From Crocinitomicaceae bacterium (GTDB taxonomy: Bacteria > Bacteroidota > Bacteroidia > Flavobacteriales_D > Crocinitomicaceae): a DNA stretch of 34,200 nucleotides. The stretch's first letter is position 1. Each line of letters begins with the position of its first letter. Below, in pieces: positions 1-34,200 of this stretch. A model generated the notes under the pieces. It was not told where the DNA came from. It saw only the letters and a list, made by a program, of their open reading frames with translations, and did not search any database. The position numbers and the translations under genes were made by a program. Location of the stretch: contig JAURNL010000002.1 of NCBI GenBank assembly GCA_030830205.1, positions 1-34,200 of the forward strand, read 5' to 3'.

Positions 1-1
1 A

Positions 2-3000
2 CCTTCTTCCAAAGCCTTACGCATTTATGCCGCTTCTGCGGGTAGTGGCAAGACGCATCGTCTTGTTTTAGAGTATCTTAAGATCTTATTAACCGATGTA
101 AATTACCGTCAAAAATTTAGGCATATCGTAGCCATGACCTTCACCAATAAGGCGGCCAACGAAATGAAAGAGCGGATACTTCAAACCCTTAGCGGTTTGG
201 CTTACCCGGCAAGTGCAAATGCCAAAACTTCTGCACTTCAACAAGACTTATTAAATGAAACAGACCTGAGCAAAGAGCAACTACAGCGCAGGGCAGCAGG
301 AGCACTACAAGGAATTTTACACCACTACGAAGATTTCCACATCTCAACGATTGACAAATTTAATTTACGCCTCATTCGGTCTTTCAGCCGCGACCTTGAT
401 TTACCATCTGATTTTGAGGTGGTACTCAACGAAAAACTCGTACTTGATGAGGTTCTCGATTTGCTATTTGCACGATTGGGTCAGCCAGATTCTCAAGAAC
501 TAACGCGTTGGATGTTATCTTATGCGCGCACCAAAGTTGTCGAGGGCGAGTCTTGGGATTTTAAAAAATCACTCCTGCACTTTTCGGAAGTTTTGAGTAA
601 AGAACGCAACAACAAGGAAGTAGCTCAACTCCTTGCCAACACCTACACTCCTGAAGCCTACATAGATTTCCAAAACAAGGCAAGCCAAGTCAAGTCAGAT
701 TTTTTGGCTCAATGTGCTGCTGTCTATGAGTTAGCTGTTCCGTTTAGGGATACACATTTTAAAACCGCCACTGAACAAAAACGCATCGATGCACTCGCAA
801 ATGATCCTAATTGGGGGCTGGGCAAAAAGGAGGGGTCTTTTTATGCGCCAAAATTCAAAGAAAAGTTAGAAGTCAACTTTTACGCATTACCATTGTCGGT
901 AAATGACGCACTTTTGTCTTTAGACACTGCATACGAAGAAGCCTTGGGTCAATTTAAACTCCTTGAAACGCAGCGCAAAAATTTTTATGATATGGCTTTG
1001 CTTCAATACGTTGCGCAACAAACCAAAGCCCTCATGAGCGCTCAACAACAAATTCGGATCTCTGAATTTAATCAGCTAATTAGCCAGTTGGTTCAAGGTG
1101 AACAAGCTCCCTACATTTATGAACGCCTCGGCATACGTTATGAGCATTTTTTACTCGATGAGTTTCAAGATACTTCTAGATTGCAATGGGTCAATATGAT
1201 TCCATTGGTACTCGAAGCTATTTCATACGAGCGTGCCAATCTCATTGTTGGCGACGCAAAACAAAGTATTTATCGCTTCAATAATGGCCTGGCAGAGCAA
1301 TTTGTAGCGCTGCCACGGCTTTACAATCCTGAAAATGACCCCCAAATAGCACTCAGTAGTTTGCGCTTTGAAGCGAGCTCAGCACGTCAAAGTCTGCTTG
1401 ATAACTACCGTTCTGCTCCAGAAATTGTAGAATTTAACAATTTGCTTTTTGAACAAATGGCACTTGCACTGCCACCCCAGCACCGAGACTTTTATGCCTC
1501 ACTTCAACAGCATCCAAAGTCGGAAAAGGCGGGTTATGTGCAAATTGAAAGTTTAGAAAACGACCTTAACGAGGAGCTTCTGCATGAAAAACTCTGCCAT
1601 ACAATAGCTCAAGTCCTCAAAGATGGTTTTAGACCTTGTGACATTTGCATACTTACGGAAACCAACAAAAAAGGAAATGCAATTGCCTTAGCACTTACAG
1701 CAGCTAAGATGCAAGTTGTATCTCAAGATTCATTGTTGATCTACTCAAATCCATTGGTACAGCTTTTTATGCTATACCTCAAAAAGCGTGCTAAGCCTGC
1801 TAATTCTACCCTTGGCAAACGCCTAGCTGAAGCCTACCTGCGTGCAAAAGGGAAATTTGATGTAGCTATTTTTATGTCTTACTTCAAGACCTTTGAAAAG
1901 GAAGGGCGTACCATACGTTATTTTGATGAAAATGCATTTTACGAAGCTGAATTTGGATCTCAAGATGTCTTATTCATGCCCTATGAGCATTTATTTGACT
2001 TGTTACAAAAAGTAGCTAGTTGTTTTCAAATTAATGATGCTAATGAACCATACGTACATCATTTTTTTGATATCGCATTTCAATACCAACTTAACCGCAA
2101 CGCTGAGCTCATTCCTTTTATTGAATATATTGAACAAAACAAGGATAAACTTGCACTTCAAATGCCAGAATCCAGTGAGGCCATCCGAATTATGACCATT
2201 CATAAAGCAAAAGGTCTCGAATTCCCAGTAGTACTCATACCAAGTTTGGATTTCAGTATTAACATTTATGGGCTATCAAAATTTTTGATGCAAGTTGGAG
2301 ATGGTTTGGCTTATTCCTATCCAAGCGATGGCATTCCTGCCTTTAAAACTTTTAAAGAAAAAGAACTTGCTGCCATCTACCTAGATAAGCTGAATTTGTT
2401 ATATGTGGCACTTACCCGTCCAGAAAAACGACTTTATGTATGGAATCATCATAAGGCAAATGGTTTTGGCTCAAAAATTCATGCACAATTTGAGCGCCAC
2501 TCCAAATTAAATACACCCGAAGAGCACCTTTTCGTATCGGGAAATGAACTTCCCGAAGTCCAATCCGATGCACAAAGAGCCAAAATTCTAGCTTCAAGTA
2601 CCCAATTTTACCATCCTAAGGCACTTCCAGATCAATTGTGGTATCCATCATTAGTCTTTCGCACGCCAGATTTAGATCAAGTTCCAGATCAACTCTTTGG
2701 CTTGGCATTTCATCGCTTAATGGCTTTGTGTCCAAATGCTGATCAGTTAAACAATGCCATGCACATAGCCCTTCAAGAGGGGAGTGTAGCGCTAGATCAA
2801 GTAGATGAGCTTAGTGCAGCTGCAAACCGATTCTGGGCTCACGTTCAACAGCAACAACTACAAGTTGGAATGCAAGAAGAGTTCAATGAACAGCGTATTA
2901 TTGCTGCGGTAAATGAAATCAAACAGCCTGATAAAGTATGGCGTAAAGCAAATGAAGTAGTAGTTATTGACTTCAAGACAGGACTTAGAAAAGATCAGCA

Positions 3001-3106
3001 CATGAAACAAATAATTGCCTATGCTGCACTACTAACCGAGATTTTTCATTTACCTGTTCGTCCTTTTCTCTATTATACACAACTAGATTTATTCCTTGAG
3101 TTGTAA
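2..3106 (+). CDS. UvrD/RecB-family helicase-nuclease (AddA-like), 5' partial
   Basis: This is a superfamily 1 DNA helicase with a C-terminal RecB-type nuclease, of the kind that resects double-strand breaks for recombination repair. The frame is open to the left edge: before the track's ATG at 134 it encodes the Walker A motif AASAGSGKT, so that ATG is internal and the true start lies outside. Helicase motifs follow in order: TFTNKAANEMKE, LLDEFQDTSRLQW, GDAKQSIYRF, NYRSAPE, RIMTIHKAKGLEFPVV and LLYVALTRPEKRLY. Near the C-terminus, VVVIDFKTG followed by KQIIAYA fits the nuclease core (DFKT and QxxxY-like), with AFHRLM as the upstream His motif. At least 1034 residues are visible, near the usual length. 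In this phylum an AddB-like nuclease gene is often adjacent, which cannot be checked here. The 3' end overlaps the next, convergent gene by 18 bases. Confidence 0.93.
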   Translation, partial: PSSKALRIYAASAGSGKTHRLVLEYLKILLTDVNYRQKFRHIVAMTFTNKAANEMKERILQTLSGLAYPASANAKTSALQQDLLNETDLSKEQLQRRAAGALQGILHHYEDFHISTIDKFNLRLIRSFSRDLDLPSDFEVVLNEKLVLDEVLDLLFARLGQPDSQELTRWMLSYARTKVVEGESWDFKKSLLHFSEVLSKERNNKEVAQLLANTYTPEAYIDFQNKASQVKSDFLAQCAAVYELAVPFRDTHFKTATEQKRIDALANDPNWGLGKKEGSFYAPKFKEKLEVNFYALPLSVNDALLSLDTAYEEALGQFKLLETQRKNFYDMALLQYVAQQTKALMSAQQQIRISEFNQLISQLVQGEQAPYIYERLGIRYEHFLLDEFQDTSRLQWVNMIPLVLEAISYERANLIVGDAKQSIYRFNNGLAEQFVALPRLYNPENDPQIALSSLRFEASSARQSLLDNYRSAPEIVEFNNLLFEQMALALPPQHRDFYASLQQHPKSEKAGYVQIESLENDLNEELLHEKLCHTIAQVLKDGFRPCDICILTETNKKGNAIALALTAAKMQVVSQDSLLIYSNPLVQLFMLYLKKRAKPANSTLGKRLAEAYLRAKGKFDVAIFMSYFKTFEKEGRTIRYFDENAFYEAEFGSQDVLFMPYEHLFDLLQKVASCFQINDANEPYVHHFFDIAFQYQLNRNAELIPFIEYIEQNKDKLALQMPESSEAIRIMTIHKAKGLEFPVVLIPSLDFSINIYGLSKFLMQVGDGLAYSYPSDGIPAFKTFKEKELAAIYLDKLNLLYVALTRPEKRLYVWNHHKANGFGSKIHAQFERHSKLNTPEEHLFVSGNELPEVQSDAQRAKILASSTQFYHPKALPDQLWYPSLVFRTPDLDQVPDQLFGLAFHRLMALCPNADQLNNAMHIALQEGSVALDQVDELSAAANRFWAHVQQQQLQVGMQEEFNEQRIIAAVNEIKQPDKVWRKANEVVVIDFKTGLRKDQHMKQIIAYAALLTEIFHLPVRPFLYYTQLDLFLEL

Positions 3107-3787
3107 ATCTAGGCCAGCAATTTCAGCTGACATCTTCAGAAAGGTATAAACCAAGGGATGTGGCAGATCTCGTGTGGAAGATATTTGTGGACAGAAGCTC
3201 GTAGATATGAAATAAGGATGTGCTTTGAGTGTAATGATTTCTGGATCATCAAACTGATTTACAGCTTCAATATCGATGAATGCACCGACGAGTTGCTCAA
3301 GTAATTGTGGGTACATGCTGTAACGTGTTGCACTCAACTCCACAGAACTGCAATTTTCATAGAGGCGCTCCATTACCATTGTTCTTGGTTGAACTTCTAT
3401 GCGTTCAAAATGATTGCTATTGACTAAGTTTTCCGAAATTAATTTCTCACCATAAGGATTCATGTTGTTAGCGGTGATGAGGTAATCAATGAAAATTTTA
3501 TAGCATTCACCTGTGGCAAAAACTGGAATTTGTAGCTCCGCTAAATGTTTAAAAACTCCGTTGAGAAAGAAGGGGTTAACGTAGGGGCCTGGTGCTACCC
3601 AAATTCCGTCGTATTGCTCAAAGATGTTTTTTTTGAATTGCAGTGCTTCATTGATTTTGATCCAGTAATAATTGATTTCTAATTCAAGAAACTCGGCAGC
3701 ATGGTCCAAGGAAAGGTTCGTCGCGTGATGCGAATTGTAGGTGAAATTGTAGTCGCCTATTATTGCTATTTTGAGTGCTTCACTCAT
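3089..3787 (-). CDS. CTP synthase C-terminal-like amidotransferase domain protein, probably degenerate
   Basis: This 232-residue protein is a stand-alone class I glutamine amidotransferase-like domain resembling the C-terminal half of CTP synthase. It probably belongs to the family annotated as 'CTP synthase C-terminal region-related (seleno)protein'. The start KIAIIGDYNF and the strand GIWVAPGPYVNP are typical. The nucleophile-elbow region reads FATGECYKIF, with a Cys near residue 95 encoded by TGC, so there is no selenocysteine codon. The C-terminal STRDLPHPL aligns with the CTP synthase segment STPRDGHPL; on that alignment the preceding catalytic HPE is CPQ here. Glutaminase activity is therefore doubtful and the substrate is unknown. 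It follows the lipoprotein gene after 24 bases and converges on the helicase gene with overlap. The family assignment is fairly firm; the loss of the His-Glu pair is an inference from alignment by eye. Confidence 0.75.
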   Translation of the reverse strand: MSEALKIAIIGDYNFTYNSHHATNLSLDHAAEFLELEINYYWIKINEALQFKKNIFEQYDGIWVAPGPYVNPFFLNGVFKHLAELQIPVFATGECYKIFIDYLITANNMNPYGEKLISENLVNSNHFERIEVQPRTMVMERLYENCSSVELSATRYSMYPQLLEQLVGAFIDIEAVNQFDDPEIITLKAHPYFISTSFCPQISSTRDLPHPLVYTFLKMSAEIAGLDLQLKE

Positions 3788-3811
3788 TCAGGCGTTTTGG
3801 TTCGACTTAGG

Positions 3812-4462
3812 TTAGCGTTTAAACCAACCACGTAATTTTGCGTTGGTTATTTGAATAGATTCTTCCACGCTTGTTTGAGGATCAACGTACCATACTTTAC
3901 AACTGAATGTTGCTTCGTAAAGAGAGTAGTCTCCGGTTCCGTCCGAGGCTTGTTTCAGGATTGTAAAATTCGCTGTTTGACCTGGATCTGATTCGCGAGA
4001 AATCCATGATTTACCTGTATTGTCAGTGTAAACAACCTGAACACCATTCACATTATTGGTAGCTAAGGTAGTCATGTCTTTAAAAGGTACAGGATTACCT
4101 GAGTTGGTCATGTGAAAGTCATTGAACATTGGAAGCGTAGGTGTCGCACTTCCGGTTGCATCAAACTCAAGGGATCCAAAGGATAGCGTAATGCTTTGTG
4201 CATTTGACATAGAAGACATGCCAGAAACGTAAATAACCTTGGAGAGGATAGGTGCCGTATTCACTATTTGGCTATCTAAGGCAAACCCAAGGTAGTTATT
4301 GACATTTTGGGTAAGCTCAACTTGAGTGCCATTGACATATCCAACAAAACTTGAATTAAGATCAACCTTGTTGCTTGGCGGTGGAATTATTTCATGTTCG
4401 ATACAAGCCGAAGAAATCAATAAAATAAGTGTGGCTAAGAATGCAAAGCGCGTCAGTTTCAT
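3812..4462 (-). CDS. hypothetical lipoprotein
   Basis: This is a 216-residue predicted lipoprotein. It begins with a short basic start (MKLTR), a hydrophobic stretch and a lipobox ending ISSAC, so Cys20 would be lipidated after signal peptidase II cleavage. The mature part is rich in Thr, Ser and Asn, with alternating hydrophobic residues suggesting a beta-sandwich. I recognise no catalytic motif and cannot name a family. It appears to have its own promoter (TTG-N20-TAAATTTG) in the 88-base gap after the upstream gene, so it is probably expressed independently of the radA-gldH cluster. The next gene starts 24 bases after its stop. Lipoprotein status is well supported; the function is unknown. 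Confidence 0.8.
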   Translation of the reverse strand: MKLTRFAFLATLILLISSACIEHEIIPPPSNKVDLNSSFVGYVNGTQVELTQNVNNYLGFALDSQIVNTAPILSKVIYVSGMSSMSNAQSITLSFGSLEFDATGSATPTLPMFNDFHMTNSGNPVPFKDMTTLATNNVNGVQVVYTDNTGKSWISRESDPGQTANFTILKQASDGTGDYSLYEATFSCKVWYVDPQTSVEESIQITNAKLRGWFKR

Positions 4463-4487
4463 GCTGTTGTGTTTAGGTTCAATAACT

Positions 4488-4518
4488 CAAATTTAGTTCT
4501 ATAAACGGAATTGTCCAA
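4488..4518 (-). promoter_or_regulatory. Bacteroidota-type promoter of the lipoprotein gene
   Basis: On the minus strand TTG (4518-4516) is followed after 20 bases by TAAATTTG (4495-4488), an exact TAnnTTTG element. The ATG at 4462 lies 25 bases downstream of the element. Confidence 0.6.
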
Positions 4519-4550
4519 AAAAAGATGCCTTAGCAACAAAAAAAGAACAG

Positions 4551-5030
4551 TCAAATTCCATTCAGAAGCTTCATAAAATCCTGAAGTTCATCTTTGTGTA
4601 GTGCATGAGCACCCTTACTTAAAAGGGTGTAAACTTCTTGGGCTTTGTGTGGAGAACTTTTTTTTGTTCCCTTCTTGAGTTGCAGTTGGGGCCATGAATT
4701 CCACAGAAAGGCAAGCCAGTTGGTCGCATCAATTTCTTTAAAGTCTTGTTTTGATTTCTTTTCAAAATGATAGAGTTGCCAATTTTCATGCTGAAAATCA
4801 AAAACGGTGAGGTAATCTTGTCCTATTTGTAGGAGTCCTGCGACCGAGGAGTAAACTTTTTCTAGTACAATATTGGAGAATAAGTCAATGAATTCTTGAG
4901 CTTTTTGAGGGTCCTCGCTCGCTAAAACTCGCCATTCGGCATCGTGAAGGTTATTGACAATCAAAAACTGTTTAAATTCAGTTTCTAATTCTTGGAGCTC
5001 TGCTGTTGTAAGTGCCCGATATTTCAGCAT
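4551..5030 (-). CDS. DUF6495-like conserved protein
   Basis: This 159-residue soluble protein has no signal peptide or membrane segment. Its start (MLKYRALTTAELQELETEFKQFL) and the arrangement of W/F-rich segments (DFQHENWQLYHF, WLAFLWNSWPQ) resemble a small Flavobacteriia family that I recall as DUF6495. The function of the family is unknown to me. Its ATG overlaps the stop of gldH in a TAATG junction, which implies translational coupling, so it is co-expressed with the gliding lipoprotein. The assignment to DUF6495 is from memory of the sequence pattern and should be treated as moderate; that this is a real gene is much surer because of the coupling. Confidence 0.72.
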   Translation of the reverse strand: MLKYRALTTAELQELETEFKQFLIVNNLHDAEWRVLASEDPQKAQEFIDLFSNIVLEKVYSSVAGLLQIGQDYLTVFDFQHENWQLYHFEKKSKQDFKEIDATNWLAFLWNSWPQLQLKKGTKKSSPHKAQEVYTLLSKGAHALHKDELQDFMKLLNGI

Positions 5031-5497
5031 TATTCGGCGTCACTAAGTTTGACTTCAAGACTGATGTCTAAGACTTCATCAACAACTCTTTCAGTAATGG
5101 CTTGTTCAAGTTGAAAGGTGTATTTCCCTTTGAAAGGTACTTTACGTCGTTTAAAGATAAGTTGGTGCTCCACAATTGTTCCAGACTTCTTGCCCAGCCA
5201 ATTGCCATTTGCATCGGCGGTTTTGATTTCATAGGGTTCGCGTACACTTTTACCAAATGGTGGTGTGGTACTTAAAAACACCCATAAATTATTGTAGGCG
5301 TAGTCAGTGGTTGTGCGAAGGGTAAACACAAAGTCGTAGAGCTGATTGGTATCCGAGATATTTACATTAAACTGGGGTTTAACTGATTGTTTCCATTCTT
5401 CATTTTGAAAACGGAAAGCTTTGGTGTAAATAGCATCTGTGGAGCAACTAAATAGAAAGGCCCCCAACAATAAAACTAGACTAATTAGCTTTTTCAT
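5030..5497 (-). CDS. gldH: gliding motility lipoprotein GldH
   Basis: GldH is a lipoprotein required for gliding and linked to the type IX secretion/gliding apparatus of Bacteroidota. The 155-residue product has a signal peptide ending in the lipobox LFSC (Cys18). The GldH pattern follows: FRFQNEEWKQSVKPQF, then NVNISDTNQLYDFVFTLRTTTDYAYNNLWVFLSTTPP, then a beta-rich half with GNWLGKKSG. Length is normal for the family. The start overlaps the 3' end of ricT by 17 bases and the stop overlaps the next ATG, so it sits inside a coupled operon. Its presence suggests a gliding or T9SS-bearing lineage, although some non-gliding Bacteroidota also carry it. Confidence 0.9.
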   Translation of the reverse strand: MKKLISLVLLLGAFLFSCSTDAIYTKAFRFQNEEWKQSVKPQFNVNISDTNQLYDFVFTLRTTTDYAYNNLWVFLSTTPPFGKSVREPYEIKTADANGNWLGKKSGTIVEHQLIFKRRKVPFKGKYTFQLEQAITERVVDEVLDISLEVKLSDAE

Positions 5498-6650
5498 TCT
5501 TAGGCCCTCCAGAATTGGGTTTGCGGGGTTTGCGATTGGGTCTTCTTTTCTTGTTATTGCTGAATGATTTTTCGAAACGAGTAAGGCTATCTTGGCCCAC
5601 TACATTTTGGTAACCAATTTCTTCTACTTTCTCTTTCACTTGTGCAAATTCGGCAAGGTCTTTTGGTTTGACACCATCCTTATTGAGCTTTTTAATTTCT
5701 GCTACTCTTTCTGGACTAAGTGCCACCATGCCAGTTTCACCTTTGTACGCATACCAAATAATGCGTTTGAAAACATCTGTTTTCATGTGTACGGCATCGC
5801 CTTTCTCTGTGAGAAGTTTGCCATCAACCTTCGGCATTGATTTAATAGCATCGAGATACATGTCTAGCTCATAGTTCAGACAGCACTTTAATTTGCCACA
5901 TTGGCCTGCTAATTTTTGAGGATTCAATGACAGTTGCTGGTAACGTGCAGCCGAAGTAGAAACAGATCTGAAATCTGTAAGCCAAGTGCTGCAACAGAGC
6001 TCTCTTCCGCATGAGCCAATTCCACCTAGTCGAGAAGCCTCTTGACGCGAACCAATTTGTCGCATTTCAACGCGAACCTTAAATCGCTCGGCCATGTCTT
6101 TGATGAGTTGCCTAAAATCGATGCGATTATCAGCGGTATAGTAAAAGGTAGCCTTACTGAGATCTGCTTGGTATTCGACATCTGAAATTTTCATGTCGAG
6201 TTTAAGGTTTTGAGCTAAAGTTCTCGATTGGGTAAGTAAGTCTCTTTCGAGTGAGCGACCTTTAATCCATTTATCTATTTCTTCTTGATTGGATATATGC
6301 AATATTTTTTTGCACTCCATTATTTTGAGATTTGGAGCTTTTTTCTGCACTTGAATACGGGCGAGTTCACCTAGTGCTGAAACTACTCCGATATCCCAAC
6401 CTGGACTGGTGTCAACGGTAACAACATCTCCAGTTTGTAATGCAATTTGATCCGCATTTCTGTAAAATGCTTTTCGGGCATTTTTAAAACGCACCTCAAC
6501 GAGTTCATAGGTACTCTGACCTTCTGGAAGACTGATATTAGCTAACCAATCAAAAACTTCTAGTTTGTTGCATCCGCCGCTGCTGCATGTTCCGTTGTTT
6601 TTACAACCTTTTGGTGTTCCTCCACCGCTACTACATGACGCACAACCCAT
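5481..6650 (-). CDS. ricT: PSP1-domain protein, RicT homologue
   Basis: This is a 389-residue PSP1 family protein. In Bacillus, RicT (YaaT) works with two partners in an Fe-S-containing complex that affects RNase Y-dependent RNA processing; the role in Bacteroidota is less clear. The PSP1 core is visible as YELVEVRFKNARKAFYRN, GDVVTVDTSPGWDIGVV, RVEMRQIGSRQEASRLGGIGSCGRELCCSTWL and QCGKLKCCLNYEL, with the conserved cysteine clusters. An N-terminal extension holds five further Cys (MGCASCSSGGG, GCKNNGTCSSGGC), a possible extra metal site. The C-terminus is very basic (KKRRPNRKPRKPN), suggesting RNA or nucleic-acid contact. It lies 44 bases after holB and overlaps gldH, a pairing typical of Flavobacteriia. 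Confidence 0.9.
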   Translation of the reverse strand: MGCASCSSGGGTPKGCKNNGTCSSGGCNKLEVFDWLANISLPEGQSTYELVEVRFKNARKAFYRNADQIALQTGDVVTVDTSPGWDIGVVSALGELARIQVQKKAPNLKIMECKKILHISNQEEIDKWIKGRSLERDLLTQSRTLAQNLKLDMKISDVEYQADLSKATFYYTADNRIDFRQLIKDMAERFKVRVEMRQIGSRQEASRLGGIGSCGRELCCSTWLTDFRSVSTSAARYQQLSLNPQKLAGQCGKLKCCLNYELDMYLDAIKSMPKVDGKLLTEKGDAVHMKTDVFKRIIWYAYKGETGMVALSPERVAEIKKLNKDGVKPKDLAEFAQVKEKVEEIGYQNVVGQDSLTRFEKSFSNNKKRRPNRKPRKPNSGGPKNEKAN

Positions 6651-6694
6651 TTGATATTTTTTTAGGTAAAGTTAATAAATAAACTTGTTTTGAA

Positions 6695-7819
6695 CTAGGC
6701 CTGATGGATGTAGCGCATCGTTTGAAAGCAAAGTTGGGTAAATAAAATTCGAGCATTTGCATTACGGTCGATTTCATAGTAGGCCGAATCTAGGGTGCTT
6801 ATGAATTCACGGATATTATTTCCTGAAATAAAGGGCGCGAATTTTTCAAGAAACGCGGCCTCTTCTGCAGATACTTTCGTGAGTACAGAACCCATATAAT
6901 TGGTGAGGATACTTTGCCTTAACATGTGTAGGGCATATTGAAGAAAAAGTTTTTGTCGTTCCTTGCCAATTGCAGCAAGGTCATCTGCCCAATTCATCAT
7001 GGCTAAAACTTCTTTTTTGTAACAGACTCGCATCAGTTGTATAAACTGACTACGTTGTTGATCTTGATCTTCTGAGGTTTCTAGATAGGACAATGCAGCA
7101 ATCAATGAACCATCAGCAAATGCGGCGATGGCATCGGCGTTAGTTCTAGATTGATTTTTAGTTTTCTGTAGGTAAGTGCTGAGGTCTTCAGATTGAATTT
7201 TAGGAACGCGGATAAGCTGTGTACGAGATTGGATGGTAATCATGAGTTTGCTAGCATCCTCACTTACTAACAAAAAGAGGGTTTGAGCGGGAGGCTCTTC
7301 CAATATTTTGAGCAGTTTGTTGGCACAATCAGCGTTCATTTCTTCAGGCTGCCAGATGATCATAACTTTGTAGCCACCCTCATAGCCTTTGAGGCTGAGT
7401 TTGCGAATGATTTCCTTGCTTTCGTCAGTGCCAATGATAGGTTTACGCAGTTTGTTGTCTATGCGAGCGGTCCAATGGAAAAGATCAAAGTAGGGGGTTT
7501 CTTGGACTTGGCTACGCCAATCTGAAAGAAATAAATCAGCTGTTTTACCAATACTTAGCACAACGGGAAATACAAAATGTAAGTCCGGATGTTGGAGTTG
7601 TGTTACTTTTTGACATGAAGCACAACGCCCACAACTATCATTTGCTTGACGGTCAGTACAAAACAAATACTGACTAAATGCAAGTGCTAAGGGTAAACCG
7701 CCGTAACCTGCTGGGCCTTGAAGTAATTGTGCATGAGCGATTTTGCCAGAATTTATCTCTTTAATAAGTTCTTGCTTGAGCGTAGTTTGACCTATGATTT
7801 GCTGAAATTGCACCTCCAA
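6695..7819 (-). CDS. holB: DNA polymerase III subunit delta'
   Basis: This is the clamp-loader delta' subunit, a non-hydrolysing AAA+ protein. The Walker A site is degenerate (GPAGYGGLPLA, lacking GK[ST]), as expected for delta'. The zinc module CTDRQANDSCGRCASC and HPDLHFVFPV follow, then the sensor and helix segment KLLKILEEPPAQTLFLLVSEDASKLMITIQSRTQ. There is no plausible ATG: a TAG lies three codons upstream of the TTG at 7819, and the next candidate is GTG at 7813. The GTG gives VQFQQIIGQ, which aligns well with the usual family start M-x-F-x-x-I-x-GQ, so 7813 may be the true start. It follows rsmI after about 20 bases, consistent with one operon. Confidence 0.92.
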   Translation of the reverse strand: MEVQFQQIIGQTTLKQELIKEINSGKIAHAQLLQGPAGYGGLPLALAFSQYLFCTDRQANDSCGRCASCQKVTQLQHPDLHFVFPVVLSIGKTADLFLSDWRSQVQETPYFDLFHWTARIDNKLRKPIIGTDESKEIIRKLSLKGYEGGYKVMIIWQPEEMNADCANKLLKILEEPPAQTLFLLVSEDASKLMITIQSRTQLIRVPKIQSEDLSTYLQKTKNQSRTNADAIAAFADGSLIAALSYLETSEDQDQQRSQFIQLMRVCYKKEVLAMMNWADDLAAIGKERQKLFLQYALHMLRQSILTNYMGSVLTKVSAEEAAFLEKFAPFISGNNIREFISTLDSAYYEIDRNANARILFTQLCFQTMRYIHQA

Positions 7820-7839
7820 AAATAGCTAAAAAGCTACAA

Positions 7840-8514
7840 TTATTCGGCGTTTCCCTTTAAGAGAAGTACGATTTCACCTTTTGCTTCGTGTTGGATGAAA
7901 TATTGGTGTAATTCAGCAAGGGATCCACGGTGGTAAGTTTCAAATTTTTTACTGATTTCTCTGACCACACAAGCTTCACGTGAGGGTTCAAGCCATTCGC
8001 ACATTTGTCCTAAGGTTTTAGCTATGCGATGCGGTGATTCATAAAGAATAACTGTTCTGTTCTCCTCGGCAAGTGCCTGGATGCGTGTTTGTCTACCTTT
8101 TTTGTGTGGCAAGAATCCTTCAAAAACAAATTTATCACAAGGAAAACCAGACGCGACCAAGGCGGGTACAAACGCAGTGGGGCCAGGAAGACACTCCACT
8201 TCAATTCCTGCCTGAACACATGCTCGTACTAAGAGAAATCCTGGGTCAGAAATACCAGGAGTGCCCGCATCAGATACCAACACACAAAACTCGTTCTGTT
8301 GGATTAGTTCGATTGTTTTCTCTAAAAATCGATGTTCATTGTGTGCATGAAAAGCAAGTACTTTCTTTTTGAGTTCAAAATGATTTAATAACTTGTTGGT
8401 TACTCGGGTATCCTCGGCAAAAATGAGGGGAGTCTCTTGTAAAATTCGCAAAGCGCGAAGTGTAATATCTTCGAGGTTGCCAATTGGTGTAGGTACGAGA
8501 ATGAGTCTAGGCAT
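7840..8514 (-). CDS. rsmI: 16S rRNA (cytidine(1402)-2'-O)-methyltransferase
   Basis: RsmI methylates the 2'-OH of C1402 in the decoding centre of 16S rRNA using S-adenosylmethionine. The 224-residue product shows the signatures RLILVPTPIGNLEDITLRAL at the start, FAEDTRVTNKLLNHF, VSDAGTPGISDPGFLLVRAC, LPGPTAFVPALVASGFPCDKFVFEGFLP and TVILYESPHRI, all in the expected order for the tetrapyrrole-methylase fold. The length is that of the compact form without a long C-terminal extension. The ATG lies 3 bases after the radA stop, so the two genes are co-transcribed and probably coupled. Confidence 0.96.
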   Translation of the reverse strand: MPRLILVPTPIGNLEDITLRALRILQETPLIFAEDTRVTNKLLNHFELKKKVLAFHAHNEHRFLEKTIELIQQNEFCVLVSDAGTPGISDPGFLLVRACVQAGIEVECLPGPTAFVPALVASGFPCDKFVFEGFLPHKKGRQTRIQALAEENRTVILYESPHRIAKTLGQMCEWLEPSREACVVREISKKFETYHRGSLAELHQYFIQHEAKGEIVLLLKGNAE

Positions 8515-8517
8515 AAT

Positions 8518-9876
8518 TTACGCAAATACAGCCCGCACTACTTCTTCTATTTTTGTGCAGGGAATGATTTCAATTTGGTGTTTGTGACCTTTGATTCCTT
8601 TGGAGTATTTGGATACTATAATTTTTTTGTAGCCAAGTTTTTCGAGTTCTCCTAAGCGCTGCTCCAGGCGATTAACTGGTCTTAGTTCTCCACTCAGACC
8701 AATTTCAGCTGCAAAAGAAATAGTTTTATCAATTGCAAGATCAGCGTTGGAGGAAAGAATAGCCATTGCTACGGCAAGGTCAATTGCTGGATCATCTACT
8801 TTGATGCCACCTGCAATGTTGAGGAATACATCTTTTGCAGCTAAACGAAAGCCACAGCGTTTTTCCAGTACAGCGAGCAGCATGTTGAGTCTTTTGACAT
8901 CAAAACCAGTAGAGGATCTTTGCGGCGTGCCGTAGGCTGCTGACGATACCAAGGCTTGAACCTCAATAAGCAAAGGACGAATACCATCTACCATAGATGC
9001 TACGGCTACTCCACTCAATGCTTCTGAGCCAATTGAGACAAGTACTTCAGATGGATTTGCTACCGGAAGTAAGCCATTGCCTTGCATGCTATAGATACCA
9101 AGTTCATTGGTAGATCCGAATCTGTTTTTAATACTGCGCAGCAATCGGTAAATATGGTGTCTGTCACCCTCGAACTGAAGTACAGAGTCTACCATATGCT
9201 CTAAAACTTTTGGGCCGGCGATAGTGCCATCTTTGGTAATATGACCGATTAGAAAAATAGGAATATCTGTTTGTTTGGCAAAGCGCAGTAAGTTAGCCGT
9301 ACATTCTCGTACTTGAACTACAGAGCCAGGAGAACTTTCCACACTTTCTGTGTAGAGCGTTTGAATAGAATCAATGATGAGTAGTTGGGGTTGTATTTGT
9401 TCTGCTTGTATTAAAACCTGTTGTAAGTTGGTCTCGGTTAAAAGGTAACAATGAGGATTATCAAGACCTAAGCGCTCAGCACGCATACGGATTTGCTGCT
9501 CGCTTTCTTCACCAGAAACATAGAGTACTTTGAGGTGCTCTTTTATGGCCATTTGTAGCAATAGCGTTGATTTACCAATCCCTGGATCTCCACCTAGGAG
9601 GTTAATAGAACCAGGTACAATTCCTCCACCAAGTACTCTATTGAGTTCAAAATCTTGAAGTGGAATACGGCTTTCTTCACTTTTTTGCACCTCTTGAATG
9701 AGCACGGCTTGTTGAGCCGAACTTGATTTAGAAAAGCTTACTACGTGCTTTGGTGTTTTTTCGGTGCGTTCCTCTATAAATGTGTTCCACTCTTTACAAC
9801 CAGGACATTTACCTAACCATTTTGGTGCTTCATGACCACAATTTTGACAGAAAAACGCGCTTTTTGATTTAGACAT
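8518..9876 (-). CDS. radA: DNA repair protein RadA
   Basis: RadA (Sms) is a RecA-related ATPase that promotes branch migration in recombination and repair. The order is complete: N-terminal zinc finger (CQNCGHEAPKWLGKCPGC), Walker A GGDPGIGKSTLLLQ, Walker B-type LLIIDSIQTLY, the RadA-specific KNRFG motif (RSIKNRFGSTNELG) and a Lon-like C-terminal domain. The track starts at a TTG at 9897, but that codon lies inside a TAnnTTTG promoter element. The ATG at 9876 gives MSKSKSAFFCQNCG, the usual family start, so I chose it (452 residues). It is the first gene of a cluster running leftward through rsmI, holB, ricT and gldH. Confidence 0.97.
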   Translation of the reverse strand: MSKSKSAFFCQNCGHEAPKWLGKCPGCKEWNTFIEERTEKTPKHVVSFSKSSSAQQAVLIQEVQKSEESRIPLQDFELNRVLGGGIVPGSINLLGGDPGIGKSTLLLQMAIKEHLKVLYVSGEESEQQIRMRAERLGLDNPHCYLLTETNLQQVLIQAEQIQPQLLIIDSIQTLYTESVESSPGSVVQVRECTANLLRFAKQTDIPIFLIGHITKDGTIAGPKVLEHMVDSVLQFEGDRHHIYRLLRSIKNRFGSTNELGIYSMQGNGLLPVANPSEVLVSIGSEALSGVAVASMVDGIRPLLIEVQALVSSAAYGTPQRSSTGFDVKRLNMLLAVLEKRCGFRLAAKDVFLNIAGGIKVDDPAIDLAVAMAILSSNADLAIDKTISFAAEIGLSGELRPVNRLEQRLGELEKLGYKKIIVSKYSKGIKGHKHQIEIIPCTKIEEVVRAVFA

Positions 9877-9894
9877 GGAAACATTTACTTTAGA

Positions 9895-9902
9895 CAAAGG
9901 TA
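9895..9902 (-). promoter_or_regulatory. -7 promoter element of the radA operon
   Basis: The minus strand reads TACCTTTG, an exact TAnnTTTG. The radA ATG is 18 bases downstream. I see no good TTG at the -33 position. The element overlaps the TTG that the ORF track used as a start. Confidence 0.5.
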
Positions 9903-9997
9903 TTTAAAAAAGCTTGTCTGAAGCTGGCTTTTAAGGACTTAATCCAAAAGAATACTGAAAAGAAAAAGTTTTTTTTGAAGATTTTTGAAGGAGTTGT

Positions 9998-10026
9998 TTG
10001 CCACTATATCAAAAAATATAATTTTG
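9998..10026 (+). promoter_or_regulatory. Bacteroidota-type promoter of the acidic-protein/deoC unit
   Basis: TTG (9998-10000), an 18-base spacer and TAATTTTG (10019-10026) form a full match to the TTG/TAnnTTTG promoter. The ATG at 10050 follows 23 bases later. Confidence 0.65.
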
Positions 10027-10049
10027 CCATGTAAATAGTTGTCAATCCT

Positions 10050-10397
10050 ATGTCAAAAAGAAGAGCAATCATCAGTTACGACAAGCTTACCATTGAGCAA
10101 AAAAAACAAATTCTTCGTGATTTCCCCGACGGGTATATCAATCACCTAACATCTATTAAAACACCTACTAGTGAGGTACTAGATGCGCTTGTTTGGGAAA
10201 CAGACGAAGTGATTTATTTAGTTAAAATCAACAAAGTACAGCCGAAAATCAAACCAGCTGTCGAAGATGATGACGATTTTGACGATGATTTTGACAAAGC
10301 TGACGACGATCTTGAATCAGACGACGACCTTGAATCAGACGATGATGATTCAGATGGTTTCGACGACGACGAATCTTCTGACGACGACGAAGATTAA
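10050..10397 (+). CDS. small conserved protein with Asp-rich tail
   Basis: This 115-residue protein has a compact N-terminal part of about 68 residues (SKRRAIISYDKLTIEQKKQILRDFPDGYINHL, then DALVWETDEVIYLVKI). It is followed by an almost purely acidic tail (EDDDDFDDDFDKADDDLESDDD and on). I recognise the pattern as a Bacteroidota conserved hypothetical but know no function. The tail contains two tandem 18-base units encoding DDDLES, differing at one base, so its length could vary by slippage. Long acidic tails are known in nucleic-acid mimics, in the RNA polymerase delta subunit of Firmicutes and in chaperones; applying any of these here is speculation. It has a strong promoter match and lies 33 bases before deoC. 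Confidence 0.82.
   Translation: MSKRRAIISYDKLTIEQKKQILRDFPDGYINHLTSIKTPTSEVLDALVWETDEVIYLVKINKVQPKIKPAVEDDDDFDDDFDKADDDLESDDDLESDDDDSDGFDDDESSDDDED
10302..10337 (+). repeat. two tandem 18-bp units in the acidic tail
   Basis: GACGACGATCTTGAATCA is followed directly by GACGACGACCTTGAATCA, one base different, each encoding DDDLES. The flanking GAC/GAT codons continue the low-complexity tract. Confidence 0.85.
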
Positions 10398-10405
10398 ACC
10401 TACGT

Positions 10406-10429
10406 ACCCAAGTTTTTTTAACTTTGGGT
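10406..10429 (+). other. imperfect inverted repeat just before the deoC start
   Basis: ACCCAAG and CTTTGGGT can pair with one bulged base around an internal T-rich loop, ending one base before the deoC ATG. The T-run is inside the loop, so it is not a standard terminator on this strand. It could be a start-site hairpin or chance. Confidence 0.3.
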
Positions 10430-10430
10430 T

Positions 10431-11354
10431 ATGCTAACATCTTTTTCCTCTTCGGACATAGCCGCATCAATAGCCAAGTCACCAACTGTAGATCAAATCG
10501 GCATTTTGGAGCGTGTCGCTCGTATCCAAACCCGAAGCTTCAAAGGGGCATCTAAAATCCAGGGCTTGAAAATGGCCCTTTCCATGATTGACCTTACTAC
10601 CTTAGAGGGAAAGGATACACCTTCAAAAGTGCGTCAATTATGCTATAAAGCACAACATCTACACGATCAAGCACCGGGCTTACCAATGGTAGCCGCCGTT
10701 TGTGTTTATCCTACAATGGTAAAAGAGGCCAAAAAAGCATTAGGTAATTCGGGTATAAAAGTGGCAAGTGTTTCTACTGCATTTCCTTCCGGTCAAGCAC
10801 CTTTTGAAGTCAAAAAAATAGATACACTTTATGCCCTTGAAAATGGTGCTGACGAGATAGACATGGTCATTTCGAGAGGGCGTTTTTTAGCAGGTGATTA
10901 CCAATTTATTTATGATGAAATTGCTGCAATCAAGGAGTTATGCACCTCTGCTCGCTTGAAAGTGATTTTTGAGACAGGGGAACTGGACTCTCTTGATCAA
11001 GTCAGAAAGATTTCGGATTTAGCGATTGTTGCAGGAGCTGATTTCATCAAAACATCGACAGGAAAGATACAACCAGCTGCAACTTTTCCTGTTGTCCTAA
11101 CAATGCTAGGATCTATCAAGGATCATTTCGATAGAACAGGTCAGATGATTGGCATGAAACCCGCGGGTGGTATTTCTTCCTCGAAACTCGCACTCCAACA
11201 TTTATTATTAGTTAAAGAGGTATTAGGCGAAGCATGGCTCACAAACGAGTGGTACCGCTTTGGCGCGAGTAGTTTGGCCAACGACTTACTCATGCAATAC
11301 CAGAAACAACTTACCGGCAAATATCAGTCTGCTGCTTATTTTTCAATTGATTAA
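10431..11354 (+). CDS. deoC: deoxyribose-phosphate aldolase, animal-type long form
   Basis: DERA cleaves 2-deoxyribose-5-phosphate to glyceraldehyde-3-phosphate and acetaldehyde during deoxynucleoside breakdown. Catalytic residues are visible: the Schiff-base Lys in FIKTSTGK (about Lys207), the second Lys in MKPAGG (about Lys243) and the Asp in DEIDMV (about Asp144). The protein is 307 residues, longer than the roughly 260 of the E. coli enzyme. Its N-terminal extension (VDQIGILERVARIQTRSFKG) and C-terminus (RFGASSLANDLL, QLTGKYQSA) resemble the animal-type enzyme, which supports the start at 10431 rather than an internal Met. Two aldehyde dehydrogenase-family genes follow at once, and would oxidise the acetaldehyde produced. 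Confidence 0.95.
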   Translation: MLTSFSSSDIAASIAKSPTVDQIGILERVARIQTRSFKGASKIQGLKMALSMIDLTTLEGKDTPSKVRQLCYKAQHLHDQAPGLPMVAAVCVYPTMVKEAKKALGNSGIKVASVSTAFPSGQAPFEVKKIDTLYALENGADEIDMVISRGRFLAGDYQFIYDEIAAIKELCTSARLKVIFETGELDSLDQVRKISDLAIVAGADFIKTSTGKIQPAATFPVVLTMLGSIKDHFDRTGQMIGMKPAGGISSSKLALQHLLLVKEVLGEAWLTNEWYRFGASSLANDLLMQYQKQLTGKYQSAAYFSID

Positions 11355-11356
11355 TT

Positions 11357-12805
11357 ATGTCTCAAAAAAATTGGAATCTTGAACCATCCTTGGAATCGGC
11401 AGCACTGTTGAAGCTCCAAGATCAATATGAACTTTTTATTGATGGAAAATGGCAAGCGCCTTTGTCCAAAAAATATTTCGATTCGATTAATCCTTCCGAC
11501 GAAAGTAAGTTGGCAAAAATTGCTTGGGCAAATGAAGCTGATACAGATGTAGCGGTTAAAGCAGCCAGAACAGCTTATGAAAACGTATGGTCCAAGTTGA
11601 GTGGTGCTCAACGAGGTAAATATCTTTTTCGAATAGCTAGGCTTATGCAGGAGCAAGCTAAAGAATTGGCTATACTTGAAACACTTGATGGTGGGAAACC
11701 TATCCGAGAGTCTAGGGATGTCGATATTCCTTTGGCTTGTAACCATTTCTTTTATTATGCAGGCTGGGCCGATAAACTACAAGAGGCATTTGCAGGTCAA
11801 CAAATTTCATCTCTCGGTGTTGCCGCACAAATCACACCGTGGAATTTCCCACTTTTAATGCTTGCATGGAAAGTAGCGCCAGCCTTAGCCTGTGGTAATA
11901 CAGTGGTACTTAAGCCTGCCGAAACAACTTCACTCACAGCTTTAAAGTTTGCAGAAATTTGTCAACAAGCAGGGTTACCTGCCGGAGTTGTGAATATTGT
12001 AACGGGTTACGGAGATACGGGTGCAGCCCTTGTTGCACATACAGATATAGATAAAATTGCTTTTACAGGAAGTACAGCAGTTGGAAAGCAAATTCAAAAA
12101 GCCTGTTTGGGCACTTCCAAAAAACTTACACTTGAACTCGGGGGGAAATCTGCAAATATCATATTAGAAGATGCGCCAATAGATCAGGCTGTTGAGGGTG
12201 TCATCAATGCAATCTTCTTTAATCAAGGACACGTTTGCTGTGCGGGATCAAGATTATATGTTCAAGAATCAATAGCTGCCCAAGTACTCGCTAAATTGAA
12301 ATTTCGTTTGCAAAGCATTTACGTCGGAAACCCACTCGATAAAAATACCGATATAGGGGCCATTAATTCCAAAAAGCAACTCGAGACAATTGAACGCTAT
12401 ATTAAGCTTGGCATTGCAGAAGGGGGGCAGATCTATCAACCAACATGTGAACTGCCGTCCAAAGGATACTACTGTAAACCTACACTATTCACTGATGTAG
12501 CACAAAGCGCAACCATTGCTCAAGAAGAAATTTTTGGACCTGTACTGACCATACAAACTTTTCGAACCATGGAAGAGGTAATACAAAAAGCGAATAATTC
12601 ACCATATGGTCTAGCCGCGGGAGTTTGGACAGACAAAGGTTCAAGAATTTTTGGCTTGAGTCAGCAACTCCGAGCAGGTGTTGTTTGGGCGAATACTTAC
12701 AATAAGTTTGATCCTGCCTCACCATTCGGCGGATATAAAGAAAGTGGTTTTGGTCGAGAGGGTGGTCGACACGGCCTTAGTGCATACCTTAAATTCTCAA
12801 ATTAA
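11357..12805 (+). CDS. aldehyde dehydrogenase, complete catalytic subunit
   Basis: This NAD(P)-dependent aldehyde dehydrogenase has 482 residues and a full set of active-site motifs: [31 protein letters not shown] (Asn163), FTGSTAVGK for the cofactor, general base Glu260 in LELGGKS and catalytic Cys294 in [13 protein letters not shown]. The C-terminal EEIFGPVL and [15 protein letters not shown] motifs are present. It starts 2 bases after deoC and ends in a TAATG junction with the next gene. The deoC context suggests acetaldehyde as a physiological substrate, giving acetate. The tight pairing with a truncated ALDH-like partner resembles the ALDH16 family, where one polypeptide carries an active and an incomplete ALDH domain. 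Confidence 0.94.
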
Positions 12806-13677
12806 TGGAAATCCTTAAAACCTATAAGCTATATATTGGCGGACAATTTCCGCGCACCGAAAGCGGTCGCTCTTATGCGGTAAAATCAGTGAACGGTGAG
12901 CATATCGCAAATGTTTGTTTGTCATCTAAAAAGGATGTTCGAAATGCGGTACAAGCTGCCAGAAAAGCGCAATTAGCGTGGGCAGGAAAGTCAGCTTTTA
13001 ACCGCAGTCAGATTGTGTACCGAATTGCCGAGATGTTAGAAGCAAGAAAGGCGCAGTTTATAGAGGAATTGCAAGCGTTAGGCCAGAGCAAGAAAAGTGC
13101 CGAATCCGAAGTTTCAATGAGTATTGATCGCTGTGTTTATTATGCAGGTTGGGCAGATAAATATCAGTCCATTATTGGAAGTGTTAATCCAGTTGCGAGT
13201 GCTCATTTTAATTTTTCTGTACCTGAGCCTACAGGAGTAGTTGGCATTGTCGCCTGTCAAGAAACAGCGCTTTTGGGTTTGATTTCTCAACTATTACCTG
13301 TAATAATAGGTGCAAATACAGCGGTAGTTTTGGCAAATGCAACAAAACCAACATGTGCCATTTCGTTTGCCGAAGTTTTGGCTACTGCAGATGTGCCCGG
13401 AGGAGTTGTGAATATACTTACCGGACAGCCTGCTGAATTGTTACCTACACTTTCAGCTCATATGGATGTCAATGCATTGAGCATAGCACCAATTGAATCA
13501 AAACTTCAAAAGGAGGCACAAGCAGAGGCAATTGACAACCTCAAGCGCGTGCATATTTTTGTAGAACCTTTATACGTAAAAAAAGCGCAGGGGTTACCTT
13601 ATATTGCTGATTTTCAAGAGATCAAAACCACTTGGCACCCTATAGAGCAAATTGCGGGTGGTGCTGGTGGGTATTAG
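12805..13677 (+). CDS. truncated ALDH-like protein without catalytic domain, ALDH16 C-half-like
   Basis: This 290-residue protein is related to aldehyde dehydrogenases but covers only the N-terminal and cofactor-domain part. [50 protein letters not shown] and GVVNILTGQPAELLPTLSAH align with the neighbouring ALDH. The catalytic Asn motif PWNFP is replaced by ACQETALL, and there is no ELGG Glu or catalytic Cys segment. The frame is clean, with a TAATG overlap to the active gene, so it looks like a maintained partner rather than decay. Together the two genes encode about 772 residues, near the length of single-chain ALDH16 proteins whose second ALDH domain is inactive. I infer a structural or oligomerisation subunit; no activity of its own is expected. 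Confidence 0.82.
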   Translation: MEILKTYKLYIGGQFPRTESGRSYAVKSVNGEHIANVCLSSKKDVRNAVQAARKAQLAWAGKSAFNRSQIVYRIAEMLEARKAQFIEELQALGQSKKSAESEVSMSIDRCVYYAGWADKYQSIIGSVNPVASAHFNFSVPEPTGVVGIVACQETALLGLISQLLPVIIGANTAVVLANATKPTCAISFAEVLATADVPGGVVNILTGQPAELLPTLSAHMDVNALSIAPIESKLQKEAQAEAIDNLKRVHIFVEPLYVKKAQGLPYIADFQEIKTTWHPIEQIAGGAGGY

Positions 13678-13711
13678 GCCTGCAGTGCAGTCAGTGTATT
13701 TAACATTATTC

Positions 13712-14125
13712 TCAAATCAACTCCCCCAATAACTTGGTCGATGCTGATACAAAATGTCTGGATTCCGTTGGATCAAATTTAGCCAGTTCCCATTGCTCAT
13801 TTTCTTTTACCAACGTATTCATGCGTGCAAAAAAATCGATGCCGAGTTCGCTGCCCATTTGGCGCACCAAATGATTGATTTTATCCATGGAGCAGCCAGA
13901 GGCTTGAACACCTTCTTCATTGGCGACGATAACGAGTGCATGCTTTTCAAATACGAAACCCGTTGCATTCATGGCTTTTCCGTGTGTTTGCCAAGTAGCA
14001 GTAAAGGACGATAGCTGCTCATTTGCCCACTGGATTTCTGTGGCATCTAGTGGTCTAGCGCCAATGAAAACCCATACACGGCAGTTTGGCCCGAAATGAG
14101 CAGGGATGTTATAGGTCGGCTGCAT
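13712..14125 (-). CDS. conserved Bacteroidota protein, often labelled 'ABC transporter ATPase'
   Basis: This is a small soluble protein of 137 residues from the ATG at 14125; the track's start at 14131 is a TTG two codons earlier. The pattern CRVWVFIGARPLDATEIQWANEQLSSFTATWQTHG, VEKHALVIVANEEGVQASGCSMDKINHLVRQM-like and GIDFFARMNT matches a Flavobacteriia family that databases often call 'ABC transporter ATPase'. No Walker A, Walker B or signature motif is present, so that name looks unsupported. The conserved ASGCSMDK may be a functional site. It overlaps the 3' end of the CCG-domain gene by 17 bases and closes the operon, suggesting a link to the Fe-S electron-transfer pair. Function unknown. 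Confidence 0.8.
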   Translation of the reverse strand: MQPTYNIPAHFGPNCRVWVFIGARPLDATEIQWANEQLSSFTATWQTHGKAMNATGFVFEKHALVIVANEEGVQASGCSMDKINHLVRQMGSELGIDFFARMNTLVKENEQWELAKFDPTESRHFVSASTKLLGELI

Positions 14126-14897
14126 TGGCAATGAGTTCTGCGATGTCCATTACTTTCACGTCTTCCTCTTTCTCGAAATGTTTCACACCATCGGTCATCA
14201 TTGTGTTGCAGAAAGGGCAACCCGTTGCGATGATGTTGGCGCTTGTTTCAATAGCGTCTTCGGTGCGTTCAACATTGATTTCTTTGTTGCCTTTTTCGGC
14301 TTCCTTGAACATTTGAGCACCACCGGCACCGCAGCATAAACCATTTGTTTTGCAACGCTTCATTTCGACAAGCGCGGCGTCTAATTTTTCAATTAGATCA
14401 CGAGGAGCCTCATAGACGTCATTGGCTCGGCCTAAGTAGCATGGGTCGTGGAAGGTGATTTTTTTACCTTTAAAAGTGCCATTATCGGCGAGTGCTAATT
14501 TCCCGGTATTGATTAGGTCTTGAATGAGTTGAGTGTGATGAATCACTTCATAGTTACCGCCTAGTTCAGGGTATTCGTTTTTGAGTGTATTGAAACAATG
14601 GGGACATGCAGTAACAATTTTTTTAACCTCATACCCATTGAGTAATTCAATATTCATGAGTGCCTGCATCTGAAAAGTGAATTCATTACCTGCTCTTTTA
14701 GCCGGGTCGCCAGTGCAGCTTTCTTCAGTTCCTAATACCGCAAAGTTGACCTTACAATGGTTTAAAATCTTGACCAATGCTTTGGTGATTTTTTTGGCGC
14801 GGTCGTCGAAAGATCCGGCGCAACCAACCCAAAATAAGATGTCTGGGCTTTCTCCTGAGGCCATCATGTCGGCCATTGTGCGTACTTGTATACTCAT
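14109..14897 (-). CDS. CCG-domain Fe-S oxidoreductase subunit (HdrB/GlpC-like)
   Basis: This 262-residue protein has two cysteine-rich CCG domains, as in heterodisulfide reductase HdrB/HdrD, GlpC and LutA. The first has WVGCAGSFDDR, ESCTGDPAKRAGNEF (the usual CCG is CTG here) and TACPHCFNTLKNEY. The second has HDPCYLGRANDVYEAPR, GLCCGAGGAQMF and TGCPFCNTMM, a full set for a non-cubane Fe-S site or thiol chemistry. It has no membrane segment, so it is probably the cytoplasmic partner of the cytochrome-b/4Fe-4S protein encoded 16 bases upstream, together resembling a DsrMK or HdrED arrangement. The electron acceptor or substrate is not evident. Confidence 0.9.
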   Translation of the reverse strand: MSIQVRTMADMMASGESPDILFWVGCAGSFDDRAKKITKALVKILNHCKVNFAVLGTEESCTGDPAKRAGNEFTFQMQALMNIELLNGYEVKKIVTACPHCFNTLKNEYPELGGNYEVIHHTQLIQDLINTGKLALADNGTFKGKKITFHDPCYLGRANDVYEAPRDLIEKLDAALVEMKRCKTNGLCCGAGGAQMFKEAEKGNKEINVERTEDAIETSANIIATGCPFCNTMMTDGVKHFEKEEDVKVMDIAELIANAADL

Positions 14898-14913
14898 TGC
14901 TAGGTCTTTTTGA

Positions 14914-16224
14914 CTATTCTTCGTTGGCCCAATTCATGCGTTCGGTTGGTGCAAATTGCCAAGGCGCTCCGTTGTTTTCAATATTGGTAAGCATGCCAGT
15001 TAATTCAGAAGGAACTTTAGATTCCTCCATTACAAGGAAGCGGCGTAAATCGATGATGATAGATAGTGGATCAATATTTACTGGACATTCTTGAACACAT
15101 GCATTGCAGCTCGTGCATGCCCATAATTCTTCCTCCGTGATATAGTTCCCTAATAAACTTTTACCGTCTTCTGAATCTGAGCCATTTTTCCGTTTAAAGT
15201 CGCCAAGTTCAACCATTCGGTCTCGGGTATCCATCATGATTTTACGTGGAGAAAGCAATTTGCCTGTAGCATTAGCTGGGCAAGCAGATGTACAACGCCC
15301 GCATTCAGTACAGCTGTATGCATCCATGAGATTTTTCCAAGTGAGATCAGTCACATCTTTGGCGCCAAAACGCGACGGTACTGCATCTGCAGCTGGCGCA
15401 GCATATGGATCAGCATTTGGATCCAACATAAGCTTGACTTCATTGGTCACACTGGCCATATTCGTAAATTGCCCTTTAGGTTCAAGTTTAGAATAAAAGG
15501 TGTTTGGAAATGCCATAAAAATATGAAGGTGCTTGGAGTATGGCAAGTAGTTCATGAAGGTATAAACCATAATGATGTGTCCCCACCAACCTACTTGTTC
15601 AAGCAGGTGTAAAGTATGTAAATCTTGGATAGAGCCGAAAAATAAAGGACCAACAAATGAACTGATCAGAAATCCATGCCCAAACTTGCTTTTCAATTGA
15701 AGCGCTGCTTCATCGGCGCCATTCATGGTGAAAATACAAGCGATAAGAACGATTTCCATGATGAGGATGAGGTTGGCATCTTGCTTGGGCCATCCTGCCA
15801 ATTCTTTCATGTTAAGGCGAGGTAATTTGAGCATATTGCGACGGGCTAAAAATGCCAAAGTCCCTATGAATGCAAGTACAGATAAAATTTCGATGAAACT
15901 GATCATGAAGGTGTAAAAACCACCCAACCCCATTTGAAAAAAACGATGGGAACCCGAAAGCCCATCTACTAAGATTTCGATTAGTTCAATTTGGGTTATA
16001 ACAAAAGCAGCATATAAGGCAAGGTGTAAAAGAGCAGGAATTGGTCTAGAAAACATTTTCTTTTGCCCAAGTGCCACAAGAAGCATAGTTCTCCAACGTT
16101 CAGCTTTTCTGTCAGTACGATTGATGGGGAGCCCCATGTGAATGTTTTGTGCAATTTTGCGCAGATTGAATGCAAAAAAACCAAAACTAGTCAGCGTTAA
16201 AACGCCAAAAATGAGTTGTTGCAT
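14914..16224 (-). CDS. membrane cytochrome-b-like protein with two 4Fe-4S clusters
   Basis: This 436-residue protein has about five hydrophobic N-terminal segments (for example LIFGVLTLTSFGFFAF, LLHLALYAAFVI, FMISFIEILSVLAFIGTLAF, LILIMEIVLIACIF, WGHIIMVYTFMNYL). Histidines in these could ligate haem, as in nitrate reductase gamma, HdrE or DsrM-type subunits. Two ferredoxin motifs follow: CTECGRCTSACPANATGKL and CTSCNACVQECPVNIDPL. It probably exchanges electrons between the menaquinone pool and the CCG-domain protein encoded next. It lies 9 bases after the MCE gene. The pair is common in Bacteroidota, but its physiological substrate is unknown to me. Confidence 0.9.
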   Translation of the reverse strand: MQQLIFGVLTLTSFGFFAFNLRKIAQNIHMGLPINRTDRKAERWRTMLLVALGQKKMFSRPIPALLHLALYAAFVITQIELIEILVDGLSGSHRFFQMGLGGFYTFMISFIEILSVLAFIGTLAFLARRNMLKLPRLNMKELAGWPKQDANLILIMEIVLIACIFTMNGADEAALQLKSKFGHGFLISSFVGPLFFGSIQDLHTLHLLEQVGWWGHIIMVYTFMNYLPYSKHLHIFMAFPNTFYSKLEPKGQFTNMASVTNEVKLMLDPNADPYAAPAADAVPSRFGAKDVTDLTWKNLMDAYSCTECGRCTSACPANATGKLLSPRKIMMDTRDRMVELGDFKRKNGSDSEDGKSLLGNYITEEELWACTSCNACVQECPVNIDPLSIIIDLRRFLVMEESKVPSELTGMLTNIENNGAPWQFAPTERMNWANEE

Positions 16225-16233
16225 AAGTTCAAA

Positions 16234-17271
16234 TTATTCTGGCAAGCTGTCTAAAATTTTTAGAAGCTTATCTTCGTTTGTCTTAGTGAGTTGCATGCCT
16301 TTGGTCTTGCCACCAAATACGGATAAATGAACATAGCGCTCTGGATGTGCTTCGAGGTCTTTTACAAGGCTTTGTAATTCATCATTTGTGGCCACGAGTT
16401 CTGTATAGAGTTTGTCATCATGTATAAGCTTACTCAGTGTGCCATGTCCACTCTCTACCTCGCTCAAAATCATATTGACTTTTTTCAAGGTAGTTTGAGC
16501 TTCTAAAATGGTCCCTTTAAAATCAGCAGTTACAAGGTCATCAGTGATTTTACGAGTATTGCCAATGATATCGGTAATTTGGTCGTTGCTCTTACGCAAA
16601 TTGAGCGTAATGGCTTCTACGTGAGCCATGATTTTAGAAAATTGCGCGCGTTCAGCAGCTACAAATCCTTGTAATTCGTCAGCAACATTGCCTAATTTCT
16701 TGATAGTTAATTTGACTTGTTTGAGACTTCCTTCCAATTCTGAAGTTGCAGTAGTATCCCAAAAAGTAGAAAGAGAACTAACCATTTTGTCCACAGACAA
16801 CATCATGGTTTGTAGCTTTTGTGAGATAGGGTCAGCATATGCCTTAACTTGGCTCACAACATCTACAGAAACACGGCCTGGTATTGTTGCACCGGACTTG
16901 TAGAAAGTTCCGTCTCCTGACGATGGAAGTTGTATGACAAGTGCTTTGGTAAAGAAATCAAGGGAACCAATCTCTACAATGGTTCCTTTAGGTAATTGAA
17001 TATCTGGATTGTGAATATTAAAAGTCATTTTAACTTTGTGCAGTGAATCTCCCTTTGGATTTGATTTAATGCTGAGTACTTTTCCAATTTCAACACCATC
17101 AAGGGTTACATTGGATGATACCATCAATTGACCAGAATTCGGAAAATAGGCTGTAAAGACATGATCACCTCCGAAAAAGCTGTTGCCCTTCAAAAAGTTA
17201 ATACCTGCGATAAGTATTAGAATTGCCAGGATCGCTATAAGCGCGGCTTTGATTTCTTTTGAGAATTTCAA
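16234..17271 (-). CDS. MlaD/MCE-family lipid-transport protein
   Basis: MCE proteins bind and ferry phospholipids between membranes. This 345-residue protein has one N-terminal anchor (AALIAILAILILIAGINFLKG) and an MCE domain from about residue 35 (HVFTAYFPNSGQLMVSSNVTLDGVEIGKVLSI). A long helical tail follows with MLSVDKMVSSLSTFWDTT-, EGSLKQVKLTIKKLG- and TLKKVNMILSEVE-like heptads, probably forming a coiled-coil tunnel. The start is TTG, overlapping no ATG; MKFSKEIK matches the usual family start, so the non-ATG start is well supported. It begins one base after the amidase TAG. No MlaE or MlaF gene is beside it. Confidence 0.93.
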   Translation of the reverse strand: MKFSKEIKAALIAILAILILIAGINFLKGNSFFGGDHVFTAYFPNSGQLMVSSNVTLDGVEIGKVLSIKSNPKGDSLHKVKMTFNIHNPDIQLPKGTIVEIGSLDFFTKALVIQLPSSGDGTFYKSGATIPGRVSVDVVSQVKAYADPISQKLQTMMLSVDKMVSSLSTFWDTTATSELEGSLKQVKLTIKKLGNVADELQGFVAAERAQFSKIMAHVEAITLNLRKSNDQITDIIGNTRKITDDLVTADFKGTILEAQTTLKKVNMILSEVESGHGTLSKLIHDDKLYTELVATNDELQSLVKDLEAHPERYVHLSVFGGKTKGMQLTKTNEDKLLKILDSLPE

Positions 17272-17272
17272 G

Positions 17273-18439
17273 CTAGTTTTTTTCTGCTAATTTAAGGGCT
17301 TTTTCTATACTGATGCGTTCTCCGTCTAGGAAAGCTACCACAAAAGCATGTGTAAATCCCATTTGAATGAGTTCATTTTTGTATTTTTTCGCACCTGGAA
17401 GGTCATTTGGGAAAGATCCCGCACAATATTTATAAAGAGAATTATCTTGATATTCAAATATTTCTAATCCTTTGAATAAACTTGATCCTTTTGGGATGCG
17501 CTTGTTGGACGTCTCTACCTGCACTTTGAATATGAGCCCTTTTTCTTGAGGAGCATCATTAGGTAGATTATTTTGAGTTTGAGGAGTATTGCTTTGATCA
17601 GGTTTTTGTTGTGTGGTGCCGCTTACTACAGTTTTCCCTTCTGTTGCATTTTTATAATTGATAAATGCCTGGAACATCGCTTGAGCCATTTTCTGTTGAC
17701 CCTCTGGCGTGCCGATGAGTTTTTCTTCGGTCGGATTCGGTAAAAAAGCCGTCTCAATTAATACGCTTGGCATGGTAGTCTTGTAAAGCACTAAAAAACC
17801 TGCTTGCTTGACGCCACGGTCATATCGGCCAATCCGCTTGAATTCCTTTTGAATCATCTCTGCAAATAGAATAGATTGCCGATGAAATACAGCTAATTGG
17901 AATTGAAGAGCGATGATGCCGTCTGGAGTAAGGTCATAAGAGCGATATTTGGCTCCTTTGTCATCCTCTAAGGCAATACTGGCATTTTCGCGTTCTGCAA
18001 CTTTTTGTTGAGCATCGGTTCGATGAAGTCCAAGTACATATGTTTCAGATCCATAGGCTGTCGTACTTCCAGCATTAGCATGTATACATATGAAGAGGTC
18101 AGCATTGTTGCGGTTGGCAATATTGGCACGCTCAGCAAGTTCAACAAAAACATCAGTACTGCGTGTGTAAATAATTTTTATGTCCGGATACCTTTCTTTA
18201 ATGAGCGCTCCAAGTTTTAGTGCCATGGATAAACATACCTCTTTTTCATTATTTTGGGCTCCATGACATCCTGGATCGTGTCCGCCATGTCCGGCATCTA
18301 TTACAATGGTTTTGAGTTTATTTGTTTGCGCCCAATTATTTGTATTCGAAAATATCACTAATAGAGCCAATAAAAAGAAGCTAACTGCGTTTTTTTGCAA
18401 GCCATTGAAAATTGGTAGCTTTGTACGTTTTTCCTGCAT
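17273..18439 (-). CDS. N-acetylmuramoyl-L-alanine amidase with SPOR-like C-terminus
   Basis: This amidase_3 enzyme cleaves the amide bond between MurNAc and the stem peptide in peptidoglycan. The 388-residue precursor has a signal peptide ending near NWAQ. Zinc ligands are visible in IVIDAGHGGHDPG and NNEKEVCLSMALK, then ICIHANA, with the catalytic Glu in LIETAFLPNPTEE. A Gln/Pro/Thr-rich linker leads to a C-terminal part (FKVQVETSNKRIPKGS, YKYCAGSF, GFTHAFVVAFLDGERI) that resembles a SPOR-type peptidoglycan-binding fold. The gene heads a leftward operon with the MCE and Fe-S genes and diverges from lptD across only 22 bases. Confidence 0.94.
   Translation of the reverse strand: MQEKRTKLPIFNGLQKNAVSFFLLALLVIFSNTNNWAQTNKLKTIVIDAGHGGHDPGCHGAQNNEKEVCLSMALKLGALIKERYPDIKIIYTRSTDVFVELAERANIANRNNADLFICIHANAGSTTAYGSETYVLGLHRTDAQQKVAERENASIALEDDKGAKYRSYDLTPDGIIALQFQLAVFHRQSILFAEMIQKEFKRIGRYDRGVKQAGFLVLYKTTMPSVLIETAFLPNPTEEKLIGTPEGQQKMAQAMFQAFINYKNATEGKTVVSGTTQQKPDQSNTPQTQNNLPNDAPQEKGLIFKVQVETSNKRIPKGSSLFKGLEIFEYQDNSLYKYCAGSFPNDLPGAKKYKNELIQMGFTHAFVVAFLDGERISIEKALKLAEKN
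18395..18423 (+). promoter_or_regulatory. Bacteroidota-type promoter of lptD
   Basis: TTG (18395-18397), an 18-base spacer and TAGCTTTG (18416-18423) give a full promoter match lying inside the 5' coding end of the divergent amidase gene. The predicted leader to the lptD TTG start is about 30 bases. Confidence 0.6.
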
Positions 18440-18443
18440 AATA

Positions 18444-18451
18444 CAAATCTA
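18444..18451 (-). promoter_or_regulatory. -7 promoter element of the amidase operon
   Basis: The minus strand reads TAGATTTG, exact TAnnTTTG, ending only 4 bases before the amidase ATG. Transcription would start at or beside the ATG, implying a leaderless message. No clear -33 TTG is seen. Confidence 0.45.
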
Positions 18452-18461
18452 AGTAAGCATC

Positions 18462-20987
18462 TTGAGTCAGCGCCAGCGCTTTTTACAACTTTTCTTCGTC
18501 ACATTGTTAATAATGTGTCATTGTGTATTGGTTACAGCCCAAGACACCCTATATGTCAATGGAGAAAGTTTAAATGAGATTGTTACCTACAAAGCAAGTC
18601 AACAAATCAGACACGATATCCAAAACAGGAAGATCCATCTTTATGGAAATGCCGAAGTACAAAGTGAAGGTTTTTCGCTCAAAGCAGGTTACATACTCAT
18701 TGACCTCGATTCAAATCAAGTACAGGCTAGTTATCGGATCGATAGTATTGGTTCAAAAGTAGAATTTCCCGAACTCACCGAGGGAAGTGAAACAATCCGT
18801 TGTGAAACGCTTAAATTAAATTATCAAACACAAAAGGCATACATAAAAGCACTTGCGATCAAACAGGATGAATTCTATTTTAGAATGGGGACTGCCAAGC
18901 GTCAAGCAAACGAAGAAATACATTTGCGTCAGGGCATTCTTACAACCTGTGATCTGGACGAACCGCATTATCATTTTCAGTTGAGTAAAGGGGTACTTGT
19001 TCCGGATGAGCGCATCGTTACTGGCCCCATGAATTTGTGGGTAGCAGGCATACCAACTCCTTTGGGTCTGCCATTTGCTTTTATTCCAACCAATCAAAAA
19101 GAAAGGACTTCGGGTTTGTTATTTCCAGAGTTTATTCCACTTTCTGCTTATGGTTTTGGCTTCCAAAATTTAGGTTGGTATTTTCCAATTAATGATCGAT
19201 TTCAAACTTCCCTATATGCTAATTTGTATAGCCGAGGCTCGTGGGGTTTGCGAAATGACCTAGATTATGCCAAACGATATGGATATAACGGTCGATTTTC
19301 TTTAGGATTTCAGCAATTTAATAGTGGATTTCCTACAAATGTCAAGCGCAATAAATTAACGGTCAATTGGACCCATCGCAAAGCTCCCAAATCAAATCCA
19401 TTTTGGGATTTTTCTTCCAATGTCAATTTTATTTCAGACAACCAATCAAAAAATTCCTTAGATCCTATTAATCCAGAATACTTCTCAAATTCCTTCAATT
19501 CAGATATCAATTTAGCACGTAATTTTCCAGGTAAACCAGTGAATACCGGACTTAAAATGTCAATGCGTCAAAATTCCATTGCCAAGAATATATCCCTAAC
19601 AAGCCCTGTTTTGAACGTTAATGTAACAAGAGTTTTTCCATTTAAAGAGCTTTTTGAAACAGCCGACAAAAATTGGAAGAAGACCATTCAACGAATTGGG
19701 ATAACTTACAATCTTGAAGCCCAAAATAGATCTCAATTTAGCGATTCGCTTCTGACTACAGGAGACTTCAACGCAATCAGTCAAAGACTGATGAATGGGA
19801 TAAGCCAAGGTATCAGCATTCAAACCAATACTGGCTTATTTCAAAATGCAGTTAAAATCAATCCAAGTCTTAATTATGGAAATAAAATCAATTTTCAGCA
19901 AATTGTTAAGTCTTACGACCCCCTCTCTAATTCTACAAGCATAGACACAATCAGGCAAATGGCGATTCGTCACGAATTAAATTTCAATTTGACAGCAACT
20001 ACTGTCCTGTATGGTTATTATCGATTTGTGGGCACTAAACAAGCTAGGCTACGTCACCTCATGACACCCAATATTGGATACAGATATACTCCAGGTTGGA
20101 ATCCGCTGATTACTGCTAATGTTGGCCCAAACCAAACTGCACTCTCTTATTCCCCATTTGAGAGAAGTATTTATTCTGTGGGTTCAGTCAGAGAGGCTTC
20201 GCTTCTTACTTTTGGTATTAATAATACTGCTGAATTAAAGTTCAAGTCAGAACAGGACACGATTACTGGGTACAAAAAAGTAAGGCTCATAGACCAATTT
20301 TCAATTACGGGCTTTTATGATTTTACTAAAGATAGCATGAGGCTCTCAGATTTGGCGCTTAACTTACGTGTAAGCCCAGCTAGTTGGATTAATTTTGTTT
20401 CTAATGCCAACTGGAGCCCATATGCATGGACCAACACAGGAGCAATTGTCGGAACTTATGCATGGCAAAATGCCCAAAAGTTGGGCAGACTTACCACAAC
20501 CAATTTGACGACAACACTTGTCATTGCTCCTAAAAAGGATCGAAAGAAATTACAAGATCACGCTGCTCTTTTCAATGAGCAGGATTGGAATGCTGACTTG
20601 AATTATTATGCATTGCACCCAGAAAGGGCTGTTTTTTATGATATACCTTGGAAGATGAATGTATCTCATGTTTATGGTATCATTGCTAATCAACAAATGA
20701 CTGTCGATTATCCATCTCCTTGGCTCTTCATTCAAACATTAGTTTTAAGTGGTGACCTCAGCTTTACAAAGCGCTGGAATTTATCGGGAAATCTCAATTT
20801 CAATGTTCAAGATGGTCGATTAACAAATGCTTATTTTGCTTTGAATCGAAATATGCATTGTTGGGCGCTCTCCTTTTATTATGTGCCTATCGGAGGCAAC
20901 AAAAGCTTCTTACTGACAATTCGCAATACTTCGAGTATTTTTAGAGATGCTAAAATTGAATTCAGGAAACCTCCTTCGTTTCTTTGA
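18462..20987 (+). CDS. lptD: LPS-assembly outer-membrane protein LptD
   Basis: LptD is the outer-membrane barrel that inserts lipopolysaccharide into the outer leaflet. The 841-residue product has a signal peptide (RQRFLQLFFVTLLIMCHCVLVTAQ), an N-terminal OstA/LptA-like periplasmic domain (YKASQQIRHDIQNRKIHLYGNAEVQSEGFSLKAGYILIDL) and a long barrel. Typical motifs include GILTTCDLDEPHYHF and IPTPLGLPFAFIPTNQKERTSGLLFPEF. The start is TTG: an in-frame TAA lies four codons upstream, no ATG precedes the signal peptide, and the later Met falls inside its hydrophobic core. The promoter sits inside the divergent amidase gene. The 3' end overlaps the convergent YihY gene by 26 bases. Confidence 0.93.
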   Translation: MSQRQRFLQLFFVTLLIMCHCVLVTAQDTLYVNGESLNEIVTYKASQQIRHDIQNRKIHLYGNAEVQSEGFSLKAGYILIDLDSNQVQASYRIDSIGSKVEFPELTEGSETIRCETLKLNYQTQKAYIKALAIKQDEFYFRMGTAKRQANEEIHLRQGILTTCDLDEPHYHFQLSKGVLVPDERIVTGPMNLWVAGIPTPLGLPFAFIPTNQKERTSGLLFPEFIPLSAYGFGFQNLGWYFPINDRFQTSLYANLYSRGSWGLRNDLDYAKRYGYNGRFSLGFQQFNSGFPTNVKRNKLTVNWTHRKAPKSNPFWDFSSNVNFISDNQSKNSLDPINPEYFSNSFNSDINLARNFPGKPVNTGLKMSMRQNSIAKNISLTSPVLNVNVTRVFPFKELFETADKNWKKTIQRIGITYNLEAQNRSQFSDSLLTTGDFNAISQRLMNGISQGISIQTNTGLFQNAVKINPSLNYGNKINFQQIVKSYDPLSNSTSIDTIRQMAIRHELNFNLTATTVLYGYYRFVGTKQARLRHLMTPNIGYRYTPGWNPLITANVGPNQTALSYSPFERSIYSVGSVREASLLTFGINNTAELKFKSEQDTITGYKKVRLIDQFSITGFYDFTKDSMRLSDLALNLRVSPASWINFVSNANWSPYAWTNTGAIVGTYAWQNAQKLGRLTTTNLTTTLVIAPKKDRKKLQDHAALFNEQDWNADLNYYALHPERAVFYDIPWKMNVSHVYGIIANQQMTVDYPSPWLFIQTLVLSGDLSFTKRWNLSGNLNFNVQDGRLTNAYFALNRNMHCWALSFYYVPIGGNKSFLLTIRNTSSIFRDAKIEFRKPPSFL

Positions 20988-21846
20988 TATTTGATAAGAT
21001 GCGATCTTGAAGAACTTTGCTAATTTGAAAAGTAAATTGGGCGCCAAAAAATACAATTTGTGCGGAGTAATGTACCCAAGCCAGCATGATGAAAATGGAA
21101 TTTGCTACACCAAGCGTGCCCATAATAAAATAGTGTTGAAGATAGTAGCCTATGACCCATTGACTTAAATACAATAATATTGCAGTGACGACTGCGCCAT
21201 CTCGTGCAATTCGCCAACTAACCTTGGCGTTGTGCATGTATTTGAAAATTAATGTAAAAATCAGGATATTGGATAGTAGTGTAAGCAGGATTTGAAGCAG
21301 TTGCAAGGAGATATCAACAAAGCCATTGTTCCAATGTAACCAACCCGTAATTGCCGAAAAGATGAATATCTGTAAAAAATAAAAAAGGATAATCACCATT
21401 GCAAAAACAGCTAACAGCAGCACACCTAAAAAACGAAAACCAATGATTTCCATGAATAAATTGGAGTCTTCACGACTTTTTTTACTGACTTGAAAGAATT
21501 CATTTAGGCTTCTTTTCAAAGAAATCATGAACGCGGAGCAGGTATATAGTAAAACGCCAATACTGACTAGTTCGAGAAAGAAATTTGGCTTCTCAATAGA
21601 CATACTATCAACAAGTTGAAGTACAGATCCGCTGTCTTGTAAACCAAGACCTGATTTGAGTAGCGTCGTTATTATTTCACGCATGTTTTGTTGTCCAATG
21701 ACTCTTCCATAAATGGAGGTGGTGAGGTAAATGATTGGAATCAATGCAAATAAGGTGTAATATGCTAATGCTGCACCATGATGAAAGGCGCCTTTTTGAA
21801 CATATGTTTTCAGCGCAATCCAAAATGCCTCTAGCATGAGGCGCAT
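20962..21846 (-). CDS. YihY/BrkB-family inner-membrane protein
   Basis: This is a polytopic membrane protein of the YihY/virulence factor BrkB family, whose transport substrate is not established. The family start AFHHGAALAYYTLFALIPIIYL is clear, followed by about five further hydrophobic segments and the C-terminal GTLGVANSIFIMLAWVHYSAQIVFFGAQFT. The track starts at a TTG at 21876 that overlaps the ABC gene by 20 bases. I prefer the ATG at 21846 (295 residues), which leaves a 10-base gap, but the longer basic start MKSKKNKDRK cannot be excluded. It is the last gene of the leftward cluster and its 3' end overlaps lptD. Confidence 0.88.
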   Translation of the reverse strand: MRLMLEAFWIALKTYVQKGAFHHGAALAYYTLFALIPIIYLTTSIYGRVIGQQNMREIITTLLKSGLGLQDSGSVLQLVDSMSIEKPNFFLELVSIGVLLYTCSAFMISLKRSLNEFFQVSKKSREDSNLFMEIIGFRFLGVLLLAVFAMVIILFYFLQIFIFSAITGWLHWNNGFVDISLQLLQILLTLLSNILIFTLIFKYMHNAKVSWRIARDGAVVTAILLYLSQWVIGYYLQHYFIMGTLGVANSIFIMLAWVHYSAQIVFFGAQFTFQISKVLQDRILSNIKETKEVS

Positions 21847-21856
21847 TTTTCTGTCT

Positions 21857-22774
21857 TTATTTTTTTTGGATTTCAAGGGCTGTGATAAATGTTAATTTCT
21901 CAAAAGCATATAACAAAATACGTTCATTATTGTTACTGCGCACATAATTGTGATAAAGGCCGCCTACAAACATTGCCTTTTCAAATCGAACAGGGATTCC
22001 ATTTACACTTAACCTATACTCATCAGGTCTAAAGTGAAAAATGTTGTCTTCTATTTTTATGGTATTTAATGGGCCAAATAAGCGAGCTCGTTCCGGGGCT
22101 TTGTAGTGGTAATAAATTGCTTCTGGATGTTGTTTCTTGGATAATTTCCCGTTTTGCAAGATGGAGATATGGTCACATAATCCGAGCACGTCCTGGCCTT
22201 CATGAGAAACTAAAATGATGCCAGTTTGCTCCTCATCGCGAAGGTCAATGAGATGAGCACTTAATTTTTGTCGCAAATGAGCATCGAGATGACCAAAAGG
22301 CTCGTCGAGTAGGAGGTAGGCGGGCTGATCAGCTATAGCTCGTGCAATGGCTACTCGTTGTTGTTCACCACCAGAAATGAGATGAGCTTTGGTGGAACTT
22401 ATTTCTCTGAGTCCAAAAAGGCGCAAAAGTTTTTGAACGCGTTTATCCCTTTTCTCATAAGGCCAATGCAGGATTGCTTCACGGATGTTTTCTTCGACAC
22501 TGTGAAAGGGATCTAGCTTGAAATCTTGGTTTACAATCGCTATTCCATCAAATCCGGGCACTAACTTATTGCGCACGCGCGGCTGAATGATGCCATCAAT
22601 AAGTACTTGCCCGTTGTCTGGATCTAAGAGCCCTGCACATATTTTAAGTAAAGAGGATTTTCCTGCTCCGCTCTTACCAACGAGCCCGAGTATTTCTCCA
22701 CGCTTAACTATTAAATTCAAGCACTTCAAAATGGGTTTTTGAAAGTTGAGCTCAATTTGCCTTAGTTCAATCAT
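21857..22774 (-). CDS. ABC transporter ATP-binding protein without adjacent permease
   Basis: This 305-residue ABC ATPase has Walker A GKSGAGKSSLLK, Q-loop AIVNQDFKLDPF, signature LISGGEQQRVAIARAI, Walker B AYLLLDEPFGHLDA and H-loop ILVSHEGQD. After about residue 215 a C-terminal extension (HYKAPERARLFGPLNTIKIEDNIFHFRPDEYRLSVNG) resembles the TOBE-like part of PotA/CysA-type importer ATPases. No permease or binding protein is encoded beside it. Its ATG overlaps the stop of the upstream unknown gene (ATGA), and YihY follows, so a partnership with one of those membrane or unknown proteins is possible but unproven. Confidence 0.92.
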   Translation of the reverse strand: MIELRQIELNFQKPILKCLNLIVKRGEILGLVGKSGAGKSSLLKICAGLLDPDNGQVLIDGIIQPRVRNKLVPGFDGIAIVNQDFKLDPFHSVEENIREAILHWPYEKRDKRVQKLLRLFGLREISSTKAHLISGGEQQRVAIARAIADQPAYLLLDEPFGHLDAHLRQKLSAHLIDLRDEEQTGIILVSHEGQDVLGLCDHISILQNGKLSKKQHPEAIYYHYKAPERARLFGPLNTIKIEDNIFHFRPDEYRLSVNGIPVRFEKAMFVGGLYHNYVRSNNNERILLYAFEKLTFITALEIQKK

Positions 22775-23199
22775 CGAATAAGTGCTTTAGGAAAGGATTT
22801 AGACGCAATGAAAATGCCTGGCACGGGATTAGCCATGGGCTCGTAGTCTTTTAGAAAAATACGAATGGTGTGGCTATTGTCCTCAAATGTGTGAGAACAA
22901 TGGTCTAAAATGCTTTTTGAAGCGCCAACATATGTAACAGGATTCCCTTCTGAATGAATTTCAAAAAGATGCATCTCGGGAATATCATATGAAAATAAGT
23001 TGTCATTTTCGTCATAACCTGCCAACGTGTAGGAGGTATTGCCATTTTCTTCTACAGACTGCACTGTAGTGGTGATTTCAAGTTCGTCTTCCCACTCATA
23101 GCGTAAATTATCAGCTGATTCTTTACCGTTATATGTTGAATCCGCAAGCTCTTGAGAAAAGAGTTCATTGAGTAAATGGATATGTATTTTACACTTCAT
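22771..23199 (-). CDS. unrecognised 142-residue protein
   Basis: I do not recognise this protein. It is acidic and has no signal peptide or membrane segment. It looks beta-rich, with alternating stretches such as ELEITTTVQSVEENGNTSYTLAGYDENDNLFSYDIPEMHLFEIH and HTIRIFLKDYEP. The gene is real by context: its start overlaps the LETM1-related gene by 11 bases and its stop overlaps the ABC ATPase ATG by 4 bases, so it is translated between the two. That placement suggests a role with them, perhaps as a cytoplasmic adaptor, but nothing in the sequence shows a function. Confidence 0.75.
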   Translation of the reverse strand: MKCKIHIHLLNELFSQELADSTYNGKESADNLRYEWEDELEITTTVQSVEENGNTSYTLAGYDENDNLFSYDIPEMHLFEIHSEGNPVTYVGASKSILDHCSHTFEDNSHTIRIFLKDYEPMANPVPGIFIASKSFPKALIR

Positions 23200-24478
23200 C
23201 TTCGTTTGTTTTTTTCTCTACTTCGTTAACTTTAAAAGCAGAGGGTATAAGTTCCGGCACGAGTTTCATGACGATAGGGAGTAATAAAGTACCTCCAGGT
23301 AAGAGAAATAGGGCAAGTGAGGGCATTGATTTGAGTATATCGTAGAACTGCTCTTTGACTTGTTCTTTTTCCTCAGCGCTAAGCTCTTCTTTGGTTGATT
23401 TCTGTAATAGAGCCATTAGCTCTTTGCTTTCGCGAATTTCCGTAAGCAATCGGTCTCGATTTCGCCCAATAATTCTTAACCATCTTTTACTTGTCTCTTT
23501 AAATGCAAAACTTGCTTCTATGGATTGTTTGTAAACCAATAACTCATTTGTACCGCTATGGGCAATAAAAGCCATACACATTTCTTCTGATAACAGCATT
23601 TGTGAAGGATTCAACTGTAAGGCTTGACCCAATGACTCGAGTTTTAATCTTTCCTCTGTAGTAATCATGTGTGAACTCCGAATCAATAAATGACCAAATT
23701 CGTAAGTGATTTGGGACAAGAGTTTATCATGAATAAGTTCTTGTTGGAGTAATTTAAAAGGAATTCCAATTTGAATACGCTCTTTGTATCTTTGCTTAAG
23801 ATTTTGAGATAATGCGGCCGAAGCAATAAAATGCATCAGTATCTTGCGTTCCTTTTCTTCGACCCTACCATCAATAAGTGCTACATAAATGAGGCCATTC
23901 AGAACAGAGGAAGTATAGCGCTCATGCATTGTTAAAAAAGGTGCGCGATTGCCTTCAAGGAAAGCCCTAAACAAGATGACATCTAAAAAAATAAATGCAT
24001 TAGATAAATGATGTAACCAAAAATTTGCACCTAAAAATGAACTTTTGATACCTACCCTAGATGCTAATAAAATTTCAAGTTGTGAGGAAGGTTGTCTAGC
24101 CATTTTATAACGCAACCTTTCGATAAGTCCAGCACCGTTGAACCCTTTATAAAATTCAAGTAGGGTTGAGGTGAATTCTTTGGCATTAGGTGGTTTTTGT
24201 TGTTTTCGAATATAAGTGAAAAGTAAGGTTTCAAAAAGTAAGAGCTGCAATTGTTCGTCCGTATTAAAGCGCTTTTTATCTAAGTTATTTGAAAAAATAA
24301 AGGAGTTAGCAGTTCCGTATATGAGCCCAGTTTGGTGAGAAATAAAGTGAGTGAGGTTACTTTCGTTTTGGTGGATGAGGTCGTTATCGATGCTCAATAC
24401 ACCAAGATCAAGAAGCTCGAAGAATTTAGCAATCCAATTTTTGGATCCTGGAGAAAAATCAATATTAGTGGAGGACAT
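23189..24478 (-). CDS. LETM1-related biofilm-associated family protein
   Basis: This 429-residue protein fits the Bacteroidota family known as LETM1-related biofilm-associated protein. The C-terminal segment KEQFYDILKSMPSLALFLLPGGTLLLPIVMKLVPELIPSAF carries the LETM1-like hydrophobic hairpin, likely one membrane insertion. The middle part LNGLIYVALIDGRVEEKERKILMHFIASAALS resembles a TerB-like helical module. The rest is mostly helical, with no signal peptide. Mitochondrial LETM1 concerns cation/proton exchange; whether the bacterial family does this is not established. Both ends overlap neighbours (14 bases with the barrel gene, 11 with the unknown gene), so all three are tightly coupled. Confidence 0.85.
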   Translation of the reverse strand: MSSTNIDFSPGSKNWIAKFFELLDLGVLSIDNDLIHQNESNLTHFISHQTGLIYGTANSFIFSNNLDKKRFNTDEQLQLLLFETLLFTYIRKQQKPPNAKEFTSTLLEFYKGFNGAGLIERLRYKMARQPSSQLEILLASRVGIKSSFLGANFWLHHLSNAFIFLDVILFRAFLEGNRAPFLTMHERYTSSVLNGLIYVALIDGRVEEKERKILMHFIASAALSQNLKQRYKERIQIGIPFKLLQQELIHDKLLSQITYEFGHLLIRSSHMITTEERLKLESLGQALQLNPSQMLLSEEMCMAFIAHSGTNELLVYKQSIEASFAFKETSKRWLRIIGRNRDRLLTEIRESKELMALLQKSTKEELSAEEKEQVKEQFYDILKSMPSLALFLLPGGTLLLPIVMKLVPELIPSAFKVNEVEKKTNEDEV

Positions 24479-24917
24479 ACCGCACGCTTAAGGCCCATGC
24501 AAAGCCTAGTTGAAAACGAGGAAGAACATAAATGCCGGGACCTAGGTCTAGTGAGACGTTTAATGGGAAGTCTTCAAGTTTATGCTCCAAGCCAATTACA
24601 GCACTAGCCCCAAGGCCGAGTCCACTCGTATTGGCATCAAATTGATTCATTTTACCAAGGCCAATATTGGCACCAATCCCATAATAATAATCGAGAAAAT
24701 GATTGAGTTCAGTTTGATAATAAGCATTACCATGTACCCAAATAGCACCGGCATTACCACCTAATCCCAATTCATATGCTTGTTGATTCAGGCGATATTT
24801 TGCATTTAGATACAAAACATTAGGACTTCCCGAGCGAAGACCGATGGCACTAGTATAACGTTGTGCCGAAGTACAAAAGGAAATAAGTATTGCAAATACA
24901 AAAAGAAGTGCTTTCAT
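24465..24917 (-). CDS. small outer-membrane beta-barrel-like protein
   Basis: This 150-residue protein has a signal peptide (MKALLFVFAILISFCTSAQ) and a mature part of alternating Gly/aromatic strands (AIGLRSGSPNVLYLNAKYRL, AYELGLGGNAGAIWVHGNAYYQ, DYYYGIGANIGLGKM, GLGLGASAVIGLEHKL, FQLGFAWALSVRYVL). This suggests an eight-stranded outer-membrane barrel of the OmpA/PorT-like size class. No OmpA peptidoglycan domain is present. It has its own promoter match and starts 20 bases after the lamin-tail gene, with its 3' end overlapping the LETM1-related gene. The specific function is unknown. Confidence 0.82.
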   Translation of the reverse strand: MKALLFVFAILISFCTSAQRYTSAIGLRSGSPNVLYLNAKYRLNQQAYELGLGGNAGAIWVHGNAYYQTELNHFLDYYYGIGANIGLGKMNQFDANTSGLGLGASAVIGLEHKLEDFPLNVSLDLGPGIYVLPRFQLGFAWALSVRYVLH

Positions 24918-24932
24918 AGTTTATTATTTGAT

Positions 24933-24960
24933 CAAAATTAGTGTTTAATACAGCGCGCAA
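24933..24960 (-). promoter_or_regulatory. internal promoter before the small-barrel gene
   Basis: On the minus strand TTG (24960-24958), a 17-base spacer and TAATTTTG (24940-24933) match the Bacteroidota promoter and overlap the stop of the lamin-tail gene. The ATG at 24917 is 15 bases downstream. Confidence 0.55.
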
Positions 24961-27211
24961 AACTCAAACGCCTATTAAAAAATACACTTGGGTCTGTTGA
25001 AAAGGCTTTAAATTCTAATATATAAATTCCATTACTAGCAATAGTGCCATATTCTGTACTTCCATCCCAAATAATAAAGCCTGATGTACCGAATAACTCA
25101 TTATCAATGAGTTTTTTAACAAGATTTCCTCCAAGAGAATAAATGTAGGCTTGAACCAACATATTTGGGGCGGGCAAATCATATTGTATTTCCAAAAAAT
25201 CATGATAGCCATCTTGATCTGGACTAAATTCAGGTTGTGTGAGGTAGAGCATGCCATTTTGTTTGGTTCCGCTTTGTTGCGAATTCAAACGTCCTGGACT
25301 TGCGTAGCCAACTATCTGGGCAGCAGAAAACCAGTTATTATTGTCTTGTGTAATCGAAAAGGGGTCAAGTCGTTCTAAACTTACACCTTCATGATCAATT
25401 AATAGTCTAGAGTGCCATGAATCATTGTACTGCAATTTGTCTAGAACTGCCAAATTACAAGATAAAATACAGGTTCCACTGTCGTTGTAAAAAAGAGGGA
25501 GTTGCTGCATACAAGTATTTTCTGGTGATGTAAATGGATAATATGCGTTTAAGAAGTTAGTATCTGTACAAAATGCCAGATAAGTCTTTGGAGGAAGATG
25601 ATTTTTTTGGATGGGAAATGTAGATTGACCATTACTTATATTGCAATGAGATAGATTAAGATATTTATTGCTTTTATTGTAGACTTCAACAAAGTCCGAA
25701 CCATTGCTCGGAGGGTCAAATAAAATTTCGTTGATGATAAGGTCTCCAGGCTGAGGTTCTTCTAATCTGAGCACTGTAAAATTTTGGTTATTTTGATTAG
25801 ACCAACAATCATTAAATGCGTTTAATGAAAGGACAATTGGTTCGCTTTTAGGAATTTGGTTGTCAAATGTTAAAATCAATTGAGCATTATCTTGTAACTG
25901 GGTATGATGAAGCGCCAATCGATCATAAGAACCTAAATTGGGGATAGAGGTAATGCTGCACTGCGTTAAACTAAAACTGTCTATAGGTTCAGAAAAAATG
26001 AGGGCTATTGTGATTGAATCTCGGACTTCTGCAGCACTAATAATTGGAACTAGCGTATCTGGTGTGGTCTGCAAGACGGAATTGGCCTGACCAGGTGTTC
26101 CGCCTTGCTGTGCCTGAGAAGATCGCCAATTATCACTTGCAGAACAAGGATCAACAAGGGAGCAGCGTTCGAGACTAAAGCCTCCTAACCTATGAATGGA
26201 ATCTTGATGCCAATTTACGTCATAAGTAATTTGATCTAGTATGATGCCATTCGTATGCTCAAGTTGAAGTTGCTCCCCCGTATTATTGAGACTTGGGAAT
26301 GAACTTACCTCAATGGTATTCAATGGATTAAAACCTGCGCTTTGATTGTTGGCTACAAGTGTTGCATAAGTGCCTGCTGTCAGCCAGAAAGAGGGCAGCG
26401 TACAGGTGCCATTGGCATCGCTTAACAAGTACCCATTGAGTTGTGCAATGTTTGAACCGGCATTATATACCTCAATATATTCAACAGGTGGAAGCGCTTG
26501 TTGTGGTTCAGGATCAGACATGATTTCCGTAAAAATCAATTGCGTATTGTCAATTTGTACAACAGGCCCCATGTACAAATCATCAAGGTAAACCCCTTTA
26601 CTATTTGCTTGCGTATAACTACAGCTGAGGCCAGCATATGGGCCCGATGGTAGCCAGGGAAGGATTCCTGAAAGCCAAGTAGCACTCGCTGTATTAGGGC
26701 TGGACTTTGATTCCAAAATAAAAGTACCATTGTCGTAGATAAACTTAAAAAAGAACTGAAAAGCAGCTGCGATGCTACCTGCAGGACCCAATCCAACTAG
26801 GCTGTCGATTCCATTATGTCTACAATATAATCTTGGGGCATCTTGGCTCCCCACTTCTCCAAACTCAAGGTATAATGCTTGATTAGCCGTTGTGAAATCG
26901 CTTTGGTTAGCGATGAGGTAAAAACGACTGAAATTAAGACTGGAAGGATTGAAATTCATTCTCATCCAAAACTGACATTCCCAAGTTGTATTTAAGTTCA
27001 ACTCATGTTCAACGAAAATTGATGCGGTTCCAGCTCCATTTGCATCTAATTGTAATTGTCTGTTGGAATTCGTTGAAAATGAATCTATATCGCCACCCCA
27101 TACTAATCCTTCAATAAGGTTTTGATCATGAAAATCATCAAAAACCTGAGCATTTAAAGTTTTAATTATGCAACAAATGGCAAGGAAAATGAAAATGACT
27201 ATCGGTCTCAT
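24938..27211 (-). CDS. secreted lamin-tail-domain surface protein
   Basis: This large secreted protein has 757 residues from the ATG at 27211; the track's start at 27220 is a TTG three codons earlier. A signal peptide (RPIVIFIFLAICCIIKTLNA) is followed by a LamG/jelly-roll-like region (FDDFHDQNLIEGLVWGGD). Two lamin-tail domains come next (FTEIMSDPEPQQALPPVEYIEVYNAG and LIINEILFDPPSNGSDFVEVYNKS), each with a FSLERCS- or VSLERLD-type strand. The C-terminus, EFSPDQDGYHDFLEIQYDL then IIWDGSTEYGTIASNGIYILEF, resembles the FlgD-Ig-like or gliding-motility C-terminal modules of exported Bacteroidota proteins, so type IX secretion is plausible. The ligand is unknown. It heads the leftward cluster and diverges from asd over 35 bases. 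Confidence 0.88.
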   Translation of the reverse strand: MRPIVIFIFLAICCIIKTLNAQVFDDFHDQNLIEGLVWGGDIDSFSTNSNRQLQLDANGAGTASIFVEHELNLNTTWECQFWMRMNFNPSSLNFSRFYLIANQSDFTTANQALYLEFGEVGSQDAPRLYCRHNGIDSLVGLGPAGSIAAAFQFFFKFIYDNGTFILESKSSPNTASATWLSGILPWLPSGPYAGLSCSYTQANSKGVYLDDLYMGPVVQIDNTQLIFTEIMSDPEPQQALPPVEYIEVYNAGSNIAQLNGYLLSDANGTCTLPSFWLTAGTYATLVANNQSAGFNPLNTIEVSSFPSLNNTGEQLQLEHTNGIILDQITYDVNWHQDSIHRLGGFSLERCSLVDPCSASDNWRSSQAQQGGTPGQANSVLQTTPDTLVPIISAAEVRDSITIALIFSEPIDSFSLTQCSITSIPNLGSYDRLALHHTQLQDNAQLILTFDNQIPKSEPIVLSLNAFNDCWSNQNNQNFTVLRLEEPQPGDLIINEILFDPPSNGSDFVEVYNKSNKYLNLSHCNISNGQSTFPIQKNHLPPKTYLAFCTDTNFLNAYYPFTSPENTCMQQLPLFYNDSGTCILSCNLAVLDKLQYNDSWHSRLLIDHEGVSLERLDPFSITQDNNNWFSAAQIVGYASPGRLNSQQSGTKQNGMLYLTQPEFSPDQDGYHDFLEIQYDLPAPNMLVQAYIYSLGGNLVKKLIDNELFGTSGFIIWDGSTEYGTIASNGIYILEFKAFSTDPSVFFNRRLSFARCIKH

Positions 27212-27224
27212 GGCAAACAAAGTT

Positions 27225-27232
27225 TAATTTTG
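27225..27232 (+). promoter_or_regulatory. -7 promoter element of asd
   Basis: TAATTTTG is an exact TAnnTTTG; the asd ATG follows 14 bases later, implying a very short leader. No good -33 TTG was found. Confidence 0.45.
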
Positions 27233-27246
27233 TAAAAAAATATCAA

Positions 27247-28230
27247 ATGAAAGTAGCTGTAGTAGGAGCCACCGGCATGGTCGGTTCAGTAATGTTAAAA
27301 GTGTTAGCTGAGCAACAATTTGCTTTAACTGAATTACTTCTAGTAGCCTCCGAAAACAGCGTAGGTAAAAAAATAACGCACCAAGGCAAGGAATATGCTG
27401 TAATAGGTTTGGCGGACGCAGTAGCAGCGGCTCCCGAAATTGCGATTTTTTCTGCGGGTGGAGAAACCTCATTGGAGTGGGCGCCTCGCTTTGCGGAGAA
27501 AGGAACAGTTGTTATTGACAACAGTTCGGCATGGCGAATGGATCCAACAAAGAAGCTCATTGTTCCGGAAATCAACGGACAGCTCCTTACCAAACAAGAC
27601 CTCATCATTGCCAATCCAAATTGCAGTACTATTCAGTTGGTAATGGTTTTGGCACCACTGCACCGCAAATATGGCGTCAAGCGTGTGGTAGTTTCTACTT
27701 ATCAATCGATAACAGGTACGGGGGTCAAAGCTGTTCAGCAATTGGAAAATGAACGAGCTGGCATTCAGGGAGATATGGCTTACAATTATCCAATAGATAA
27801 AAACTGTATTCCACAATGCGATGCCTTCTTAGAAAATGGTTATACCAAAGAGGAGATGAAACTCACTAATGAGACAAAAAAAATATTGGACCCAAGTATC
27901 AATGTAACTGCAACAGCAGTGCGTGTTCCTGTGGTTGGCGGGCATTCTGAGGCCGTCAATATTTCATTTGAAAATGACTTTGATCTTCAAGAGGTCCGTT
28001 CGTTGCTCTCTCAAACACCTGGCATTTCGCTTCAAGACAACCCAGCAAACTATGAGTACCCAATGCCTAGAATGGCAGAAGCTAAAGATGATGTTTTTGT
28101 GGGCAGAATTCGCCGCGACGAAAGCCAAGCGAATACCTTAAATCTTTGGATTGTTGCAGATAATCTTCGTAAAGGAGCAGCAACTAATGCAGTTCAGATT
28201 GCCAACCTTGTTAAAGAATTAATCGCTTAG
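27247..28230 (+). CDS. asd: aspartate-semialdehyde dehydrogenase
   Basis: Asd reduces aspartyl-4-phosphate to aspartate-4-semialdehyde with NADPH, the branch point to lysine/diaminopimelate, threonine and methionine. The 327-residue protein shows the Rossmann start MKVAVVGATGMVGSVM, IDNSSAWRMDP, the catalytic Cys126 in IANPNCSTIQLV, STYQSITGTGVKAVQQLENE and RVPVVGGHSEAVNISFE with the catalytic His region. Length and motif order fit the bacterial family. It is a single-gene unit: the divergent lamin-tail gene begins 35 bases upstream, and its stop overlaps that of the convergent kinase gene by 4 bases. Confidence 0.97.
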   Translation: MKVAVVGATGMVGSVMLKVLAEQQFALTELLLVASENSVGKKITHQGKEYAVIGLADAVAAAPEIAIFSAGGETSLEWAPRFAEKGTVVIDNSSAWRMDPTKKLIVPEINGQLLTKQDLIIANPNCSTIQLVMVLAPLHRKYGVKRVVVSTYQSITGTGVKAVQQLENERAGIQGDMAYNYPIDKNCIPQCDAFLENGYTKEEMKLTNETKKILDPSINVTATAVRVPVVGGHSEAVNISFENDFDLQEVRSLLSQTPGISLQDNPANYEYPMPRMAEAKDDVFVGRIRRDESQANTLNLWIVADNLRKGAATNAVQIANLVKELIA

Positions 28231-29081
28231 TTATTGACTTTGTGGAGTATATAATTTGGTAGCTGATTTGTTGCTCCACTTTGGGATGCCACTATGGCTC
28301 CAACTTCACAGGCAAGTGTCAAACTTTTTTGCCAACTTAGTTTGTTACGTACACAAGTGATTAAACAAGCAAAAAAAGCGTCTCCCGCACCTACAGTGTC
28401 TGCAACTCTGACCTGAGGTGCTGCTGCTTGATAAAGTTCTGAATCGGCAATTAAAAGAGCCCCTTCAGACCCTTTAGTGACACACAATATCATATTTAGA
28501 TGCCATTTTTGGAATGCTTCGAGTCCTGATGAAAGTTCACTGATTCCCCATTTTTGTTGACAAAACCAACAAAACTCTTCTTCATTGAATTTAACAAGTT
28601 GTGCTTGTTCAAGATAATGAAGTATTAAATTAAATTCAAAATAGGGTTGTCTGAGATTTACATCGAAATAATTAAATGTACTTTTTTTTAGAAGTCCATT
28701 AAGTGTATTCCTATTGGCTGGGTTGCGCAAAGCTAATGATCCAAATACAACTTCACCTTGCCAATTTTCAGGTGCTTGAATTTCGTCCCATGCTGCAGGG
28801 TTTGCAATAACATATGAAGCATGCTTATTTTGGTCTAGGGTTACATTGACAACACCAGTTTGCAGGGAATCACTGATCTTTAATAGATGAGGTAAATGCA
28901 TCTTTTTTATAATTTCGGCAATTTCCCCACCGAGGGAATCATCTCCAATTCCTGAGCAAAAAAGCACGTCTTGATTGAATTCATGCAGTCTTAATGCAAC
29001 ATTGAATGGGGCACCTCCAAGCACTTTTCCACTCGGGAATAAATCCCAGAGAATTTCTCCAAAAGCTAAAATAGGGGTCAT
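28227..29081 (-). CDS. PfkB-family carbohydrate kinase, probable fructokinase
   Basis: This 284-residue ribokinase-fold sugar kinase has the N-terminal GEILWDLFPSGKVLGGAPFNVALRL, typical of fructokinases, and the PfkB signature DTVGAGDAFFACL with catalytic Asp234. FDVNLRQPYF and LVKFNEEEFCW fit the family. The likely reaction is ATP-dependent phosphorylation of fructose or a related sugar. Its ATG overlaps the stop of the upstream transporter fragment (ATGA), so it was part of a sugar uptake operon. The transporter is broken here, so this kinase may now be fed by another route. No glycoside hydrolase gene is adjacent within the window. Confidence 0.9.
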   Translation of the reverse strand: MTPILAFGEILWDLFPSGKVLGGAPFNVALRLHEFNQDVLFCSGIGDDSLGGEIAEIIKKMHLPHLLKISDSLQTGVVNVTLDQNKHASYVIANPAAWDEIQAPENWQGEVVFGSLALRNPANRNTLNGLLKKSTFNYFDVNLRQPYFEFNLILHYLEQAQLVKFNEEEFCWFCQQKWGISELSSGLEAFQKWHLNMILCVTKGSEGALLIADSELYQAAAPQVRVADTVGAGDAFFACLITCVRNKLSWQKSLTLACEVGAIVASQSGATNQLPNYILHKVNN

Positions 29082-29819
29082 TTGTCGAGAAGTTCATTAT
29101 TTAATTCTTCTAAGCTCTTTCCTTTAGTTTCGGGAACATGCCAATTTATCCAGAATAACTGAATCACCATCATGAACATAAAAAAAAGGAAGACATAGGC
29201 AGCACCCAAGCGTTCTGTTGAGCCAATATTTTGAAATAGCCATGGCATAAAAGCCGGAATGAGAGCTGCAAGTATCCAATGTGTTGCCGAACCAAAGGCT
29301 TGTCCTTTTGCTCTAAGATGATCAGGGAATATTTCTGAAATAAAAACCCAAATAACAGCTCCTTGGCCAATCGCATGAGAGGCGATAAACAGAAAGAAGA
29401 AAATACTCTCAAAAAAAATACTTGTCTCCTTTTGAAGGAGCAATTTCAGAAATATATGCCGGTGCAGCTATGGTAGATGCGCCTATGCCGATCCCCCCTA
29501 AAAACCGAGCAAATGCAAAGAAATATGGATCGCTAGCAAACGCAGAACCAAGTGCTGATAATGCAAAAAGGATTCCTACAATGAGCAGTGTGGGTTTAAT
29601 ACCCCATTTATTCGTTGGTAAATGGCCATAGATAGATCCCAAAACTGTACCCCAAAGTGCTGTCGCCATAATTACCATTCCATGAAATAAATTGGAACTT
29701 TTCCAAAGCGCTTGAAGCGTTTGATCAGCTCCAGAAATTACAACCATGTCAAAGCCGAATAGGAACCCTGAGAAGGCAGCGATAATAGCAAAAATGTTCA
29801 CCATGCGAATTTTACTCAT
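29078..29819 (-). pseudogene. MFS sugar-porter gene, internally deleted and frameshifted
   Basis: Two overlapping frames encode the ends of a major facilitator sugar porter. The first (29819-29409, 136 residues) holds TM1-TM4: SGFLFGFDMVVISGADQTL, then RFLGGIGIGASTIAAPAYISEIAPSKGD, and stops at TGA. The second (to 29078) resumes with ESIFFFLFIASHAIGQGAVIWVFISEIFPDHLRAKGQAFG, which is the TM10 region, through TM12 and the PETKGKSLEEL tail. Removing one base from the T8 run (A8 at 29411-29418 on +) would join them into 246 residues. Sugar porters are usually 440-480 residues, so about 200 residues (TM5 to TM9) are missing as well. A single frameshift does not explain this; I call it a pseudogene, with assembly error possible. 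Confidence 0.8.
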
Positions 29820-29884
29820 TTGTTCAAATTTTAAAGCTTAAAAATAAATAGAGTCTTTTAAGCCTTAATATGCAGTCATTATAT

Positions 29885-29892
29885 TATTTTTG
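29885..29892 (+). promoter_or_regulatory. -7 promoter element of the riboswitch-receptor unit
   Basis: TATTTTTG is an exact TAnnTTTG. A start site a few bases downstream would fall at the 5' edge of the TPP aptamer, and would leave the track's ATG at 29870 outside the transcript. Confidence 0.5.
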
Positions 29893-29895
29893 CTC

Positions 29896-29974
29896 CGTCT
29901 CTAAGGGGTGCCGCAAGGCTGAGATTACACCCATTGAACCTGATTTGGATAATGCCAACGAAGGGAAGATGACG
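29896..29974 (+). ncRNA. TPP (THI-box) riboswitch
   Basis: The thiamin pyrophosphate aptamer consensus is clear: AGGGGTGCC-GCAA-GG, CTGAGA, CACCC, then GAACCTGATTTGGATAATGCCAACGAAGGGA. GGGTG (29906-29910) pairs with CACCC (29928-29932) as the P2 stem, and CGTC (29896) with GACG (29971) can close P1. It precedes the TonB-dependent receptor gene by 60 bases. In this phylum such riboswitches are known to control outer-membrane thiamin receptors. Binding of TPP is expected to lower expression. Confidence 0.95.
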
Positions 29975-29994
29975 AGCTTAACTTACATAACTGT

Positions 29995-30026
29995 CAAGAA
30001 GAGCCCCTTATTCTTGTTTACTTTTT
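29995..30026 (+). terminator. candidate expression platform: attenuator hairpin of the TPP leader
   Basis: CAAGAA (29995-30000) and TTCTTG (30011-30016) form a 6-bp stem followed by TTTACTTTTT. Its loop contains CCCCTTA (30004-30010), an exact complement of TAAGGGG (29902-29908) in the aptamer's 5' arm. The stem is weak, so the terminator role is an inference. Confidence 0.4.
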
Positions 30027-30034
30027 ATAAAAAA

Positions 30035-32287
30035 ATGAAAACAAGATTTCTAATTTCAACATGGTTATTCCATGTGACAACAGCAATTGCTCAAAGTACC
30101 GATATTTCACCAATAGATACCATCAAGCGTATTCAAAACATGGAAGAAATAGTTGTTTCGGGCTTACGTGCTAAAGATGCTCCTAACAACATAACAGTTA
30201 GCAAAAAAGAATTGCAAGTCAAGAATTTTGGTCAAGACATGCCAACGCTTTTGGAGTTTACTCCTTCGGTTGTAACCACTAGTGATGCAGGAGCTGGCAT
30301 TGGATACAGTAGCTTGCGTATACGCGGGGTTGACGCTAGTCGGATAAATGTTACCATTAATGGGATTCCGGTCAATGATCCAGAGTCTCATGATGTGTAT
30401 TGGGTCAACATGCCGGATTTAGTTGGTTCAATTGAAAACATGCAAGTGCAGCGTGGGGTGGGGTCTTCTACCAATGGGGCCGCAGCTTTTGGAGCAAGTG
30501 TGAATATCAAAACTAATGAACTCAAAGCACAGCCATTTGCGCGCATGGATCTTTCGGGAGGTTCTTTTGGCACACTCAGAGGAACGCTTCAGGCGGGTAC
30601 AGGCTTGCTCGATAATCGTTTTTGTTTAGAAGCGCGCCTTTCGGAAATACGCTCTGATGGCTACCTTGATCGCGCCACATCTGACTTGCGTTCAATGGGC
30701 CTCACCGCCACGTACCTTTCCAAAAAGTCAGTTTGGAAAGCGGTAGTCTTAACGGGCGCTGAGCGCACATATCAGGCTTGGTATGGCACGCCAGAAAGTC
30801 GTTATCGTGGCGATTCCCTTGGTATGCTCGACTACGCCACGCGCAATGGCCTGAGCGCTGCCGAAACCCAAAACTTATTGGAGTCGGGGCGTACCTATAA
30901 CTTTTACAGCTATGCCAATCAGGTTGATAACTACCAACAAGACAATTACCAACTCCATTTCATACATCGATTTTCCTCAAAACTTGAGCTTAATTTGGCG
31001 GGTCATTATACCTATGGAAGAGGTTACTATGAAGAATTGAGAAACCAAGATGCACTTTCTGATTACGGACTCGCGCCTGTAGTACTTGGTTCAGATACCC
31101 TTGTTACTTCTGACCTAATCAGAAGAAGATGGCTAGACAATCATTTTGTTGGATTGGTTTATGGTCTTAATTACCAATTGAAACCCCATTTGAAATTGAC
31201 CCTTGGAGGTGCAGCAAACCGCTATAAGGGTTTGCATTTTGGTGAATTGATCTGGGCGGAATATGCCTCGAATAGTCAGATCTACGATCGCTATTATCAA
31301 AACGATGCACTCAAAACAGAACTCAGTACCTATCTCAAGTCCAATTATTCGCGCAACGGCTTGGATCTTATACTAGACCTCCAATACCGTGGTATTGCGT
31401 ATCAATTTTTAGGTGTGGATCAGGTTAGTGGCAATTTGACGGACGTTACCCAACATGTTAACTATCATTTCTTTAATCCAAAAGTAGCATTCGCTAAGCT
31501 AATAGGGTCTCATCAATTTTTTGGATCCTTTGGGATTGCCAATCGCGAGCCTGTCCGAAGAGATTTTCGAGAAAGCACCTCTGAAAATAGACCAAGTCCA
31601 GAACGCATGTTCGATACGGAATTGGCGTATCGTTTGCAGTTCAAAAAATTCAATGCGCAGGCCAATATTTTTTGGATGTATTACCATAATCAATTGGTGC
31701 TTACAGGGCAAATTAATGATGTTGGGGGCTACACCCGAACCAATGTTGATCGTAGCTATCGTGCGGGTCTTGAACTAGAAATGGGTTATCAACTGAATAA
31801 AAAACTGAGCATTCAAAGCGCCACAACACTCAGTCAAAACGAGATCATCAATTTTGTGGAATATGTAGACGTTTATCTTGATGTTGATCCCTACTATACA
31901 CAAATTCAAATTCAGCATGGCACAACCGATCTTGCTTTTTCACCTAGCTTTATTCAAACATTGGGCCTGCAATATAGTCCAGTAGAGGGCCTCGCTTTTG
32001 GAATCCAGAGTAAGTATGTATCGCGCCAATTTTTAGATAACACCACTAATGTAGGCAGAAGTCTAGACCCGTTTACTTTTACCAACTTCATTTGTAATTA
32101 CAAGGTCAAGCAAACATTTGCCAAAGAGGTCGAAATAGGTTTAGCGGTCAATAACTTATTCAACGCAATGTATGCGAATAACGGCTACACGTTTAGTTAC
32201 CAATATGCTGGTCAGATAACCACTGAAAATTTCTATTATCCACAAGCAGGCCGACATTTCTTACTGAAAATGAGCATCCAATTTTAA
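30035..32287 (+). CDS. TonB-dependent outer-membrane receptor, thiamin class
   Basis: This TonB-dependent receptor imports a ligand through the outer membrane. The riboswitch directly upstream makes thiamin or a thiamin phosphate the likely ligand. The track's ATG at 29870 lies before the aptamer; the ATG at 30035 gives a proper signal peptide (MKTRFLISTWLFHVTTAIAQ) and 750 residues. A TonB-box-like MEEIVVSG is followed by the plug (LLEFTPSVVTTSDAGAGIGYSSLRIRGVDASRINVTINGIPVNDPESHDVYWVNMPDL) and a barrel ending with the aromatic strand FLLKMSIQF. There is no N-terminal carboxypeptidase-like domain and no SusD partner, so it is not a glycan Sus pair. A TonB-C fusion gene follows after 27 bases. 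Confidence 0.93.
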   Translation: MKTRFLISTWLFHVTTAIAQSTDISPIDTIKRIQNMEEIVVSGLRAKDAPNNITVSKKELQVKNFGQDMPTLLEFTPSVVTTSDAGAGIGYSSLRIRGVDASRINVTINGIPVNDPESHDVYWVNMPDLVGSIENMQVQRGVGSSTNGAAAFGASVNIKTNELKAQPFARMDLSGGSFGTLRGTLQAGTGLLDNRFCLEARLSEIRSDGYLDRATSDLRSMGLTATYLSKKSVWKAVVLTGAERTYQAWYGTPESRYRGDSLGMLDYATRNGLSAAETQNLLESGRTYNFYSYANQVDNYQQDNYQLHFIHRFSSKLELNLAGHYTYGRGYYEELRNQDALSDYGLAPVVLGSDTLVTSDLIRRRWLDNHFVGLVYGLNYQLKPHLKLTLGGAANRYKGLHFGELIWAEYASNSQIYDRYYQNDALKTELSTYLKSNYSRNGLDLILDLQYRGIAYQFLGVDQVSGNLTDVTQHVNYHFFNPKVAFAKLIGSHQFFGSFGIANREPVRRDFRESTSENRPSPERMFDTELAYRLQFKKFNAQANIFWMYYHNQLVLTGQINDVGGYTRTNVDRSYRAGLELEMGYQLNKKLSIQSATTLSQNEIINFVEYVDVYLDVDPYYTQIQIQHGTTDLAFSPSFIQTLGLQYSPVEGLAFGIQSKYVSRQFLDNTTNVGRSLDPFTFTNFICNYKVKQTFAKEVEIGLAVNNLFNAMYANNGYTFSYQYAGQITTENFYYPQAGRHFLLKMSIQF

Positions 32288-32292
32288 TTATC

Positions 32293-32300
32293 TATCTTTG
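32293..32300 (+). promoter_or_regulatory. -7 promoter element before the TonB-C/barrel gene
   Basis: TATCTTTG, exact TAnnTTTG, lies in the 27-base gap with the ATG 14 bases downstream. It would let this gene be expressed independently of the riboswitch. No -33 TTG is evident. Confidence 0.4.
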
Positions 32301-32314
32301 AAAAAATTCTCCTC

Positions 32315-33481
32315 ATGAAAAATATCTTCGCCACATTTATTACGCTTATTGGATTAACTGCTCAAGCACAAGTTTTAGAAAAGCCACAATTAGTGGAGAA
32401 AATTGATACCAGTGCCATACTCATTCAAGATATCAACGAGCCGCAGGTAGCCACAGAAATATGGGTGGCACCAGATGTAGCAGAAAGCCGCAATACGCCA
32501 TCATTTCCTGGAGGTCAAGAAGCTTTAAACGCATACGTCAAGGAGGAAGTTGAAAATTTTATTTTTGCAGATACTAATGAAACTTTTCCTTGGGGAGAAT
32601 CGGTCTATGTAGTATTTGAAATTGCCACTGATGGCAAAATAACCAATCCCACAATTGAAATGGGCTTCAATGCACTATTAGACAGCGCAGCTCTGGATAT
32701 CGTTCGCAATATGCCGAATTGGACCCCTGCTAGTGATGAAAATGGCATGCCAATAGTTGCTAACTACCGGCTTCAAATTCTCTTCGATCTGGATTTAGAC
32801 CTAGAGGAAGACTTTGATTTTGATGAAGAATCAAAAAGTGCCAAAGCACATTGGGCAGGTTTTGAATTTGGTTTTCAAGTTAATACGATTGGTTTTCTTG
32901 AGCCCTCAAGCTCTTTTGCTTCTACTCCTTATTGGGAGAATAATATTTCAAAAAGCATGTTATTCAATTTGAATACTTTCCAACACAAATTCAGATTATT
33001 GAATGATAATTTGGGACTTATAACAGGCTATGGCTTTAATTTTGGCGCTACAGAACTTACCTCTTCTTATGTACTTGAGCACAACGCAGACAGCGTTTAT
33101 GCCATCATAGACAATAACCAAGTGTACAAGCGCAATACCTTGTATTCAGCTTACCTCACCGTTCCTTTACTGTTGGAACTTACCGCAGGCCAAGATCAAC
33201 CTTACAAAAAGATATTTTATCTAGACGCGGGTGTAATTGGTGGCGTGCGCTTATACAGTCACCAACGCTTTACAGGTACTTATGCCAACGGCAACGAGTT
33301 TGAAAATACAACAAAATCAAAATTCAATCTAAATACTTGGATGCTCGACGCTACAGTACGTATAGGCTATGGCCATTTCGGACTTTTTGCAAATTATGCG
33401 ATACTCAATATGTTTAAGGAAGGCACTACGGTGGGGGTTTACCCAATGCGCTTTGGGGTATCTTTTAACATTCCTCAGTAG
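32315..33481 (+). CDS. TonB C-terminal domain fused to an outer-membrane beta-barrel
   Basis: This 388-residue exported protein has an unusual order. The signal peptide (MKNIFATFITLIGLTAQAQ) is followed at about 62-157 by a TonB C-terminal-like domain: TPSFPGGQEALNAYVKEEV, VYVVFEIATDGKITNPTIEMGFNALLDSAALDIVRNMPNWTPASDENGMPIVANYRLQILFDL. An acidic linker (DLDLEEDFDFDEE) leads to a C-terminal beta-barrel (AGFEFGFQVNTIGF to FGVSFNIPQ) of PorT-like size. Classical TonB has an N-terminal inner-membrane anchor; here the domain would sit in the periplasm tethered to the outer membrane. It follows the thiamin-class receptor, suggesting a link that is unproven. The 3' end overlaps convergent fmt by 7 bases. 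Confidence 0.82.
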   Translation: MKNIFATFITLIGLTAQAQVLEKPQLVEKIDTSAILIQDINEPQVATEIWVAPDVAESRNTPSFPGGQEALNAYVKEEVENFIFADTNETFPWGESVYVVFEIATDGKITNPTIEMGFNALLDSAALDIVRNMPNWTPASDENGMPIVANYRLQILFDLDLDLEEDFDFDEESKSAKAHWAGFEFGFQVNTIGFLEPSSSFASTPYWENNISKSMLFNLNTFQHKFRLLNDNLGLITGYGFNFGATELTSSYVLEHNADSVYAIIDNNQVYKRNTLYSAYLTVPLLLELTAGQDQPYKKIFYLDAGVIGGVRLYSHQRFTGTYANGNEFENTTKSKFNLNTWMLDATVRIGYGHFGLFANYAILNMFKEGTTVGVYPMRFGVSFNIPQ

Positions 33482-34200
33482 CGGAATTGCAGGAGGTCAT
33501 TGCCCGCCATAAATGCTTTGGCATCCATACGCTTTTTACCCTCCATCTGAATTTCTTTCACGAGTAAAGTAGTTTGTTGGCCACAAGGAAACAATATGCC
33601 TTCTTTACTCGCCTTAGGGCCATCCGTTCTATAACAACCTTGCGCACTAATTTCAGAACTAAAAATTTTAAATTGAACCAGCGCTTGTTTTTGTACCGAC
33701 CAAAGTTGGCACCATGCGGCGGGGTATGGGTCTAGGCCCCTTACAAGATTGTGAATTTCTAGAGCTGTCTGCGACCAATCAATTTTTGTGTTTTCCTTGA
33801 AAAGTTTCGGCGCTAAAGCTCGTTTTCCCGTGAGTGCATTTTGAGCTTGTGGAACTACCGTTCCATCGGCTAAGGCGTTACAAGTTGCAAGTGTAAGATG
33901 AGCGCCTTTATCTTGCAAAAGATCGTGTAATTCCCCAACATTCATGGTGTCAGAAATGGCAACTGTTTCTTGCATCAAAATACTGCCGGCATCAATTTCT
34001 TCGTTGATTAAAAATGTAGTTACACCCGTTTCTTGCTCGCCATTGATGAGCGCCCAATTGATAGGTGCAGCTCCGCGATAAGCGGGAAGGAGCGAGGCAT
34101 GCAAATTAAAGGTGCCAAGTCTTGGTAACTTCCAGACAACATCAGGCAACATACGGAATGCAACAACAACAAATACGTCGGCTCGTAGAGCGCTCAGGTC
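33475..34200 (-). CDS. fmt: methionyl-tRNA formyltransferase, 5' partial
   Basis: Fmt transfers a formyl group from 10-formyl-tetrahydrofolate to initiator Met-tRNA. The visible part shows FNLHASLLPAYRGAAPINWALINGEQETGVTTFLINEEIDAGSILMQE, with the formyltransferase motif HxSLLPxYRG and the catalytic Asp in DAGSIL. A C-terminal domain follows with PKLFKENTKIDWSQTALEIHNLVRGLDPYPAAW. The track's Met at 34152 is internal: the 16 codons up to the right edge encode DLSALRADVFVVVAFR, which is typical Fmt sequence. The gene's start therefore lies beyond the window. Confidence 0.96.
   Translation of the reverse strand, partial: DLSALRADVFVVVAFRMLPDVVWKLPRLGTFNLHASLLPAYRGAAPINWALINGEQETGVTTFLINEEIDAGSILMQETVAISDTMNVGELHDLLQDKGAHLTLATCNALADGTVVPQAQNALTGKRALAPKLFKENTKIDWSQTALEIHNLVRGLDPYPAAWCQLWSVQKQALVQFKIFSSEISAQGCYRTDGPKASKEGILFPCGQQTTLLVKEIQMEGKKRMDAKAFMAGNDLLQFRY

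Follow-up and report, generated by a model that had tools for sequence, protein, structure and literature searches.

A TonB C-terminal domain fused to an outer-membrane beta-barrel beside a TPP-riboswitch-controlled receptor in a genus of Crocinitomicaceae

In the usual description, TonB C-terminal domains (TonB-CTDs) extend from the inner membrane to the outer membrane, where they pull receptors open. Here we report a protein of 388 amino acids (ORF 32315-33481, forward strand), encoded in a Crocinitomicaceae genome directly behind a TonB-dependent receptor and its TPP riboswitch, in which a TonB-CTD is fused to the N-terminal side of an outer-membrane beta-barrel. The coordinates refer to the window, i.e. 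the whole stretch of 34,200 nucleotides that was analysed, unless another locus is named. No description of a TonB-CTD joined to a barrel was found in open-licence papers, and the architecture is apparently undescribed: a known binding domain sits on a known barrel, in a combination and at a place that are unrecorded. We tentatively interpret the protein as an accessory outer-membrane component of thiamin uptake whose tethered TonB-CTD would contact the N-terminal/TonB-box region of the receptor in trans. If this is true, a dedicated TonB-CTD is fixed beside one vitamin receptor, and access to the TonB box can be controlled locally. The features of the locus are as follows.

29894-29983, forward strand: TPP riboswitch aptamer (RF00059; 59.7 bits, gathering score 54.3; full model 1-105)
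30035-32287, forward strand: TonB-dependent receptor, probable thiamin transporter (Plug PF07715, E = 8.9e-13)
30140-30163, forward strand: TonB box region of the receptor, MEEIVVSG (sequence)
32293-32300, forward strand: TATCTTTG between the two genes, within the 27-base spacer; similar to the Bacteroidota -7 box TAnnTTTG and kept in most close orthologues
32315-32371, forward strand: signal peptide covering residues 1-19, with its cleavage site near AQ (sequence; Q19 present in at least 90% of the 56 aligned rows)
32372-32488, forward strand: N-terminal linker, residues 20-58, beginning with the clade-conserved VLEKPQLVEK (pLDDT mostly below 50)
32489-32788, forward strand: TonB C-terminal domain, residues 59-158 (PF03544, model, fold match and PDB profile matches)
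32558-32605, forward strand: clade-specific segment FIFADTNETFPWGESV in place of the YP motif, residues 82-97 (alignment and tally)
32789-32848, forward strand: acidic linker, residues 159-178 (sequence; pLDDT below 50 at 163-172)
32849-33481, forward strand: eight-stranded outer-membrane beta-barrel and stop, residues 179-388 (PF13568, model and Foldseek)

The initial annotation had described a signal peptide, a TonB-C-like domain, an acidic linker and a barrel, and each of these was recovered; the acidic linker corresponds to residues 159-178. In the domain search, TonB_C (PF03544) matched residues 97-159 of the window protein with 27.4 bits, which is above the gathering cut-off of 24.6, and the NCBIfam model TIGR01352 scored 17.9 bits, under its cut-off of 27.1. 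The barrel family OMP_b-brl_2 (PF13568) matched residues 181-361 with 26.1 bits, just under the gathering cut-off of 27. The homologue L048 is above the Pfam cut-offs for both TonB_C (54.9 bits) and OMP_b-brl_2 (32.5 bits), and the relative L064 exceeds that for OMP_b-brl_2 (34.8 bits). In an alignment of 56 rows, TonB_C was matched in 36 rows and the barrel in 49 (E ≤ 0.01).

Structure prediction from the single sequence gave a pLDDT of 30; the AlphaFold2 model used here rests on the 56-row alignment and has a mean pLDDT of 85.4. It contains both the TonB-C fold that had been placed at residues 62-157 (helix 67-85, strands 95-103 and 109-116, helix 120-131, strand 149-157; pLDDT mostly 87-98) and a C-terminal barrel with eight main strands between residues 182 and 385. 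Foldseek matched the TonB-CTD to that of Helicobacter pylori (6sly, prob 1.00) and the barrel to Ail, OmpA, OprF and NspA, all of which are eight-stranded. When a profile of the TonB domain was searched against the PDB, 15 of 15 matches were TonB or HasB chains; phmmer with the single window protein gave no match in the PDB, and the viral fold library gave no match below 0.001. The composition of the window protein (signal peptide, TonB-CTD, acidic linker and eight-stranded barrel) is thereby confirmed. A chance fusion or a misassembly is ruled out by the 55 full-length copies present in one Crocinitomicaceae genus.

The predicted C-terminal eight-stranded barrel is shared with OMP_b-brl_2 (PF13568) and with OmpA- and Ail-type barrels, whereas in the fusion a TonB-CTD is attached on the periplasmic side and an OmpA-type peptidoglycan-binding domain is lacking (PF00691, no match at E ≤ 1). 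The TonB-CTD might itself bind peptidoglycan, so that the protein, much like OmpA, would fasten the outer membrane to the cell wall or position the receptor there. The architecture is indeed OmpA-like with reversed domain order, and peptidoglycan binding by TonB-CTDs has been proposed (PMC9022066), but the canonical binding domain is missing and a general tether would not need a place behind a thiamin receptor; we consider this explanation very unlikely.

A hydropathy scan found no 19-residue stretch above 0.91 after residue 30, i.e. no inner-membrane anchor, which together with the AQ site and the conserved Q19 agrees with the earlier description of a signal peptide without such an anchor. 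The length of the N-terminal linker differs widely among homologues, with the FPGG motif starting anywhere from residue 27 to residue 71. L057 and L058 have FPGG at residue 27, about 8 residues between the leader and the TonB domain, and a second linker of 11 residues. A chain of this length cannot bridge the distance between the inner membrane and a barrel in the outer membrane, so the TonB domain presumably hangs from the outer membrane. Judging from fold and length, the barrel would be embedded in the outer membrane, with the TonB-CTD held close to it in the periplasm by a short linker.

The fold and sequence of the domain are those of the TonB energy transducer (PF03544; 6sly, 2gsk, 2grx), including FPGG...YP in most relatives. 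In contrast to the transducer, the fusion has neither an inner-membrane anchor nor a spacer, its domain is N-terminal to a barrel, and YP has been lost in the clade of the window. The layout of an energy transducer (N-terminal anchor, spacer, C-terminal TonB domain) is absent, as the barrel comes after the TonB domain. TonB does have an N-terminal anchor and the leader of the fusion is hydrophobic, and an uncleaved leader might hold the protein in the inner membrane and make it a transducer linking both membranes by itself. This is almost certainly wrong: the AQ cleavage site is conserved, the linkers of L057 and L058 are far too short for the periplasm, there is no proline-rich spacer, and ExbB is encoded on other contigs. 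An uncleaved inner-membrane anchor was rejected on linker length.

The ExbB genes are located on contigs C68 and C53, outside the window, and the fusion gene is not encoded with ExbB or ExbD. The genome has a separate anchored TonB, whose gene is adjoined by an ExbB gene and an ExbD-like ORF, so the fusion protein is an extra. There are 17 matches to the Plug domain in the genome versus one TonB encoded beside ExbB/ExbD-like genes, and receptors may therefore compete for TonB. One possibility is that the TonB-CTD of the fusion binds the energised TonB (as a CTD-CTD dimer) or ExbD, so that more of the motor is present near the thiamin receptor. TonB-CTDs can dimerise in vivo and contact ExbD, but what the TonB dimer does physiologically is not settled (PMC9022066), and we regard recruitment of this kind as distinctly unlikely.

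The neighbouring gene had been called a thiamin receptor, and this label holds, with transport being predicted, because the gene encodes a TonB-dependent receptor with a Plug domain behind a TPP riboswitch. The riboswitch is the only one of its kind in the genome. The ORF itself opens at 29870, ahead of the riboswitch, so the ATG at 30035 was taken as the likely start codon of the receptor; receptor orthologues begin at the same MKTR. Among 33 scanned receptor loci, 24 had a TPP riboswitch upstream of the receptor (21 reaching the gathering score and 3 falling just below it), while the other 9 had none at the gathering score, which was the only threshold applied to these nine. ThiC was not found in the genome (assembly approximately 93% complete), which together with the sole TPP riboswitch fits a need to import thiamin or one of its precursors.

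In Bacteroides thetaiotaomicron, the TPP-riboswitch-controlled TonB-dependent receptor OMthi (BT2390) contributes to thiamin uptake (PMC5613172). The two systems share the riboswitch-controlled receptor; no accessory barrel is named for OMthi in the consulted part of that paper, and no PnuT or Tnr3 was recognised beside the receptor of the window. On the reverse strand at 29078-29819, two ORFs match only the two ends of the sugar transporter profile Sugar_tr (positions 2-134 and 354-451 of 452). They adjoin a PfkB kinase (28227-29081) and represent either a decayed gene or an assembly error.

The receptor was detected in 70 of the 86 genomes of the genus, and in 62 of these 70 the barrel gene lies immediately 3' of it on the same strand. 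Of the adjoining barrels, 47 carry the TonB domain and 15 do not. In the other eight genomes, a contig ends at the receptor or its partner (G024, G040, G001, G337) or the receptor and barrel genes are apart (G003, G029, G012, G058). The 15 genomes in which a domain-less barrel adjoins the receptor show that the pairing does not depend on the TonB domain and that the barrel is the steadier partner of the receptor; the TonB domain is thus an optional periplasmic module under purifying selection. With the genus naturally split in this way, what the domain contributes can be tested directly.

The first search gave some match in 100 of 100 relatives, and the full architecture was confined to the genus. 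Outside the genus, neither the 299 sampled genomes of the order nor the 396 sampled genomes of the phylum yielded a full-length fusion; the two samples overlap and are not exhaustive. In other genera of the family, the barrel occurs alone and away from such a receptor (12 loci inspected). Close copies in named records are mostly from metagenome-assembled genomes of Crocinitomicaceae, Cryomorphaceae or Flavobacteriales, UBA952 among them. None of nine other long TonB_C ORFs that had been read by eye as possible barrel fusions contains a barrel; their TonB_C domain is at or near the C-terminus, and they are mostly M56/BlaR1-like, with one MORN-like and one large protein.

The fusion gene may be transcribed by read-through from the riboswitch-controlled receptor gene, from a promoter of its own, or both. 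The element TATCTTTG in the spacer could be such a promoter; the pattern TAnnTTTG is not enriched across the window (34 found, 40.8 expected). As this conserved element may be a separate promoter, co-transcription with the receptor is not certain.

Sequence constraint was estimated for the close pair L040-L041, in which the TonB domain had a dN/dS of 0.022/0.28, the barrel one of 0.025/0.25 and the linker one of 0.26/0.35; in more distant pairs synonymous sites are saturated. These values indicate that the TonB domain and the barrel are under equally tight constraint. The fused state requires 3 changes on the barrel tree and 4 on the TonB-domain tree, with many weak branches in both, and may have arisen by one gain followed by losses. 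Rate covariation between the receptor and the TonB-CTD (mirror-tree) was 0.58 over all loci and 0.02 within the clade, and unlinked genes gave similar values. The mature N-terminus QVLEKPQLVEK (32369-32401) is strongly kept in the clade of the window, and the remainder of the linker varies freely; the conserved stretch is possibly a short binding peptide.

The YP motif, which in TonB-CTDs lies close to the surface that binds the TonB box, is wholly or partly lost in the clade of the window and in the L045 group. The position is occupied by FA in the window protein and by YA, FA, FK or LQ across its clade, and the 16 other fused copies have YP (12), LP (3) or FP (1). Because of this replacement, the TonB domain of the clade may bind another partner or bind differently. 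A domain working outside Ton transport altogether, bound to some other periplasmic partner such as a chaperone, a thiamin carrier or the receptor body, would account for the loss of YP in this clade and its degeneration in another. YP is also absent from two short TonB_C proteins of the genome that contains the window, and TonB_C is elsewhere fused to unrelated proteins. The short secreted TonB_C proteins of Bacteroidota may offer a parallel. The domain is, however, strongly constrained and linked to a TonB receptor, and most of the other fused copies keep YP, so that we judge such repurposing unlikely.

The receptors differ as well. In other members of the genus, a TonB box of the LEEVQV type comes after a CarboxypepD_reg domain, which is missing in the clade of the window. 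Receptors without this domain before the TonB box are found at 30035-32287, L031:9738-11990 and L042:9101-11374, in contrast to L045, L048 and L063. The absence of CarboxypepD_reg and the replacement of YP may each be a single event, and their coincidence therefore proves no link.

A role at the receptor plug stays the leading guess because the gene pairing is conserved and the domain has the TonB-CTD fold. TonB-CTDs bind the TonB boxes of TonB-dependent receptors through strand addition (PMC12204202; PMC11658791), and in FpvA the signalling domain and the receptor's own TonB box together make up a four-stranded sheet (PMC11658791). We hold the accessory role with less than even confidence because YP is lost in the clade, 15 partners are without the domain, and the covariation values are as given above. 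In the proposed sequence of events, the barrel would pair with the receptor in the outer membrane, and the TonB-CTD would bind the N-terminal/TonB-box segment by beta-strand addition and hold or present it in trans, as the FpvA signalling domain does in cis. The energised inner-membrane TonB would then take over the segment, the fusion protein having no motor connection of its own. That an outer-membrane TonB-CTD captures the resting TonB box and hands it over to energised TonB would be a control step of the Ton system not described before, and we consider this more specific claim somewhat doubtful.

The STN domain of FpvA/FoxA-type receptors is likewise a small periplasmic alpha/beta domain able to pair with a TonB box (PMC11658791), but it is part of the receptor itself, whereas the domain of the fusion is a TonB-CTD on a separate protein; STN (PF07660) had no match at E ≤ 1 in the window protein or the receptor. 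SusCD-type systems also pair a TonB receptor with an outer-membrane protein that is dedicated to it and encoded alongside, but SusD is a surface lipoprotein lid and the fusion is a barrel with a periplasmic domain.

Several related loci were observed. The two short TonB_C proteins mentioned above (L153, L154) are secreted, have no visible anchor and no YP motif, and are both encoded near an alpha/beta-hydrolase-like ORF (by eye). One genome of the genus (G037) has two fused copies (L109, L110) on two contigs, each after a receptor fragment. In G000, contig C18 encodes a further family member, a second barrel lacking the TonB domain (L068:7429-8496), which comes after an ECF-type sigma factor and a 344-aa protein of no known kind; paralogues similar to this second barrel are present in most genomes of the genus.
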